From: a virus | Length of the DNA stretch: 57,482 nucleotides | Reading direction: 5' to 3' (one strand) | IMG/VR virus record: IMGVR_UViG_3300010885_014528 | Location: 1-57,482 of that record | Part shown: one piece after another, positions 1-57,482 of the stretch | How positions within the stretch are numbered: the stretch's first letter is position 1 | Layout of the letters: the number at the start of each line of letters is the position of its first letter | Position numbers and translations under genes: made by a program | Notes under the pieces: generated by a model | Seen by the model: only the letters and a program-made list of their open reading frames with translations | Told to the model about the DNA's origin: nothing | Databases searched by the model: none

Positions 1-2
1 CA

Positions 3-149
3 GACGGTAGCTTTGGATTTGGTGGTGCGTGTTTTCCTAAAGACACTACCGCTATGTTAAAGTTTGCCGAACAACATAACGTTGCTCTTAATGTTTTGGA
101 TGCAGCCGTTAAGAAAAATACATTACTAAGGTTGACAGAACCTAAATAA
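3..149 (+). CDS. UDP-glucose 6-dehydrogenase, C-terminal part (5' truncated by window edge)
   Basis: Only the last 48 codons are inside the window. The fragment carries the UDP-glucose/GDP-mannose dehydrogenase signature GFGGACFPKD, whose Cys (about residue 10 of the fragment) is the catalytic thiol, followed by the helix that packs behind it. The family oxidises UDP-glucose to UDP-glucuronate with two NAD+. The match is short but very specific. A UDP-glucuronate decarboxylase-like gene at 15400 could use the product, so the two together suggest a phage route to UDP-xylose. The rest of the enzyme lies upstream of the window, so its length and intactness cannot be judged. Confidence 0.85.
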   Translation, partial: DGSFGFGGACFPKDTTAMLKFAEQHNVALNVLDAAVKKNTLLRLTEPK

Positions 150-160
150 TACTGTACTAT
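132..160 (+). promoter_or_regulatory. sigma-70-type promoter with inverted repeat on the -10
   Basis: TTGACA at 132-137 and TACTAT at 155-160 are separated by 17 bp. A perfect 8-bp inverted repeat, ATACTGTA/TACAGTAT with a 3-nt centre (149-167), covers the -10 and the likely start site. A small leader hairpin AGGCA/TGCCT (170-185) follows, then a CGGAG ribosome site before the folE start at 208. The -35 lies inside the end of the preceding gene. Confidence 0.6.
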
Positions 161-207
161 ACAGTATGCAGGCAATCCTCTGCCTTTAAACATCGGAGAA
201 TAATAAA

Positions 208-954
208 ATGAGTGAAAACCAAACAGGCCTAGATGCAATGGCAGGCAATGGCGGATACCAAGAAGACAAATATCTAGGAAACTATCTTCGTTCTAAAATG
301 AGACGTGACAACAAACGTTTCTGGGCAGGGGATAACATCAGTGAATATGTCAACGACCATAACATAGAGCAACTAATCGACGAAGCTGAAGAAGCATTTG
401 AACTAGTGCTAGATCGGTTGCTTATTGATCGAGAAAATGATCCCAATAGCAAGGGTACTGCTCGCCGACTGGCTAAGATGTATTTTAACGAAATAATGGT
501 AGGACGATATGAACCAGCACCAGACGCAACAGCGTTCCCAAATGATAGCGCCGACCGATACGAAGGTATGCTGGTGGTTAGAAGTGAGCTACGAAGTATG
601 TGTAGTCATCATCACCAGCCTGTATCTGGTGTTGCTTATATTGGCATCATTGCAGCCAACAAACTTATTGGCCTTAGCAAGTACACTCGTATTGCTCAGT
701 GGTGTGCTCGTCGTGGTACATTACAAGAAGAACTATGTAATGACATTGCTAGAGAAATTAGCAAAGCTACTGATTCCGAAAATGTAGCAGTTTATGTGCA
801 GGCGATTCATGGGTGTTGCGAAAATCGCGGTATTATGGCACACTCATCCTTGACACAGACTACAGTACTTAAAGGGTCGTTTAAAGACGACCCTCATACA
901 AAGAAAGAGTTCTTTGATAATATTAAACTCCAGCAAGAATTTGCACCAAGATAA
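208..954 (+). CDS. folE: GTP cyclohydrolase I
   Basis: FolE family; it converts GTP to 7,8-dihydroneopterin triphosphate, the first step of both folate and 7-deazaguanine synthesis. Of 248 residues, the first 50 or so are a variable extension. The core shows the zinc site: Cys132 with His134-136 (MCSHHHQP), the IGLSKYTRIAQWCARR block at about 154-169, and the second zinc Cys in AIHGCCENRG (199-208). A CGGAG ribosome site precedes ATG 208. QueD (13818) and a DpdA-type transglycosylase (53088) in the same genome argue that the product feeds DNA 7-deazaguanine modification rather than folate; this is inference. It has its own promoter at 132-160. Confidence 0.9.
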   Translation: MSENQTGLDAMAGNGGYQEDKYLGNYLRSKMRRDNKRFWAGDNISEYVNDHNIEQLIDEAEEAFELVLDRLLIDRENDPNSKGTARRLAKMYFNEIMVGRYEPAPDATAFPNDSADRYEGMLVVRSELRSMCSHHHQPVSGVAYIGIIAANKLIGLSKYTRIAQWCARRGTLQEELCNDIAREISKATDSENVAVYVQAIHGCCENRGIMAHSSLTQTTVLKGSFKDDPHTKKEFFDNIKLQQEFAPR

Positions 955-1043
955 TGGTACCAGCACTAGCTGAATCTTTAAATAAAGTTAACAAACAATT
1001 TGAGCAACTATCAGGTTGCTTTATTCCAAATCTTCATTTATAA
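954..1043 (+). CDS. possible 29-aa small protein coupled to folE
   Basis: A 29-codon reading frame whose ATG overlaps the folE stop as TAATG, the coupling used elsewhere in this genome. It is not recognised. It fills the folE-glycosyltransferase gap, and the -10 of the next promoter overlaps its stop. It may be a chance frame; the coupling is the only support. Confidence 0.3.
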   Translation: MVPALAESLNKVNKQFEQLSGCFIPNLHL

Positions 1044-1044
1044 T
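1016..1044 (+). promoter_or_regulatory. sigma-70-type promoter
   Basis: TTGCTT at 1016-1021 and a perfect TATAAT at 1039-1044, 17-bp spacer. The start site would fall about 15 nt before the AAAGGA ribosome site of the glycosyltransferase gene at 1065. Confidence 0.55.
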
Positions 1045-1064
1045 ATACACATTAAAGGATAATA

Positions 1065-1805
1065 ATGAAAAACAAAGGTAAACTCAATATTCCAAGTCGT
1101 CCACAAATGGCGCAACGTGCCGCGGCACAACAACGTCCTGCTGGCCAACCCGGAGCATCTCCTTTTATGGCAGGTGGGCAAAAGCCCAGTGTTATGATCG
1201 CTGTTCCGGCGATGGAAATGGTTAATGCTGAGTTCGCACAGCATCTTGCTATGGCTGCCGCTAATATGGTTGCCGCTGGGATTAAAATTAATTGTGCTTT
1301 TAACATTGGTTCAGTTATTACTATTGCTCGTCGAAACTTAGTAGATATCTTTTTGAAAAGCGACTTCACACACATCTTCTGGGTTGACTCAGATATGAAA
1401 TTTCCAATTGATGCACCAATTAGATTGCTAGAACGCAATAAAGATATTGTAGGTGCTAACTATCGCCGTAGACGTTTTCCAAATCCTAACTTTACAGGTA
1501 TGAGTGGTAAGGCTGGAACATTCACTGAATTCCAAACCACTGACAATAGTCCAGCAATGGAACTGATTGATGTATTGCCACATGGATTGGTTATGTGTAC
1601 TCGTAGAGTATATGAGAAGATTCCACAGCCACATTACCTACAAGAGTTTATCCCTGCATTAAACTTGGAAATTGGCGAAGACATTTATTTCTGTCAGCAA
1701 GCTCAAAAGGCAGGATTCGAAGTGTGGTGTGATCAAGAACTGAGCCGTGAAACAGCTCATATTGGTATTTTCCACTTTAACTATAATTTAAGTGTTCCAA
1801 AATAA
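1065..1805 (+). CDS. GT-A fold glycosyltransferase
   Basis: 246 residues. The first 40 are a low-complexity Pro/Ala/Gln-rich leader. The Rossmann-like core begins at PSVMIAVPAM (41-50), the metal/nucleotide-sugar motif is WVDSDMKFP with DSD at 108-110, and a late GEDIYFCQQAQKAGF block resembles the acceptor-side ED motif of family 2-type enzymes. It is therefore a nucleotide-sugar-dependent transferase; donor and acceptor cannot be read. It has a good ribosome site (AAAGGA) and its own promoter. Nearby UDP-sugar enzymes are possible donor suppliers. DNA, virion glycan or host surface are all possible targets. Confidence 0.75.
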   Translation: MKNKGKLNIPSRPQMAQRAAAQQRPAGQPGASPFMAGGQKPSVMIAVPAMEMVNAEFAQHLAMAAANMVAAGIKINCAFNIGSVITIARRNLVDIFLKSDFTHIFWVDSDMKFPIDAPIRLLERNKDIVGANYRRRRFPNPNFTGMSGKAGTFTEFQTTDNSPAMELIDVLPHGLVMCTRRVYEKIPQPHYLQEFIPALNLEIGEDIYFCQQAQKAGFEVWCDQELSRETAHIGIFHFNYNLSVPK

Positions 1806-1818
1806 AGGATGGTACAGT

Positions 1819-1983
1819 ATGTACGAATCAATAGAAATTCGCAAAGTTAAAAACGGTGTTATCGTGACTTTGCGCAATGACGAAGATGAAGATCAAGAGT
1901 ATGTTTATGATACTGACCGCAAGGCAGTAAAATTCGTCAAAGATCTTCTCGAAGTTAAAAGCAAAGAGCAAGCTCCGGCTTGA
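1819..1983 (+). CDS. small acidic protein of unknown function
   Basis: 54 residues from ATG 1819, chosen because AAAGGATGG lies just upstream; an upstream in-frame ATG (1792) would overlap the previous gene. The sequence has beta-strand-like alternation (ESIEIRKVKNGVIVTL) and an acidic DEDEDQEY stretch. Not recognised. It begins a run of tightly packed small plus-strand genes ending with the MazG-like gene. Confidence 0.65.
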   Translation: MYESIEIRKVKNGVIVTLRNDEDEDQEYVYDTDRKAVKFVKDLLEVKSKEQAPA

Positions 1984-1989
1984 TAAACT

Positions 1990-2466
1990 ATGACAGTTAA
2001 AAAAAGATATAGTGTAGGAGATCTTGTGTGGATTTACGGTATTCGTAAAGATAATATTAAATCCACACAAGGTACTGTGATCAAATCATTTAATATCGAA
2101 GGATATAATGATATGCATTATGTAGTATCCATTCCTACAGAAATAGAACCTTTGCTTGAGATTCGAACATGGCAAACTATTAGTCAAACTGCTGACGGAC
2201 ATGTGGGTAGTTTACGCGAGTCATTTGAAAATCCAGATGCGGCACATCGTTTGTTGTCTAGAACTGGTATGGCTATTATCTCCAACGACGAAGACGATGA
2301 GTATGACGATGAAGATAGCGCCAGCGGGTTTGATGAAGATGATGTTAGTTCAGATGCTATTCATGCCGCATTAGAAAAGTCTCAACTAGATTCTAGTCAT
2401 GGACCGTTAGTTCTTAAAGAAAATAAACCCAAGCGTAGAAATTTTCCCCGAAAGAAAAAGGCGTGA
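1990..2466 (+). CDS. phage protein with SH3/KOW-like N-terminus and acidic tail
   Basis: 158 residues. The first 50 (YSVGDLVWIYG ... QGTVIKSF) resemble an SH3/KOW-type beta-barrel. The middle is unknown, residues 98-120 are nearly all Asp/Glu/Ser, and the C-terminus is strongly basic (KPKRRNFPRKKKA). A barrel plus charged tails suggests nucleic-acid or protein binding. Function unknown. The stop overlaps the GTG of the next gene, indicating translational coupling. Confidence 0.6.
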   Translation: MTVKKRYSVGDLVWIYGIRKDNIKSTQGTVIKSFNIEGYNDMHYVVSIPTEIEPLLEIRTWQTISQTADGHVGSLRESFENPDAAHRLLSRTGMAIISNDEDDEYDDEDSASGFDEDDVSSDAIHAALEKSQLDSSHGPLVLKENKPKRRNFPRKKKA

Positions 2467-2774
2467 GTGCGTTAGACGATTTACAATCAGTAATATTTAA
2501 ATGGAAAGATCAGCAGTCTGTGATTAAACCTACATTACATCGCAGAACCCCGGAGTGTTATCGTCTTCAACTTATAGAAGATTTTGGAATTGTTGATGAT
2601 GCAGGCAATCATTTTCCTACGAGTAATTTAGATGATTCGGTGAGATGGGTTGATGAACAATTACAAGAGTGGCCTGACTGTAAACGTATGGCTTGGGACA
2701 TGTGGGATTTTAAACATTGCAAAGATGCTGAAAAGTTTATAACTTTATTTCATCTATCATGTCCGGTAAAGTAA
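2463..2774 (+). CDS. hypothetical protein (GTG start)
   Basis: 103 residues starting at GTG 2463, overlapping the preceding TGA as GTGA. Trp-rich C-terminal half (WVDEQLQEWPDCKRMAWDMW). No recognised domain. It overlaps the next gene by 16 nt. Confidence 0.6.
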   Translation: MSALDDLQSVIFKWKDQQSVIKPTLHRRTPECYRLQLIEDFGIVDDAGNHFPTSNLDDSVRWVDEQLQEWPDCKRMAWDMWDFKHCKDAEKFITLFHLSCPVK

Positions 2775-3082
2775 GATTTCAAGAAGTTGAAGAAAATGGT
2801 CAGCTACTTGTGAAAGAAATTCACAAGGTAGTTGTACATAAATTTAACATGGGCGACGTCGAAGATCCTGATTTGTATGCCGCAGAACCTTTATGGAAAT
2901 GGCAAGAGAGTGAGCAGGGTAAGTTTGTCATGGAACATGCAATTGAATCTCCAGTATGGCACAGGCAAGTAGATGTACATACTTACGGGCACCTATATAT
3001 TGTAGTAGCAGAACTTGAAGCAAAGAAACTAAGCGAATTTTATCTAAGATGGGGCAAAGATGGAAGTAGTAAGATACGGTGA
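2759..3082 (+). CDS. hypothetical protein
   Basis: 107 residues, unrecognised. Mixed alpha/beta composition with a conserved-looking WKWQESEQGKFV segment. It starts inside the end of the previous gene and ends inside the next, so its expression is coupled within this compact operon. Confidence 0.6.
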   Translation: MSGKVRFQEVEENGQLLVKEIHKVVVHKFNMGDVEDPDLYAAEPLWKWQESEQGKFVMEHAIESPVWHRQVDVHTYGHLYIVVAELEAKKLSEFYLRWGKDGSSKIR

Positions 3083-3293
3083 GACCTGCACCGTTAAACA
3101 GGCAAACTCAAGTAAAACAGTAGAGGCGGCAGTGCATGAGTTTAAAGAACGACAGAACTTAACTGTGGTACTAAACAAAAGTGTGAAGTTGCCCATGACG
3201 TGGAATGGTAAGATGTATGAAGGTCGTATGGCTGGAATTGACTTTACTAGTGCAGGTCCTTCAATTAATAAAACAACAACAGGGCGAGGCTAG
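3060..3293 (+). CDS. hypothetical small beta-rich protein
   Basis: 77 residues, unrecognised. Alternating hydrophobic residues (NLTVVLNKSVKLPMTWNGKMYEGRMAG) suggest a small beta-barrel. It overlaps the upstream gene by 23 nt and ends one base before the ATG of the DNA glycosylase gene. Confidence 0.55.
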   Translation: MEVVRYGETCTVKQANSSKTVEAAVHEFKERQNLTVVLNKSVKLPMTWNGKMYEGRMAGIDFTSAGPSINKTTTGRG

Positions 3294-3294
3294 T

Positions 3295-3708
3295 ATGAAA
3301 TTCTTTGAGCCTCTACGAGACGACTTAATGGTACAGCAACAGATCAATAACAGTTGGGAACACATGGTTGGCGTTATCATGCTTAATCAAACTGGTCGCA
3401 AACCAGTCAAACTGACTTTGCCAGAATTTCTATATTGGTTTCCTACTCCCCAGGCATTGCTACAAGCTGAAGAAGATTTTGTCAAAACTATACTAGCACC
3501 ATTGGGTATGATGAATGTACGCTACAAACGTCTTGTACAAATGAGCCGAGACTACTTGACCTGGGATGGTGAAGATGCTACAATGCTGTATGGTATTGGA
3601 AAATATGGTAGTGACAGTTATGAAATATTTTTCAAACAGAACTATTCAGTAGAGCCCACAGACAAAGAATTAAAAAGATATCTAGAAGAAGTATATGAAT
3701 CCATTTAA
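3295..3708 (+). CDS. MBD4-like HhH-GPD mismatch DNA glycosylase
   Basis: 137 residues resembling the glycosylase domain of eukaryotic MBD4 (G:T/G:U mismatch thymine/uracil glycosylase). WEHMVGVIMLNQTGRKPV (21-38) matches the MBD4 segment around LNRTSGK. LAPLGMMNVRYKRLVQMS (68-84) matches its LKPLGLYDLRAKT region. LYGIGKYGSDSYEIF (98-112) is the helix-hairpin-helix (MBD4: LHGIGKYGNDSYRIF). Asp123 in EPTDKELKRY aligns with the catalytic Asp. There is no methyl-CpG-binding domain, so this is a minimal catalytic module. Start ATG 3295 follows GGGCGAGG. It likely removes deaminated or mismatched pyrimidines; use in DNA modification or anti-defence is conceivable but unproven. Confidence 0.72.
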   Translation: MKFFEPLRDDLMVQQQINNSWEHMVGVIMLNQTGRKPVKLTLPEFLYWFPTPQALLQAEEDFVKTILAPLGMMNVRYKRLVQMSRDYLTWDGEDATMLYGIGKYGSDSYEIFFKQNYSVEPTDKELKRYLEEVYESI

Positions 3709-4060
3709 AGATCAAGAAAAATTTATGCGGGCCTGTGGACAAACCGTTGATAGTCTAAACGAAAAACAATATAGTATGTACGTTAACCTTATTGCTGAAG
3801 AACATCAAGAGTTGTTAGAAGCCACACTGTCAGAAGATTCTGTAGAGCAATTAGATGCTCTTATTGATATCCTAGTTGTGACTATTGGTGCTATTCATAG
3901 TATGGGTGCAGATGCGGAAGGTGCTTGGAAAGAAGTCATGTCAACTAACTTTGCCAAAATTGATAAAGAAACAGGCATGGTTCGTAAACGAGAAGATGGC
4001 AAGGTACTTAAACCAGTGGGTTGGGTTCCGCCAAATTTAAAACCATTTATTAAAAAATAA
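3695..4060 (+). CDS. MazG/PRA-PH-like all-alpha NTP pyrophosphohydrolase
   Basis: 121 residues. The metal-binding pattern of all-alpha NTP pyrophosphatases is present: EEHQELLEA (E35, E36, E39) followed by QLDALIDILVV (D54, D58), then GAWKEVMSTNFAKID, typical of phage MazG/phosphoribosyl-ATP-pyrophosphohydrolase-like proteins. Family members hydrolyse nucleoside triphosphates to monophosphates, for pool cleaning or lowering of (p)ppGpp. It overlaps the DNA glycosylase gene by 14 nt, suggesting a shared nucleotide-quality role. A terminator-like repeat follows. Confidence 0.78.
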   Translation: MNPFKDQEKFMRACGQTVDSLNEKQYSMYVNLIAEEHQELLEATLSEDSVEQLDALIDILVVTIGAIHSMGADAEGAWKEVMSTNFAKIDKETGMVRKREDGKVLKPVGWVPPNLKPFIKK

Positions 4061-4089
4061 TTGACAAGCAATCCTGTTTCATGTATAAT
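4061..4089 (+). promoter_or_regulatory. sigma-70 consensus promoter
   Basis: Perfect TTGACA (4061-4066) and TATAAT (4084-4089) with a 17-bp spacer, directly after the MazG-like stop codon. It drives the BI-1 gene at 4132, which has an AGGAG ribosome site. The promoter sits inside the inverted repeat at 4070-4108. Confidence 0.85.
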
Positions 4090-4108
4090 TAAATACATAA
4101 ACAGGATT
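4070..4108 (+). terminator. terminator-like hairpin enclosing a promoter -10
   Basis: Perfect 10-bp inverted repeat AATCCTGTTT (4070-4079)/AAACAGGATT (4099-4108) followed by TTTTACTTATTTT. Read-through RNA from upstream would fold into a rho-independent terminator. RNA started from the internal promoter would begin near 4096 and lack the left arm. Confidence 0.6.
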
Positions 4109-4131
4109 TTTACTTATTTTAGGAGATTATT

Positions 4132-4821
4132 ATGTTTGAAACAACTTATGAAAGCGGAATGTCATATCGTTCTGCCAGCGAAATTAATTCAGCAATGGGC
4201 CGTGTTTACGGACATATGAGCCTTGCTGTTATTGTATCGATGATGGTTAGTTATTTTGTAGGCACCAGTCCAGAGTTGCTGGAATTCTTTTTTACCGGCA
4301 TGCTAAAGTGGATTGTAATCTTTTCACCGCTGGTGGCAATCTTTGGTGTTAGTATGGTATTGGCTACTAATCCTAGTAAATCTGTAGCACAGTTATGCCT
4401 ACATGGCTTTGCGGCCCTGATGGGATTGAGTTTTGCTACAATATTTGCTGTGTTCACTATGGGCAGTATTGTGTCAGCATTTATGGGTGCGGCAATCTTG
4501 TTCGGGGTCATGAGTGGATATGGATATTTTACAAAACGTAGTTTGGATAGTCTTGGTAAGTTTATGTTCGTAGGGCTGATTGCCATTGTTATTGCCAGCA
4601 TCGTCAATATTTTTATTGGTAGCACAGTTATGCAAATGGTTATTTCAGCATTGGCTATTATCATCTTTCTAGGCCTAACTGCCTATGACACACAGAAGAT
4701 TCGAGAAGAACTCAGTATAGAAACCAGTGATAGTGCAGAAGTTCGTGGAGCATTAACTCTGTACATGGACTTTATCAACTTGTTTATAAACTTATTGCAA
4801 TTGTTTGGAGATAGAAAATAA
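4132..4821 (+). CDS. Bax inhibitor-1 (BI-1/YccA) family membrane protein
   Basis: 229 residues with about seven membrane segments covering residues 25-190 and the late YDTQKIREEL motif (about 184-193) typical of the BI-1/TMBIM family (YccA, YbhL). Bacterial members are inner-membrane proteins; E. coli YccA modulates FtsH, and others are proposed ion channels. The N-terminus has the usual cytosolic leader (SYRSASEINSAMGRVYGHM). In a phage it may alter host membrane proteostasis or lysis timing; this is inference. The gene has its own consensus promoter and AGGAG site. Confidence 0.85.
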   Translation: MFETTYESGMSYRSASEINSAMGRVYGHMSLAVIVSMMVSYFVGTSPELLEFFFTGMLKWIVIFSPLVAIFGVSMVLATNPSKSVAQLCLHGFAALMGLSFATIFAVFTMGSIVSAFMGAAILFGVMSGYGYFTKRSLDSLGKFMFVGLIAIVIASIVNIFIGSTVMQMVISALAIIIFLGLTAYDTQKIREELSIETSDSAEVRGALTLYMDFINLFINLLQLFGDRK

Positions 4822-5249
4822 TGCGTGAATACATTAATATTGTAGAAGGTATCACAGATACTTGGTTTAAGACTGACAGTTTCAAAACTTACAAACGACC
4901 TGCTAAAGAAAAGTACGAGATTGCTAATGAGCCGGGTACAATTGATACACTAGAAGGTCCAGTTAAGTACCCTGCAGGCTACTACATTATGACTGGACCA
5001 AAAGGTGAACAGTATCCTATCAGCCCAGAAAAGTTTAAAGAACTTAAAGACGATCTAGGCCGCGGTGTTTGCACTCCAAAGAAAATTATCAAGATTGCTA
5101 AACTTGCAGACCACTCTGGATCAGTTGACACAAGCTGGGGAGAGAAGCTACACTATAATCCAGGTGAAGATGTTATTGTTCGTCACGGTGAAAACGACTA
5201 CGGTGTAGTTAAAAAAGATATATTTGCACAAACATACGAGAAACTATAA
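4821..5249 (+). CDS. phage protein with two PGDYIV-like repeats, possible capsid-targeting N-terminus
   Basis: 142 residues. Two similar halves, PAGYYIMTGPKGEQYPI (about 51-67) and NPGEDVIVRHGENDYGVV (about 114-131), resemble small beta domains found in phage proteins. The N-terminus MREYINIVE|G fits the (L/I)xE cleavage pattern discussed in the findings. Function unknown. The ATG overlaps the BI-1 stop and its own stop overlaps the next ATG. Confidence 0.65.
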   Translation: MREYINIVEGITDTWFKTDSFKTYKRPAKEKYEIANEPGTIDTLEGPVKYPAGYYIMTGPKGEQYPISPEKFKELKDDLGRGVCTPKKIIKIAKLADHSGSVDTSWGEKLHYNPGEDVIVRHGENDYGVVKKDIFAQTYEKL

Positions 5250-6085
5250 TGGCACAACATACAAATTACTGGAGTTGCACTCCTTTTGCAGATTGGGTAC
5301 GTGGTACTACAAAAGGCGGCCCTAAGACTGCGGACGGATGGGATGAATGGGAAAAGACCGCTGAACGCAGTCATCGAGTTCGTTATTGGATCGCTGAAGA
5401 AGGCCTAGGCTATATCCAAGATTTTGTCACATGGCCTATTAGAAAGATTCACGATGTTAAGTATTACATCAATAACCGTTGGGTTAGCCGTACTCACTCT
5501 CTTACCGCTCATCCTAGTAATATTAAGCCTGGTGATTGGTGTGATGTTGGCAATCGATTCCTTCCATGTCTATTTAACGAGCTCGTGGACTTTGTTGAAA
5601 TTGAACAAGCCTGGAGCCACATTGCTTGGGATGATCAAGCAAGAGTTAAGTATCGTGCTCCTTTTTGGGCTAGTGGTTGGTTCCGTTGGCGTGTTTGGCG
5701 TTGCCCTGAGGCAGGCCTTGACCATTTAAATTGGGCTATGACACTGACCAATAGTGATTGGTGCGAACCCGATCATCCTGATTATAACAAACCTACTGGT
5801 CAGGCTATCCGTGCCAAAGAGATCAAAGAACTTTATATGTGGTGGACTACAGTATATCCCAATCGTCCCGATCCATACGAAGCAAGTGGTTGGAGTGCGT
5901 ACTGTGAAGCACAACGTGAAGCAAATGGTGGCCGACTAAGTTTCAGTGGTGAGAAAGATCCTGTGCTTAAAAAGCAAAGCGACAAGGCTCATAAACTTCT
6001 TCAAAAAATTGAAAAACAATATGCAGATGAAGACGAAAAAATGATGATCCGTCTTATTAAAGCTAGAGATAGCTTATGGACCTAA
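5249..6085 (+). CDS. Trp-rich conserved phage hypothetical protein
   Basis: 278 residues, unusually rich in Trp (more than 20), with WIAEEGLGYIQDFVTWPIRK near the N-terminus and WASGWFRWRVWRCPEAG in the middle. The C-terminal 60 residues are charged and helical. No recognised fold or active site. Coupled to neighbours at both ends by short overlaps. Possibly an intracellular takeover protein; nothing decisive is visible. Confidence 0.65.
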   Translation: MAQHTNYWSCTPFADWVRGTTKGGPKTADGWDEWEKTAERSHRVRYWIAEEGLGYIQDFVTWPIRKIHDVKYYINNRWVSRTHSLTAHPSNIKPGDWCDVGNRFLPCLFNELVDFVEIEQAWSHIAWDDQARVKYRAPFWASGWFRWRVWRCPEAGLDHLNWAMTLTNSDWCEPDHPDYNKPTGQAIRAKEIKELYMWWTTVYPNRPDPYEASGWSAYCEAQREANGGRLSFSGEKDPVLKKQSDKAHKLLQKIEKQYADEDEKMMIRLIKARDSLWT

Positions 6086-6417
6086 AAGTACAAACACCAG
6101 CAGTTGGCATTTTAAAAAGAAGTGATTGGGGAGATGCCATAACTTATCAAGTTGTATGTGAGTGTGCCGATCCCGATCACGATCACAGAGTTTGGGTAGA
6201 AGCAGACAATCACAATGTCACTATCACTACATATACAACACAAAAATCCCAATGGTGGAGTCTGAATCGATGGCAAACTATTTGGATCTTGTTGACCAAG
6301 GGCTATGTTGAATATGAAGCTAATATTATTATGACTCGACAACAAGCTCTAAATTATGCTAACACGTTGCAACAGGCTGTAGCAGATGTAGAAGTATTTA
6401 GAAAACAAAAAAGGTGA
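6076..6417 (+). CDS. hypothetical protein
   Basis: 113 residues, unrecognised. It has a His/Asp cluster ECADPDHDHRVWVEA (about 29-43) that could bind metal, a Trp-rich centre (SQWWSLNRWQTIWILL) and a helical C-terminus. It overlaps the upstream gene by 10 nt. Confidence 0.6.
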   Translation: MDLKVQTPAVGILKRSDWGDAITYQVVCECADPDHDHRVWVEADNHNVTITTYTTQKSQWWSLNRWQTIWILLTKGYVEYEANIIMTRQQALNYANTLQQAVADVEVFRKQKR

Positions 6418-6423
6418 AATAAA

Positions 6424-6927
6424 ATGGCAATGTTTACCGTTAGAACATATTACAAAAAATCATGTGAACAGCATGAATATTTTTACAACCGTAAAATTGA
6501 TGGTGCAAAGATCATTATCAAAGATGGATATCGAAGTGCAGAGTTTAGTGTAGAAACTAACGACGACAAGTTTCCAGAATTTAATTTTACTAATTGCCCA
6601 GGTGGTAGCAGTGATTTAGACAGCGTCGATTTGTTTAGTTGCTTTGGCGACAATGTTGAACAAACTGAACTTATTGAAATGTTTGACGGCGGATGCTGGG
6701 GCGACATTGAAATCGAAGGCATCGACGATGAGGATGAAGTTGAACGCTTAACAGATCTTATCAATGAAGATGGATCTTATGCCTTAGAAGATGACGGTGA
6801 TGGTGATTGGTACCTAAGCGACACCGAGTGTTGGGTATGGGGTCCGTTAGAAGTTGAAGATGAAGAAGGTAATATCCGTATCATCTGTGCAGACGAAGAT
6901 GGCAATTTAATTGATTTTGAGGAATAA
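6424..6927 (+). CDS. acidic hypothetical protein
   Basis: 167 residues with a very acidic C-terminal two thirds (repeated Asp/Glu-Gly turns such as DDGDGDWYLSD) and predicted beta structure. Acidic beta-rich phage proteins can be DNA mimics, but no family is recognised. The ATG follows AAAAAGGTGAAATAAA. Confidence 0.6.
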   Translation: MAMFTVRTYYKKSCEQHEYFYNRKIDGAKIIIKDGYRSAEFSVETNDDKFPEFNFTNCPGGSSDLDSVDLFSCFGDNVEQTELIEMFDGGCWGDIEIEGIDDEDEVERLTDLINEDGSYALEDDGDGDWYLSDTECWVWGPLEVEDEEGNIRIICADEDGNLIDFEE

Positions 6928-6928
6928 A

Positions 6929-7177
6929 ATGGCAACTCGTAAAAAGAAAACAGAAGTTATTATGTCTGCTGATATTGCAGAAATGATGGAAACAAAAGTA
7001 ATAAAAGGCAGTCATTTAACAATTACCTATAAGAATGGCTATCCTGAAAAATTAGAATGGGATGACGAAGCACTGATGCGTGATGTTCGTGATGCTATTG
7101 CTGGTGCAGAATTTGCTGATATGAAACCTGCAGTGAAAGCCAAAGTCTTAACACGTAAGAAAAAAGAAAAACTATGA
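6929..7177 (+). CDS. small basic hypothetical protein
   Basis: 82 residues from ATG 6929, which follows a GAGGAA ribosome site. Basic ends (MATRKKKTEV and LTRKKKEKL) flank an amphipathic core. Unrecognised. It overlaps the next gene by 4 nt (ATGA). Confidence 0.6.
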   Translation: MATRKKKTEVIMSADIAEMMETKVIKGSHLTITYKNGYPEKLEWDDEALMRDVRDAIAGAEFADMKPAVKAKVLTRKKKEKL

Positions 7178-7692
7178 GTAAAGTTTACCTCATCAAACCT
7201 CTACATAAAAAAAGTATCTGCTGGCATATAGAAATGTTCCGTGATAATGCGGACGGTTCTACCAGCTGGTTTAACATCGATGATCACTATCGATGGGGGC
7301 AAGGGTTTGTTGAAGAAGATATGGACTGTAATCTCCCTTGGGAAGGTGATGTACAGGCACATGCCAAGACAGACTGTGGATGGGGTGCTGAACTAGATGA
7401 TCAACACTCTTGCTGGTTTGAGTTCAGTGACGATATCGCTGAAGAAGAACAAGAGCGTATTAAAAAATGCTACCTAGATGGTGACGGTGACGAAGAATGG
7501 GAACGTGCTGGGGCTGCTTGGCTCTATGAAGGCGAGCACGAATGGCAGTTTGAGGACGACTACCTTGTTATTGATGCTCCATATCAAGTTAGTTTATGCA
7601 AAGATGACGGCACGGTTATCGAAGAAAATGTTAAACTAAAACCCAGACCTACTGTATCAGGTGGCAGTAATGCATGGCCGTTTCCGACATGA
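7174..7692 (+). CDS. acidic Trp-rich hypothetical protein
   Basis: 172 residues, acidic and Trp-rich, similar in composition to the 6424 product (Asp/Glu-Gly turns, GDGDEEWERAG). Unrecognised. The two may be distant relatives, which would need alignment to settle. Confidence 0.55.
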   Translation: MSKVYLIKPLHKKSICWHIEMFRDNADGSTSWFNIDDHYRWGQGFVEEDMDCNLPWEGDVQAHAKTDCGWGAELDDQHSCWFEFSDDIAEEEQERIKKCYLDGDGDEEWERAGAAWLYEGEHEWQFEDDYLVIDAPYQVSLCKDDGTVIEENVKLKPRPTVSGGSNAWPFPT

Positions 7693-8222
7693 CTAAAATT
7701 TCTCAAAGTCCAGATCGACACACCTTTCAAAAAGAAGGGTATATTAAACGTTGCGAAGAACAAGGCAAACTGCCTAACCCCGACTATATTGAGATGTACA
7801 AATCTTGGAGAGAAATGGAGGAAGAACAGATAACAAATACAGACTGGCAGAAAGATAACATGGAGTATGATCTCCGAACCTGCAAATCTATGCTAGAAAA
7901 AGTTCGTGCCAGTGACACCTATGCTCAACATCTATATGCGGCCATGTGCAACAATGAGTTTCAAAAATTAGATGTCATGCCCATTCTTAGAGATCAACGG
8001 TGGAGTGCCTCGTGGAGAAGTGCCGGGGGCATTATTGCTGACATGCGTGAAGAAGGTGACTACATTGATTGGTACTGTAGCGGAATTGGCGAAGGTCTTG
8101 GCAACGGAGATGTGGATGGCACTAGAGGGTATGTACCCGAAGGATACGTGTCCGATGAAATACAAGAAGACCTAAAACAATTAGGGTGGATTGTTGTAGA
8201 AGATCAGAACAACAAATTTTAA
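7689..8222 (+). CDS. hypothetical protein
   Basis: 177 residues from ATG 7689 (ATGA overlap with the previous stop); an in-frame ATG at 7674 would add five residues. The charged helical N-terminal half is followed by a Gly-rich acidic segment (GIGEGLGNGDVDG). Unrecognised. Its stop overlaps the stop of the convergent TctC gene by 4 nt, leaving no room for a separate terminator. Confidence 0.6.
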   Translation: MTKISQSPDRHTFQKEGYIKRCEEQGKLPNPDYIEMYKSWREMEEEQITNTDWQKDNMEYDLRTCKSMLEKVRASDTYAQHLYAAMCNNEFQKLDVMPILRDQRWSASWRSAGGIIADMREEGDYIDWYCSGIGEGLGNGDVDGTRGYVPEGYVSDEIQEDLKQLGWIVVEDQNNKF

Positions 8223-9196
8223 TTGCTCCAACCAACTTCCTTAATAATTGGAACCCACTTTTCTCTTAACTGCATCATACTTGCTTTAAACCCTTGAGAT
8301 GTTTGTTCTTTAGGTTCAGCAAACATAAGATTTTCACGTAAAAATCGTTGACCTTCATTAGAACGAATAGCATTGGTAAAGTTAGTCACATACCAATCAT
8401 TAATTTCTTTATCTGTATTTTTAGGCAGTATAATTCCCCAGGCGGCATAAACATTCATCCCTGGAATTAGATCTTTCATTAAAGGTACATCCTTAATAGC
8501 ATCGATTTTATATTCGCTACATAACGCAATAATTTTAATTTTGCCTGATTGTGTTAGTGTATTAGCAACTGCTACAGGAATGATGCCAAATTCTACGTGG
8601 CCACCTGCTACATCTTGACCTGCCTGTGCCGGGCCTTTATAAGGAATAGTTTTAACTAGTGATCTATTGCCTTTGATATTATACATCATATATTCATAGG
8701 CTAGTTTATGTGCTCCAGATCCGGCGGCAATATTAATAGGCTTATCTGTATTCTTAACCCTATCTAAAAACTCTCGAGGCGTGTTAACGGCGCTGGCAGA
8801 ATTGGCAATAATAGCAAGAGGACTCTTTGCTAGAGTTAAAACGTATTCAAAATCATCTAATGTATATTTTTTGTTTTCTGGATTAGAAAAATCAGCAGTG
8901 ACCCATACTCCTTGATGACTGGGTACAGAAATGTGATAGCCGTCATTGGGCAACTTAATAAAGTGATTCATTCCTATGGTGCCATCTCCGCCGGGACGAT
9001 TTTCTACAATAAAATTAATCTTAGGATTAGCTTTTTCGATAATGCTACTAATTCCTCTAAAACTTAATTCGTTGCCCGAGCCGGGGGCAAACCCAATAAC
9101 TGCTGTTATAGGCTTATTTGGTTCCCAAGCGTGTGCCAGTGTAGTAATTAGAGATACTGCTATTACTTTAATAATGAAACTAATATATCTGGCCAT
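8219..9196 (-). CDS. TctC/Bug-family periplasmic solute-binding receptor
   Basis: 325 residues from ATG 9196, chosen because GGAG lies about 10 nt upstream and because it begins with a signal peptide (MARYISF, hydrophobic 8-21, AHA before the mature WEPNKP). The mature part follows the Bug/TctC pattern: ITAVIGFAPGSGNE, ENRPGGDGTIGMN, the late PYKGPAQAGQDVAGG and GIIPVAVANTL. These receptors bind carboxylates and similar small solutes for tripartite transporters and are most expanded in betaproteobacteria. No transporter membrane genes are here, so the phage would boost or redirect a host transporter. Minus strand, paired with a sulfotransferase-like gene: probably an accessory insertion. Confidence 0.85.
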   Translation of the reverse strand: MARYISFIIKVIAVSLITTLAHAWEPNKPITAVIGFAPGSGNELSFRGISSIIEKANPKINFIVENRPGGDGTIGMNHFIKLPNDGYHISVPSHQGVWVTADFSNPENKKYTLDDFEYVLTLAKSPLAIIANSASAVNTPREFLDRVKNTDKPINIAAGSGAHKLAYEYMMYNIKGNRSLVKTIPYKGPAQAGQDVAGGHVEFGIIPVAVANTLTQSGKIKIIALCSEYKIDAIKDVPLMKDLIPGMNVYAAWGIILPKNTDKEINDWYVTNFTNAIRSNEGQRFLRENLMFAEPKEQTSQGFKASMMQLREKWVPIIKEVGWSN

Positions 9197-9738
9197 TGTT
9201 TGTTTATCTCCATAGTTTGTCCAAAATTTTGTTTGATCCACTTGGGTGTGAAATAATTCCAAGTTAGATTGTGTTTGCTTGCAAATTGCAAAATGTTATT
9301 ATTCTGTTTAGCTATCTCGCCTAGCATAGTTGTACTATCTTTGTATGCCACATAACTAGGATACTTGATGTTAAACCCGCCTGCTTCATGCCACCAAGCA
9401 TAACTGGCCATGTCTGGTCTATAAACTAACATAATCCAATCGTCGGGGAAACATTCCCTAACTGAATCTAACTTATAAGCCCAGTCATGGCTTTTAACTA
9501 TTCTAGTACCGCCTTGTTTAGTCCAGGCATAGTCAATATAACGGTCATCAAGATAGGCTTCTAGTTCCATTCCTGCGCCAAAGTAGGCACCTTTGTGTCC
9601 ACTGTATTGATTGTGATTATATGCCCTAGCAGGAGTTCGATCGCTGATATTAAATCCATCTAAAGATTCTAATGTTTGAGCAATACCACTCCAACGACTT
9701 CCTGGCACGCCTGTGAAAAATATTCTATTAGGTAGCAT
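9163..9738 (-). CDS. sulfotransferase-like protein
   Basis: 191 residues from ATG 9738. The N-terminal RIFFTGVPGSRWSG (4-17) has the form of the 5'-phosphosulfate (PAPS) loop of sulfotransferases, and LVYRPDMASYAWW (about 106-118) resembles the 3'-phosphate-binding segment. The C-terminal half is less conserved. An upstream ATG (9765) abuts the divergent methyltransferase start as CATATG; the start is uncertain because neither has a clear ribosome site. It overlaps the TctC gene by 34 nt, so the two form a minus-strand operon. The acceptor is unknown. Confidence 0.55.
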   Translation of the reverse strand: MLPNRIFFTGVPGSRWSGIAQTLESLDGFNISDRTPARAYNHNQYSGHKGAYFGAGMELEAYLDDRYIDYAWTKQGGTRIVKSHDWAYKLDSVRECFPDDWIMLVYRPDMASYAWWHEAGGFNIKYPSYVAYKDSTTMLGEIAKQNNNILQFASKHNLTWNYFTPKWIKQNFGQTMEINKQWPDILVSLLK

Positions 9739-9765
9739 AGTATTAAATATATATTTAATGAACAT

Positions 9766-10299
9766 ATGACAGTCGACCAAAATTATTTAAACTACTACTT
9801 CGGAAATATCTGGCACCGCAAAAACGGAGACCTACAACAATTTGATAAAACAGGACTTAGCCTAATCGAAAAGATTAAACCAGGTGAAACTGTTATAGAT
9901 GTTGGTTGTGGCGCCAATCCATTTAAAGGACGTATTCCAAACCTAATCGGAATTGATCCAGCATTTGATCAAGCTGACATAAAGTGTGGCATTGACGAAT
10001 ACCAAACAGATCAAACATTCGATGTTGCATTTTGTTTAGGCAGTATTAACTTTGGAGAAGTCACAGATATTGAAAGACAAATTGCCAAAGTCATTACCTT
10101 ACTAAAACCCACTGCTAGAATTTACTGGCGTTGTAATCCCGGATTACAAGATCATAAAAACGAAGAATGTAAATTGATTCCTTTCTATCCATGGAGCATC
10201 GAGGAGCATGTCCGATTAGCAGACAAGTTTGGATTTAGACTGGCAGAATGTTCTTGGGACACAAAGAATCGTATCTACGCCGAATGGCATAGACCTTAA
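9766..10299 (+). CDS. class I SAM-dependent methyltransferase
   Basis: 177 residues. The SAM-binding glycine loop is clear: TVIDVGCGANPF (about 43-54), followed by the acidic strand-2 motif LIGIDPAF and a CLGSINFGEV motif IV-like segment. This is a Rossmann methyltransferase of the type acting on small molecules or glycans. There is no DNA-methylase NPPY/DPPY motif. Its start touches that of the divergent minus-strand sulfotransferase. With that neighbour it may decorate a surface glycan; this is a guess. Confidence 0.8.
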   Translation: MTVDQNYLNYYFGNIWHRKNGDLQQFDKTGLSLIEKIKPGETVIDVGCGANPFKGRIPNLIGIDPAFDQADIKCGIDEYQTDQTFDVAFCLGSINFGEVTDIERQIAKVITLLKPTARIYWRCNPGLQDHKNEECKLIPFYPWSIEEHVRLADKFGFRLAECSWDTKNRIYAEWHRP

Positions 10300-10324
10300 C
10301 CAAAATACGTGCTACAATAGGACT

Positions 10325-10621
10325 ATGTCCAAATCTATAGTTCTATCCGAAAAAATATGGGCAAACCTCTATAATCAAATTGCCCGAGATTATCCGCCCA
10401 GTGTGTTGTTAATTCGCCACAAAATGCGAGAAGTTTTGGGCTTTACTGTAAGGCGGCATGAAGTATGGTTAGATCGGAATGTGGATAGCAGAGATTTTGG
10501 CTACGGAACCAAATATTGTGTATATACAATACATTTGGATTTTTATAACGAGCCAAAACGGACTATGTTTTTACTCAAATATTCGGATATAATTGGTAAA
10601 ACCTCTCTTGACATAGAGTGA
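10325..10621 (+). CDS. hypothetical protein
   Basis: 98 residues from ATG 10325, which follows AATAGGACT; a longer frame from 10229 would overlap the methyltransferase and is rejected. Basic, mixed alpha/beta, unrecognised. Its final codons carry the -35 of the next promoter. Confidence 0.6.
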   Translation: MSKSIVLSEKIWANLYNQIARDYPPSVLLIRHKMREVLGFTVRRHEVWLDRNVDSRDFGYGTKYCVYTIHLDFYNEPKRTMFLLKYSDIIGKTSLDIE

Positions 10622-10636
10622 AAATCAGTGTATAAT
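10608..10636 (+). promoter_or_regulatory. sigma-70 consensus promoter with inverted repeat at -10
   Basis: Perfect TTGACA (10608-10613) and TATAAT (10631-10636), 17-bp spacer. A 7-bp inverted repeat AGTGTAT (10627-10633)/ATACACT (10643-10649) flanks the -10 and start site. An AAGGAG ribosome site precedes ATG 10668. Confidence 0.8.
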
Positions 10637-10667
10637 ACATACATACACTAGTAAAAAGGAGTGCAAA

Positions 10668-11882
10668 ATGGCAACAGTAGCAGGCATTAAGATAAAACCC
10701 AAGGTTAAAAAAGAAAAAGTCACCAGCATAAGCATTCGTGAGAATGCTAAACGCGACTACAGCCCAAAATGGGATGGTGCAGAAACTTGGACAGGTGAGC
10801 AATTCCTGCGTCACTTCCAAGGTGCTATGCGTTATTACCGCATGGAGTCTAGTGGCAAAGAACTTAAACCCAAGGTCATTGACTGGATGGGTCGTAATGG
10901 CTATGCTAAAAAAGACATTCAAGCATTTAAAGATACCCGTGACGGACGTTGCGAGTTGACAGTAGGTGCCATTGCCGCTTGTCTGATCAAAGGTATGCCA
11001 GACATGCATCCAGAATTTAACGATGGTCGTAGTACAGCAACATGGCTCAAGACAGAGATTGCTAAGATTGTAGACAGCGGCAAGTGGGATGAAGCACCTG
11101 AAGAAGAAGTTAAGGTAGTTAAAACTCCTGCTCAAGTGTTTAACATTCAAGATCGGATCCGTGAGCAGGCAGGCGATATGAGTGAAGAAATTGATGCGGC
11201 TATTGATTCTTGGATTATGGATCCCGAAGCCTTTGATCCTAAAGCATTTAAAATCGTTAATTTGCTTAAAGGCAAAGGTGCTAAGGCCGCACAGGCTCGA
11301 TACATCAAAGGCTTCTTTATCAAAAGTTTAGAGGAATTACAAGAACTGGCTAGTGGCCAGGCAGACGAGCAGTTGCGTGAAGCCTACAAACATAATAGCC
11401 GTAAGAATGTTAAGAAGTTAATTGATTTCTACGAAAGCATTATGGCTGCCTGTGAGCAGATTACTGCAGAAGCTAAAGTGTTGAAGAAGCCACGTGCGGC
11501 CAAAGTTAAGCCTGCAGAGGAGATTGTTAAGAAGCTCAAATTCATGTTGAGTGATACTAAACTTGGTATTACCAGTGTTCCGCCAGCGACTATTATTGGT
11601 GCCCAAGGTGTTGCAGTTTATAATACAAAGACACGTAAGATTGGTTATTACATTGCCAAGTCTAGTGCAGGTCTTAGTGTTAAAAATTCTAGCATTACAG
11701 AGTTTACAGAAAAGAGTACACAGAAAACTCTGCGTAAGCCTCCAGAACAGATCAAAGAGTTCAAAGAGCAGAATACACAGAAGCGTTTTGAAACTTGGTT
11801 TGTTAAGAATGTTAAAACTACAGAGACACCGCTCAATGGACGTTTTAGCGAAGATACAGTTATTTTGAAAGTATACAAATGA
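10668..11882 (+). CDS. large conserved phage hypothetical protein
   Basis: 404 residues, basic N-terminus, largely helical with a Lys/Glu-rich centre and a C-terminal beta-rich part (ATIIGAQGVAVYNTKTRKIG). No catalytic motif is recognised. It has its own consensus promoter and a strong AAGGAG site, so it is probably expressed early and abundantly. The overall character (central AQVFNIQDRIREQAG helix) fits a structural or DNA-associated role; this is not demonstrated. Confidence 0.7.
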   Translation: MATVAGIKIKPKVKKEKVTSISIRENAKRDYSPKWDGAETWTGEQFLRHFQGAMRYYRMESSGKELKPKVIDWMGRNGYAKKDIQAFKDTRDGRCELTVGAIAACLIKGMPDMHPEFNDGRSTATWLKTEIAKIVDSGKWDEAPEEEVKVVKTPAQVFNIQDRIREQAGDMSEEIDAAIDSWIMDPEAFDPKAFKIVNLLKGKGAKAAQARYIKGFFIKSLEELQELASGQADEQLREAYKHNSRKNVKKLIDFYESIMAACEQITAEAKVLKKPRAAKVKPAEEIVKKLKFMLSDTKLGITSVPPATIIGAQGVAVYNTKTRKIGYYIAKSSAGLSVKNSSITEFTEKSTQKTLRKPPEQIKEFKEQNTQKRFETWFVKNVKTTETPLNGRFSEDTVILKVYK

Positions 11883-12445
11883 TTAATTTAAAAGAATGGA
11901 TGGAAGTTGTTAATTATCGCATCACAGAGGGCAGTAATTTTATGTGGGACTGTTATGGTCCTGATAGTTATAGTCTAGACAGTTGGAACGGTGACCAAGA
12001 TGGTCATAGTTTTTCAATTACTTTTGATACTAAGACACAGGTTGTCTATGAAGTTCAAAGTCATGATTATAGAACCCAGAGAGCATATCGCTTGGTTAAT
12101 CCTGATTTTGCATCTGAACGAGATGTTGAAAGCGCAGATCGTAATGTTGCCTTAAACGAAGCATGGGACGGCGTTGACTATGTCGATTTAGAAGAAGATG
12201 ATGACTGGATTCAAAAAGCACTGGCCATTGAAGCTGGTGAAGACTACGATACTCGTATCAGTGTTCCATTAGAGTTGGAAGATGACGTGCTGTTGGCTCT
12301 AATGAAAAAAGCACACGAATGTGATTTAACATTTAACGAATTTGTAGAAGAAGCATTGTTAAACTTAATAAAAGAATTTAAAAACAATCCAGCATCAACT
12401 AGAGCTAAATCACAACAATGGCTAGAAGATCATGACGCTACCTGA
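11879..12445 (+). CDS. phage protein with possible ribbon-helix-helix C-terminus
   Basis: 188 residues. The N-terminal 110 are beta-rich and acidic. The segment RISVPLELEDDVLLALMKKA followed by HECDLTFNEFVEEALLNLI (about 126-164) has the strand-helix-helix layout of ribbon-helix-helix DNA-binding proteins. The N-terminus also contains RITE|GS (14-19), a possible prohead-protease site. ATGA overlap with the preceding gene. Function unknown. Confidence 0.55.
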   Translation: MINLKEWMEVVNYRITEGSNFMWDCYGPDSYSLDSWNGDQDGHSFSITFDTKTQVVYEVQSHDYRTQRAYRLVNPDFASERDVESADRNVALNEAWDGVDYVDLEEDDDWIQKALAIEAGEDYDTRISVPLELEDDVLLALMKKAHECDLTFNEFVEEALLNLIKEFKNNPASTRAKSQQWLEDHDAT

Positions 12446-12701
12446 CGAACGCTATCGCGCTATATTGTTGGCTAGGAGTCTTTGCGAAGACCTTTTAGAT
12501 CCTAAAAAAACTCCTAGGATACCAAAGATAATTAGAAAACGAGCTCGCAGTGTGCTGAGACATTTTCCAGAAGAATACTATCTCAGTATGCTAGCAGAAA
12601 GCCGACCGGATATCTTAGAGCGTAGAGGAGAGCCCTACGATCCTCTTTATAAAATGGTTAAAGATTACGACATAGGAAAAAGCAATGAAGATAGGTCTTA
12701 G
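12432..12701 (+). CDS. BPSL0761-like small protein
   Basis: 89 residues beginning MTLPDERYRAILLARSL and containing DLLDPKKTPRIPKIIRKR and AVLRHFPEEY-like segments. This is the pattern of the BPSL0761 family described from Burkholderia and relatives, whose members begin similarly and share the D-P-x-x-TPR-P-K-x-x-R core. Biochemical role unknown. It suggests gene exchange with betaproteobacteria. Overlaps both neighbours. Confidence 0.6.
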   Translation: MTLPDERYRAILLARSLCEDLLDPKKTPRIPKIIRKRARSVLRHFPEEYYLSMLAESRPDILERRGEPYDPLYKMVKDYDIGKSNEDRS

Positions 12702-13107
12702 TTATAGTCGTTGTGTTAGAGACATTGTGGATGGCAAAGTAGATATCAACGATGTCTTAGTCATTGTTGCTCGCACTGACTTTGATCCCAACATTGAAGA
12801 ACAGTGGGACGGTATCTGGCACGGATATCATAACAGAGGCGGTTGGAGTAATCCCGAGTGGGGTCACTACACAGACGAAGATGAAGAACGGTTCCGTGAT
12901 GTAAGTAAAGAACTATACAGTAGAGGCCTGCTACATCAACCACGTCAGTTTGGGGCACATCCTAGTCGCTTGCCATATTATTGGCTTGAAGCAAGTTTAC
13001 CAGCAGATGAACTAGAAAGTAGACCTGCTGTGAAAAAAGCCTGGGAACAATTTCAAATTGTTGCCGGCTTATCAAAATCTACAAAAATTTTAAAGGATGA
13101 ATTTTAA
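12685..13107 (+). CDS. hypothetical protein
   Basis: 140 residues, starting [17 protein letters not shown], acidic with a His/Trp-rich centre ([13 protein letters not shown]). Unrecognised. Its last codons contain the AAAGGA ribosome site of clpP. Confidence 0.6.
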
Positions 13108-13108
13108 T

Positions 13109-13693
13109 ATGTTAGTACCAATGGTGGTCGAAAAGACCGGACAAGGCGAACGAGCCTTTGATATTTTTAGCCGATTGCTCAATGAACGCATTGTGTTTTT
13201 AAATGGCGGAGTTGATGATTACAGTAGTAATTTAATTGTAGCACAGATCTTACATTTAGAGAGTGCCGATTCGGAAAAGGATATCCACTTTTACATTAAT
13301 AGTCCTGGGGGTGTTATCACATCAGGTATGGCTATCTATGATGTTATGCAGTTTGTCAAACCAGATATTTGTACCTACGTCATGGGGCAGGCCTGTTCAA
13401 TGGGTAGCTTTTTAGCACAAGCCGGAACAGCAGGCAAACGTTATATGCTCCCACATGCTCGCCACATGATACATCAGCCTAGCGGTGGTGCTCGTGGTAT
13501 GCAGAGTGATATTGCTATCCAATACAAAGAAATTACACAGATGAAAGACATGTTAACTAAACTGTATGTTAAACATAATACCGCAGGTAAAACCTACGAG
13601 CAATTTGAAAAGGACATGGATCGTGACACATTTATGAGTGCAGAAGAAGCATTAGCCTATGGGCTCTGTGATAAAATTGTTGACAAACGATAA
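13109..13693 (+). CDS. clpP: ClpP-like serine protease
   Basis: 194 residues from ATG 13109; this start gives the family N-terminus MLVPMVVE and sits about 11 nt after AAAGGA, whereas ATG 13097 overlaps that site. The catalytic Ser97 is in [15 protein letters not shown], His122 in MIHQPSGG, and the Asp lies in the DRDTFMS region near 170. Full family length, with the NSPGG motif present. It forms tetradecameric proteolytic chambers that need a Clp ATPase; the ClpA-like gene at 38105 may be its phage partner. Confidence 0.93.
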
Positions 13694-13771
13694 ACAAGAG
13701 AATCTAAAAATTGTTAGACACGAGATCAATAAACTTAAATAACAATAACCGGTCTTCGGCTTTCATCCCGG

Positions 13772-13800
13772 TATACAAACTCTGCTGCCTATGCTATAAT
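13772..13800 (+). promoter_or_regulatory. probable promoter for queD
   Basis: TATACA (13772-13777, weak -35) and perfect TATAAT (13795-13800), 17-bp spacer. A 6-bp inverted repeat CCTATG (13788-13793)/CATAGG (13804-13809) flanks the -10; its right arm overlaps the AGGAG ribosome site. Upstream, ACCGG/CCGGT arms (about 13748-13773) can form a hairpin without a T-tract. Confidence 0.55.
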
Positions 13801-13817
13801 CAACATAGGAGAATACA

Positions 13818-14267
13818 ATGGCAAAATATTATTCAACAAAACACTACGGACATAACATTGGATTGAGTGCTGTATTTAGACAGCCTAATGCAGATCACAG
13901 TCACTGTCATTTGCTCCATGGCTACAGTCTAGCGTTTACATTTACATTTGGCTGTGATACATTAGACAACAAGAATTGGGCAGTGGACTTTGGTGGACTC
14001 AAACTACTTAAAGCATGGCTAGAAGATCACTTTGATCACAAGGTAGCATTGGATCGACAAGATCCATACTTGGCCAAGTTCCAAGAATTAGAAGAACTGG
14101 GCCTAGCAGAGATACGTATCTTCGATGGTGTGGGTGCAGAGAAGTTTGCCGAACATGCTTTTAAATTTGCTGACGCACTGATCCGTGAAAAGACTGACGG
14201 TCGTTGTTATTGTGTACGAGTTGAGTGTGCAGAACACGGAGCCAACTCAGCAACATACGAGGCATAA
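13818..14267 (+). CDS. queD: 6-carboxytetrahydropterin synthase (QueD)
   Basis: 149 residues of the T-fold family. Zinc ligands and catalytic Cys cluster at HSHCHLLHGYS (27-37; Cys30, His29, His31, His34), followed by VDFGGLKLLKAWLEDHFDH (the family D-F-x-x-L-K and LDH region) and the C-terminal VECAEHGANS (E-x-x purine-binding strand). QueD converts 7,8-dihydroneopterin triphosphate, the FolE product, to 6-carboxytetrahydropterin on the route to preQ0. FolE is at 208 and the DpdA-like transglycosylase at 53088. Confidence 0.88.
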   Translation: MAKYYSTKHYGHNIGLSAVFRQPNADHSHCHLLHGYSLAFTFTFGCDTLDNKNWAVDFGGLKLLKAWLEDHFDHKVALDRQDPYLAKFQELEELGLAEIRIFDGVGAEKFAEHAFKFADALIREKTDGRCYCVRVECAEHGANSATYEA

Positions 14268-14458
14268 TGAATAGTATTGAAAAGATTTGGGCCCGGGCAA
14301 CAGGTCATCTAATGGGGAACACGGATAACGATCGTCCGGATGTGCCTATTCTAACTTTACGAGAAGCCAGAGTAGCACTATTTTTAAAAACCTTTTGGGT
14401 TATAATTCATACGGTGACCTGCTTCTTTATTATAGCAAATACAATAAGACACTGGTAA
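14267..14458 (+). CDS. small single-span membrane protein
   Basis: 63 residues from ATG 14267, coupled to queD by TAATG. A single hydrophobic helix near residues 38-58 (FWVIIHTVTCFFIIANTI) follows a basic/acidic cytosolic part. Unrecognised; it ends one base before the cytidylyltransferase start. Confidence 0.55.
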   Translation: MNSIEKIWARATGHLMGNTDNDRPDVPILTLREARVALFLKTFWVIIHTVTCFFIIANTIRHW

Positions 14459-14459
14459 T

Positions 14460-14939
14460 ATGAAAATAGGATTTAATTGCAGTTCATTTGATCTTCTCCA
14501 TGCAGGGCATGTCACCATGCTTAAAATGGAAAAGCAACTTTGCGACTATCTAATAGTTGCATTGCAGATCGATCCTACTATCGACAGGCCGGGAGTTAAG
14601 AATAAACCAGTTCAAAGTGCATATGAACGGTATGTACAATTACAGGCCTGCAAGTATGTAGATGAAATTTTAATCTACGAAACCGAATTTGATTTACTGC
14701 AATTACTACAAACACAGACTATTCATATTCGCTTCTTAAGCGATGAATATTTGAATAGAGACTTTACTGGCAAACAATGGTGTATGAATAATAACATTGA
14801 ATTACATTATCATAAAAGACAACATATCTATAGTTCAAGTGAATTGCGAGCAAGAACAGCAAAATTAGAAACTGAAAAAGCTGAAGAGTCTTTAACAGAA
14901 GTACCGCAATACAGTCCAGAGTTATTAAAAAGAAAATAA
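14460..14939 (+). CDS. TagD-like cytidylyltransferase (nucleotidyltransferase fold)
   Basis: 159 residues. FNCSSFDLLHAGHVTML (4-20) holds the HxGH ATP/CTP-binding motif, and the C-terminal IYSSSELRART matches the family ISTT/SSSxLR motif that closes on the nucleotide. Related to glycerol-3-phosphate cytidylyltransferases, which make CDP-activated alcohols or sugars. A paralogue lies at 28011. Here it opens a block with RmlC-like, UDP-glucuronate decarboxylase and oxygenase genes, so it probably activates a sugar or polyol for glycan synthesis. Substrate not determinable. Confidence 0.8.
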   Translation: MKIGFNCSSFDLLHAGHVTMLKMEKQLCDYLIVALQIDPTIDRPGVKNKPVQSAYERYVQLQACKYVDEILIYETEFDLLQLLQTQTIHIRFLSDEYLNRDFTGKQWCMNNNIELHYHKRQHIYSSSELRARTAKLETEKAEESLTEVPQYSPELLKRK

Positions 14940-14941
14940 GT

Positions 14942-15403
14942 ATGTTGCCCGGATTGCAAATTATTGAACATAAGAAACACAAAGATAGTCGTGGGGACTT
15001 CTGCGAACTATGGAAGATTACTAACGACGATATGCGTGGTCCAGTTCGAGACGGATGGCCATTTCGACAGTTAAACATAGCAACATCCTCTAAAAATGTT
15101 CTAAGAGGGATGCACCGACAAAATCAATTTAAATGTGTTATGCCAGTGTATGGTAGAATATTTGATGTAGTGCTACAACCCGAAACTGGTGAATGGTTTG
15201 GAATTGAACTAGATGAAAATAAAGGTCTTCTAATACCGCCACAATATGCACACGGATATCTAGTATTATCAGACACTGCGGTTGTACAATATATAGTTGA
15301 TAGACCATATAACCCTGCAGAAGAAGAAAATTTTAAATGGAATGACTATAAAATAGAATGGCCTATTCTTAACCCAATATTATCTGAAAAGGATTCACAA
15401 TGA
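14942..15403 (+). CDS. dTDP-4-dehydrorhamnose 3,5-epimerase (RmlC)-like sugar epimerase
   Basis: 153 residues with the RmlC cupin pattern: [11 protein letters not shown] (14-24), [16 protein letters not shown] with the catalytic His (about 41-56), [32 protein letters not shown] and the final NDYKIEWPI. The family epimerises C3/C5 of 4-keto-6-deoxy nucleotide sugars; relatives act on CDP- or UDP-sugars. No dTDP-glucose dehydratase is in the window, so the exact substrate is open. It overlaps the next gene by 4 nt. Confidence 0.82.
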
Positions 15404-16335
15404 AAAAAGTATTAGTCACAGGCGGAGCAGGTTTCTTAGGAAGTCATCTCTGCGAACGGTTAGTCAAAGAAGGACATCATGTTCTTTGTGTAGACAATTA
15501 TTTTACCGGCAGTAAAAATAATATTGCACACTTGTTAGATAACAAGAACTTTGAAGTTATTCGTCAGGATATCTGCTTGCCTCTGTATGTAGAAGTAGAT
15601 GAGATTTACAATCTTGCTTGCCCAGCAAGTCCATTTTACTATCAGTGGGACCCAATTCAAACAATGAAGACCAGTGTTATTGGTTCTTACAATATGTTAG
15701 GACTGGCAAAACGCACTGGTGCTAAGATTCTACAAGCATCAACTAGCGAGTGCTACGGTGATCCTACAGTTCATCCACAACCAGAATCATATTGGGGCAA
15801 TGTAAATCCAATTGGCATCCGCAGTTGCTACGATGAAGGCAAACGTGCCGCAGAAACATTGTTCATGGACTACTATCGCACACATGATGTTAAGGCTAAA
15901 ATTGTGCGTATTTTCAACACATATGGTCCTAGAATGGCTCAAAATGATGGCAGAGTTGTTAGTAATTTCATTGTTCAAGCACTACAAGGTAAAGACATTA
16001 CTATCTACGGTTCAGGTCAACAAACTCGAAGTTTCTGTTATGTTGATGATCTGTTGGATGCAATGCAGTCTATGATGAATCATAATGACGACTCGTTTAT
16101 TGGTCCAGTTAATATCGGTAATCCCGGAGAGTTTTCTATGTGGGAATTAGCACACAAGGTTATTGAACTAACAGGTAGCAAGAGTCAAATCCTACAAATG
16201 CCGTTGCCGCAGGATGATCCTAAGCAACGCCGTCCAGATATTACCCTAGCAAAGAACATGCTCAATTGGGAACCAACAATTAATTTAGAGCAAGGCCTAA
16301 TTAAGACTATCGATTATTTTAAAAATATAGCATGA
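15400..16335 (+). CDS. UDP-glucuronate decarboxylase (UDP-xylose synthase)-like SDR
   Basis: 311 residues, extended short-chain dehydrogenase fold. NAD loop [10 protein letters not shown] (7-16). The UXS-specific block [20 protein letters not shown], then STSECYGDP (catalytic Ser/Thr-Glu), YWGNVNPIG and [11 protein letters not shown] (Tyr-x3-Lys). [10 protein letters not shown] follows. These are the hallmark segments of UDP-xylose synthases rather than general 4,6-dehydratases. Product: UDP-xylose and CO2. The UDP-glucose dehydrogenase at the left edge would supply UDP-glucuronate. It overlaps both neighbours by 4 nt, in one operon with RmlC-like and oxygenase genes. Confidence 0.88.
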
Positions 16336-16916
16336 TTGAAGATTTTATCCGGGCTTGGCCGGGCAAGGTAAGCCCCGAAGATTGCCGAGAAACTATTTCA
16401 GTGTTTGAAGAAATAGTTAATAATCCTGCAATGACGGAACATATTCATAATAATGCCCGGCAGTTTTCTAGTACAAATTTAGGAAGAAAAGATCTTGCTA
16501 TCTTTTTAGAAAACAAGGCATTAAACAAATTTAATCTAGTCAACAAATATCTATTTTATTTGCATGACTGTTTTCTAGAGTACATTGAAGAATTTGGACA
16601 ATTAAAAAATATAAAACTAGATAACCATTGTTGTTTGAAACTTCAAAGAACTCTACCTATGGGCGGATATCATGTTTGGCATTACGAAAACGGAGATGTC
16701 CCTGATCATTTTACTAGAGAATTAACTTGGATGATCTACTTAAATGATATGCCCGAAGGTGAAGGCGAAACTGAATTTCTTTATCAAAAAAAACGGATTA
16801 GGCCTACCCAAGGTACTGTGGTCATTTGGCCGGCGGGAATGACACATCCACACCGTGGCCTAACTGTTTATTCCCAGCCAAAATACATATTAACTGGTTG
16901 GTATCATAAATCATAA
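16332..16916 (+). CDS. 2-oxoglutarate/Fe(II)-dependent oxygenase
   Basis: 194 residues. The double-stranded beta-helix core is read from [11 protein letters not shown] (111-121: iron-binding His with a nearby acidic residue), [20 protein letters not shown] (split family motif at 131-150), and [13 protein letters not shown] followed by THPHRG (distal iron His and the 2-oxoglutarate Arg). This is the prolyl-hydroxylase-like branch. It could hydroxylate a protein, a sugar or a base. It closes the sugar-nucleotide operon by a 4-nt overlap. Confidence 0.8.
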
Positions 16917-16918
16917 GA

Positions 16919-16947
16919 TTGACTATTTTACTAAATTAGTATATAAT
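16919..16947 (+). promoter_or_regulatory. sigma-70 promoter with palindromic spacer
   Basis: TTGACT (16919-16924) and perfect TATAAT (16942-16947), 17-bp spacer. The spacer holds a palindrome TACTAA-A-TTAGTA (16929-16941). The downstream ATG (16951) is only 3 nt beyond the -10, so RNA from this promoter would be leaderless or would miss that start. Confidence 0.65.
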
Positions 16948-16950
16948 AAC

Positions 16951-17151
16951 ATGACATACAGTATTATTGCACAAGATGCTCCGGCCAGGCATTACATTGT
17001 TTTTCATGCTGGTACATCCGAAACACTTAAGATTACAGAAGATGGATTTTATGTTAGGGGAGTAAAGGTTCCGGTAGACGAGGAAGAAGCAATGGCTGTC
17101 TACAAGGCTTTCAAAGAGTTTTTAGTTTATCATGCACTAACAAGGAATTGA
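16951..17151 (+). CDS. small conserved-looking hypothetical protein
   Basis: 66 residues, beta-rich N-terminal half and helical C-terminus (EEEAMAVYKAFKEFLVYHAL). Unrecognised. There is no ribosome site, and the ATG abuts a -10 box, so translation may be from a leaderless RNA or coupled to upstream read-through. Confidence 0.55.
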   Translation: MTYSIIAQDAPARHYIVFHAGTSETLKITEDGFYVRGVKVPVDEEEAMAVYKAFKEFLVYHALTRN

Positions 17152-17152
17152 C

Positions 17153-17311
17153 ATGAACAGTTGGACCAAAATCATTGAAGAAGATCCCGAGACTGGTGAT
17201 CTTGTATTAGACATTAAAGAGGCCTGTGAAATCCTAGGTTGGAAAGAAGGCGATGTTGTCGAGTGGTCCGATAACGGTGATGGATCTTGGTGTATCCAGA
17301 AAGTTAAATAA
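17153..17311 (+). CDS. small AbrB-like/beta-barrel hypothetical protein
   Basis: 52 residues from ATG 17153, with CAAGGAATTGAC upstream as ribosome site. The pattern LVLDIKEACEILGWKEGDVVEW resembles a swapped-hairpin (AbrB/SpoVT-like) strand-helix-strand element, though it is too short to be sure. It fills the space between the 16951 gene and the PP-loop gene. Confidence 0.5.
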   Translation: MNSWTKIIEEDPETGDLVLDIKEACEILGWKEGDVVEWSDNGDGSWCIQKVK

Positions 17312-17316
17312 TACCA

Positions 17317-18360
17317 ATGGAATACATTTGGATCAACCACACTAACCTACAGTTCGAGTCAATGCCGTATAGGAACAGCTACCAGAAATGGGCAGGTCCC
17401 TACGAATATCCTGTAGACAGATTTAACATTTCCGAAGGCAGATTAGAAATGCCGCACAAAAATATTGTGCAAGATCCTTTATTTAATCTAGGCAATCTGT
17501 CCAACGATTGGCGGGACAGGTATTTTTCTACCATGGATGCTGTTGCAGATTCCGTTTATAAGACAGCCGGATCACGCACAATAGATTTATTGTTCAGCGG
17601 TGGTGTTGATAGCACATCGGTGTATGTTGCGTTAGCTAAGAATCCTAAATTTAAAGAATTTGTAGACGAAGGCCGATTTGTAATATCGCTAACATCTGCC
17701 AGTATTCAAGAATATCCGGAATTGTTCTATAGAGAAATATTACCAAACATTCCTATTCAACCTTTAGATTACAACAAGTCTATGCTAGATACCAATGCAC
17801 TAGTTGTAAATGGAGACCTAGGCGATTTTATTATTGGAAATAGCGATGCTTCTAAATTTAACAACATTGATTTAATGAGTCACTATTCCGAAATAGTAAA
17901 AGTTATTCAACAAGATGAATTAGTAGAATACGAAGAATTGTGTATGTGCGCTCTTAAAAATTCACCGTTTGAAATTAGATCAGTTAATCAATTCTTATGG
18001 TGGATTAATCAAGCATACGTATATCAAATTGACCTAGTAAGACCATATATATGGTCTTCTATAAATGACTATAATGACATAGGAAACAATAACAAAGTCT
18101 TTAGATTTTTTTACAATAATCTTATTACTACCTATTCTTATGAGTACATGAGCACCAATCCTGTACATAATAACCACAATAGCCTACGTAAATTTCCCAA
18201 AGATTATATTATTGACTACACACAGGATCAGTCTTATTTGCAGAAACCAAAAATTTATAGTCAAAGATTAACACTTAGAATTGTATATAAATCAGAAATT
18301 TATGTCAACAACGGACAAACACAGGACAGATTAACATCTGAGAAAAATGGCAAAACATAA
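17317..18360 (+). CDS. PP-loop ATP pyrophosphatase (asparagine-synthetase-like) domain protein
   Basis: 347 residues. The PP-loop LLFSGGVDSTSVYVAL (91-106) is the signature of N-type ATP pyrophosphatases. NGDLGDFIIG (about 168-177) sits where asparagine synthetases carry their GDGxDE motif. There is no glutaminase domain, and the C-terminal 150 residues are unfamiliar. Such enzymes adenylate a carboxyl or carbonyl before amidation or thiolation. It is not QueC: the zinc cysteines are missing and the length differs. It overlaps the next gene by 14 nt, suggesting a two-protein unit. Confidence 0.7.
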   Translation: MEYIWINHTNLQFESMPYRNSYQKWAGPYEYPVDRFNISEGRLEMPHKNIVQDPLFNLGNLSNDWRDRYFSTMDAVADSVYKTAGSRTIDLLFSGGVDSTSVYVALAKNPKFKEFVDEGRFVISLTSASIQEYPELFYREILPNIPIQPLDYNKSMLDTNALVVNGDLGDFIIGNSDASKFNNIDLMSHYSEIVKVIQQDELVEYEELCMCALKNSPFEIRSVNQFLWWINQAYVYQIDLVRPYIWSSINDYNDIGNNNKVFRFFYNNLITTYSYEYMSTNPVHNNHNSLRKFPKDYIIDYTQDQSYLQKPKIYSQRLTLRIVYKSEIYVNNGQTQDRLTSEKNGKT

Positions 18361-18973
18361 TGCAAGATTACTAGTGCATCAAACTTCTGGATTTGTAGTT
18401 TGGCTGTCTTATAACTTTGAGTCCTACCCACCTATAGTAGATCCTAGTTTAAATTACAAAATCTTTTATGGAGACACAAAAATAGATTTACTCGATTCGT
18501 ATTCTAATTATAAATTATACTATGCTGATCAAACAAATACATTTTCTGAATCTGATAGCTTGGTAGCAAACTCGGCAGAATTTCTTTCTGCCCAATTGCT
18601 TAGAGCAAAAGTAGTGACATTGTACCATGCAATTCGAACAGTTAAAACCAAATATGAAAGATTAGATTTAATGAATACCAATTTATATGATTCATTAAAA
18701 ACTGTCACAGGTAAAAAAGATCCATGGGTTGATGTATATCAAAAAGAGCATAACTGTACCAGTACAGAAGCTTTAAAACTTATTAAATTTCATGTTGCCG
18801 AATACGAAACAGCAACATTCAATTTAGAATCTGCACTATTAATGTTTAAAAATCGAGTTAAATCTGCTGGCTCGTTGGAAGAATTGTCAAATGAATATAA
18901 CATATATTGTACCAAAATGATTGTTGATCCATTTGATTTAAGAAATTTACCAATTATTTGTGGTCCACTTTGA
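18347..18973 (+). CDS. unknown partner of the PP-loop protein
   Basis: 208 residues, no recognised family. Beta-rich first 70 residues, then a long helical region (SAEFLSAQLLRAKVVTLYHA onward). It overlaps the PP-loop gene by 14 nt and ends at the next promoter, so the two are almost certainly cotranscribed. It could be the substrate-carrying or regulatory partner. Confidence 0.6.
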   Translation: MAKHNARLLVHQTSGFVVWLSYNFESYPPIVDPSLNYKIFYGDTKIDLLDSYSNYKLYYADQTNTFSESDSLVANSAEFLSAQLLRAKVVTLYHAIRTVKTKYERLDLMNTNLYDSLKTVTGKKDPWVDVYQKEHNCTSTEALKLIKFHVAEYETATFNLESALLMFKNRVKSAGSLEELSNEYNIYCTKMIVDPFDLRNLPIICGPL

Positions 18974-19002
18974 TTGACAAGTTGGTAAATTTGTGCTATA
19001 AT
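18974..19002 (+). promoter_or_regulatory. sigma-70 consensus promoter
   Basis: Perfect TTGACA (18974-18979) and TATAAT (18997-19002), 17-bp spacer. A 5-bp inverted repeat TTGTG (18991-18995)/CACAA (19005-19009) brackets the -10. It drives uvdE. Confidence 0.82.
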
Positions 19003-19035
19003 TACACAAGTAAAAACTAATGAAAGATGTGAGTG

Positions 19036-20064
19036 ATGACTAAGAAAATTGGTTTTGCATGTAAGTGGATTGATCATGCAGGGCAAGTCGACGGTATCAA
19101 ACCCAAAGATGATGCTAAAAGGTACAACACCGGTAGCACAACTGTTGCTTGGTTAAATAGACAAAGCAAGGATGTTGCAGAACAAAAACTCTGGGACATC
19201 ATGGAACAAAATCTTGCTTCCACAAAACTGTTAGTAGAAAGAGTAGGACAACTTGAAGAAAATCTTCGTATGGTGCGCCTTAGCAGTGATCTGTTGCCTG
19301 TGTATACCCAATCCGATTGGAGTTATTTCTGGCGTAGGCCTGATGTTCAAGAACGCTGTAGTAGAGGCTTTGCTGACATTGGCACTGTTGCTCGATCTAA
19401 TGGTGTACGCCTTAGTTTCCATCCTGGACAATTTACTGTCTTGGCTAGTGAATCTGATGAAATAGTAAATAGAAGTATAGAGGAGTTTGAATATCATGTT
19501 GACATGGCACGTTGGATGGGTTATGGACAAACCTTTCAGGACTTTAAAATCAATGTCCACATATCAGGTAGACGAGGTCCCGCAGGTATCAAAGCCGCGC
19601 TCAAACGGTTATCCCCAGAAGCAAGAAACTGCATCACAATCGAGAATGACGAAATATCGTGGGGCATTGACTCAAGCCTTGAGCTCGTCGACGATCTCGC
19701 TTTGGTGCTAGACATACATCATCACCATATACACACAGGAGAATATATTGAAGCAAATGATGACCGTGTTAAAAGGATTATTGATAGCTGGCGCGGTGTC
19801 CGCCCTGTTATACATTATTCCGTCAGCCGTGAAGATCTACTTGTTGGACATTCCAGATCACAGCGCCCCGATCTTTTTTCGTTAATGGAAAGTGGACACA
19901 AAAAGGGAAAGCTCAGAGCACATTCTGATTTCTACTGGAATACAGCAGTCAACGAATGGGCACTGAGCTTTCTAGATCAATTCGACATTATGGCCGAATC
20001 GAAGGGTAAGAATTTAGCCAGCTTTGCATTACACAAAGAGGCTAAAGAATTAAACCTTCTTTGA
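19036..20064 (+). CDS. uvdE: UV damage endonuclease (UvdE/UVDE)
   Basis: 342 residues from ATG 19036 (a GTG at 19033 is directly upstream). TIM-barrel UVDE family: LSFHPGQFTVLAS, INVHISGRRG, ITIENDE, LVLDIHHHHIH, VIHYSVSRE and RAHSDFYW are the metal-binding His/Glu/Asp segments in family order. It nicks 5' of cyclobutane dimers, 6-4 photoproducts and abasic sites, starting alternative excision repair. The end overlaps the convergent H1-like gene by 15 nt. It fits a virus living in sunlit water. Confidence 0.92.
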   Translation: MTKKIGFACKWIDHAGQVDGIKPKDDAKRYNTGSTTVAWLNRQSKDVAEQKLWDIMEQNLASTKLLVERVGQLEENLRMVRLSSDLLPVYTQSDWSYFWRRPDVQERCSRGFADIGTVARSNGVRLSFHPGQFTVLASESDEIVNRSIEEFEYHVDMARWMGYGQTFQDFKINVHISGRRGPAGIKAALKRLSPEARNCITIENDEISWGIDSSLELVDDLALVLDIHHHHIHTGEYIEANDDRVKRIIDSWRGVRPVIHYSVSREDLLVGHSRSQRPDLFSLMESGHKKGKLRAHSDFYWNTAVNEWALSFLDQFDIMAESKGKNLASFALHKEAKELNLL

Positions 20065-20400
20065 TGTAGTTGTACGAGCGGCTGGCTTTTTAACAACTGC
20101 TTTAGGGGCGGCCTTTTTAGGGGCTGCTTTTTTTTCGGCAGGTGTCTTGGCCTTAGTAGCACGTGGTTTCTTAGCAGGCGTCGCTGGAACTGTTTCGACA
20201 ACAGCTTCAGGAACAACAGCATCTGCAACAACCACTACTTCTTCTTTAGCACTTGCACCAACAATAACAGCGGCTTCGGTACCAGCAGGGGTTTCTACTT
20301 TATACGACGCAGTGTCAGTACTTTGTTCAGTAGATTTTTTGCGATTGTAATAGAATGCAACAACAATAACTACAACAGCAACGGCGATAATAATTTCCAT
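20050..20400 (-). CDS. membrane-anchored histone-H1-like Lys/Ala/Pro-rich protein
   Basis: 116 residues. An N-terminal hydrophobic helix (EIIIAVAVVVIVVAFYY, 2-18) is followed by an acidic/Val linker and a C-terminal 45-residue tail rich in Lys, Ala, Pro and Thr (PAEKKAAPKKAAPKAVVKKP), like bacterial H1-like proteins (AlgP, HC1). Seen: a membrane anchor plus a DNA-binding-type tail. Inferred: tethering of DNA at the inner membrane. Upstream on the minus strand is AGGAATCCTATC before ATG 20400. Confidence 0.65.
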   Translation of the reverse strand: MEIIIAVAVVVIVVAFYYNRKKSTEQSTDTASYKVETPAGTEAAVIVGASAKEEVVVVADAVVPEAVVETVPATPAKKPRATKAKTPAEKKAAPKKAAPKAVVKKPAARTTTSKKV

Positions 20401-20441
20401 GATAGGATTCCTTTCTTATTATGTACGTTTATTTAACCACT

Positions 20442-20449
20442 AATAAATA
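20442..20449 (+). promoter_or_regulatory. possible T4-late-like promoter box
   Basis: AATAAATA, one mismatch from T4 late TATAAATA. It precedes the structured leader and the SOD gene at 20586. Confidence 0.35.
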
Positions 20450-20462
20450 ACATTGTGATTAA

Positions 20463-20563
20463 ACTGAATTCAGTGTCTAGTGCCGATTTACCTTTGTACC
20501 ACATTGGCTGTGCTATGCAAAAACAGGGAAAGTTCATAGCTAGGGGTCCTCGGATGCCCTGTT
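20463..20563 (+). other. 185-nt gene-free leader with inverted repeats
   Basis: The gene-free stretch 20401-20585 contains a 12-bp perfect palindrome ACTGAATTCAGT (20463-20474), a CACA/TGTG mini-hairpin and a 7-bp stem AACAGGG (20522-20528)/CCCTGTT (20557-20563) enclosing a GGGGTCCTCGG element. No known riboswitch consensus was recognised. It may be a structured 5' leader of the SOD transcript or a small RNA. Confidence 0.35.
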
Positions 20564-20578
20564 AACCACTTGACGGAT

Positions 20579-20586
20579 TATTTATA
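20579..20586 (-). promoter_or_regulatory. T4-late-like TATAAATA box on the minus strand
   Basis: Exact TATAAATA read on the minus strand, 180 nt upstream of the H1-like gene; could give its late expression. Chance occurrence in AT-rich DNA is possible. Confidence 0.3.
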
Positions 20587-21134
20587 TGTACAATTTTATT
20601 AGATATTTGAAAGAAGGCAAAGCCAAAGAACTGGTACAAGTTCCACTGCCCTATGCTCGAGATGCGTTGGGCCGTAGCAAAAGCAAAGCAACCTTAGATT
20701 ATCATTACGGCCAATTATACAAGGGCTATGTAGATAGATACAATCACAGAGAAGGCGACCCAGATTTCAACGAAGCAGGTGCTTTTCTACATTCTATCTA
20801 TTTCCCTCAACTTAGACCACCTCGCGGCAGTAATAAACCCACTGGTGCAATATTGGATTTTATAGACAATCATTTCAAGAGCTACGACAAGTTCAGAGAT
20901 GAGCTTAAACAAATTGCTATGAAGATACAAGGATCAGGATGGGTATATCTTAGCACCGATGGCTCAATTAAAACTATAAAGAATCACGAAATTAAACACG
21001 ATATCTTAATCCTTATAGATTGGTGGGAACACGCATGGAGCCTAGATTATCAAAGTCATAAAGATAGATATTTGGATAATATCTGGAAGATCATGGACTG
21101 GGATAGAATTAATATCAAAATGGAGGGTAATTGA
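20586..21134 (+). CDS. Fe/Mn superoxide dismutase-like protein with possible capsid-targeting N-terminus
   Basis: 182 residues. All four family metal ligands are visible: His40 (LDYHYGQLYKGYV), His69 (AGAFLHSIYF), Asp145 and His149 (IDWWEHAWSLDYQ). LPYARDALG (21-29) and GSGWVYLS (116-123) are also family segments. The family converts superoxide to oxygen and peroxide. The N-terminus MYNFIRYLKE|G (1-11) precedes the usual SOD start and matches the (L/I)xE prohead-protease-like pattern seen on late proteins here, so the enzyme may be packaged. Length is slightly below the bacterial norm. Dps is at 45180. Confidence 0.85.
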   Translation: MYNFIRYLKEGKAKELVQVPLPYARDALGRSKSKATLDYHYGQLYKGYVDRYNHREGDPDFNEAGAFLHSIYFPQLRPPRGSNKPTGAILDFIDNHFKSYDKFRDELKQIAMKIQGSGWVYLSTDGSIKTIKNHEIKHDILILIDWWEHAWSLDYQSHKDRYLDNIWKIMDWDRINIKMEGN

Positions 21135-21157
21135 TTGGTCAGTGATAAACGATAGAC

Positions 21158-21186
21158 TTAACCTAACAAATAGTTAATTCTATAAC
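21158..21186 (+). promoter_or_regulatory. weak sigma-70-type promoter
   Basis: TTAACC (21158-21163) and TATAAC (21181-21186), 17-bp spacer, ahead of the gene at 21212. Confidence 0.35.
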
Positions 21187-21211
21187 ATTAATAAATTTTT
21201 TGGAGTATACA

Positions 21212-21430
21212 ATGCCCGATAATACTGCATTTGAAATAGTAGAAGATTATAAAGAAGAAAACGAAGACTGTATAGACGATTTTGAATTTGTCATTGGCCC
21301 AGATGGTGAACTTAAAAGTATGATAATTCCAGAACATTTAATGGAAGATCCTCCAGAAGAAATACAACTTATTCTAAAAATGTATGGGATTGATGATATA
21401 CATACCCTAGACGATAGAACCCTGCACTAA
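21212..21430 (+). CDS. small acidic hypothetical protein
   Basis: 72 residues from ATG 21212, placed 9 nt after GGAG. Strongly acidic (DYKEENEDCIDDFEF). Unrecognised. It lies between SOD and the tail operon. Confidence 0.6.
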   Translation: MPDNTAFEIVEDYKEENEDCIDDFEFVIGPDGELKSMIIPEHLMEDPPEEIQLILKMYGIDDIHTLDDRTLH

Positions 21431-21446
21431 ACTATAGGGGCATTTT

Positions 21447-21474
21447 AGGTAAATACCTCTATGCAATGTAGAGG
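21447..21474 (+). promoter_or_regulatory. overlapping hairpins occluding the tail-gene ribosome site
   Basis: AGGTA-AA-TACCT (21447-21458) and CCTCTA-TGCAATG-TAGAGG (21456-21474) share bases, so they are mutually exclusive. The second buries the GAGG ribosome site of the gene at 21481. Confidence 0.4.
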
Positions 21475-21480
21475 AACCCT

Positions 21481-22767
21481 ATGCCTAATCAGCCCCAACA
21501 ACTAAATTTACAAGAAGACAGTGTAATAGAGTGGGTGACTAGTTCCACTCTAGCATCTTTAGTTGCCGGCGAAACTTCCGAATTGTTTGTCAAAGCACAG
21601 GAAATTAATTCAAATTACAGTATTAGATATGAACTGTCTAATGGAACATTGCCTGCAGGAATAACACTTAAAAATGACGGCACTTTGACAGGAAGTGCAG
21701 AATATAATGCAGTTAGGTCTTATCAATTTACTATAATAGCAACAGACGTCTACGGATTTAATTCCGTATCTAGGACCTTTACATTAGATGTGACAGCATA
21801 TAATAACAAACAATATACTAAGATCTACGTTAGACCTTTCTTAAAGCAATCAAGTAGGAATGCATATCGAGATTTTATCAACGATGATGCAGTTTTTCCA
21901 TTGAGTTATATCTATCGAAGTCTTGATCCAAACTTTGGAGTACAGCAGAATATCAAGATGTATCTCGAATTTGGCATTGAAAATATACCCGGTAAAATAT
22001 TAATAACAGGTTCAAAGTCTTATTGGTTTGCTAAAGGTACACATAGCACAGTAGTAGCAATTAATAAAGTAAATTATCCCGGAATAGAGTACACTCCTAT
22101 AGGTGCTACTATTACTATACAAGACATAGCCTATACAATTACTCAAGTTGGACCAGATCCCGGACATGCTAATTTGTGTTTAATAACATTCTCAGGTAGT
22201 CCAGCAATAGAATGTGTTAATAATTTTACAATTGAATTTTATCAGGGATTTATGAATAAGGTTATAGCAGAGAACTTTTATAGAAGAAATTTGTATTTTG
22301 GAGATATTAAACTAGCAATAGCTCAGGATGTTCGTGGAAATAATCTCTACGAAGTTATCTACGCAGATATTGTTGATTCGTTAGTTAATAAAAAAGGTGT
22401 TAGTATACCCCGTCAAATTACACAAAATAATCAAACTATATACCCTGCTAGTATATCAAATATGAAAGCAAGTCTAGAAAGTGTAGCATTGGCAAACAAT
22501 GCAAAAATTAGTGTAAATGAATATAATCTACCACGGTTTATGAGAACTGATCAACCAGGAAGCTACGTTCCGTTAGGGTATGTAAAATTAGTACCTATTT
22601 GCTATGCTTTGCCGGGCCAGGGATTTAAGGTTATAGATCGAATTAAAAATTCAGGATTTGATTTTAAACAGTTAAATTTTGAAGTAGATCGCCTAGTGGT
22701 GGAGGACGGTCCTAACAGCAATTCAGCTAAATATCTAATATTCGATAGACAAAGTCTTTCAAGATAG
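21481..22767 (+). CDS. tail/baseplate structural protein with Ig-like N-terminal domain
   Basis: 428 residues. Residues 35-105 form a cadherin/putative-Ig (He_PIG-like) domain: NYSIRYELSNGTLPAGI, GTLTGSAEYN, YQFTIIATDVYG. The remainder is a beta-rich region unique to the phage. He_PIG-like domains are common in baseplate and fibre proteins that contact the host surface. It is first in a run of tail genes, with GAGG about 7 nt upstream of ATG 21481. Confidence 0.7.
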   Translation: MPNQPQQLNLQEDSVIEWVTSSTLASLVAGETSELFVKAQEINSNYSIRYELSNGTLPAGITLKNDGTLTGSAEYNAVRSYQFTIIATDVYGFNSVSRTFTLDVTAYNNKQYTKIYVRPFLKQSSRNAYRDFINDDAVFPLSYIYRSLDPNFGVQQNIKMYLEFGIENIPGKILITGSKSYWFAKGTHSTVVAINKVNYPGIEYTPIGATITIQDIAYTITQVGPDPGHANLCLITFSGSPAIECVNNFTIEFYQGFMNKVIAENFYRRNLYFGDIKLAIAQDVRGNNLYEVIYADIVDSLVNKKGVSIPRQITQNNQTIYPASISNMKASLESVALANNAKISVNEYNLPRFMRTDQPGSYVPLGYVKLVPICYALPGQGFKVIDRIKNSGFDFKQLNFEVDRLVVEDGPNSNSAKYLIFDRQSLSR

Positions 22768-22775
22768 GATAAAAC

Positions 22776-22988
22776 ATGCCATATACCCCAGATTTTAATA
22801 GTTTAGCACCACTTGCAAATCCTACAACAGCGACTATTTTTGTTGTTATGGATAGCGGTGTGGTTAAAACTTTAACTGCTTTACAGGTATCTACTTTAAT
22901 GGCAAGTCTTTCTTATGATAATCTAGATGGTGGTGACCCAAATAGTAATTATGGCGGAACAACCCCAATCGACGCTGGAACTATATAA
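22776..22988 (+). CDS. small tail-associated protein
   Basis: 70 residues, ending in Gly/Asn/Thr-rich DGGDPNSNYGGTTPIDAGTI, a linker-like tail common in fibre-associated proteins. Its stop is directly followed by the fibre ATG. Probably a short structural or adaptor protein. Confidence 0.6.
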   Translation: MPYTPDFNSLAPLANPTTATIFVVMDSGVVKTLTALQVSTLMASLSYDNLDGGDPNSNYGGTTPIDAGTI

Positions 22989-24773
22989 ATGCCCTCACAA
23001 ATACAACTTAGAAGAGGAACTGCTCAAGAATGGTCCGATGCTAATCCTAAATTAGCATTAGCCGAGATGGGTGTAGAAACTGACACTAATCAATTTAAAA
23101 TCGGCAACGGTCAAGATCGGTGGAACAGTCTAGCGTATGGGGGACTAAACGGCCCCCACGGTCCAAGTGGTCCAAGTGGGCCAGTTAGCCGATATGTTGA
23201 GACATTATTAGATTTTGATACCGATCTATACTATCCAACTATGACAGATGGTGTAGGAAATGTTGCACTTAAAAACAATCTTCACTTAACCTATGTAGCC
23301 AACACCAGAGTATTAACATCTCCTTCAATACGTGTTTCTAGCAATACTCCGTCTACTTCAACAACCACCGGTGCATTAATAGTTGCGGGAGGGATAGGAG
23401 TTGTAGGAACAGTTAATGCTGATGCAATAGTAGCTAACAGATTGACCGGAACTTTGCAAACTGTTTCACAGCCAAACATAACAACATTAGGTGGAGTGAC
23501 TAGTATCGGTGCTTCGAGCTCTACAACAATAACCGGAACCTTACAAACAGGGCCACAGCCAAACATAACAACATTAGGTGGAGTGACTAGTATCGGTGCT
23601 TCGAGCTCTACTACTATTGCTGGAACATTACAAACTGCTTCACAGCCAAATATAACAAGCATCGGCACCTTAGGAAGTTTAACTGTCAGCGGGGCCGTAA
23701 ATCTTAATAGCCTGGCATTCGATACTGATGTAAAAACATCTAATTCATTGTATGTAGCAGGTGGTGCATGGGTTGACAAAACATTGGTTGTTAAAGGTCA
23801 AACTACTTTTAAAGATTCTGTATTCTTTAATGGAACAGCAACTTATGTATATTCTACTAACACTGTTTACACAGATAATATAATTAATATGCACACACCT
23901 AGCGGTGGTGACATGAACAACCATATCTGGGGTGGGGATGATGGTAAAGATATTGGATTTGTATTTCACTATTTTAAAGGTGCTGACAAAAATGCGTTCT
24001 TAGGGTTTGACAATGATAGTAGTTATTTAGAATGGTATAGTAATGGATCAGAAAGCACAGGCGGTGCGTTTACAGGAACAGAATACGGAACTTTTAAAAC
24101 TGGCAATGTTATTGCTTCACAAGTTTCAGCAACATCAAACGGTCAAGGAACTAATTTTAAAGTAGGCGACGACGCATTTATCGGCGACATTAATACCGTT
24201 GATACAATAGTAGTTAAAGGGCAACAAAATAACACTAATGGTTATATTGTATTTGGAAATGCCGATACAACATCTAAATTAGGTCGTAGTGGATCAGGAC
24301 CATTGACCTATGCAGGATCATTCAGTGCGTCAGGTAGTGGTGATTTTAATTCTGTAGGAGTAGGGACTAGTGCATCTGGAACCGCAGGAGAGATACGTGC
24401 TACCAACGAAATAACTGCATACTATTCCGACCGTCGATTAAAAACAAATGTTAAATCAATTGACAGGGCTTTAAGTAAAGTTCAAAGTTTGAATGGTATT
24501 ACATATACACCAAACGAATTAGCGGTTAGTTTTGGCTACGACATAACTTCAAAAATAGTAGGGTTATTTGCCGACGAAGTAGAAGCGGTATTGCCAGAGG
24601 CAGTCCGTCCAGCACCTTTTGATCAAGATAGAAACGGTAAAAGCATATCGGGAGAAAATTATAAAACTATCCAATATGAAAAGTTAGTACCTTTGTTAGT
24701 TGAAGCGGTTAAAGAGCTATCAGCCGAAGTAGCAGAATTAAAAACAATTATTAAATCGGCAGGACTGAACTAA
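22989..24773 (+). CDS. tail fibre with self-cleaving S74 chaperone domain
   Basis: 594 residues. The N-terminal phage fibre motif IQLRRGTAQEWSDANP (4-19) is followed by a short collagen-like GPSGPSGP run (about 57-67), three 29-residue repeats (about 160-225), beta-rich receptor-binding candidate regions, and a C-terminal peptidase S74 intramolecular chaperone starting YYSDRRLKTNVKSID (about 479). S74 domains trimerise the fibre and cut themselves off before the Ser of the SD pair. The repeats suggest length or tropism variation. Confidence 0.85.
   Translation: MPSQIQLRRGTAQEWSDANPKLALAEMGVETDTNQFKIGNGQDRWNSLAYGGLNGPHGPSGPSGPVSRYVETLLDFDTDLYYPTMTDGVGNVALKNNLHLTYVANTRVLTSPSIRVSSNTPSTSTTTGALIVAGGIGVVGTVNADAIVANRLTGTLQTVSQPNITTLGGVTSIGASSSTTITGTLQTGPQPNITTLGGVTSIGASSSTTIAGTLQTASQPNITSIGTLGSLTVSGAVNLNSLAFDTDVKTSNSLYVAGGAWVDKTLVVKGQTTFKDSVFFNGTATYVYSTNTVYTDNIINMHTPSGGDMNNHIWGGDDGKDIGFVFHYFKGADKNAFLGFDNDSSYLEWYSNGSESTGGAFTGTEYGTFKTGNVIASQVSATSNGQGTNFKVGDDAFIGDINTVDTIVVKGQQNNTNGYIVFGNADTTSKLGRSGSGPLTYAGSFSASGSGDFNSVGVGTSASGTAGEIRATNEITAYYSDRRLKTNVKSIDRALSKVQSLNGITYTPNELAVSFGYDITSKIVGLFADEVEAVLPEAVRPAPFDQDRNGKSISGENYKTIQYEKLVPLLVEAVKELSAEVAELKTIIKSAGLN
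23467..23665 (+). repeat. 87-bp tandem repeat inside the tail fibre gene
   Basis: Units begin at 23467, 23554 and 23641. The first 58 bp of units one and two are identical; the third is partial. Each unit encodes a 29-residue GTLQT-x-QPNITTLGG-type segment, probably a trimeric beta-spiral building block. Confidence 0.8.
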
Positions 24774-24774
24774 T

Positions 24775-25746
24775 ATGGCTATTACTATACAATTAAAACG
24801 CGGAACGGCCGCAAGATGGAATCAAACTAATCCTATTCTAGCCCTAGGAGAACTTGGTTTAGAAATTGATACCCAAAAATTTAAAGTAGGTAATGGTGTC
24901 ACACCCTGGTCGGCGTTAAGATATGCAAGCGGTGCTGTTGGCCCCCAAGGCCCACAGGGAGTACAAATACAAGCTGCCACTATACAAAATGGCAACTTAA
25001 TCATAGAATTAACTGACCGATCTCAGTATAATGCGGGATTAGTTATAGGTCCAACAGGGCCGATTGGATTAGAAGGGCCGCAAGGACCTAGCGGTGGACC
25101 AAGTGGGCCGCAGGGAGTCGAAGGGTGTAGTGGTCCATTTGGACCTAGTGGAGTTAGTGGTCCAAAGGGATCTCAAGGATATAGAGGCCCATCCGGACCA
25201 AGCGGACCTGGCCTAGCAGTTCCTAACCATTATATAGCATTTGGCACAGGCACAGGAGTCACTGGTAATAATAAGATTACCACCGACGGTCTTGGCAATT
25301 TAATTTTACGAGATGTTAGTGGACGAAGATTAGAACTTTCAGAAGATGCTATTATTCGAGAACTTGAGGTTAGACAAGATGTTATTGTTGGAGGAGACTT
25401 AAACGTCACTGGGGAGGTCACTGCCTATGCCACATCAGATAACGCATTTAAAGAAAAAATAACAGATATTCCTGATGCACTTAATGCAGTAAACAAAATT
25501 GGCGGTAAACTATTTGACTGGACTGATGATTATATAAAGAAAAAGGGCGGTGTTGACGGATTCTTTGTACAAAAATCAGACTTTGGAGTTATTGCTCAAG
25601 ACGTAAGGGCGGCGTTTCCAGTTGCGTCTCGACTAAGAGGAGATGGCACCCTAGCCGTTGACTACGAAAAATTAGTTGCCTTAGCATTTGCGGCCATCAA
25701 AGAATTAAAACAAGAATTAGATTCTCTTAAAAATATATCAAGATAA
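24775..25746 (+). CDS. second tail fibre with collagen-like region and S74 chaperone domain
   Basis: 323 residues. The N-terminus ITIQLKRGTAARWNQTNP is clearly homologous to the preceding fibre. A collagen-like G-P-x stretch lies at about 54-65 and 88-143 (GPSGPSGPG and similar). An S74 chaperone begins near TSDNAFKEKITDIPDAL (about 221) with the SD cleavage pair, and a coiled-coil tail follows. Shorter than the first fibre and without its 29-residue repeats. Two related fibres in tandem suggest alternative or layered receptor binding. Confidence 0.83.
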   Translation: MAITIQLKRGTAARWNQTNPILALGELGLEIDTQKFKVGNGVTPWSALRYASGAVGPQGPQGVQIQAATIQNGNLIIELTDRSQYNAGLVIGPTGPIGLEGPQGPSGGPSGPQGVEGCSGPFGPSGVSGPKGSQGYRGPSGPSGPGLAVPNHYIAFGTGTGVTGNNKITTDGLGNLILRDVSGRRLELSEDAIIRELEVRQDVIVGGDLNVTGEVTAYATSDNAFKEKITDIPDALNAVNKIGGKLFDWTDDYIKKKGGVDGFFVQKSDFGVIAQDVRAAFPVASRLRGDGTLAVDYEKLVALAFAAIKELKQELDSLKNISR

Positions 25747-25754
25747 ATCCACAC

Positions 25755-25762
25755 TATAAATA
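25755..25762 (+). promoter_or_regulatory. T4-late-like promoter TATAAATA
   Basis: Exact match to the T4 late consensus box. Transcription would start at about 25768-25769, where the ATG of the next gene lies, so that RNA would be leaderless. Confidence 0.45.
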
Positions 25763-25768
25763 TTAATC

Positions 25769-26110
25769 ATGACAACAACAGCCAGTATCTATTATAATAG
25801 TATTAATGTAAATTTTCCAGTTCCTGGACAAGATAATTCTTCTCAGGGATTTAGGGACAACTTTTCTAATACACAAATGGCTATAGAAGATGTTGATAAT
25901 AGAGTTGTTGATCTAGAGTTGATGATTCAATATCAAACATACTTTGTTAGAAATAAACCGTACTCTGCTGTTGGAGCTCCCGGGGATACCAAGGGAATGA
26001 TGTATGCTAATACATCCAGCGTTTACCTTTGTTTCTCTGACTATATAGATAGTTCGACTAAAATTTGGATCAAACTCGATACTACCAGCACATCTTGGAC
26101 CAACCCCTAA
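25769..26110 (+). CDS. virion/baseplate-associated protein of T4-like phages
   Basis: 113 residues. The N-terminal motif NFPVPGQDNSSQGFRDNF (15-32) is a segment I associate with structural proteins of T4-like environmental phages, preceding a coiled-coil and a beta-rich C-terminus. Located at the end of the tail-gene run, under a late-type box. Exact position in the particle unknown. Confidence 0.6.
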   Translation: MTTTASIYYNSINVNFPVPGQDNSSQGFRDNFSNTQMAIEDVDNRVVDLELMIQYQTYFVRNKPYSAVGAPGDTKGMMYANTSSVYLCFSDYIDSSTKIWIKLDTTSTSWTNP

Positions 26111-26353
26111 ATGTATCATCCTTTATTAGGAAATCCGGCAGATCTCAAAGATGCCGAGCTCGATGCTAAAATTTTAGACCTTAGCAGGAAATACCATATT
26201 GCAGCCAGCATGGGGCAAGGCGGGCCAGCTACTCAAATTGTCATAGCATTAGAAATGTACAAAGACGAACAATATCGTCGCCAAATGGAAGCATCTAGAA
26301 ATCTTGGCAAAAAAGACAACGACGATCTAGGAAATCTTATCAACGTAGAATAA
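26111..26353 (+). CDS. small conserved phage protein
   Basis: 80 residues, helical (LKDAELDAKILDLSRKY; GGPATQIVIALEMYKDEQY). It starts directly after the preceding stop. Not recognised beyond resemblance to short T4-like-phage proteins near baseplate genes. Confidence 0.6.
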   Translation: MYHPLLGNPADLKDAELDAKILDLSRKYHIAASMGQGGPATQIVIALEMYKDEQYRRQMEASRNLGKKDNDDLGNLINVE

Positions 26354-26357
26354 TCTG

Positions 26358-26386
26358 TTGACAACAGCAGTTAGATCATGTATAAT
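26358..26386 (+). promoter_or_regulatory. sigma-70 consensus promoter
   Basis: Perfect TTGACA (26358-26363) and TATAAT (26381-26386), 17-bp spacer. The expected start site coincides with ATG 26392, suggesting a leaderless message. Confidence 0.8.
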
Positions 26387-26391
26387 AAGAT

Positions 26392-26916
26392 ATGGAAACA
26401 AATCAATACGGGCAGGTACAAATATCCGATTCGGATATGTTTGATGCCCTTTATTCTGGAAATATTAAAAATCTAGAAGGCATTTATCTAAGCAATTCTA
26501 AAACAATTAACCGGTTCAACCAATCTCGTTTAGATAACGGAGACCAGTTTGCAGAGTTATCTAAGTTAGTAGTTCCTAATTTAAATATTGAGGACTTTGA
26601 TAAACAGAATCAAGAAAATTGGTTTATGCCCGAAGAGTACAAAATACTAGACATCGAAACATGGGTAAGGCAACAATGCCCACCTTGGGATCCGCATCAT
26701 GCAAGAGTGGAAGAAGAATTAAAGTTGTTTGCTCAATATAACATGATTCTTTTACTTAAATGGTGCAAGTATTTTGTAGATACTTGCAGGGCTAATAACA
26801 TAGTTTGGGGCGTAGGACGAGGATCCAGTGTAGCAAGTTATGTACTCTATCTTATAGGGGTCCACCGCATAGATAGTATTAAATACAACTTAGATATCAA
26901 CGAATTCCTAAAATAA
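26392..26916 (+). CDS. DnaE-like palm-fragment protein without catalytic aspartates
   Basis: 174 residues. The C-terminal 80 match the start of the bacterial DNA polymerase III alpha palm: helical ARVEEELKLFAQYNM, then WGVGRGSSVASYVLYLIGV (bacterial GPGRGSxAGSLVAY) and IDSIKYNLDINEFLK (DPLxYxLLFERFL). The protein stops exactly before the segment that would carry the catalytic Asp residues, and the N-terminal half is not a PHP domain. It therefore cannot be a polymerase; it may bind DNA ends or nucleotides, or mimic host DnaE. No ribosome site. Confidence 0.6.
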   Translation: METNQYGQVQISDSDMFDALYSGNIKNLEGIYLSNSKTINRFNQSRLDNGDQFAELSKLVVPNLNIEDFDKQNQENWFMPEEYKILDIETWVRQQCPPWDPHHARVEEELKLFAQYNMILLLKWCKYFVDTCRANNIVWGVGRGSSVASYVLYLIGVHRIDSIKYNLDINEFLK

Positions 26917-26926
26917 GGAGAATACA

Positions 26927-27214
26927 ATGAAACACAGAACAATGCAAGGTAAAGAAATCGATATGGAAAAGCTGATGCAAAAACATGAGCTAATGCCTGC
27001 TATCGGTAATATGAAAGTTAATGCCCGAGGGGACGAATTAGGGCCCGGTGGTAAAATCGTTCGTAAACGTGAGGATGTAGTTGCTGAATACTACAAAACA
27101 GATTCATCTGTTAAAAGCAAATCAAAAAAGGCACCGTCAACTGTTGAAGTCATAACTGATCCGGTTCCCGAAGCACCTGCAGTTTCTAAAAAGAAAACTA
27201 CATCAGAAGAATAA
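26927..27214 (+). CDS. small conserved phage protein
   Basis: 95 residues with the motif GNMKVNARGDELGPGGKIV (about 27-45), which I associate with short proteins next to the gp31-like gene in T4-like environmental phages. Basic Lys/Ser/Pro-rich C-terminus. Function unknown. GGAG lies about 8 nt upstream of the ATG. Confidence 0.6.
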   Translation: MKHRTMQGKEIDMEKLMQKHELMPAIGNMKVNARGDELGPGGKIVRKREDVVAEYYKTDSSVKSKSKKAPSTVEVITDPVPEAPAVSKKKTTSEE

Positions 27215-27215
27215 T

Positions 27216-27596
27216 ATGAAAATAACAGGAAATCTTATTCCGTTGCGAAACAATGTATTTGTCAGCGACATGGAGTTTGGTGAGGAAAGAACTGCCGGCG
27301 GATTGATTTTACAATCGTCTGATGGTAAATCGGCAGGTATCCACCCAAGGTGGGGTCGAGTATGGGCTATTGGTCCAGAACAGTCTGAAGTACAAGTCGG
27401 CGAATGGATCATGGTAGAACATGGCCGATGGACTCGTGGATTTGAATACGAAAACGATGATGGCAGTATTACTGTACTTCGAATGGTAGAAAACAAAGCT
27501 ATCCTAATGAGTGCTGACGAAAAGCCCAATGACTCTCAGCGTAGAGCTTCAGTAGGTGCTGGATCAAATGTTAATTTTAACATCCCCGGAATGTAA
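27216..27596 (+). CDS. GroES/gp31-like co-chaperonin
   Basis: 126 residues. LIPLRNNVFVSDMEFGEERT (6-25) is the GroES-type first strand and start of the mobile loop; PRWGRVWAIGPE and VGEWIMVEHGRWTRGF match phage gp31-type proteins. In T4, gp31 replaces GroES on host GroEL so that the major capsid protein can fold. The C-terminal 30 residues are a disordered Ser/Asn-rich tail. A terminator follows. Confidence 0.82.
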   Translation: MKITGNLIPLRNNVFVSDMEFGEERTAGGLILQSSDGKSAGIHPRWGRVWAIGPEQSEVQVGEWIMVEHGRWTRGFEYENDDGSITVLRMVENKAILMSADEKPNDSQRRASVGAGSNVNFNIPGM

Positions 27597-27617
27597 TTAA
27601 ATTAAACCAAAACTAAG

Positions 27618-27639
27618 ATAGAGTCTTGACAGACTCTAT
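27618..27639 (+). terminator. rho-independent terminator after gp31-like gene
   Basis: 9-bp perfect stem ATAGAGTCT (27618-27626)/AGACTCTAT (27631-27639) with loop TGAC, followed by seven T. The next promoter's -35 is made from the loop and right arm. Confidence 0.88.
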
Positions 27640-27654
27640 TTTTTTCTCTATAAT
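27626..27654 (+). promoter_or_regulatory. sigma-70 consensus promoter fused to a terminator
   Basis: Perfect TTGACA (27626-27631, in the terminator loop and right arm) and TATAAT (27649-27654), 17-bp spacer. An AGGAG site precedes ATG 27679. Confidence 0.85.
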
Positions 27655-27678
27655 AATCTAAAACATCAGGAGATAGTA

Positions 27679-27864
27679 ATGAGCAAAGGTAGCAGAGCCC
27701 GCAAGTCAAGTGTAGATTTGAAAACATTTGATACTAACTGGGACAACATTTTTAAAAAACCCGATCCCAGAGTCGTAGAAGATTCTAAAAACGAAGATGA
27801 GGAGTTTAAACTCATCGACCAACAAAATAAACTAAGGAATAACAATGCAAGTAAGAGCAACTGA
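27679..27864 (+). CDS. small hypothetical protein
   Basis: 61 residues, charged and probably helical/disordered (SKGSRARKSS; KNEDEEFKLIDQQNKL). Good AGGAG ribosome site and own promoter. Unrecognised; overlaps the next gene by 20 nt. Confidence 0.6.
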   Translation: MSKGSRARKSSVDLKTFDTNWDNIFKKPDPRVVEDSKNEDEEFKLIDQQNKLRNNNASKSN

Positions 27865-28030
27865 AAATACCGAAGCATTGGGCAAGTGCGGGTGTGGCCG
27901 TAGCCCTACAGGATTTTGTATTGGGTGGCACGGTCTAGAGGAAGAAGAATTCCGTAAAAAATTAGCACAATACGACGATACACAGACCAAAGCCTTTGAA
28001 AATAAAAACAATGATATTCAACAAGGTTAA
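27845..28030 (+). CDS. small CDGSH-like cysteine/histidine protein
   Basis: 61 residues. KCGCGRSPTGFCIGWHG (14-30) places Cys15, Cys17, Cys25 and His29 in the order of a CDGSH iron-sulfur motif (C-x-C-x2-S-x3-P-x-C-D-G-x-H), one residue shorter between the second and third Cys and without the Pro and Asp. It could bind a 2Fe-2S cluster or zinc. Function unknown. Confidence 0.55.
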   Translation: MQVRATENTEALGKCGCGRSPTGFCIGWHGLEEEEFRKKLAQYDDTQTKAFENKNNDIQQG

Positions 28031-28475
28031 ACAATTAAAATTAGAAGGTAAAAAGATTGGAATAGTATTTTCAACATTTGATCTTTTACATGCCGGGCAT
28101 ATTGCCATGCTGGCCGAAGTTAAGAATCATTGTGATTATCTAATTGCAGGATTACAAACAGATCCAACTATTGATCGTCCGGATACTAAAAATAAACCAA
28201 TTCAAAGTATTGTTGAGAGGCAGATTACAGTTAGTGCTACTCGCTATGTGGACGAAATAGTTGTCTACCAAACTGAAAAAGACCTTGAAGACATCTTGCT
28301 AACATTGCCTATTGATGTTAGAATATTAGGTATAGAGTACGCAGACAAAGATTTCACAGGCAAAGATATATGCTATGATCGCGGTATCGAAATTGTTTAC
28401 AATGGTAGAGATCATTCATTTAGTAGTTCAAGTCTACGTAAACGTGTAGCAGAAGCAGAAAGGAATAAAGCATGA
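28011..28475 (+). CDS. TagD-like cytidylyltransferase, paralogue of the 14460 gene
   Basis: 154 residues from ATG 28011; an in-frame TTG at 27996 is a less likely start. GIVFSTFDLLHAGHIAML holds the HxGH motif, DPTIDRPDTKNKPIQS is shared almost word for word with the 14460 protein, and SFSSSSLRKRV is the C-terminal nucleotide-binding motif. It is predicted to join CTP (or another NTP) to a phosphorylated alcohol or sugar. Two diverged copies suggest two substrates or replacement of one by the other. Confidence 0.8.
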   Translation: MIFNKVKQLKLEGKKIGIVFSTFDLLHAGHIAMLAEVKNHCDYLIAGLQTDPTIDRPDTKNKPIQSIVERQITVSATRYVDEIVVYQTEKDLEDILLTLPIDVRILGIEYADKDFTGKDICYDRGIEIVYNGRDHSFSSSSLRKRVAEAERNKA

Positions 28476-28765
28476 GATGGCTTAGAATAAAAATTCGTAG
28501 ATGGCTCGACCATCATGAATCTATAGACAATGCGTTTGTTAATTCCACACGTCCTGGCATTGTCAGAGCTAGAGACAACTACGAGCTAGACGGTGAACCC
28601 ATTCGCTTCCAAGTTTATCGAGCCAGTGGTGGCATGGTCATACAAACACACATCTACGATCGCAATAAAGATCGCAGTCATCAACGTTTACATATTGTAG
28701 ATGACGGGGTCGACTTAGGTGCTAGCATTAATAAAATTATTACTATGGAGTTATTGCGTGGATAA
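28472..28765 (+). CDS. phage hypothetical, paralogue of the 29113 product
   Basis: 97 residues. The C-terminal 55 (IRFQVYRASGGMVIQTHIYD ... LGASINKIITMELLR) align with the C-terminal half of the 29113 product (VKFNIFKANGGRIIETQ ... LGREIDKIFTMEAL). A basic amphipathic N-terminus (MRWLRIKIRRWLDHH) could bind membrane or nucleic acid. Function unknown. Confidence 0.65.
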   Translation: MRWLRIKIRRWLDHHESIDNAFVNSTRPGIVRARDNYELDGEPIRFQVYRASGGMVIQTHIYDRNKDRSHQRLHIVDDGVDLGASINKIITMELLRG

Positions 28766-28937
28766 AATTATAGACATTCAACCCAAAGATACAAGTAAGG
28801 GACATTTTTATGTTAGCCTTGTAAAGAGTGCATTGCGGGTTGTTGCTGGCGGCAATTTGGTACTGGGCAATTTGTTTTGGGCAGGAACGTTTTTAATTCT
28901 TGCTGAAGTGTTAGGTGTTGTTGAGGAACTAGTATGA
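28758..28937 (+). CDS. small membrane protein (GTG start)
   Basis: 59 residues from GTG 28758, with GGAG 7 nt upstream; an earlier frame start is unlikely. A hydrophobic C-terminal half (about residues 28-55) is probably one membrane span. Overlaps both neighbours. Confidence 0.5.
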   Translation: MDKIIDIQPKDTSKGHFYVSLVKSALRVVAGGNLVLGNLFWAGTFLILAEVLGVVEELV

Positions 28938-29116
28938 GTCAGATAGAAGAACGCATGTCAGAATTAATGGAACCCATTAATCAACAAATTATGATGTGCG
29001 ACAACAGAGAAGATCTATTAATGTTTGCCTGTGCTATGATGACAACCGTTAAAGATATTTTTGATCAAGAACTAGGCCAAGAAGGTCGTAAAAAAATGTT
29101 TGAGGATTTTGTATGA
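28934..29116 (+). CDS. small helical hypothetical protein
   Basis: 60 residues, entirely helical and Met-rich (MSQIEERMSELMEPINQQIM). ATGA overlaps on both sides. Unrecognised. Confidence 0.6.
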   Translation: MSQIEERMSELMEPINQQIMMCDNREDLLMFACAMMTTVKDIFDQELGQEGRKKMFEDFV

Positions 29117-29535
29117 AAAAATATAGAGTTAGAAACTGGATTAAGAATTGGTTGAACACTACTACTGATCCAGAGATTGAAAAACTTACCAAGAAGATAG
29201 CAGATTTAAATAACTCGATTAAACTTCGAGATGAAAATCAATATACTACTATCGGAGCAATTGGGTCAGGCGGGTATAATTATAATACTCTAAATGCGGT
29301 GCCCCAGTTGTCAATATCATCATTAAACAATCTTGGGTTAACTCCTGGGGATGTACTAGATCGAGAACGAGCTGTAAAATTTAATATCTTTAAAGCCAAC
29401 GGTGGTAGAATTATAGAGACACAACGAACTGACAAGGCTACAAACAGGACCATAACAGGCTTGTATGTAATTCCCGATGACGCAGAGCTTGGAAGAGAAA
29501 TTGACAAAATATTTACAATGGAAGCTCTTAAATGA
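29113..29535 (+). CDS. phage hypothetical, paralogue of the 28472 product
   Basis: 140 residues: basic N-terminal helix, a coiled-coil-like segment (DPEIEKLTKKIADLNNSI), a Gly/Asn-rich linker and the C-terminal domain shared with the 28472 product. The stop overlaps the clamp-loader ATG. The duplication within 700 nt suggests the pair act together. Function unknown. Confidence 0.65.
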   Translation: MKKYRVRNWIKNWLNTTTDPEIEKLTKKIADLNNSIKLRDENQYTTIGAIGSGGYNYNTLNAVPQLSISSLNNLGLTPGDVLDRERAVKFNIFKANGGRIIETQRTDKATNRTITGLYVIPDDAELGREIDKIFTMEALK

Positions 29536-30455
29536 AAGAACTATGGGTAGAAAAGTATCGTCCTAAGACGATTGCAGATTATGTATTCAAAGATGCCGCT
29601 CAACGCCGGCAAGTCGAATCTTGGATCAAAGAAGGTGCTATTCCACATTTGTTGTTTAGTGGTAGTGCAGGTATCGGCAAAACTACGTTAGCTAAGGTAC
29701 TGCTAAACGAGCTAGGCATTGAGGGCTATGATATATTAGAGATCAATGCAAGTCGCACTAACTCAGTAGATGATGTTCGTGATACCATAACCAACTTTGT
29801 GCAAATGATTCCGTTTGGTCCGTTCAAGGTTGTATTGTTGGATGAGGCAGATTACCTAACATTAAACGCACAGGCTATTCTGCGTGGCTTAATGGAGACC
29901 TATGCTAGTACTAGTAGATTTATTCTAACCTGTAATTATCCTAATAAAGTTATCCCCGCACTGCATAGTCGTTGCCAAGGATTCCACGTTGAGAAAACTG
30001 ATCAAACAGAATTTACTGCCAGGGTTGCTACTATCTTGGTATCAGAAAACATAGACTTTGATCTTGATACATTAGACACTTATGTAAAAATTGCTTATCC
30101 AGACTTACGCAAATGCATTAATCTTGTACAACAAAATATCAATGACAGTAAATTGATCGAACCCACTGCCGGCAATAGTGACAGCAGTGATTATAAAATC
30201 GAAATGGTCGAGTTGTTTAAGCGAGGCAAGATACAAGAAGCACGTAAATTGCTTTGTGGCAAAGCACGTCCGGAAGAGATGGAAGATATCTATCGTTGGA
30301 TGTATGATAACTTAGACTTGTTTGGTGAAAGTGAAGAACAAAAAGATTCAGCACTATTGATTATCAAACAAGGTCTAGTTGACAATACACTTATTGCCGA
30401 TCCCGAGATCAACCTTGCGGCCACGTTGGTGAAATTATCTAGACTACAGCAATAA
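29532..30455 (+). CDS. clamp-loader ATPase (T4 gp44/RFC-like)
   Basis: 307 residues, AAA+ protein. Walker A GSAGIGKTT (44-52), Walker B VVLLDEADYL with DEAD at 104-107, and the clamp-loader SRC motif at 146-148 (ALHSRCQGF). In T4, four gp44 plus one gp62 load the gp45 clamp onto primer-template. The clamp is at 51983 and the polymerase at 49259. No gp62-like gene was recognised in the window. Followed by a strong hairpin. Confidence 0.88.
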   Translation: MKELWVEKYRPKTIADYVFKDAAQRRQVESWIKEGAIPHLLFSGSAGIGKTTLAKVLLNELGIEGYDILEINASRTNSVDDVRDTITNFVQMIPFGPFKVVLLDEADYLTLNAQAILRGLMETYASTSRFILTCNYPNKVIPALHSRCQGFHVEKTDQTEFTARVATILVSENIDFDLDTLDTYVKIAYPDLRKCINLVQQNINDSKLIEPTAGNSDSSDYKIEMVELFKRGKIQEARKLLCGKARPEEMEDIYRWMYDNLDLFGESEEQKDSALLIIKQGLVDNTLIADPEINLAATLVKLSRLQQ

Positions 30456-30456
30456 A

Positions 30457-30494
30457 AAACCGCGTACTTGATGCAGGTCATATGTACGCGGTTT
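30457..30494. terminator. bidirectional terminator between clamp loader and phoH
   Basis: 11-bp perfect stem AAACCGCGTAC (30457-30467)/GTACGCGGTTT (30484-30494) with a 16-nt loop. Poly-A on the left gives a T-run for the minus-strand phoH transcript; TCACTCTTTT follows on the plus side. Confidence 0.85.
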
Positions 30495-30524
30495 CACTCT
30501 TTTATGTCAGTGTTGTTTTATATT

Positions 30525-31283
30525 TTAATCGTTAGTATCTTCCTTATAAATCGATAAAATTTCTTTTACAACTGGGTGTCTTTCCACATCTTGAGTTCCG
30601 AACCTAGCCATAGCAATCATACGATAATCACCTCCTTGTCCGTATAAATTGCAAAATTCTAGCAAGCCATTCTCACGTGGTCTATCTGCTTGATTTAAGT
30701 CTCCAGTCACTACCATACGACTACCTTCCCCGATACGAGTAAGCAACATTTTCATTTGACTAGCAGTTGTGTTTTGACACTCATCTGCTACAATAAAAGC
30801 GTTCTTAAAGGTTCGACCGCGCATCATTGCTAAAGGAGCAATCTCTATCACTCCATCCTCTAGCATGTCCGCAATTTCCTTTGGGTGGAAGTATTCTTCA
30901 AATACGTCCATAATAGGCCTTGTCCAAGGTTCCATCTTTTGATTCAATGTTCCTGGCAAAAACCCATGCTCTTCGTCTACTGATACAGCGGGCCGAGTTA
31001 TTATGATTTTACTAATCACCCCCTCTTTTAAGTTTTTAATGGCCATTTGTACACCCAACATAGTTTTACCCGTGCCCGCAGGCCCGATAGCAAAAACAAT
31101 ATATTTTCTGGGATTTTTTAACAGTTCTACATAAGTTTCCTGCGATAGGTTTCGAGGAATTATTTCAACCTGTTGCTTTCGTTTGAGATACGATTTGATT
31201 GCAATCAAATTGTTTCTGTCTGACTGGAAACGTGGATCACGTTCTTGTGTCAGATTTTTTTCATGTCTTCTGGTTCTAGGCAA
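30525..31283 (-). CDS. phoH: PhoH-like ATPase (TTG start)
   Basis: 252 residues. Walker A GPAGTGKT (67-74), Walker B FIVADECQNTTASQ and the TGDLNQ motif define PhoH. The start is TTG 31283: an excellent GGAGGG ribosome site lies 7 nt upstream, and no in-frame ATG exists nearby. PhoH proteins are RNA-associated ATPases induced by phosphate starvation in E. coli and are very common in aquatic phages, with unclear function. One of the few minus-strand genes here; ends at the shared bidirectional terminator. Confidence 0.9.
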   Translation of the reverse strand: MPRTRRHEKNLTQERDPRFQSDRNNLIAIKSYLKRKQQVEIIPRNLSQETYVELLKNPRKYIVFAIGPAGTGKTMLGVQMAIKNLKEGVISKIIITRPAVSVDEEHGFLPGTLNQKMEPWTRPIMDVFEEYFHPKEIADMLEDGVIEIAPLAMMRGRTFKNAFIVADECQNTTASQMKMLLTRIGEGSRMVVTGDLNQADRPRENGLLEFCNLYGQGGDYRMIAMARFGTQDVERHPVVKEILSIYKEDTND

Positions 31284-31394
31284 TTTTTACCCTCCGTTAA
31301 AGAAGAATGACCTGCACAGATATTTAAGACAGAACAATAAAACCAGCTTGAAATAGTCCAAAAACGAATCTTAAAGCCTTAAGGTTAAAAATAG

Positions 31395-31402
31395 CATAAA
31401 TA
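31395..31402 (+). promoter_or_regulatory. T4-late-like promoter CATAAATA
   Basis: 7/8 match to the T4 late box, about 30 nt before ATG 31425 with AAAAGG between. Upstream to 31284 is the phoH 5' region (minus strand), where no clear sigma-70 promoter was seen. Confidence 0.55.
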
Positions 31403-31424
31403 ATCAGTAAAAAGGCCCACCATC

Positions 31425-31952
31425 ATGCATGACATAGTAGACGTTATTAAAAACCTACAAACCTTAAGCGAGAACAACTCTGCGTTTAAAGTCCTCAAAG
31501 ACTTTGAAAGAGTTCTTGATGAATTAGATATCTACGTATTTAAAAATTGGGAAGATGGAGAATTAATTTCAGGTCCCGATGTTAGTCGTTATTCAGTGAC
31601 CTGCACATTTATGTGGGAGCGTAATGAAATGCCCGATCCACAGGGCGGAAAAAGATTAAATGAGTATGGTTGTAAAGTTATTTACAACAAAGAAAAAATA
31701 CTGGTTCCACGCAAAATTAAAGACCCCAGTGACTATCGGCCGGGCACAAAGAAAGGTAAGATTGATGCACATCCAGTTTGGCTTGTAAAAATTGAAATGC
31801 CTAAGAAATTAATGCAAGATGTTAGTATTGGAAAAGAAAACAAAGATAACAATCAAATGGCCGAATTAATGCGTTATAGCAACAACCCTATGACCACAGA
31901 TGCGGCAGCACAGGAGTCACCACAAGAAAATGTCCAACAACCAACCGCGTAA
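31425..31952 (+). CDS. virion structural protein of T4-like environmental phages
   Basis: 175 residues. VSRYSVTCTFMWERNEMPDP (54-73), PSDYRPGTKKGKI and PVWLVKIEMPKKLMQD are segments I associate with a virion protein of T4-like environmental phages. The N-terminus includes TLSE|N (13-17), compatible with prohead-protease processing. The C-terminus is disordered, Gln/Pro-rich. Late promoter upstream. Overlaps the next gene by 23 nt. Confidence 0.65.
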   Translation: MHDIVDVIKNLQTLSENNSAFKVLKDFERVLDELDIYVFKNWEDGELISGPDVSRYSVTCTFMWERNEMPDPQGGKRLNEYGCKVIYNKEKILVPRKIKDPSDYRPGTKKGKIDAHPVWLVKIEMPKKLMQDVSIGKENKDNNQMAELMRYSNNPMTTDAAAQESPQENVQQPTA

Positions 31953-32688
31953 ACTAACCGAAGGACTTCGTTCCAGCGACCTTAAAGATTTTGTGAATCC
32001 AGTATTCACCGTAGATCGATATAAGAGTAAGATGGGTGAGGACAGCGATATTGTTGTTCTAGGGTTCCGTGTCACAGAAAAGTACCCAGCAATGGACCTC
32101 ATGGAATTTGTCGAAAAAGGTTATAACTTTATTTTAGATGCTGATATAAGTGCTGGCGAAGAAAACGACGGTCAATATCAAGTGTTTGTAGAAATGGAAC
32201 GTACAACAAAATTGCCAGGACAGATGAGAGAGTTGCTCAGTGGACTTAGTCAACTCTGTGACTGCTATGATTGGAAATTTAGATACCAGCGATCTAATGG
32301 TGCTATTCCGTTTTCCGAAGAAAAGGTCATGGAACATATTCCGACTTCGGCAGGCGCATATAAAAGTAAAATTCTAGAAATTAAAAATCAAGAGGTAGGA
32401 AAGTTCTTTAATCAAGGAGCAATTGACAATGTATCTCTAGAAGAAGACGGTTCAATGACGTTTACTAAACCATTCTTTGGTAATCTCAAAATGAAATATG
32501 TTGCTATGGGTAAATATGATGAGATCAAAAATCAAGTACCCGGAGCTCTTAGCTTAGATGAAAATAGTCAGAGTCAAGTTTACTTTTTACAAAAATATCT
32601 AGGTAATTACGATATTGACAAAATTGGCGATAAGTTTCTTATTAGAAACGGCAACAAAGGAATAATAGTTCAAAAGGAGAGCTGGTAA
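31930..32688 (+). CDS. virion-associated protein
   Basis: 252 residues from ATG 31930 (AAGAAA upstream; an earlier frame start at 31900 is less likely). The N-terminus reads MSNNQPRKLTE|GLRSSDLKD, again with an LxE-G site. Alpha/beta core with AMDLMEFVEKGYNFILDADI. It always seems to travel with the preceding gene in related phages, by my recollection; exact role unknown. Confidence 0.6.
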   Translation: MSNNQPRKLTEGLRSSDLKDFVNPVFTVDRYKSKMGEDSDIVVLGFRVTEKYPAMDLMEFVEKGYNFILDADISAGEENDGQYQVFVEMERTTKLPGQMRELLSGLSQLCDCYDWKFRYQRSNGAIPFSEEKVMEHIPTSAGAYKSKILEIKNQEVGKFFNQGAIDNVSLEEDGSMTFTKPFFGNLKMKYVAMGKYDEIKNQVPGALSLDENSQSQVYFLQKYLGNYDIDKIGDKFLIRNGNKGIIVQKESW

Positions 32689-32690
32689 TT

Positions 32691-33167
32691 ATGTCACAAA
32701 TAATTTGGATGTTAAGTTTTATACCTGATTGGTTTTGGACTTTAGTATTGATATCTGGTATTCTAGGAACCCTAGCAACATGGGTTTTAAAGTTTATTCC
32801 GTTTGTTTCCGCTTATAGATTACCTATTCAGGTAGCCTCAATCATAGCATTAATAGTAGGTGTGTATTTCCAAGGCATAATTGCTAATGAAGCAAAGTGG
32901 CAAGACAAGATCGCAGATCTACAGAAACAAATTGTCGAAGCTGAAGTTAAGTCTAAAGAAACAAATGTTGTGGTTCAAGAAAAAATTGTCACAAAGACTA
33001 AAATAATCAAAGAAAAAGGCAAAGACATTGTTAACTACATTGATAGAGAAATTGTTAAGAAAGAAGAAATTATCAAGTACATTGAGCAGTGTCCTGTTCC
33101 TAAAGAAATAATCGATCTGCATAACCAAGCAGTCGATTTAAACAAAGCGGCGGAGGGTAAGAAATGA
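32691..33167 (+). CDS. i-spanin-like (Rz-like) inner-membrane protein
   Basis: 158 residues. Two N-terminal hydrophobic helices (about 5-35 and 43-65) are followed by a long coiled coil (KIADLQKQIVEAEVKSKETN; KTKIIKEKGKDIV; IVKKEEIIKYIEQC) that would span the periplasm. Its stop overlaps the start of a small lipoprotein, the usual Rz/Rz1 layout. Spanins fuse inner and outer membrane in the last step of lysis. Classical Rz has one membrane helix, so this one is slightly unusual. Confidence 0.68.
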   Translation: MSQIIWMLSFIPDWFWTLVLISGILGTLATWVLKFIPFVSAYRLPIQVASIIALIVGVYFQGIIANEAKWQDKIADLQKQIVEAEVKSKETNVVVQEKIVTKTKIIKEKGKDIVNYIDREIVKKEEIIKYIEQCPVPKEIIDLHNQAVDLNKAAEGKK

Positions 33168-33430
33168 AATACCTTGCTCTAATTATAACTACCCTGCTAG
33201 TAGGATGCTCAACTGCTGTGCCAATCAAACCAGCATTTCCAGAAGTACCTCAAGTATTAAAAGAAAAATGTGAAAATCTTAAAAAGATTGAAGGCGACAA
33301 AGTAGCTATAACAGAGATGTTAAAAGTTGTAATTCATAACTATACATTATACTACGAATGTTCAACTAAAGTTGAAGGATGGCAAGAGTGGTATAACATG
33401 CAGAAGAAAATATACGAAAGTGTCAAATGA
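33164..33430 (+). CDS. o-spanin-like (Rz1-like) lipoprotein
   Basis: 88 residues. Signal peptide with lipobox LLVGC (Cys15), then a Pro-rich stretch (VPIKPAFPEVPQV) typical of Rz1-type outer-membrane spanins, and a helical C-terminus. It overlaps the i-spanin gene by 4 nt. First of three lipoproteins in tandem. Confidence 0.7.
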   Translation: MKYLALIITTLLVGCSTAVPIKPAFPEVPQVLKEKCENLKKIEGDKVAITEMLKVVIHNYTLYYECSTKVEGWQEWYNMQKKIYESVK

Positions 33431-33687
33431 AAATAATATTTCTAGCATTGTTGTTATCCGGATGTGCCACAACCTCAAATTATCAAATCTACACGGATAC
33501 ACAGAAAAATTTAAATAAAGATTATACAATGGCAGAATTAGCAAGAATTTCAGCATTAACCGAAATTGTAAAAGATTCAACAGATGTTAGTATTCGTATA
33601 CAGGCTATAAAAGCACTACAAGAAATACAGCGTACCAAAAGACCGTTGGTTATAGAACAGCCAAAGAAAAATATATTCGGATTTTAA
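33427..33687 (+). CDS. small lipoprotein
   Basis: 86 residues. Lipobox LLLSGC (Cys13) after a short signal peptide, then a helical domain. Unrecognised. It overlaps the Rz1-like gene by 4 nt. It may be a second outer-membrane lysis factor or a superinfection-exclusion lipoprotein. Confidence 0.62.
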   Translation: MKIIFLALLLSGCATTSNYQIYTDTQKNLNKDYTMAELARISALTEIVKDSTDVSIRIQAIKALQEIQRTKRPLVIEQPKKNIFGF

Positions 33688-33701
33688 TAAGATAAAATAA
33701 C

Positions 33702-34112
33702 ATGAAAAAATTATTAGTATTATTAGCTATTGTATCATTAACCGGATGCTCGACTGTAGACATGCTCAAAGAAACGTTTTTGATGAAGTATGATACCAAC
33801 GAATACGCACAAATATCAGCTATAAGAACCACAGCAGAGTTATCTAAAGAATCTTGTGACAAGCCAGAAGAGTCAAAAGTTAATGCAACAACGTTAACAC
33901 ATCAAACAGCCTTGTTTAAGAACCACACAGAATTCCTACCCTACAACAGTAAAGTAATTGCTGCCGCAGGGGAACTAGACAAAATAGCAACAGGATTATT
34001 AACACAATACCAAAAAGGTGCTGTTAGCACTGTATTTTGTAAAATTAAATTCGGATCAGTAGCACAGTCTGCCGAAACTATGCAAAAAATTATAGGAGCA
34101 AAACCAAGATGA
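33702..34112 (+). CDS. lipoprotein
   Basis: 136 residues. Signal peptide MKKLLVLLAIVSLTGC with lipobox Cys16, then a mature helical domain with Cys in KESCDKPEE and STVFCKIKF that could form a disulfide. Unrecognised. Third lipoprotein in the lysis region. ATGA overlap downstream. Confidence 0.65.
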   Translation: MKKLLVLLAIVSLTGCSTVDMLKETFLMKYDTNEYAQISAIRTTAELSKESCDKPEESKVNATTLTHQTALFKNHTEFLPYNSKVIAAAGELDKIATGLLTQYQKGAVSTVFCKIKFGSVAQSAETMQKIIGAKPR

Positions 34113-34396
34113 CAACTGAAACAATAAACGTAATACCAGCAGTACAAGAACTTGCTGATACAATACATCCAATGATGAACACCCAGACTATAAATTTATA
34201 TTTTTCAGGGATTCGAGTATTTCAATTAACAGATGCTATTCAAAAAGGCGAAATTGATTATACTGAACTTGCTAGTTCGCTGGTTGAGATCCGTGCCAAA
34301 GCCAACGCCGAAGCTAAAGAACACGAACAAGAACTACTTGTTGTGTTAAACGAAGCCATAGATGGACTAATTGCATTAGCTCAACCAGCTGAGTAA
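34109..34396 (+). CDS. small helical protein of the lysis region
   Basis: 95 residues, helical. The C-terminal LLVVLNEAIDGLIALAQ resembles LQTLNTAINGLINIAK-type residues of the next gene's product, so the two are probably paralogues. No signal peptide. Function unknown. Confidence 0.6.
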   Translation: MTTETINVIPAVQELADTIHPMMNTQTINLYFSGIRVFQLTDAIQKGEIDYTELASSLVEIRAKANAEAKEHEQELLVVLNEAIDGLIALAQPAE

Positions 34397-34409
34397 TTAG
34401 AAAAATATT

Positions 34410-34664
34410 ATGAGTATCGAATACAATCAAAGCCTTTTAGCAAGTATTACTACTGCTCGTGCAGACATAAATGCTGCCGCCTCAGCTGTGCAACAGTACA
34501 CAGAAATGTGTAAAACTGGACAAATAAGTAAAGAAGAATATGCTGAATTAATTGCAGATATACAGCGGCAGATAAACATTCAAACAAGTATGGCAGAATT
34601 AGAAGCTATGCAAACATTAAATACAGCCATTAATGGATTGATTAATATTGCCAAAATGGTATAA
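34410..34664 (+). CDS. small helical protein, paralogue of the preceding gene
   Basis: 84 residues, helical, with GQISKEEYAELIADIQRQ (36-53) and a C-terminus like that of the 34109 product. It lies directly before the endolysin gene. A cytosolic regulator of lysis is possible; not shown. Confidence 0.6.
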   Translation: MSIEYNQSLLASITTARADINAAASAVQQYTEMCKTGQISKEEYAELIADIQRQINIQTSMAELEAMQTLNTAINGLINIAKMV

Positions 34665-34672
34665 GGATAGAC

Positions 34673-35296
34673 ATGTCAGATTTTATTTTAACAAAAGAAC
34701 AATTAGCACAAATCATACCAAGAAATCCTCATAAAGATTATTGGTATCATGCACTAGAGCAGGCGTTGCCTGATTATGAGATTAATACACCACCGCGTGT
34801 AGCGGCTTTCCTAGCACAATGCGCACATGAGTCAGGAGAGTTTGTATTCTTACAAGAAAATTTAAACTATAAAGCAGAAAGCCTAATGCGTGTATGGCCA
34901 CGATACTTTCCAAATATAGAAGTTGCTCGTCAATATGCACATAAGCCTGAAATGATTGCCAACAGAGCATACGCTAATCGCATGGGTAATGGCCCAGAAG
35001 AAACAGGTGATGGTTGGGCACATTGTGGGCGTGGCTTAATTCAGTTAACAGGACGTAGTAATTATCAAGCATTTGCTGATAGTATCGAAACACCTATTCA
35101 AGATATTCCGCATTATCTAGCAACATTTGAAGGTGCTGTACAATCAGCATGCTGGTTCTGGGAAAACAATAACCTAAACAAGTGGGCAGATCAAGGCGAT
35201 ATGCTAACATTAACTAAGAAAATCAACGGCGGTACACTAGGTTTAGACGACCGCATTAAACATTTTAACCATGTACTCCACGTTTTAGGTGCTTAA
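34673..35296 (+). CDS. GH19 (chitinase/lysozyme-like) endolysin
   Basis: 207 residues. The family 19 catalytic Glu53 is in QCAHESGEF (49-57), and GRGLIQLTGRSNY (about 119-131) plus the late KKINGGTLGLDDR are further signature segments. In phages this fold cleaves peptidoglycan rather than chitin. No signal peptide or SAR helix, so it depends on a holin. Spanin-like genes lie upstream and a holin-like gene downstream (35927). Confidence 0.9.
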   Translation: MSDFILTKEQLAQIIPRNPHKDYWYHALEQALPDYEINTPPRVAAFLAQCAHESGEFVFLQENLNYKAESLMRVWPRYFPNIEVARQYAHKPEMIANRAYANRMGNGPEETGDGWAHCGRGLIQLTGRSNYQAFADSIETPIQDIPHYLATFEGAVQSACWFWENNNLNKWADQGDMLTLTKKINGGTLGLDDRIKHFNHVLHVLGA

Positions 35297-35304
35297 AATA
35301 AATA
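35297..35304 (+). promoter_or_regulatory. possible late-type box AATAAATA
   Basis: 7/8 match to TATAAATA, followed by AAGGAA and ATG 35327. Confidence 0.4.
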
Positions 35305-35326
35305 TTAGTATACAAAGGAATTTGAA

Positions 35327-35917
35327 ATGGCTTTAATAGACTCAGTATTAAATTTAATTACAAAACAACCAAAAGATCCGGACGCTCCTAAGCCTCCAGT
35401 CGGATCACGTTCAGAGCGTGAAGCAAAACTAAAAGACAAAGCAGGTATGGTTATTTCTGTATTTGCATTGTTGTTAGCAGTTAACTCTTGGTACGGTGGC
35501 AATCTAAGCAGTAAAACCTTAAACAACACAATTTCAGCAAACAATGTTTGGGCGTTCTACCAAGCCAAGAGCATTAAACAAACTCTTGCCGAGCAATCAT
35601 TAGACGATGCTACATATCGTAAAGATACAGCAAAGGCAGAAAAATTACAGGCTAAGATTGATCGGTACGAAAGTGATCCTAAAACAGGCGAAGGTAAGAA
35701 AGAGCTAATGGAGAAAGCACGAGCATTAGAAGCAGAACGTGACGAAGCCAAAAAGCGTAGTCCATGGATTGGTTATGCAAGTACCATGTATCAATTGAGC
35801 ATTGTTGTACTATCAGCAAGTATTCTAGCAGTTAGCATGGCTATGTTCTGGGGTAGTTTCTTTGTTGCTGGGCTAGGCATGTTGCTGTCGGCACAAGGTG
35901 TGTTCTTATTTTTCTAA
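35327..35917 (+). CDS. DUF4337-like membrane protein
   Basis: 196 residues. One N-terminal membrane helix (about 44-58), then NNVWAFYQAKSIKQTLAEQ and a long coiled-coil (about 70-145), then two C-terminal helices (about 150-195). This layout and the WAFYQAKSIKQ motif fit the DUF4337 family. Such proteins have no known activity. Between endolysin and holin-like gene, so a role in lysis or membrane remodelling is plausible. Confidence 0.7.
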   Translation: MALIDSVLNLITKQPKDPDAPKPPVGSRSEREAKLKDKAGMVISVFALLLAVNSWYGGNLSSKTLNNTISANNVWAFYQAKSIKQTLAEQSLDDATYRKDTAKAEKLQAKIDRYESDPKTGEGKKELMEKARALEAERDEAKKRSPWIGYASTMYQLSIVVLSASILAVSMAMFWGSFFVAGLGMLLSAQGVFLFF

Positions 35918-35926
35918 GGAAATAAA

Positions 35927-36490
35927 ATGTCAGAAGAAGTTAACAGCGAAAGCGACAAGAAAAAAGAAGATTGGATGAACTCAAAATGGCGTCCAATGAT
36001 GGGTTGGATGTACATGTTAATCTGTACTATGGACATGGTAGTATTTCCAGTATTATGGAGTTTATTACAGGCTACAACACACACTGCAATTACACAATGG
36101 AATCCGCTAACACTGCAAGGTGCTGGCTTATTCCACATTGCAATGGGTGCAGTTCTTGGTATTGCGGCATTTGGTCGTACACAAGAAAAACTACAAGGAG
36201 CAAACAATGGCGGAGCACAAACATCAGCAACAGGATTTGCGACCGGGTCTTCAACATTTAGCCCACCTGCAACAGGAGGCTTCGGCAACTCCGGCAGCTT
36301 TGGTTCACCAGCACCAAGCGCAGGAGGCTTTAGTGGCAATTCAGGATTTGGAGCGCCAACGTCTAGCCCAGTTAATCCAGCACCGGGTTGGGGAACAACT
36401 CCCATTTCAACAACGCCAGGAACAGTAGATGTTCAAGTAGGCTTTGGCGGAAAGCCGGCTCCAACACAACCATCATTCCCAGCAATTTAA
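35927..36490 (+). CDS. 3-TM holin-family-like protein with long low-complexity tail
   Basis: 187 residues. KWRPMMGWMYMLICTMDMVV (about 20-39) and the later LFHIAMGAVLGIAAFGRTQEKL (about 66-87) match the GTA_holin_3TM pattern of phage and gene-transfer-agent holins. Residues 90-187 form a Gly/Ser/Pro/Phe-rich disordered tail with repeats such as FGSPAPSAGGF. Holins form inner-membrane holes that release the endolysin. The tail is unusually long. Confidence 0.7.
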   Translation: MSEEVNSESDKKKEDWMNSKWRPMMGWMYMLICTMDMVVFPVLWSLLQATTHTAITQWNPLTLQGAGLFHIAMGAVLGIAAFGRTQEKLQGANNGGAQTSATGFATGSSTFSPPATGGFGNSGSFGSPAPSAGGFSGNSGFGAPTSSPVNPAPGWGTTPISTTPGTVDVQVGFGGKPAPTQPSFPAI

Positions 36491-36501
36491 AGGAAAATAA
36501 A

Positions 36502-36708
36502 ATGAAAAATATTATATTTGTAGCAGGTCTATGTTTAGCATTATCCGGTACGGCATTTGCCGAGGCCGAAGTCAAAGAAGTTTGTCACGATAAAGTAGAC
36601 AAAGCAGGTAAGCCAGTTATGAAAGATGGCAAAGCAGTTCAGGAATGTAAAAAGATCAAGGTACACAAGAAATTAGAGGGTACCGATATTCCAGAGAAAA
36701 AGAAATAA
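36502..36708 (+). CDS. small periplasmic protein
   Basis: 68 residues from ATG 36502, with AAAGGA upstream. A cleavable signal peptide (MKNIIFVAGLCLALSGTAFA) is followed by a short Lys-rich mature part with two Cys. Unrecognised. Last gene of the lysis region. Confidence 0.65.
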   Translation: MKNIIFVAGLCLALSGTAFAEAEVKEVCHDKVDKAGKPVMKDGKAVQECKKIKVHKKLEGTDIPEKKK

Positions 36709-36715
36709 TCAATAC

Positions 36716-36744
36716 TTGACTCTTACCAAAAGGTATAGTATAAT
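36716..36744 (+). promoter_or_regulatory. sigma-70 promoter inside a large inverted repeat
   Basis: TTGACT (36716-36721) and TATAAT (36739-36744), 17-bp spacer. The -10 forms the end of the left arm of the repeat at 36729-36763. The leader before ATG 36771 is about 20 nt and has no ribosome site. Confidence 0.78.
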
Positions 36745-36763
36745 TAAGTTATATTATACCTTT
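36729..36763 (+). terminator. 15-bp imperfect hairpin overlapping the dnaJ promoter
   Basis: Arms 36729-36743 and 36749-36763 pair over 15 positions with one mismatch and a 5-nt loop (TTAAG); the right arm ends in TTTATTCTTT. It would terminate upstream transcription, while RNA started at about 36751 lacks the left arm. A repressor operator is the alternative. Confidence 0.55.
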
Positions 36764-36770
36764 ATTCTTT

Positions 36771-37604
36771 ATGACAGACTATTATTCAATCCTTGGCGTT
36801 GGCAAAAATGCCGACCAAAATGAGATCAAGCAGGCCTATAGGAAAATGGCCGCAAAGCATCATCCCGATCGAGGTGGGAATACTGCTGAATTTCAAAAAA
36901 TACAATCAGCGTATGACACACTCGGTGATCCACAAAAACGTCAACAATACGATAATCCTCAACCGCAATTTGGTGGCGGGCACTTTGGAGGTGGGATGCC
37001 TCCGGGCTTTGATGATATTTTTGCACAGTTTGCAGGGTTTGGTGGGCCACAATTTGGGTTTGGGTTTAGGCAACAACAGCCACCTCGTAATAAAACACTT
37101 AACATACAAACTACTATAACATTAGAAGAAGCATTTGAAGGCAAAGATTTAATTGCCAACCTTACACTACCTAGCGGAAAAAATCAAACTATCGAAGTTA
37201 AAATTCCTGCAGGGGTCCAAGACGGAATGACATTAAGACTAAATGGGATGGGAGACGATAGTATCCCTAATCAACCTCGTGGGGATATACATCTTACCAT
37301 TAACATTCACAATCACAGTGTATTCCGCAGAGAAGGCGACGATCTTATAATGCCTTTAAAAATTAATGCCATCGATGCTATGTTAGGCAAGACTGTTAAA
37401 ATTAAAAGCATAGACGGCAAACAACTAGAAGTTAATGTTAATCCCGGAACACAACATGGTCAAGTATTGGCATTGCAAGGATACGGTATGCCTAATATCA
37501 ACGATAATAGATATCTAGGACGACTATTGTTGCCTGTCGAAATAGAAATACCAGCCAATCTTTCCGAAGCTCAAAAAGATCTTTTGAAGAAGGTCTTTAT
37601 CTAA
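36771..37604 (+). CDS. DnaJ/CbpA-like J-domain co-chaperone
   Basis: 277 residues. J domain at 1-65 with HPD in AAKHHPDRGG (about 29-38). A Gly/Phe-rich linker (GGGHFGGGMPPGF) follows, then the two C-terminal substrate-binding beta domains (LEEAFEGKDL; LPSGKNQTIEVKIPAGVQDG). There is no Cys-rich zinc-finger domain, so it is CbpA-type. It stimulates Hsp70 (host DnaK). Linked by one-nt overlap to peptide deformylase, with ClpA next: a phage proteostasis operon. Confidence 0.9.
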   Translation: MTDYYSILGVGKNADQNEIKQAYRKMAAKHHPDRGGNTAEFQKIQSAYDTLGDPQKRQQYDNPQPQFGGGHFGGGMPPGFDDIFAQFAGFGGPQFGFGFRQQQPPRNKTLNIQTTITLEEAFEGKDLIANLTLPSGKNQTIEVKIPAGVQDGMTLRLNGMGDDSIPNQPRGDIHLTINIHNHSVFRREGDDLIMPLKINAIDAMLGKTVKIKSIDGKQLEVNVNPGTQHGQVLALQGYGMPNINDNRYLGRLLLPVEIEIPANLSEAQKDLLKKVFI

Positions 37605-38098
37605 TGTTGTCCATAGTTAAATTTCCCAATCCTGTCTTACGACAAAAAGTTGAAGAATTTGATTTTGAAAACTGTATCTTAGATCCAGTTAAATTAGAAC
37701 AAGAGCTAATTGAAACCATGTTAGCCTACGACGGCATTGGCCTGGCCGCAGTACAAGTTGGGATAACCTTACGTGTGTTTGTTATGGGGCATCGAGACAA
37801 TCCAGATGCCGCACAGGCATTCTTTAATCCTATAGTAGTTGCCACAGTTGATGAAATAGAAGACTTGGAAGAAGGATGTTTGAGTTTTCCCGGAATATAT
37901 GTTAATATTAAACGTCCTAAGAAGATACTTGCTCGCTGGCAAAACTCCCAAGGTGAGTGGCAAGAAAGTGAGTTTGACGGATATAACTGTAAATGTTTTT
38001 TACACGAATTAGACCATTTAGAAGGTATTGTATTCCAAGATAGAGTAAGTACATTAAAATGGGCGTTAGCAATTAAAAAGAATAAAAAAAGGAAATAA
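37604..38098 (+). CDS. def: peptide deformylase
   Basis: 164 residues. All three motifs are visible: GIGLAAVQVG (45-54), EEGCLSFPG (about 88-96, metal Cys) and FLHELDHLEG (about 127-136, HExxH-type). It removes the formyl group from new proteins; aquatic phages carry it often. Slight oddity: VQVG where bacterial enzymes have P/AQ-x-G. In operon with DnaJ and ClpA. Confidence 0.93.
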   Translation: MLSIVKFPNPVLRQKVEEFDFENCILDPVKLEQELIETMLAYDGIGLAAVQVGITLRVFVMGHRDNPDAAQAFFNPIVVATVDEIEDLEEGCLSFPGIYVNIKRPKKILARWQNSQGEWQESEFDGYNCKCFLHELDHLEGIVFQDRVSTLKWALAIKKNKKRK

Positions 38099-38104
38099 GC
38101 TGTA

Positions 38105-40378
38105 ATGTTAGAACCAAATAAAGACCTAGAACAAATTTTTGAACACGCTGTACAAGTAGCCAGTTTGAATAATCACGAATATGTGACACTCGAACACTTT
38201 TTGTTTAGTATGTTAAACAATGATAATTTTAATGGAATTCTAACCGCATACGGAGCAGATACCACTGAATTAAAAAATTCTTTGGAATTGTTCATTCAAA
38301 CAGAATTAGTTGATCTAGTCAATCCAAATATTGAAAAACCCAAAAAGACTAATACTGTCGATAGAATGTTGAACCGTGCATTTACTCAAGTATTGTTTAG
38401 TGGTCGACAAATAATCGAGCCTCTTGATTGTTTTATTAGTTTATTTGCAGAAAAGAAAAGTCATGCTCTCTATTTTGTAAGAAAAGCTAATATTGAAAAG
38501 GATCAATTTTTAAATTTTGTTAAAAAAGAAAATCCCACTGTAGAAGATGCAGAGATGGTGGAAAAAGGACTGCCGCATAATCAATTAGAAAAAATGATCA
38601 CACAGTTCTGTATTAACCTAACCGCTAGAGCTAGGAACAAAAAAATTGATCCTGTTATTGGACGAGACAAAGAAATCGAAGAAATTGAATTAGTATTAGC
38701 TCGACGAATCAAAGCAAATGCTATCTTGATTGGAGATCCTGGTGTAGGTAAGACTGCCATTGCAGAAGGACTGGCTCGTAAGATCATTGAAGGTAGTGTT
38801 CCCAAGTTTATTCAAGAACACAATGTATACAGTCTTGATATCTCAGCTATGCTTGCCGGAAGTAAGTATCGTGGCGATTTTGAAGAACGTTTGAAGATGG
38901 TTATCAATAGTTTAGAAAAGAAAGGCAATAGTATTCTATTCATTGATGAAGCACATATGATGAACGGAGCTGGTGCTGGCGGTTCCGGACAAAGCAACGA
39001 CATGGCTAACATGTTAAAATCAGCTTTGGGTAAAGGCACTATTAAAGTTATCGCCTCAACTACCTGGGAAGAATATCGCAAGCATTTTGAAAAGGATCGT
39101 GCCCTAATGCGCAGATTCCAACGTGTAGTCATTGATGAGCCGTCAGAAGCAGTTGCCGTTAAGATCCTTAAAGGTCTTAAAAAATACTACGAAAAACATC
39201 ACAATGTTAAAATTACCAATCAGGCCATCATTGACAGTGTCAAGTATTCTGTCAAATATATGACTGATAAGAAATTACCAGATAAAGCCATTGACTTAAT
39301 TGACTGTGCCTGCGCACGATTTAAAGTCAAGGACGAAGAAGGCGGCATTGTTGATCACGATGAAATCTTATTTGAAGTTAGTAAAATTGCTAATTTGCCA
39401 ATTGAACAGATCAGTGGAAAAGAAGGTACTAACTTAGAAGCTCTTGATAAGAACATGAGGGCTAAAGTATTTGGACAAGAGAAGGCCATTGAAAGTTTGT
39501 TGGACAAGGTTTTTATTGCTCAGGCAGGGTTGAAATCAGTTAATAAACCAATTGGAAGTTTCTTACTTGTAGGTCCAACAGGTGTAGGTAAAACAGAGGC
39601 TGCCAAACAACTTGCCACAAACATGAACGTTAAACTTGTACGTTTTGATATGAGCGAGTTCCAAGAGAAGCACAGTGTTGCCAAGTTTATCGGTAGCCCA
39701 CCCGGATACATTGGATTTGACGACAATGCCGGTCAGCTTATCACTAATTTACAAGAAACTCCCAACTGCGTGTTATTGTTAGACGAAGTTGAGAAAGCTC
39801 ACCCAGATGTGCTAACTGTGTTGCTACAGATCATGGACAACGGATTTATCACAGGTAGCAATGGTAAAAAAGCAGATGCACGTCAAGCTATTCTTGTTAT
39901 GACCAGCAATCTAGGTGCGGCAGATGCCGAAAGAAATGGGGTAGGGTTTGGTAGTTTAGAACGAGACAGCGATCCTAAAGATGCTGTTAACCGTTTCTTT
40001 AGTCCAGAGTTCCGTAATCGTTTAGATGGTATTATACGTTTTGGCAAGCTAGATCAGCAAACAATGATTAAGATTGTTAAGAAATTTATCGATGAATTAA
40101 ACTCATTGGTCAAGGATAAAAACATCCATGTCAAACCTAATGCAGAAGCGGTTGAATACTTAATTAGTAAAGGATTTGATAGTAAAATGGGTGCTAGACC
40201 TTTACAACGTACTATCGACGAAATGATTAAGAAACCGCTGAGTAAGGAAATCTTATTTGGTAAACTAACCAACGGTGGTGTTGTAGAAATCAGCGTTGAA
40301 GATAAAGAATTAAAACTCAACATTGTTGATATATTACCAGTTAAAGTTAAAACCGCCGAAACAGAAACTGAAATCTAG
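38105..40378 (+). CDS. clpA: ClpA-like AAA+ unfoldase
   Basis: 757 residues, the usual ClpA length. Double Clp-N repeat-like domain at 1-150, AAA1 with Walker A GDPGVGKTA (about 210-218) and LFIDEAHMM, AAA2 with Walker A GPTGVGKTE (about 490-498) and LLLDEVEKAHPD, and a C-terminal D2-small domain (ARPLQRTIDE). No ClpB middle coiled coil is inserted, so ClpA/C type rather than ClpB. Near VGFGSLERDSD a hydrophobic V/G-F loop may fill the ClpP-docking IGL/IGF role. With ClpP at 13109 it could make a phage-encoded ClpAP protease. Confidence 0.88.
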   Translation: MLEPNKDLEQIFEHAVQVASLNNHEYVTLEHFLFSMLNNDNFNGILTAYGADTTELKNSLELFIQTELVDLVNPNIEKPKKTNTVDRMLNRAFTQVLFSGRQIIEPLDCFISLFAEKKSHALYFVRKANIEKDQFLNFVKKENPTVEDAEMVEKGLPHNQLEKMITQFCINLTARARNKKIDPVIGRDKEIEEIELVLARRIKANAILIGDPGVGKTAIAEGLARKIIEGSVPKFIQEHNVYSLDISAMLAGSKYRGDFEERLKMVINSLEKKGNSILFIDEAHMMNGAGAGGSGQSNDMANMLKSALGKGTIKVIASTTWEEYRKHFEKDRALMRRFQRVVIDEPSEAVAVKILKGLKKYYEKHHNVKITNQAIIDSVKYSVKYMTDKKLPDKAIDLIDCACARFKVKDEEGGIVDHDEILFEVSKIANLPIEQISGKEGTNLEALDKNMRAKVFGQEKAIESLLDKVFIAQAGLKSVNKPIGSFLLVGPTGVGKTEAAKQLATNMNVKLVRFDMSEFQEKHSVAKFIGSPPGYIGFDDNAGQLITNLQETPNCVLLLDEVEKAHPDVLTVLLQIMDNGFITGSNGKKADARQAILVMTSNLGAADAERNGVGFGSLERDSDPKDAVNRFFSPEFRNRLDGIIRFGKLDQQTMIKIVKKFIDELNSLVKDKNIHVKPNAEAVEYLISKGFDSKMGARPLQRTIDEMIKKPLSKEILFGKLTNGGVVEISVEDKELKLNIVDILPVKVKTAETETEI

Positions 40379-40386
40379 CATAAATA
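40379..40386 (+). promoter_or_regulatory. T4-late-like promoter CATAAATA
   Basis: 7/8 match, overlapping the clpA stop region; TAAGGAA ribosome site and ATG 40407 follow at normal distances. Confidence 0.55.
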
Positions 40387-40406
40387 TTGTTTCGTAAGGA
40401 ATAATC

Positions 40407-40811
40407 ATGCCAGCACTCAGCGAAAGTCTTCTTTTTACACCCGCAACATCCGTAGGTACTACTGCTACTACAGCAGTAGTATATCCCAATAACACGGCTA
40501 CTACCCAAGTTTATCTAAGTGTAAAAACTAAAGGAGATGGTTATTTTGGTGCTAGCGACGGCTTACACACAGCTATGTACGTTGCTACTACGGATTTCTG
40601 GGGTACAATAACCATGCAGGCTACACTGGCCACTGATCCTGTTGAATCTGATTGGTTTACTATCAATGGTACCGCGGTGACTTATACAGAAAACGATGAT
40701 CGAAGCACCAGTACTGTAGATATGCGAAATTTCACAGGAAACTTTGTTTGGATTAGAGGCAAAGTAGTCATCGATAACGGTGCTGTGTCGTATATTCAAT
40801 ATAATCACTAA
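40407..40811 (+). CDS. probable virion surface/decoration protein
   Basis: 134 residues, no charged helices, rich in Thr/Val/Tyr beta strands (TTATTAVVYPNNTATTQVYL; WIRGKVVIDNGAVSYIQY), consistent with a beta-sandwich decoration or fibre-tip protein. Preceded by a late-type box and a good ribosome site, so probably abundant and late. No family recognised. Confidence 0.55.
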   Translation: MPALSESLLFTPATSVGTTATTAVVYPNNTATTQVYLSVKTKGDGYFGASDGLHTAMYVATTDFWGTITMQATLATDPVESDWFTINGTAVTYTENDDRSTSTVDMRNFTGNFVWIRGKVVIDNGAVSYIQYNH

Positions 40812-40832
40812 TTTTCCATTAGTATATTTTTA

Positions 40833-40840
40833 CATAAATA
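40833..40840 (+). promoter_or_regulatory. T4-late-like promoter CATAAATA
   Basis: 7/8 match. GGAGAAG ribosome site at 40849 and ATG 40859 follow. It is at the head of the cluster of CTS-like proteins. Confidence 0.6.
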
Positions 40841-40858
40841 TAGCATGCGGAGAAGACT

Positions 40859-40987
40859 ATGCGTGTCCATGATTTGTTAGTACCAAAAGTTATTCAAGAG
40901 AGCAAAGATAAATTACCTCAAGAATTAACTCTAGAAGAAAAATTAAAAAAAGCCATGGCCGAGGGAAAAGATAATGCTACTAAATGA
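40859..40987 (+). CDS. 42-aa late protein with capsid-targeting-like N-terminus
   Basis: 42 residues: MRVHDLLVPKVIQE|SKDKLP then a charged helix (TLEEKLKKAMAEGKDN). It has a strong GGAG ribosome site and a late promoter, so it is real despite its size. The IQE-S site matches the prohead-protease-like pattern. It overlaps the next gene by 14 nt. It may be a scaffold or internal peptide. Confidence 0.65.
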   Translation: MRVHDLLVPKVIQESKDKLPQELTLEEKLKKAMAEGKDNATK

Positions 40988-41351
40988 ATTTTTTGGCCAT
41001 GCAATTAAGCTAGGAAAGAAACAAGATAACAAAAATCTTGGACACGAAACCCAAGACGATGACTTATTTTGGTATATTGTAGACCACGATAAATTACACA
41101 AAGATTTCTTCCACCCAATAGCACATAAGATTAAAAAAGATCACAACAGTGGTAAATTAGATCGAACTGAATGCGTAGGCAAGTTCATGCCCATGGTTGA
41201 AAAAGGTTGCATGGAGTTTTATCATAAGAATAAAATGAAAGGCAAGCCCGGCAAGTTGTTCCCTAAAGAACTACGAGATGATCTTGCTGAAAGATTGTAC
41301 GATCATTATCAAGAAGATATCGTCAAAGACAAATATAATTTAGGTGATTAA
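40974..41351 (+). CDS. late hypothetical protein
   Basis: 125 residues, basic and helical (HDKLHKDFFHPIAHKIKKDH; ELRDDLAERLYDHYQEDIV). N-terminus MLLNEFFGHAIKL resembles the other late leaders but without a clear Glu cleavage site. Unrecognised. Between the 42-aa gene and the nucleotidyltransferase. Confidence 0.62.
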   Translation: MLLNEFFGHAIKLGKKQDNKNLGHETQDDDLFWYIVDHDKLHKDFFHPIAHKIKKDHNSGKLDRTECVGKFMPMVEKGCMEFYHKNKMKGKPGKLFPKELRDDLAERLYDHYQEDIVKDKYNLGD

Positions 41352-41352
41352 A

Positions 41353-42087
41353 ATGAAATTACTAGAAGGCGGAAATGTTGTTCCTGATGCAGTAGAATTA
41401 AGTAAACAGAATTTTCCTTCTGTTATGTCTAACCTAGAAAAAGTATTGCCCAAGGGAATAAATTTATACCCCATTGGTTCAGCTGGCAAAAAAGAAATCA
41501 GTTCAGATATCGATGTATTAGTCGATGCTCAAGAACTAATGTCGGTGTTCCCTCAATCCAAAGATTTAAAATCAGCTAGACAATCATTAGAACTTTATTT
41601 TAAAGAAAAAGGTATATTTGCCGCACGTACAGGCGTTAGTGTTCATGTTGGCATTCCAATCGGTGCTACACAAAATTTAGTTCAGGTCGACATCATGGCT
41701 GTTGAAAATGCGGCGGCCGCACAACCATTACATACACACGACTACAGTAGAGATCCTGCAATGAAGGGAGGAACACTACATGCTATATGGGCAGACCTAG
41801 CCAATCTAAGTTCTACTCCGGAACTTAGTCTAATGATGAGTCCCTACAAAGGACTGGTTAATAGAACTACCAAAGAATTAATAACCAACAACAAAGATGA
41901 AATAGCCAAAAGAATTATTGGTCCAGATGCTAGTGCTCAAGACATGAGTTCAGTTGGTGCTATTTTAGATGCATTGAAAAAATATCCAGAAAAGTATACA
42001 GCTATCAAAGACAAGTATGCACCAGGCGCAGATTTAAAAGAAGGATCTCGTGAATGGTTCAGATTCTTAATGGACCATATACTATGA
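41353..42087 (+). CDS. pol-beta-type nucleotidyltransferase fold protein
   Basis: 244 residues from ATG 41353 (GTG 41344 in frame is an alternative). The NTase pattern is IGSAGKKEISSDIDVLVD (41-58; GS followed by D52-x-D54) with a third acidic residue in VQVDIMAV (about 113-120). The N-terminus MKLLE|GG fits the leader motif. NTases add nucleotides to RNA, proteins or small molecules. The C-terminal half is an unfamiliar helical domain. First of three consecutive nucleotide-binding proteins. Confidence 0.65.
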   Translation: MKLLEGGNVVPDAVELSKQNFPSVMSNLEKVLPKGINLYPIGSAGKKEISSDIDVLVDAQELMSVFPQSKDLKSARQSLELYFKEKGIFAARTGVSVHVGIPIGATQNLVQVDIMAVENAAAAQPLHTHDYSRDPAMKGGTLHAIWADLANLSSTPELSLMMSPYKGLVNRTTKELITNNKDEIAKRIIGPDASAQDMSSVGAILDALKKYPEKYTAIKDKYAPGADLKEGSREWFRFLMDHIL

Positions 42088-43244
42088 GATTAAGAGAGCT
42101 CTTTGAAAGTAAACGTCGATCTTTAAAGGAGGCGGCGCCTACTGTTGGTCGTAAATATCAACACATCGAAGACTTGGTGTTTACCAATGGTAGCCACGGT
42201 GGTCTACACGCTGTAGAAAGACTACGCCATATGGCCGAACAGGGCGGCGGCATTGAACTTAAATGGGACGGTAGCCCTGTAGTGTATTGGGGCAGAGACG
42301 AACAAGGTCGTTTTAGTTTAATACCAAAGAACGCATGGGAATATCTCAAGCGTGGCAAGACGGAAGTTAGTCCAGGAGTGCCTACAGCAATGTATAGACC
42401 TCAAGACATCAGTGCATTTATTCTAGGCACAGGTAAACCCGGTACAGAAGAACAACAACATCAGAGAGAATCATTTGCTCAAGGTATGTCTAACCTATGG
42501 CCCTACTTTGAAAAGATTAGTCCCAAGTCAGGTTATATTGAAGGTGGCATATTGTTTAGTCCCGACCAACCAGCGGCATTAAACCCAGAAACTAAAGAAT
42601 ACGATTTTACACCTAACATAACTAGTTTCCACATTCCTGCCGGCAGTGATCTAGGCAAGCGTATTGCCAAGGCCAAAGTTATGGTTGCCGCGACAGGATT
42701 TTATGCTACACTAGGTTCATCAGACGAAACACGATTCCCCGATGCTGAAAAATTATCAACACCGGATGTTATTGTACAAGGCACTACCTATGTTGAAAAA
42801 GCACCTGCTACAAACACCGCAGGGTTAAACAAAGCAGAAAAGTATATTGAAAAAAGTGCGGCGGCCATTGACAACTTCCTAGCACCCAAGCCTGGTTTAA
42901 GCAAACCCGGGGATATACTTTATAAATTCTTTAATCAAAATTTAAGAGTTGCAGGTGTTAAAGCAAAGTTCCAACAATGGGCTCAGGCAAACTTATCTGC
43001 AGGGCAAGCACAAAAAGTTATAACCGATCCTGGATTAAATGTTGTGTTAGATGCTGTAGAAATGTTGACCAACGAAAAGATGAAAATTATCGGTGCTCTT
43101 AGTTCAGGAACACACGGCGGTATTAGACAAACCAAGCCTGAAGGATATGCTCAAGCACATCCCGGTGCAGGATTCAACAGAGATCTCCCCGGACAATTTG
43201 TCAAAGCTATCGATCAAGCCAACTGGGCTCCAAGGAAAGAATAA
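42084..43244 (+). CDS. ligase-like (KxDG) nucleotidyltransferase, DUF6267-like
   Basis: 386 residues from ATG 42084 (ATGA overlap). GIELKWDGSPVVYWGRDE (56-73) contains the KxDG motif I of ATP-dependent ligases and capping enzymes (Lys60 as nucleotidylated residue), and GYIEGGILF (about 150) resembles motif III/IIIa. It resembles phage proteins annotated DUF6267. The C-terminal 150 residues are helical. The N-terminus MRLRELFE|SKR fits the leader motif. A nucleic-acid or other adenylate-forming ligase is likely; activity not certain. Confidence 0.6.
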   Translation: MRLRELFESKRRSLKEAAPTVGRKYQHIEDLVFTNGSHGGLHAVERLRHMAEQGGGIELKWDGSPVVYWGRDEQGRFSLIPKNAWEYLKRGKTEVSPGVPTAMYRPQDISAFILGTGKPGTEEQQHQRESFAQGMSNLWPYFEKISPKSGYIEGGILFSPDQPAALNPETKEYDFTPNITSFHIPAGSDLGKRIAKAKVMVAATGFYATLGSSDETRFPDAEKLSTPDVIVQGTTYVEKAPATNTAGLNKAEKYIEKSAAAIDNFLAPKPGLSKPGDILYKFFNQNLRVAGVKAKFQQWAQANLSAGQAQKVITDPGLNVVLDAVEMLTNEKMKIIGALSSGTHGGIRQTKPEGYAQAHPGAGFNRDLPGQFVKAIDQANWAPRKE

Positions 43245-44896
43245 TGCTATTAAGAAGTTTATTTGAATCAGCAAACAAAACTGCGGTGCTAGGTTGGGGT
43301 CGTGGTATGGGACATAAGGGACATATGCTATTAGCACAAGCTGTTATACATCATGCACAAGAAAATAATGCTAAACCTTTCTTTGTAGTTTCAAGAACTA
43401 GCCTTGTAGATCCTAGTACAGGACAGGCGTGGGCAGACAAACCTACATTTACTAAGACTAAAGATGATCCGTTGTCTCCTGAAGAAAAACTCGCAACATA
43501 TCGCAAGGTGTTTCCACAGAACGCAGACGTGTTTAGTGTAGCTACAGCAGATGCTAGTACACTAGATAAAGTATTAGCTAAAATTGCTAGAGAAGGTTTT
43601 GGTAAAGTTATCTTAATTGTAGGAGAATTAGAAAAAGCATCTTTTAGCTTTTTAACTAGACCTGATAAGTCCGGTGTTCCTCCATATCAGAGAGCAGGAT
43701 TAAAAGAATTAGAAATTATTTCTAGGCAAGATACAACTGAACCTAGCAGTGTAAAAGGTAGCCCGTCTTATCAAGAAGGCCCTAGAGCTACTCCCCTGCG
43801 TCAAGTATTGTTAGATCCTAGTAAGAGCGAAGAAGAACAATTTGCAGTATGGCGTAGAGATATGCCTGACAATTTAAGTGATGAAGAAGTTAAAGATCTT
43901 ATGCTTAAGGCCAAAACAAGAATGATGGCTGTACCTGCCGCTAAAAATAAGAAGCAAGGTATGAACGAATTTGCTATGAGAGGTGGCGATGACGATGAAG
44001 ATCCATTTGATAACTATCCTTGTTATGATTGTGGTAGTACAATATTCTTACATCATACTAAGTTATGTGAGTTGGCAGAACCCAATGCCAAGCATGATTT
44101 ACCAGCACGACCAGGCTCTCAACACTGGACAGGTGAAATTCCCAAAGGCTTACATACTATTCCAGGTTTACAGGAAGCAGATAGTCCAGCAATAGCACAT
44201 ACTGCTAAGAGTTTAGAAAATCCTCCTAAGGTCATGCAACATCGTGCCAAACGTGATCAAGAACGTGAGCGTCAATGGATGGGCACACAGATTGCCAAGA
44301 ATGATCGCACTAGCAAAGACGACTGGGGCAACTTAAAAGAACTATCCAACGAAAAGCTAGGACAGTATAAGAAAGCCGCAGGAGCACAAGCTACAGCCGC
44401 TGATAAGGTAGGTGATACTAAACGTGCAGACAAACGTTTCAGTGGCATTGTTCGAGCAACTAAAAAGCAGTTTTCTAATGATACTAAAGGTGTGGCGGAA
44501 CAAGGCTATGGAAATCACCCCTCACAGAGAGTAGATCCGCGGACTGGAAAGAAATATGTTCCACCAAAAAGTCCATTAGGGCAAGGTGTGGCGGAGAAAA
44601 TGTTGCCCAAGAGTGCGTTTGCAGGCAGTGATAAACACAAGTTAGGATCAGCAGGACAGTTAAAAGGTTCTATGAAACGTCCAGCAAGAGCAGGTGATTT
44701 AGTTGGCGGCGATATGGAAGAAGAAAAACAACGCCTGGATCCTAGTTGTTGGAAAGGCTACAGAAAGCAAGGCACTAAAATGAAAGGCGGAGTTAGGGTC
44801 AATAACTGTGTTAAAGTTAGCGAAGATGTTGAAAACATCATGGCAGTACTCATTAATAAGATTATAGTAAATGAAGCAATACAAAATAAAAAGTGA
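43244..44896 (+). CDS. HxGH nucleotidyltransferase-domain protein with phage-specific C-terminal region
   Basis: 550 residues. Residues 13-40 (TAVLGWGRGMGHKGHMLL) are a cytidylyltransferase-like HxGH motif (His24, His27); ATPLRQVL and VWRRDMPDNLSDEEV (about 185-215) fit the C-terminal half of that fold. Then comes a CxxC/H-C cluster (CYDCG, HHTKLCELA, about 262-281) and a long disordered basic region ending in the phage motif SCWKGYRKQGTKMKGG. N-terminus MLLRSLFE|SAN fits the leader motif. Probably a virion-packaged enzyme; substrate unknown. Confidence 0.6.
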   Translation: MLLRSLFESANKTAVLGWGRGMGHKGHMLLAQAVIHHAQENNAKPFFVVSRTSLVDPSTGQAWADKPTFTKTKDDPLSPEEKLATYRKVFPQNADVFSVATADASTLDKVLAKIAREGFGKVILIVGELEKASFSFLTRPDKSGVPPYQRAGLKELEIISRQDTTEPSSVKGSPSYQEGPRATPLRQVLLDPSKSEEEQFAVWRRDMPDNLSDEEVKDLMLKAKTRMMAVPAAKNKKQGMNEFAMRGGDDDEDPFDNYPCYDCGSTIFLHHTKLCELAEPNAKHDLPARPGSQHWTGEIPKGLHTIPGLQEADSPAIAHTAKSLENPPKVMQHRAKRDQERERQWMGTQIAKNDRTSKDDWGNLKELSNEKLGQYKKAAGAQATAADKVGDTKRADKRFSGIVRATKKQFSNDTKGVAEQGYGNHPSQRVDPRTGKKYVPPKSPLGQGVAEKMLPKSAFAGSDKHKLGSAGQLKGSMKRPARAGDLVGGDMEEEKQRLDPSCWKGYRKQGTKMKGGVRVNNCVKVSEDVENIMAVLINKIIVNEAIQNKK

Positions 44897-45173
44897 TAAT
44901 ATTGCTCCTGCAGATAGTTCAGATGACTGCCATCTTGACAAAAACGACCCTGCTCAAGAGATCAAAAGATTACAATTTCTAGGTGGTCTTGGTGGCGAGC
45001 AACGTCTAGCAGAATATCGTAGTAGCCAACGGACTGTAGAAAACATAACACATACTGCGGCTGAAAATGCCCGTATTATGCGTGAACAAAACATAAGACC
45101 AGGTACTCCCGAATGGTTTAAACTATGGTTCAGTTTGCCCTACTTAACAGGCGAGACAAAAAATAATAAATAA
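44871..45173 (+). CDS. hypothetical protein
   Basis: 100 residues, hydrophilic. A central helix (EIKRLQFLGGLGGEQRLAEY) and a C-terminal Trp/Pro segment (PEWFKLWFSLPYLTG). It overlaps the previous gene by 26 nt. Unrecognised. Confidence 0.6.
   Translation: MKQYKIKSDNIAPADSSDDCHLDKNDPAQEIKRLQFLGGLGGEQRLAEYRSSQRTVENITHTAAENARIMREQNIRPGTPEWFKLWFSLPYLTGETKNNK
45165..45172 (+). promoter_or_regulatory. possible late-type box AATAAATA before dps
   Basis: 7/8 match to TATAAATA; the predicted start is only about 2 nt before ATG 45180. Confidence 0.3.
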
Positions 45174-45179
45174 CATATC

Positions 45180-45623
45180 ATGGATCAATTACATCAAATT
45201 GCTAAAATTGCTTTTGCCAGCGAATTTAGTTTCGCATTAAAAGCACAGAACTTTCACTGGAATGTAGAAGGCAGTGACTTCTTTGAATATCACGCATTGT
45301 TTGAACAAATATACAACGAAGTATATGGAAGCATTGACGACTTTGCTGAAAATCTACGTAAACTACAAACTTATGCTCCTGCTAGCTTATCACGTTTTAA
45401 TATGTTGAGCAAAGTAGAAGATGAAACTGAAATTCTTCCTTTAGACGCAATGGTTAAAGAGTTGCTCATGGACAATGAAAAGATGATTGTTATTTTAAAG
45501 AAAGCCTACGCGGCATCAGAAGCCGCAGGAGAGCCAGGGTTTAGTAATTTTTTAGCAGATAGAATTGATGGTCATCGTAAACATGGCTGGATGCTACGTG
45601 CAAGTTCTAAGGGACAAATGTAA
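45180..45623 (+). CDS. dps: Dps-like ferritin-fold protein
   Basis: 147 residues. The Dps ferroxidase signature is present: NFHWNVEG (His26), YHALFEQIYNEVYGSIDDFAENLR (His38, then the Asp/Glu pair around 53-57). Helices C and D follow; the N-terminal Lys-rich DNA-binding tail of many Dps is missing. Dodecamers oxidise and store iron with peroxide and protect DNA. In a late gene cluster, and with SOD at 20586, it suggests oxidative protection of packaged or replicating DNA. Confidence 0.85.
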   Translation: MDQLHQIAKIAFASEFSFALKAQNFHWNVEGSDFFEYHALFEQIYNEVYGSIDDFAENLRKLQTYAPASLSRFNMLSKVEDETEILPLDAMVKELLMDNEKMIVILKKAYAASEAAGEPGFSNFLADRIDGHRKHGWMLRASSKGQM

Positions 45624-45982
45624 TGAGAGCCAAGGAATTTGTCATTGAGGGCGGTATGAAGAAAATGAATAAGATGCATCGGGCATCTATTAAAAGCGCC
45701 ACGACATTTCCTAGTCTAAATATGAATGCTGGGTCAATGTATACCAATTACAGATTTGGTATAGCCTTAGCTGGAGCCCCTCACTACCCTACTGAGGCAG
45801 ACAACTACATTGCCGGAGACCCATTGTTGTCTCCATACACTGAAGAAGAAATGGATATGATTAACGCGGCTGCTGTACAAGTTGGAGCAGGTGAGAAACA
45901 GGTATGGAGTAGTAAACGCAGTGAAGAAATTCCCGGAGTTAATGCAGTCAGCCCTATTAGTAATTGGATGAATAAAAAATGA
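45623..45982 (+). CDS. late hypothetical protein with capsid-targeting-like N-terminus
   Basis: 119 residues. N-terminus MRAKEFVIE|GGMKK matches the leader motif with Val at the -3 position. Basic and Met-rich N-terminal half, then Tyr/Pro-rich (YTNYRFGIALAGAPHYP) and acidic helices. ATGA overlaps on both sides. Unrecognised. Confidence 0.65.
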   Translation: MRAKEFVIEGGMKKMNKMHRASIKSATTFPSLNMNAGSMYTNYRFGIALAGAPHYPTEADNYIAGDPLLSPYTEEEMDMINAAAVQVGAGEKQVWSSKRSEEIPGVNAVSPISNWMNKK

Positions 45983-47559
45983 ACAACGAATTCAATATAA
46001 AAAAATATGAAAACGCCACAGTCTATACGTTAGAATCAGCAACTGGTGGTGGTACTAGTTCTGGGTCAATAGCAAGTGTAGATATGCCTGTGGGGGGAAT
46101 GCAAAGACGTGCTTCATTGGTCACTTCAGAAGCTAATAAAGATAAACCAACTCAAACTAATCCTGTGGCCAAAGCCGCACAACGAGTAGCAAAAGGTTCG
46201 GGCACACATAAGAATCCAAAAAAAGTTCTTCCACGTAAAGAAAAACATAGAAAGCCGATGGCTGAGGATCATGAAATACAAATGGCCAGTAGCGAGCTAC
46301 AAAGCATTGCTAAGAACGCTGTAAACTTATTGTCTCTAGTACGCAAGTACAACGAACAGGATGGTTTAGAAGCATGGCAACAAAGTAAGATAACTAAAGC
46401 CGCAGATTATTTAAATTCTGTATTACAAAGTGTTAGTGGTGAACAGAGTGACATGGACGGTGATCTTGATGAAAGAAACATAAACCAACCACGTGAGGTT
46501 GCACACAAACCTGTAATACTATCTGCAGAGGATGATGGCAAAACAATCACAGTCAAGGTTCGAGTGCCAGATGGCACCGAACGAACAATTGCAAACTCAA
46601 ACCCAGCCGTTATCCAACAATGGCTAAATGTCAAATACGGACTAAAACTTCCAACCAACATTGCTAAAAAGTTTGTTGGTATGCCAATGTCAATGGCAGA
46701 AAGTGTTGAAGATAGAACAAGCTATCAAGTTGCTAAAATATTAGCTGCCAAAGGTGTTAAGTATGATTCATCTAAAGAAGGCCAGTTAATAACTGCAATC
46801 GGCGACGTCATGATAAATGAGTTGGGCATGGATAAGAAACTAGTAAGAAATATTATCTACCGTGATGACGATTTTCTTGCTGACACACTAAGTGAATTAC
46901 ATCATATGAGCAAAGATGTAGATGAAGGACAGGGCAGGATGCGTGGCAATCCAGGTGCATACGATGCTGATGTTAGAGCAAGTCAATCAGGCATGAGCCG
47001 TGGTCCAGACCATAGAGGTTTAGGACAAGAACTGGCACACGAAAAAAATAACTATGCGGTGGCTATTGATGGTAAGACATGGAAAGTATTTGCTGATAAG
47101 AGCCATGCACAAAATGTTGCTAAGTCACTACAAGCCAAAGGAAAGAATGCAACTGTACATCCTACAGGTGCTAATCCTACAGAAAGTATTGAAGAACGCA
47201 CTGAAGTAAAAGACAAAGATGGCAAAGTAGTAAGCTGGAGAGACGAAACACCGTGGCGTAAAGCTGAGAAAAATAAAAATGGTCAACCTAAAGATCCACG
47301 AGGTACAGTCACTAACCTAAGCGACAAAGCACGTAGAGAAACTGAAAAGAACGTAAAAGAAGATGCCTATATGGAATCTTTAGCAGATAGTTTGGCAGAA
47401 AAACTAGATCCTCATGCAGAGCCAGAGGTGTGGGTTCAAGATTTTCAAAAAGCAAATCCAAACAAATACCACCAATTTAAAAATAAAACTCCGCAGAAGA
47501 AAGCACAGATGGCCATTGCCGCTCGTTATGCGGCTTTAGAACCCAGCAAGAAAAAATGA
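45979..47559 (+). CDS. large modular late protein
   Basis: 526 residues. Disordered Gly/Ser and Lys-rich N-terminus (1-100), helical module SSELQSIAKNAVNLLSLVRK (about 102-121), a beta module (about 165-215), a helical module (about 230-300), a small repeat-like fold NYAVAIDGKTWKVFADKSHA (about 355-374), and a C-terminal motif PEVWVQDFQKANPNKYHQF with MAIAARYAAL. The modules recur in late proteins of T4-like environmental phages. Possibly an internal head protein. The Lys-rich and disordered parts suit DNA contact. Confidence 0.6.
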   Translation: MNNEFNIKKYENATVYTLESATGGGTSSGSIASVDMPVGGMQRRASLVTSEANKDKPTQTNPVAKAAQRVAKGSGTHKNPKKVLPRKEKHRKPMAEDHEIQMASSELQSIAKNAVNLLSLVRKYNEQDGLEAWQQSKITKAADYLNSVLQSVSGEQSDMDGDLDERNINQPREVAHKPVILSAEDDGKTITVKVRVPDGTERTIANSNPAVIQQWLNVKYGLKLPTNIAKKFVGMPMSMAESVEDRTSYQVAKILAAKGVKYDSSKEGQLITAIGDVMINELGMDKKLVRNIIYRDDDFLADTLSELHHMSKDVDEGQGRMRGNPGAYDADVRASQSGMSRGPDHRGLGQELAHEKNNYAVAIDGKTWKVFADKSHAQNVAKSLQAKGKNATVHPTGANPTESIEERTEVKDKDGKVVSWRDETPWRKAEKNKNGQPKDPRGTVTNLSDKARRETEKNVKEDAYMESLADSLAEKLDPHAEPEVWVQDFQKANPNKYHQFKNKTPQKKAQMAIAARYAALEPSKKK

Positions 47560-48335
47560 AATTCAAGGAGTTCAAAGACAGCGATTATGAAATACATAAT
47601 CATCCAAAGCTGGATCGAATCCTTGTAAAACTCTGCCAACTTGTAATCAAAGGAAAAAAAACTAATTCCGAGAAGTACGGAATGGTTGCGGCCTGTGTGT
47701 TAGATCCAAAAAATCAGACTGTTTTATGTGTTAACGAGGCTACTGAAGATGGAACCAGAAAACACGCAGAGCGTGTCGCTATTGAAAGATATGTTGAAAA
47801 ATACGGAGATATACCAACTGGCAGTATTATTTTAACTACACTAAGTCCTTGCAACGAAGACGATACCGAAATGGCAGATGGGCGATATGGTGAAAGCTGT
47901 ACAGACTTAATCAATAATAGCAATGTTCGAAAAGTATATTGCGGTTATATGGATCCTAGTCAAGATAATGAACATAACAAATACACCTTAGAAGCAACAT
48001 CTAATGGCGACATTCGAGAATTGTGCAAAAAGTTTGCAGATACATTCTTAGAAGATGACGTAGACGAGTCCGCCGCCTGGCGTCGTAAAGCAGGCAAGAG
48101 CAAGTCAGGCGGATTGAATAAAAAAGGTGTTGCCTCTTATCGTAGAGAACATCCTGGTAGCAAACTGCAAACAGCAGTGACTACTAAACCTAGTAAATTA
48201 AAAGCTGGGAGTAAGGCTGCCAAACGACGTAAATCATTCTGCGCTAGAATGGGCGGCGTTGACGGTCCAATGAAAAAACCCAACGGTGAACCAACACGTA
48301 AGGCACTGGCATTACGTAAATGGAACTGTGAATGA
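47556..48335 (+). CDS. deaminase-fold protein fused to a DUF6321-like C-terminus
   Basis: 259 residues. The zinc deaminase motif is HAE (70-72) with Pro98-Cys99 and a second Cys115: the PC-to-C spacing is 15 residues instead of the usual 2, with an inserted acidic loop (NEDDTEMADGRYGES). The C-terminal 85 residues (WRRKAGKSKSGGLNKKG; KAAKRRKSFCARMGG) match the phage DUF6321 basic domain, suggesting nucleic-acid binding. Could act on nucleotides, tRNA or DNA. ATGA overlap with the preceding gene. Confidence 0.65.
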   Translation: MKFKEFKDSDYEIHNHPKLDRILVKLCQLVIKGKKTNSEKYGMVAACVLDPKNQTVLCVNEATEDGTRKHAERVAIERYVEKYGDIPTGSIILTTLSPCNEDDTEMADGRYGESCTDLINNSNVRKVYCGYMDPSQDNEHNKYTLEATSNGDIRELCKKFADTFLEDDVDESAAWRRKAGKSKSGGLNKKGVASYRREHPGSKLQTAVTTKPSKLKAGSKAAKRRKSFCARMGGVDGPMKKPNGEPTRKALALRKWNCE

Positions 48336-48529
48336 AAATCACCGATCTTATAGAAAACTTTGCAGATGGTCGTCACCCTGAAGATAAAGGCGACAGCAAA
48401 CGTCATCATGTTCCTACCAAAGCCAGCGTTAGCACATTACGCAAGGTTGCCAAGCAAGGTGGCAGAAAAGGCCAATTAGCCCACTGGATGGCTAATATGA
48501 AAGCCGGTAGAGCTAAAAAGAACAAATAA
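48332..48529 (+). CDS. small basic late protein with capsid-targeting-like N-terminus
   Basis: 65 residues: MKITDLIE|NFADG then a strongly basic domain (TLRKVAKQGGRKGQLAHWMA ... KAGRAKKNK). It looks like a small DNA-binding internal protein. The LIE-N site fits the (L/I)xE pattern closely. ATGA overlap with the deaminase gene. Confidence 0.68.
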   Translation: MKITDLIENFADGRHPEDKGDSKRHHVPTKASVSTLRKVAKQGGRKGQLAHWMANMKAGRAKKNK

Positions 48530-48543
48530 TTCTCCATTATAGT

Positions 48544-48572
48544 TTGACATTTGACAGTTAACCCTGTATACT
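48544..48572 (+). promoter_or_regulatory. sigma-70 promoter for the DsbA-like gene
   Basis: TTGACA (48544-48549) and TATACT (48567-48572), 17-bp spacer. A second TTGACA (48551-48556) overlaps the spacer but has no matching -10. AGGAG precedes ATG 48592. Confidence 0.78.
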
Positions 48573-48591
48573 AGCACATAGGAGAATAACT

Positions 48592-48900
48592 ATGAGCAAA
48601 GTGTTTGGTGAGCCAGAAAAGGCAAAAATTCGTCAACTAATCGCCGAAGGCGTGACAGTTCTGCAAGAAGTTCAAGACCTCAACGAAGGATTGAACGATA
48701 CTATCAAAGCAGTGGCAGAAGAACTAGAAGTAAAACCTAGTACAATTAAAAAAGCAATTAAAGTTGCCCAAAAAGGTGACTGGGAGCGTGTGTTTACTGA
48801 GTTCGATGACTTAGAAACTATTGTTGACATCAGCGGTCATGCTATTCGTCAAAGTGATCTTGACTCACAAAATCCAAATCGCAACGGCGACAATGATTAA
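48592..48900 (+). CDS. DsbA-like double-stranded DNA-binding protein
   Basis: 102 residues. TIKAVAEELEVKPSTIKKAI (about 42-61), followed by VAQKGDWERVFTEFDDLETI, resembles the helical core of T4 DsbA-type proteins, which bind DNA near late promoters. No zinc or enzyme motif. Directly upstream of the membrane protein and DNA polymerase genes, with its own promoter. Identification is by pattern only. Confidence 0.55.
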   Translation: MSKVFGEPEKAKIRQLIAEGVTVLQEVQDLNEGLNDTIKAVAEELEVKPSTIKKAIKVAQKGDWERVFTEFDDLETIVDISGHAIRQSDLDSQNPNRNGDND

Positions 48901-49192
48901 TACAATTTTTAAACCTACATTAGAATGGATTAAAGAAGATTATGCTAGCAATCGCTTTCGTTTTTGCGTTGAGCTTATTGCTTGGGCTATTAGCATTGGG
49001 TGTTCAATTACTATGGCTCTCACAGTCCCCAATCCGCCCCTACTTTCTTTGTACCCTATATGGATCATCGGCTGTGGTCTCTATGCTTGGGCTAGTTATA
49101 CTAGGCAATCATTTGGCATGTTGGCTAACTACCTGCTATTGGTGACTATAGATTCTGTAGGCCTGATTAGAATGTTAGCTAAATATTTTTGA
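48893..49192 (+). CDS. small three-helix membrane protein
   Basis: 99 residues from ATG 48893, overlapping the DsbA-like stop. Hydrophobic segments at about 28-46, 50-66 and 76-96 (VELIAWAISIGCSIT; YPIWIIGCGLYAWASY; MLANYLLLVTIDSVGLI). Unrecognised function; it sits directly before the polymerase operator. Confidence 0.65.
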   Translation: MINTIFKPTLEWIKEDYASNRFRFCVELIAWAISIGCSITMALTVPNPPLLSLYPIWIIGCGLYAWASYTRQSFGMLANYLLLVTIDSVGLIRMLAKYF

Positions 49193-49201
49193 GAACGGTT
49201 C

Positions 49202-49252
49202 AGCGAACCATAAGTCGCTACTAAGAAGGTTGCCGGCCATAAGCGGTAGGAG
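49202..49252 (+). promoter_or_regulatory. tandem 5-bp-stem, 8-nt-loop hairpins: candidate autogenous operator of DNA polymerase
   Basis: Hairpin 1: AGCGA (49202-49206), loop ACCATAAG (49207-49214), TCGCT (49215-49219). Hairpin 2: TGCCG (49231-49235), loop GCCATAAG (49236-49243), CGGTA (49244-49248, one G-U pair), directly followed by the GGAG ribosome site (49249-49252) and ATG 49259. Loops are identical in 7 of 8 positions while stems differ in sequence but keep pairing. An alternative GGTTC/GAACC stem (49197-49209) competes with hairpin 1. T4 gp43 represses its own translation by binding a hairpin with an 8-nt loop at the same place. Confidence 0.6.
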
Positions 49253-49258
49253 AAAAAT

Positions 49259-51928
49259 ATGAGCTATGTAGATGCCATCTGGGATCGCGAAACAGACATC
49301 GTCAATGTTGTTGAGCGAGATCCTAAAAAAGGAAGAATATTCCAAACTTATCCAGCCCGATATCTGTTTTACTATCCAGATGCTCGCGGCAAATTCAAAT
49401 CAATCTTCGGCGAATCCTTGACCAAGGTCACTGCCAAGAATCACAAAGAATTTATCAAAGAACAAAAAATACATTCGTCACACAAGTTGTACGAAAGTGA
49501 TATCAATCCTGTATTCCGTTGTCTTGAAGAAAACTATCTAGGCAAAGATGCTCCAAAATTAAATGTAGCGTTCTGGGATATTGAGGTGGACTTTGATCCA
49601 GAACGTGGCTACGCAAGTCCCGATGATGCGTTCATGCCAATAACTGCCATTGCTGTTCACCTACAATGGTTAGACACCCTGGTATGTCTTGCGGTACCGC
49701 CAAAGACTTTAACAATGGAACAGGCAACAGAACAAGTCAAAGACTTTCCTAACACTATCCTGTTTGAAACAGAAGCAGACATGCTAGACACATTCTTAGA
49801 CCTCATCCAGGATGCAGATATTTTAAGTGGCTGGAACAGTGAAGGCTTTGATATGCCCTATACTGTCAATCGGATTATCAAAGCTCTGAGCAAAGAAGAT
49901 ACTCGCAGATTATGTTTGTGGGATAAGTTCCCTAAAAAGCGCGAGTATGAAAAATATGGCAAGGCCGCTGTCACATATGACCTACACGGGCGTGTACACT
50001 TAGACAGTCTTGAACTATATCGCAAATACACATATGAAGAACGCCATACTTACCGATTAGATGCTATTGGGGAACTAGAAGTAGGCGAAAGTAAGACTGT
50101 CTATGAAGGCACACTAGATCAGCTTTATAACAATGACTTTAAAAAGTTCATTGAATACAATAGACAAGACTGTGCATTGTTAGATAAACTTGATAAAAAA
50201 CTTAAATTTTTAGATCTAGCCAGTACCGTTGCTCACGAAAATACTGTATTGCTACAGACTACTATGGGTGCCGTGGCAGTGACTGAGCAGGCTATTATTA
50301 ACGAAGCCCACCATAGAGGCATGATTGTTCCCAGTCGTCCCAAAAGAGATGAAACTATTAACACACAGGCCGCAGGTGCGTATGTTGCCTATCCTAAAAA
50401 AGGATTACACGACTATATAGGATCAATGGATATTAACAGTTTGTATCCGTCAGTGATTCGTGCATTAAACATGGGTCCAGAAACTATTATTGGGCAATTG
50501 CGGCAAGATTATACTAAAGAAGAAATTGAAAATAAGATAGCTAAAAATTCAAGTTTTGCGGCGGCATGGGAGGGCAAGTTTGCCGCCAATGAATATGAAC
50601 TTGTTATGTCTCAGGATCGTGCCCACGATATTATCATCGACTGGGAGAATGGTGAAACCAGTGTTATGAGCGGTGCTCAGATCTATGAGGTAATCTACGA
50701 AAGCAACAAGCCCTGGATGCTTTCAGCTAATGGCACAATCTTTACCTACGAGTTTGAAGGTATTATCCCCGGCTTGTTAAAGCGTTGGTATGCTGAACGT
50801 AAAGAGATGCAGGCCAAATTAAAAGAATGTATTAAGGCAGAAAATAAAATTGAAGAAGAATATTGGGATAAGCGACAGCTCGTTAAAAAGATTAATCTTA
50901 ATAGTTTGTATGGTGCCATTCTTAACGCCGGTTGTAGGTTTTTTGATAATCGCATTGGACAATCTACTACATTAACGGGTCGGTGTATTGCTCGACATAT
51001 GGCTAGTAAAATCAATGAAGTTATAACAGGTGAATACAACCATGTTGGAAAATCTATTATATACGGTGACACTGACAGTGCTTATTTTAGTGCTTATAAT
51101 ACTCTCCGAAAAGAAATAGATAAGAAAGAAATACCTTGGGACAAAGATACAGTGGTTAAATTGTATGACAGCGTATCTGAAAGTGTTAATGATACATTTC
51201 CAGAATTTATGATGGATGCATTCCACTGCCCAAAAACACGCGGTGATGTTATCAAAGCAGGTCGTGAGATTGTTGCTATTAAGGGCTTGTTCATTACTAA
51301 GAAGCGTTATGCTGTATTGTACTATGACAAAGAAGGCAAACGTACAGATATAGAAGGCAAGCCAGGCAAAATTAAAGCCATGGGCTTGGATTTGAAACGT
51401 AGTGACACTCCAGAATTTATGCAAAAGTTTTTAGAAGAGATCTTGACTGATGTACTTAACGGTGCAGAAGAAAAAGATGTATTGGCACGTATTAGTGAAT
51501 TTAGAACTGAATTCAAAGCAAGACCCGGATGGGAAAAGGGTAGTCCTAAACGTGCTAACAATATTGCCGAATATCAAGCCAAAGAAAAGGCAGCAGGCAA
51601 GGCAAATATGCCAGGGCATGTTCGAGCCAGTATTAACTGGAATACTCTAAAGCGTATGAACGGTGACAAGTATTCACAAAACATTGTAGACGGCATGAAA
51701 GTTATTGTCTGCAAACTCAAAGATAATCCGTTAGGATTTACCTCCGTAGCTTATCCAACAGATGAACTACGATTACCCAAGTGGTTTCAAGAACTGCCGT
51801 TTGAACACGCAGAAATGGAAACTACTATTATCAACAATAAGCTAGAAAACCTAATCGGGGTATTGGAATGGGATTTAGAATCAACGACCCAGAACAATAC
51901 ATTTGCAAGTTTATTTGATTTTGAATAA
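49259..51928 (+). CDS. family B DNA polymerase (T4 gp43-like)
   Basis: 889 residues, close to T4 gp43 (about 900). Exonuclease motifs: WDIEV (D107, E109), SGWNSEGFDMPY (Exo II) and YNRQDCALL (Exo III). Polymerase motifs: A SMDINSLYPS (about 390-398), B KKINLNSLYGAILN (about 542-555) and C YGDTDS (602-607). The C-terminal tail NTFASLFDFE (880-889) is a clamp-binding peptide like that of T4/RB69. It is the replicative polymerase with proofreading. Translation is probably controlled by the tandem hairpins before the ribosome site. The clamp gene follows. Confidence 0.95.
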   Translation: MSYVDAIWDRETDIVNVVERDPKKGRIFQTYPARYLFYYPDARGKFKSIFGESLTKVTAKNHKEFIKEQKIHSSHKLYESDINPVFRCLEENYLGKDAPKLNVAFWDIEVDFDPERGYASPDDAFMPITAIAVHLQWLDTLVCLAVPPKTLTMEQATEQVKDFPNTILFETEADMLDTFLDLIQDADILSGWNSEGFDMPYTVNRIIKALSKEDTRRLCLWDKFPKKREYEKYGKAAVTYDLHGRVHLDSLELYRKYTYEERHTYRLDAIGELEVGESKTVYEGTLDQLYNNDFKKFIEYNRQDCALLDKLDKKLKFLDLASTVAHENTVLLQTTMGAVAVTEQAIINEAHHRGMIVPSRPKRDETINTQAAGAYVAYPKKGLHDYIGSMDINSLYPSVIRALNMGPETIIGQLRQDYTKEEIENKIAKNSSFAAAWEGKFAANEYELVMSQDRAHDIIIDWENGETSVMSGAQIYEVIYESNKPWMLSANGTIFTYEFEGIIPGLLKRWYAERKEMQAKLKECIKAENKIEEEYWDKRQLVKKINLNSLYGAILNAGCRFFDNRIGQSTTLTGRCIARHMASKINEVITGEYNHVGKSIIYGDTDSAYFSAYNTLRKEIDKKEIPWDKDTVVKLYDSVSESVNDTFPEFMMDAFHCPKTRGDVIKAGREIVAIKGLFITKKRYAVLYYDKEGKRTDIEGKPGKIKAMGLDLKRSDTPEFMQKFLEEILTDVLNGAEEKDVLARISEFRTEFKARPGWEKGSPKRANNIAEYQAKEKAAGKANMPGHVRASINWNTLKRMNGDKYSQNIVDGMKVIVCKLKDNPLGFTSVAYPTDELRLPKWFQELPFEHAEMETTIINNKLENLIGVLEWDLESTTQNNTFASLFDFE

Positions 51929-51935
51929 AATTTAT

Positions 51936-51964
51936 TTGACTTTAACCATTTTTCTAAATATAAT
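51936..51964 (+). promoter_or_regulatory. sigma-70 promoter for the sliding clamp
   Basis: TTGACT (51936-51941) and TATAAT (51959-51964), 17-bp spacer; AAGGAC ribosome site before ATG 51983. Confidence 0.8.
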
Positions 51965-51982
51965 ACATGAAAGGACTATAAC

Positions 51983-52717
51983 ATGAAAGACATTTTAGCA
52001 GACATCGTAGCACACACAAACAAATTAGGTTTTCTTAATATTGTTAAAATAACTGGTACAGAAGATAAAACCCTTATCGACTCTATGGCAGAAGACCGTT
52101 CGGTTATTTTGTATGCAGAGACCGCAGATCCACATCCTGATATGATCGGTACATTCGGTATGCCGCAGTTGGAAAAATTGCAATACTTACTCAACGGTTC
52201 AGAATATAAAGACGGTGCAAAAATTGAAGTGACTATTGCAGATCGAAACGGAGAAACTATTCCTGTAGGTTTGCACTTTGAAAACAAAGATGGCGATTTT
52301 AAAAACGATTATCGGTTTATGAATCAGGCTATCATTGAAGAAAAACTTAAGACTGTTAAGTTCCGCGGAGCCAAGTGGGAAGTAGAAGTAAATCCGGCAT
52401 TGAATGCTATTCAACGTTTTCAGTTCCAGGCAGGTGCTAACACAGAACACACAACGTTCTTGGCTAAGACAGACAGCGATATTTTAAAATTTACATTTGG
52501 TGATCAAAGTACACACGGTGGTGAGTTTACATTTGCCACTGGTATCACAGGTAAATTAACTAAAACATGGGCTTACCCAGTTAATGCTGTATTGAGTATT
52601 CTCAAAGCCGCAGATGTAAACAATACAGTTATGAGCTTCAGTGATAGTGGTGCTATGCAGATTACATTGGATAGTGGTTTAGCAACTTACAAGTATATCG
52701 TACCAGCACAAGCATGA
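51983..52717 (+). CDS. DNA sliding clamp (T4 gp45-like)
   Basis: 244 residues (T4 gp45: 228). The pattern fits a two-domain trimeric clamp: FGMPQLEKLQYLLNGSEY (about 54-71, first-domain helix) and the C-terminal AVLSILKAADVNNTVMSF with SGAMQITLDSGLATYKYIVP (the last domain's helix and strands). The clamp tethers polymerase and, in T4, activates late transcription. Position next to the polymerase and own promoter support the call. Sequence identity to T4 is low. Confidence 0.75.
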   Translation: MKDILADIVAHTNKLGFLNIVKITGTEDKTLIDSMAEDRSVILYAETADPHPDMIGTFGMPQLEKLQYLLNGSEYKDGAKIEVTIADRNGETIPVGLHFENKDGDFKNDYRFMNQAIIEEKLKTVKFRGAKWEVEVNPALNAIQRFQFQAGANTEHTTFLAKTDSDILKFTFGDQSTHGGEFTFATGITGKLTKTWAYPVNAVLSILKAADVNNTVMSFSDSGAMQITLDSGLATYKYIVPAQA

Positions 52718-53091
52718 TAAAAGGTATATCGTCAACTGGCCGTTATATTTCGGTATCGGGAGGTAATACTTCCGGTCCCTATATTAGTCCAGGATCTGCA
52801 GGAGCAGGAATGGTTCGATGGAATCCTAATATGAGCCAACTTGAGATCAATGATGGTAATAGTTGGCTTTCTCTATCAACAAGTTATGCATCAATCAGTT
52901 TAACAGACGATGCAATACGTCTATTAGATTGGGCTAACAAAAAGATGGATGAAGAAGAGGCTATGCTGTCTCTACCCAATGACCACCCCGCAATAAAGAT
53001 TGCTAAACAAAATGTTAATCGTGCAAAACAGGCATTAAAAGAAGCAGAAGAGCAATTAAAAATAACATCAATATTAAGCGAAGAACAATGA
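52714..53091 (+). CDS. hypothetical protein with coiled-coil C-terminus
   Basis: 125 residues, Gly/Ser-rich N-terminal half (YISVSGGNTSGPYISPGSAG) similar to fibre-tip or attachment pieces, C-terminal helix (AKQNVNRAKQALKEAEEQLK). ATGA overlap with the clamp and with DpdA. Function unknown; a short virion protein is more likely than a replication factor. Confidence 0.55.
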   Translation: MIKGISSTGRYISVSGGNTSGPYISPGSAGAGMVRWNPNMSQLEINDGNSWLSLSTSYASISLTDDAIRLLDWANKKMDEEEAMLSLPNDHPAIKIAKQNVNRAKQALKEAEEQLKITSILSEEQ

Positions 53092-54716
53092 ATCCACCAG
53101 TTAATCTAACCCCATTGCAAAAAGACTATGCTGTCTATTTGCCAGCTATCAGTAGTTTTTATTCTACCTATATTGCTAAACAACGATTAGAAGAATTTGT
53201 ACCTAAGAATCGTATTCCTGCTGGGTTTGATCGTGGTATTGAAGGTATGAATTTCCTTAATCCAGAACAAGGATATTTTACATACAAGTACGGGCTCTAT
53301 TCAGCAGGTCATGCACAATTGGATCTTCAAAAGAGTCTAACACAAGAATCAATGATTCAACAACGAGATCGTAATAACACTATGATCCTCGGTGACTCAG
53401 GTGGATACCAGATTGGTAAGGGTGTTCTTAAGTTTGATTGGTTAGACTTTGAAGGTAAAGAAGCTACTAAGACTCGTCAAAAGATTCTAGAGTGGCTCGA
53501 AGTCACTGCTGATTGGTCTATGATGCTAGACGTTCCTACTTGGGCCTGTGATCATATTCACAGTCCAAAAACTGGTTTGAAAACATTTGAAGACTGTCTA
53601 GATAAGACTCGATATAATAACGACTACTTCTTAATGAATCGTTTAGGACAAACTAAATGGCTTAATGTTCTACAAGGCAGTGATTGGGATACTGCTGAAA
53701 AGTGGTATGACGGTGTAAAAGAATTCAGCGACCCTAAAGGCAAGTATGCAGGGCGAGAAGCAGAAGGTTGGGCCATGGGTGGTGCTAACATGTGCAAGAT
53801 GGATATTACTCTTAAGCGTCTAATGACATTGAGAGAAGATGGTTTGCTGAAGGGCAAAAACTGGATCCACTTCTTGGGTACAGCACAGTTAGATTGGTCA
53901 TGCTATCTAACATTAATTCAACGACAAATTAGGAAACACCTCAATGAAGAACTTACCATCTCTTTTGACTGCGCATCACCGTTCATCGCAACAGCACACG
54001 GACTTGTCTACACAAATGCAGTCCACACGCCAAAAAGGTGGAGTGTTATTATGGACAAAGCCCCAGACAACAAAGTACTTGCAGGAAGCGACGTCCCATT
54101 CCCCTTTGAATCGACAATCGGTCGCCGGTTGACAATGACGGATATTGCCTATTATAATATAGGCAAACGTAAAACGGATAAGGAATTAGCTGGTGTTAAG
54201 TTTGACCATTTGAATCCAGAACACTATCATGAAGTTCCTAGACTTAATAAGCTAGGCAAGATTCCAAACAAAACAAGTTGGGATAGTTTTGCTTATGCTC
54301 TAATGATGGGGCATAATGTAGAATGCCATATTGTTGCTGTACAACGTGCTCAACAGTTAATGGACATTGAAATTGCCAAAGTTAAAGATCGTCTAACATG
54401 GAAACAATGGAAGAAAGTCAAAGGCTCAGATATGAGTGACGAGTATAGTGATTGGGTACCTCGCAATATTCTATACTTTAGTTCTTTTATTGAAGATTTG
54501 TTTAATACTACTACAAAAGAAGAAGCCTTTAAAATGATTGAAGATGCTGGTCCATTTTTAAAGTCACTCGAAGGTGCTCGCTTACAAGGTGGTCCCGCAC
54601 AGAATACATTTGGTAGTTTGTTTGAAATTGAAACAGTGACTAGTGCTGATGAGATCGATCTAGCCAATCCAGATGATGATGACCTACGTGCTCTTGAGGA
54701 AGAAATAACATCATGA
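53088..54716 (+). CDS. DpdA-like TGT-family DNA 7-deazaguanine transglycosylase
   Basis: 542 residues. Catalytic landmarks of the tRNA-guanine transglycosylase superfamily: LGDSGGYQIGKG (Asp103 region), LDVPTW, WLNVLQGSD, GWAMGGANM and FDCASP (nucleophile Asp, about 295). DpdA-type members exchange guanine in DNA for preQ0 or its derivatives, which protects phage DNA from restriction enzymes. FolE and QueD for the precursor are in this window. The C-terminal NTFGSLFEIE (506-515) closely resembles the polymerase's clamp-binding tail (NTFASLFDFE). A tRNA enzyme is the alternative, but the zinc-binding CxCxxC of bacterial Tgt is not present. Confidence 0.78.
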   Translation: MNPPVNLTPLQKDYAVYLPAISSFYSTYIAKQRLEEFVPKNRIPAGFDRGIEGMNFLNPEQGYFTYKYGLYSAGHAQLDLQKSLTQESMIQQRDRNNTMILGDSGGYQIGKGVLKFDWLDFEGKEATKTRQKILEWLEVTADWSMMLDVPTWACDHIHSPKTGLKTFEDCLDKTRYNNDYFLMNRLGQTKWLNVLQGSDWDTAEKWYDGVKEFSDPKGKYAGREAEGWAMGGANMCKMDITLKRLMTLREDGLLKGKNWIHFLGTAQLDWSCYLTLIQRQIRKHLNEELTISFDCASPFIATAHGLVYTNAVHTPKRWSVIMDKAPDNKVLAGSDVPFPFESTIGRRLTMTDIAYYNIGKRKTDKELAGVKFDHLNPEHYHEVPRLNKLGKIPNKTSWDSFAYALMMGHNVECHIVAVQRAQQLMDIEIAKVKDRLTWKQWKKVKGSDMSDEYSDWVPRNILYFSSFIEDLFNTTTKEEAFKMIEDAGPFLKSLEGARLQGGPAQNTFGSLFEIETVTSADEIDLANPDDDDLRALEEEITS

Positions 54717-55255
54717 AAAGAAACTACAATACAGGAACTTCCGATAGTGTGACGTTCTTTATCGGAGACGAAATTGAGCATACTCCTGCCTACGGTATGA
54801 GGACATTATTTGTGACTGGTGCTCACACTCCGATTCGTATTGAAGATATCCTCAATGATGCAAATTCTCAACTTGATGCCAGTAAACATATTAAACATAT
54901 TTTCTTTGGTGCTAATCATAGTTTTCATCCAGAAAATAATTTAGAATGGCAACGTTGGGAAACTATGATTACATATTTTTTAGATAAAGAATATCTGTGT
55001 AGTTTAGATATTCCAATGAGTGCTGTAGAAGAATTTAACGATGGAGGATTAAACGATTACAATAATTTTATTCCGCAAATTCGAGTTCCTATTCCTTATG
55101 TAAAATTATGGAATTACAATACAATGATTAAAATCGATGACAAAGGTTTTAATGCAACAAATCCAGGCGTGTGGACACATAGTCTACATGAATTAAAAAC
55201 CCGTGATAAGTTCACCCCCTGGAGTGCTTACGCAAACGACACTATTATATCATGA
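54713..55255 (+). CDS. hypothetical protein coupled to DpdA
   Basis: 180 residues, no recognised family. RTLFVTGAHTPIRIEDIL (about 29-46) and KHIFFGANHSFHPENN (about 61-76) look like the strand-loop-helix of an alpha/beta enzyme with conserved His; the C-terminal half is Asn/Tyr-rich. ATGA overlaps DpdA at its start and a small gene at its end. It may belong to the deazaguanine pathway. Confidence 0.5.
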   Translation: MKRNYNTGTSDSVTFFIGDEIEHTPAYGMRTLFVTGAHTPIRIEDILNDANSQLDASKHIKHIFFGANHSFHPENNLEWQRWETMITYFLDKEYLCSLDIPMSAVEEFNDGGLNDYNNFIPQIRVPIPYVKLWNYNTMIKIDDKGFNATNPGVWTHSLHELKTRDKFTPWSAYANDTIIS

Positions 55256-55389
55256 ACGAAAATAAACTAATAGAACTAATGACTGCTCAAAACGAGTTGT
55301 TAAAGAAAATTGATTGGAAGCTGTGGGAAATCTACGGCATGATGAAAAAAGAATTAGAACCAACTACTGAAAGCAAAAAAGTAAAATGA
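55252..55389 (+). CDS. 45-aa hypothetical protein
   Basis: 45 residues: charged helix with Trp (KIDWKLWEIYGMMKKEL). ATGA overlaps at both ends support that it is a real gene. Unrecognised. Confidence 0.5.
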   Translation: MNENKLIELMTAQNELLKKIDWKLWEIYGMMKKELEPTTESKKVK

Positions 55390-55775
55390 TTATTCGACAA
55401 GATGTTAGACCTAACAAGATGATTTGGGTGACCTTTAACAAAGAAGGTATGCACAAATATCCTGCGGCATTAACAGATCCCAACCTAGCAACAGGCGACG
55501 AATACGATGTTAGCTTCTTAGGCTATCCACATCGTCATATTTTCCACTTTAAGGTTTGGATCAGTGTGACACACGATGATCGTGATATTGAGTTTATTCA
55601 GTTCAAACGCTGGTTGCTAAATCTCTACAAAGATAGTATACTAGCATTAGACTACAAGAGTTGTGAGATGATGTCTGGAGATTTATATCAACAGATTTCA
55701 CAAAAGTATCCCAACCGTGAGGTCTGGATCGAAGTCTCCGAAGATGGAGAAAATGGTTCATTTATTAAGTATTAA
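55386..55775 (+). CDS. T-fold protein, QueD-like
   Basis: 129 residues. GYPHRHIFHFKVWISVTHDDRD then IEFIQFKRWLLNLY, LDYKSCEMMSGDLYQQI and VWIEVSEDGENG follow the strand-helix layout of T-fold (QueD/PTPS) proteins: the paired His (HRHIFHF), D/E-F-x-x-F/L-K, the LDxxS region and the final purine-anchoring Glu. It is shorter than QueD and much diverged. Placed next to DpdA, it may be a second pterin/deazaguanine enzyme. The fold call is by pattern only. Confidence 0.5.
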   Translation: MIIRQDVRPNKMIWVTFNKEGMHKYPAALTDPNLATGDEYDVSFLGYPHRHIFHFKVWISVTHDDRDIEFIQFKRWLLNLYKDSILALDYKSCEMMSGDLYQQISQKYPNREVWIEVSEDGENGSFIKY

Positions 55776-55793
55776 TTTACAAGGAAAGTAAAA

Positions 55794-56045
55794 ATGGCAG
55801 TTCCTGCTTATATTCAAAAAACCCTTCGTTTGAAACCCGAAGTTTCGAAGATTTTTGACGACTTAGATACATGGTTAGATTATTGCAGATTTAACATGAT
55901 CAATTTTGATCCTGCAGATTTGTATCGTTCGAGAGACTATAAAGAATGGCAACGTAGACAAGGTGGATACGAGCGTAAGCCGTATCTAGGAAAAAATCCT
56001 AGACCTTACAACGGAAAGCCACGCAATGACAATTTTTCTAATTGA
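55794..56045 (+). CDS. small basic hypothetical protein
   Basis: 83 residues: N-terminal helices (VPAYIQKTLRLKPEVSKIF; DLDTWLDYCRF), the motif DPADLYRSRDYKEWQRR and a basic Tyr/Asn-rich tail. AAGGAAAG before the ATG. Conserved-looking but not identified. Confidence 0.6.
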   Translation: MAVPAYIQKTLRLKPEVSKIFDDLDTWLDYCRFNMINFDPADLYRSRDYKEWQRRQGGYERKPYLGKNPRPYNGKPRNDNFSN

Positions 56046-57096
56046 TTTAGAAAGCGTAGAAACTAGGTACACGGGACAATGGAAGTCTCATGTACCTAAT
56101 CTCTTACGAAAGGCAGGACACAATGTCAACATTATATCAGGTCCTACGGACATTCCTAGTGCTACCACTCCTGGCGCATTTCTCAACTTCGGCGGCACTA
56201 ATATCTACAAAGCTAGTCAAGTTGAACAAATGGGCCGTTTATTTTGCTCCGGAGCAGTTAAGCCAGGTGATCATTTTTTGTTTACTGATGCTTGGCATCC
56301 TGGCATCATAAACTTAAAGTACATGAGTGAACTACTGAATATTCCAGTAGTCACACATGGCTTATGGCATGCTGGTAGTTATGATCCTCAAGACTTTCTC
56401 GGACGCCTTGTGGGAGACAAGCCCTGGGTACGTCATGCAGAGAAGAGCTTTTTCTACGCATTTGATCACAACTATTTTGCCACAGACTTTCACATTGGGA
56501 TGTTTCGTGACAACTTGCTACAGACTAATCTAGGAACTATCTACGATTATACTGCATCCGGAAGGATTGTACGCACAGGTTGGCCCATGGAGTATATGGA
56601 TAATACATTAACCATGTATAAGAACATGCCTAAGCGGGATCTTATTTTGTTTCCACATCGCATTGCACCAGAAAAGCAAGTTGATATCTTTCGTGACTTG
56701 GCCACACACTTGCCACAATATGAATTTATTGTTTGTCAAGATCAGCAACTAACAAAGAACGAATATCATAATTTACTAGGTGAAAGTAAAATTGTGTTTA
56801 GTGCAAGTTTGCAAGAAACACTAGGTATTGGTTGTTATGAAGGTTCTATTGTAGATGCTGTTCCTATGGTACCCGATCGGTTGTCATACAGTGAAATGTA
56901 TTATGAAGGATTTAAATATCCCAGCGAATGGACGCAAGATTGGGATAGTTATCTAATTCATAGACAAGAATTGTGTCATCACATTATTGTCACAATGACT
57001 CATTACGATAAGAGACTTCCACAACTACGCAAACAAGCAGTTGATCTAACTGAAAACTTTTTTAGTGCAACCAAATTATTGGAAAATTTAAAATGA
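56026..57096 (+). CDS. GT-B fold glycosyltransferase
   Basis: 356 residues. The second Rossmann half shows LILFPHRIAPEKQVDIFRDL (about 206-225), the family-4 phosphate/sugar-binding segment, and VFSASLQETLGIGCYEG (about 259-275) with the E-x7-E type motif. The donor is probably a nucleotide sugar. Near DpdA and replication genes, so DNA glycosylation is conceivable, but glycosylation of virion or host surface is equally possible. Overlaps the previous gene by 20 nt. Confidence 0.7.
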   Translation: MTIFLIDLESVETRYTGQWKSHVPNLLRKAGHNVNIISGPTDIPSATTPGAFLNFGGTNIYKASQVEQMGRLFCSGAVKPGDHFLFTDAWHPGIINLKYMSELLNIPVVTHGLWHAGSYDPQDFLGRLVGDKPWVRHAEKSFFYAFDHNYFATDFHIGMFRDNLLQTNLGTIYDYTASGRIVRTGWPMEYMDNTLTMYKNMPKRDLILFPHRIAPEKQVDIFRDLATHLPQYEFIVCQDQQLTKNEYHNLLGESKIVFSASLQETLGIGCYEGSIVDAVPMVPDRLSYSEMYYEGFKYPSEWTQDWDSYLIHRQELCHHIIVTMTHYDKRLPQLRKQAVDLTENFFSATKLLENLK

Positions 57097-57482
57097 AATG
57101 GTTTTTAAATACACTTGAACGATTCGGTCGTAGACGCATAGTAATGGATAGACAAGATAATGAGCCATACCTTGAACGATATTATTTGTTCCTTAAAGAC
57201 AGAAAGCGTTTTCCCTTTAATGTCTTTCTACATAAGTTTCTTAAATCAGATCCCGATGACGTGCATGATCATCCATGGTCTTACGCTACTCTAATTTTAA
57301 AAGGCGGTTATTATGAATGGACTCCTAACTTTGATTCGCAAGGTGCCAAGATCGGTGAGACACGGCATTGGCGTGGTCCTGGGCACTTCCGTATTTGCCC
57401 TGCTAATAGCTATCACCGTGTTGAGCTTAAAGAAGGAACAGACTGCTGGACAATGTTCATGCCTGGTCCACAAAGGCGTGAA
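57093..57482 (+). CDS. cupin-like protein (3' truncated by window edge)
   Basis: First 130 codons visible. DDVHDHPWSYATLILKGGYYE (about 51-70) and the later YHRVEL (about 111-116) form the two His-containing cupin motifs, giving a small beta-barrel metal site. Similar short proteins occur in T4-like phages with unknown substrate. ATGA overlap with the glycosyltransferase. The C-terminus lies beyond the window. Confidence 0.6.
   Translation, partial: MKWFLNTLERFGRRRIVMDRQDNEPYLERYYLFLKDRKRFPFNVFLHKFLKSDPDDVHDHPWSYATLILKGGYYEWTPNFDSQGAKIGETRHWRGPGHFRICPANSYHRVELKEGTDCWTMFMPGPQRRE

Follow-up and report, generated by a model that had tools for sequence, protein, structure and literature searches.

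Tandem H-type pseudoknots predicted in the DNA polymerase leader of uncultured T4-like jumbo phages: a candidate autogenous operator

Introduction

The operator of the T4 and RB69 DNA polymerase gene is a hairpin with an 8-nt loop, and the T4 version is said to have been the original SELEX target. The polymerase of both phages, gp43, represses its own mRNA at the polymerase leader (PMC3014915). This operator is a single hairpin whose loop is UAAC, and there is no evidence that it forms a pseudoknot (PMC3014915). In the gene 32 leader of T4, T2 and RB69, one pseudoknot lies ~67 nt 5' of the AUG, and an unstructured UUAAA region comes after it (PMC3014915, PMC535899). In 2010, the gene 32 element was described as perhaps the sole viral pseudoknot with a role in translational autoregulation (PMC3014915). 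The STAXI motif is formed by tandem pseudoknots, often with UUCG tetraloops, and is found near DNA-handling genes, including those for SSB, topoisomerase, antirestriction and integrase proteins (Weinberg et al. 2010, PMC2864571).

Here we describe a polymerase leader in a stretch of viral DNA of 57,482 nt (IMG/VR record IMGVR_UViG_3300010885_014528; hereafter, the window, with all features given on its plus strand). Like the T4/RB69 gp43 operator, it is a structured RNA with an 8-nt hairpin loop, located in the leader of a gp43-type polymerase and adjoining the ribosome-binding site. Unlike that simple UAAC hairpin, it comprises two pseudoknots with RCCNNAAR loops that contain paired bases, and its binding by the polymerase is putative. 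With the gene 32 operator it shares an H-type pseudoknot in the mRNA leader of a replication protein and, putatively, autogenous repression; however, it precedes a polymerase gene rather than an SSB gene, is present in two copies, and abuts the Shine-Dalgarno sequence where the gene 32 knot is followed by the UUAAA region. Among described tandem pseudoknots the closest is STAXI (PMC2864571), which also consists of repeated pseudoknots near DNA-handling genes, but no Rfam model matched the leaders studied here. In position the leader resembles the gp43 operator and in fold the gene 32 operator; it is not an established member of either group. It was not described in the literature found, in which subscription journals were mostly outside coverage.

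Results

The polymerase gene at 49259..51928 encodes an 889-aa family B DNA polymerase of the T4/RB69 gp43 type (phrog_262, E 5e-195; RB69 gp43 1clq, E 1.4e-60). Within the 66-nt gap 5' of this gene lie two hairpins, each with a 5-bp stem and an 8-nt loop. Hairpin 1, AGCGA-ACCATAAG-TCGCT, spans 49202-49219, and hairpin 2, TGCCG-GCCATAAG-CGGTA, spans 49231-49248 and reaches 6 bp if the outer U-G pair is counted. The 3' end of hairpin 2 adjoins the Shine-Dalgarno sequence GGAG (49249-49252), 6 nt 5' of the AUG at 49259. The sequence thus agrees with the first-pass annotation, which had reported two such hairpins at these sites with the second ending at GGAG.

Judged from the sequence of the window alone, the hairpins are unremarkable and do not exceed chance. 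The plus strand of the window contains 481 five-pair hairpins with 8-nt loops, among which 15 seven-base loop ends recur, and CCATAAG is not enriched in the window (5 found versus 7.7 expected). As a single sequence, the leader had a minimum-free-energy fold no better than those of its shuffles (z +0.91). Minimum-energy folding does not recover the structure or lend it support, an expected outcome for pseudoknots. The significance of the hairpins therefore derives from the comparison with relatives, in which both are present with covarying stems, and not from single-sequence statistics.

The leader was compared with those of the 80 nearest IMG/VR relatives (L001-L080), in which the polymerase is 82-90% identical; a comparison of this kind had been named beforehand as one of the checks. 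Both hairpins were found with covarying stems in 80/80 relatives, on quite different stem sequences, which upholds the earlier claim that the hairpins are not a product of chance. The constant part of the loop among these relatives was R-C-C-N-N-A-A-D. Overall, the conserved loop is R-C-C/U-N-N-A-A-R/D; this pattern is kept in the relatives, but CCATAAG, the loop to which the annotation had pointed, is only one version among several.

Each stem is preceded, at a distance of 0-3 nt, by a GGU that complements loop bases 1-3. Because these bases pair with the upstream GGU, each unit is predicted to be an H-type pseudoknot, with an S1 of 3-4 bp, an L1 of 1-3 nt, an S2 of 4-7 bp, no L2 and a five-base L3 of the form NNAAR/D. 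The window itself has GGU:ACC as the S1 of unit 1 and GGU:GCC as that of unit 2. The 5' strand of S1 in pseudoknot 1 (GGU, 49197-49199) pairs with 49207-49209 and was 100% paired in 49 distinct leaders, a set chosen partly by pairing. The 3' strand (ACC, 49207-49209) forms the first three loop bases, and the pair is elsewhere GGU:GCC, GGC:GCC or AGU:GCU. S2 of this pseudoknot joins AGCGA (49202-49206) to UCGCU (49215-49219), with covariation seen as two-sided changes at 5/5 pairs, and its L3 is AUAAG (49210-49214), in which the AA is nearly invariant in module 1. In pseudoknot 2, covariation supports the pairing of GGU (49228-49230) with GCC (49236-49238). The segment 49231-49235 comprises U49231, which is either L1 or the outermost pair, and the S2 5' strand GCCG; L1 is one nucleotide long if S2 has four pairs. 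The L3 of pseudoknot 2, AUAAG (49239-49243), has an AA that was invariant in 95/95 module-2 units with 8-nt loops. The S2 3' strand, CGGUA (49244-49248), supported by sequence and covariation, abuts the Shine-Dalgarno sequence. By covariation, the 5' leader of the polymerase mRNA is thus shown to have the predicted fold of two consecutive H-type pseudoknots, with the ribosome-binding site immediately after them.

The first-pass annotation, whose hairpin positions otherwise hold, had missed the two upstream GGU strands (49197-49199 and 49228-49230). It had also read the conserved loops on unrelated stems as a sign of RNA recognition. The element is indeed duplicated, conserved and specific to the polymerase gene, with variable stems and constrained loops; however, loop conservation is due mainly to pairing of bases 1-3 with the upstream GGU (or AGU, GAGU or GUC), and not to a role as a recognition loop.

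A strict descriptor that included the upstream pairing recovered both units in 76/81 leaders and one strict unit in the other five. Compensatory changes in S1 gave GGU:GCC, AGU:GCU, GAGU:GCUC and GUC:GAC, with AGU:GCU serving as the unit-1 S1 in L010, L013 and L047. A targeted scan for A as the first base of S1 yielded 18 tandem leaders; the compensating loop U was present in 18/18 and C in none. In a sister clade (polymerase ~63-65% identical in the contigs measured), the S1 of unit 2 was GAGU:GCUC, GAGC:GCUC or GAGU:ACUC, and that of unit 1 was AGU:ACU, GUC:GAC or AGU:GCU.

Among 49 distinct unit-1 and 43 distinct unit-2 sequences, all S1 cells and ~94% of S2 cells were paired; the unit-1 set was selected partly by pairing, and the unit-2 set by a sequence pattern that also permitted non-pairing combinations, none of which occurred. 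Covariation scores were 0.54 for unit 1 and 0.53 for unit 2, versus shuffled means of 0.25 and 0.21, and were reached by 0/500 shuffles. Sliding the pairing partners destroyed the signal. When hairpins were picked without regard to S1, as in a permutation test on 124 two-hairpin leaders, S1 paired in 84/124 leaders for unit 1 and 105/124 for unit 2; the permutations reached at most 62 and 85, respectively. In a polymerase tree built with FastTree, unit 1 showed at least 8 changes of S1 class and unit 2 at least 3. Pairing between modules was ruled out: where the two units differed in S1 (n=28), only intra-module pairing worked in 27/28. Since cross-pairing in both directions was possible in only 1/28, each unit folds on itself.

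The motif occurs twice in the window, both times in the polymerase leader. Two pattern scans of IMG/VR returned 184 units with a stem of at least 5 pairs, and 184/184 were located directly 5' of a homologue of the window polymerase. The leader-like GGY/RCC form with a start codon right behind it was present only before the polymerase gene in four large contigs from relatives (of 331, 230, 159 and 349 kb); other GGY/RCC matches in these contigs were scattered and weak. The G011 clade has kept a single GGC..GCC unit, in which the 3' strand of S2 contains the Shine-Dalgarno sequence. In a related clade (L253-L289 and L421-L423), one GGC..GCC pseudoknot is fused with the Shine-Dalgarno sequence, and these leaders carry a different upstream element, GAGUCGCUC-ACGUUAC-GAGCAUG.

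Several nested polymerase clades have no leader, and their polymerase start codon overlaps the upstream stop. The element is thus dispensable. In L222-L235, L244, L372, L378, L392 and L416, which have this start-stop overlap, the promoter and pseudoknot leader are missing as a block. The tandem motif was also absent from the polymerase leader of the isolate jumbo phages Phosso, Atu_ph07, RaK2, 121Q, XaC1, PHA46, Vibrio 2.275.O and SCTP-2, relatives with polymerases ~42-50% identical. The proposal that the element is a diverged, duplicated T4 operator is not supported, given that these relatives lack the motif and that the T4/RB69 operators are hairpins without evidence of a pseudoknot.

TAAATA, which we take to be the core of T4-type late promoters, is present at 49180-49185 without a -35 element. 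It ends 11-12 nt 5' of the first GGY in 69/81 leaders, and it is 9-15-fold enriched upstream of long ORFs in these genomes. A sigma-70 promoter was looked for at the polymerase leader, and none was found. If used, TAAATA would start the transcript a few bases 5' of pseudoknot 1, and the leader would then be little more than the two pseudoknots and the ribosome site. The next gene, 51983-52717, has a plain sigma-70 promoter (TTGACT-17-TATAAT, window 51936-51964) and a very short leader. Unlike the polymerase leader, this one is too short for structure, and the pseudoknot motif is absent from it. Gene position and the annotation of phage Phosso indicate that its product is a probable sliding clamp. 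In relatives, a conserved CTAAATA overlaps the strong sigma-70-type promoter of this gene.

Discussion

The leader is probably an autogenous translational operator at which surplus polymerase would bind and block the ribosome site. We infer repression with the polymerase as ligand, a reading that best accounts for the leader because the element lies only before the polymerase gene, touches the ribosome site and has a precedent in T4/RB69. Polymerase in surplus over replication forks would bind the pseudoknots, and the presence of two sites may permit the units to cooperate, making binding cooperative or graded. Bound polymerase would stabilise pseudoknot 2 against the Shine-Dalgarno sequence, such that the 30S subunit could not load; once the polymerase was engaged on DNA, the knots would melt and translation would proceed. 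In favor of an operator, pseudoknot 2 abuts the Shine-Dalgarno sequence or, in the G011 clade, includes it. Against it, the element is missing from several nested clades and from the isolate jumbo-phage relatives, an S1 of 3 bp is short, and some T4-related polymerases do not autoregulate (PMC3014915). Conservation outside the pairs is also limited to few bases (the L3 AA), so that the binding protein is not directly indicated.

A different protein, either a gp32-like SSB or an unknown regulator of phage or host origin, might instead bind the tandem pseudoknots and control polymerase translation. The T4 gene 32 operator is itself an H-type pseudoknot bound by gp32, and a gp32-like protein was found in one relative, G001 (in G001 only, at the search sensitivity used). 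However, the leader of this gp32-like gene in G001 had 0 strict descriptor matches, and the element would be expected at other genes too if the regulator had several targets, whereas the pseudoknots were found only before the polymerase; a RegA homologue was not found in a search that lacked a working control. We therefore regard control by another protein as rather unlikely. Still less probable is a role without regulation, in which the pseudoknots form a 5' structure that shields the mRNA from degradation or fixes a low rate of translation. A TAAATA start, if used, would place pseudoknot 1 a few bases from the 5' end, where structure would stabilise the mRNA, but generic protection requires neither two copies, pairings kept through class changes and a fixed AA in the loop, nor restriction to one gene, and the neighboring probable clamp gene has an ordinary promoter and a very short leader.

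H-type pseudoknots with A-rich third loops beside a Shine-Dalgarno sequence are a usual layout of riboswitches such as preQ1-I and SAM-II, and tandem riboswitch aptamers exist. The leader has this layout, and tandem pseudoknot aptamers for a small molecule could in principle control polymerase translation. Set against this are the scarcity of conserved bases beyond the pairs and two A's, the free exchange of both S1 strands among GGU:GCC, AGU:GCU and GUC:GAC, and the location of the element only before a replication enzyme and never before metabolic genes. At gathering level, the window matched no riboswitch family in Rfam; at up to E 10, the leader had no match except a chance snoRNA, and three relative loci had none. 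A riboswitch is thus very improbable. That the hairpins arose by chance and have no function fits the unremarkable single-sequence statistics, but this explanation is refuted by the covariation in all relatives, and we give it practically no weight.

With autogenous control by the polymerase as the preferred reading, we incline, by a narrow preference, to a broader proposal: that an undescribed family of tandem H-type pseudoknot operators regulates the replicative DNA polymerase in many uncultured T4-like jumbo phages, and that the polymerase reads the shape of the pseudoknot rather than the loop sequence, with pairings switching repeatedly while function is kept. If true, a polymerase leader of two pseudoknots would mean that replisome autoregulation evolves new RNA architectures. 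The natural collection of >100 diverged leader variants, together with the nested clades that have no leader, provides a system for how a DNA polymerase reads RNA shape.

Other genes near the polymerase were noted in the window. The 542-aa protein encoded at 53088-54716 resembles, by eye, tRNA-guanine transglycosylase-like enzymes (ILGDSGGYQ), and it matched no PHROG, Pfam or NCBIfam model. This resemblance prompted consideration of regulation by 7-deazaguanine (preQ1), which was set aside as no family matched the protein. Shortly upstream of the polymerase, the gene at 47556-48335 encodes a cytidine/deoxycytidylate deaminase domain fused to DUF6321. The gene at 45180-45623 encodes a Ferritin-like (Dps-like) protein in a phage contig.
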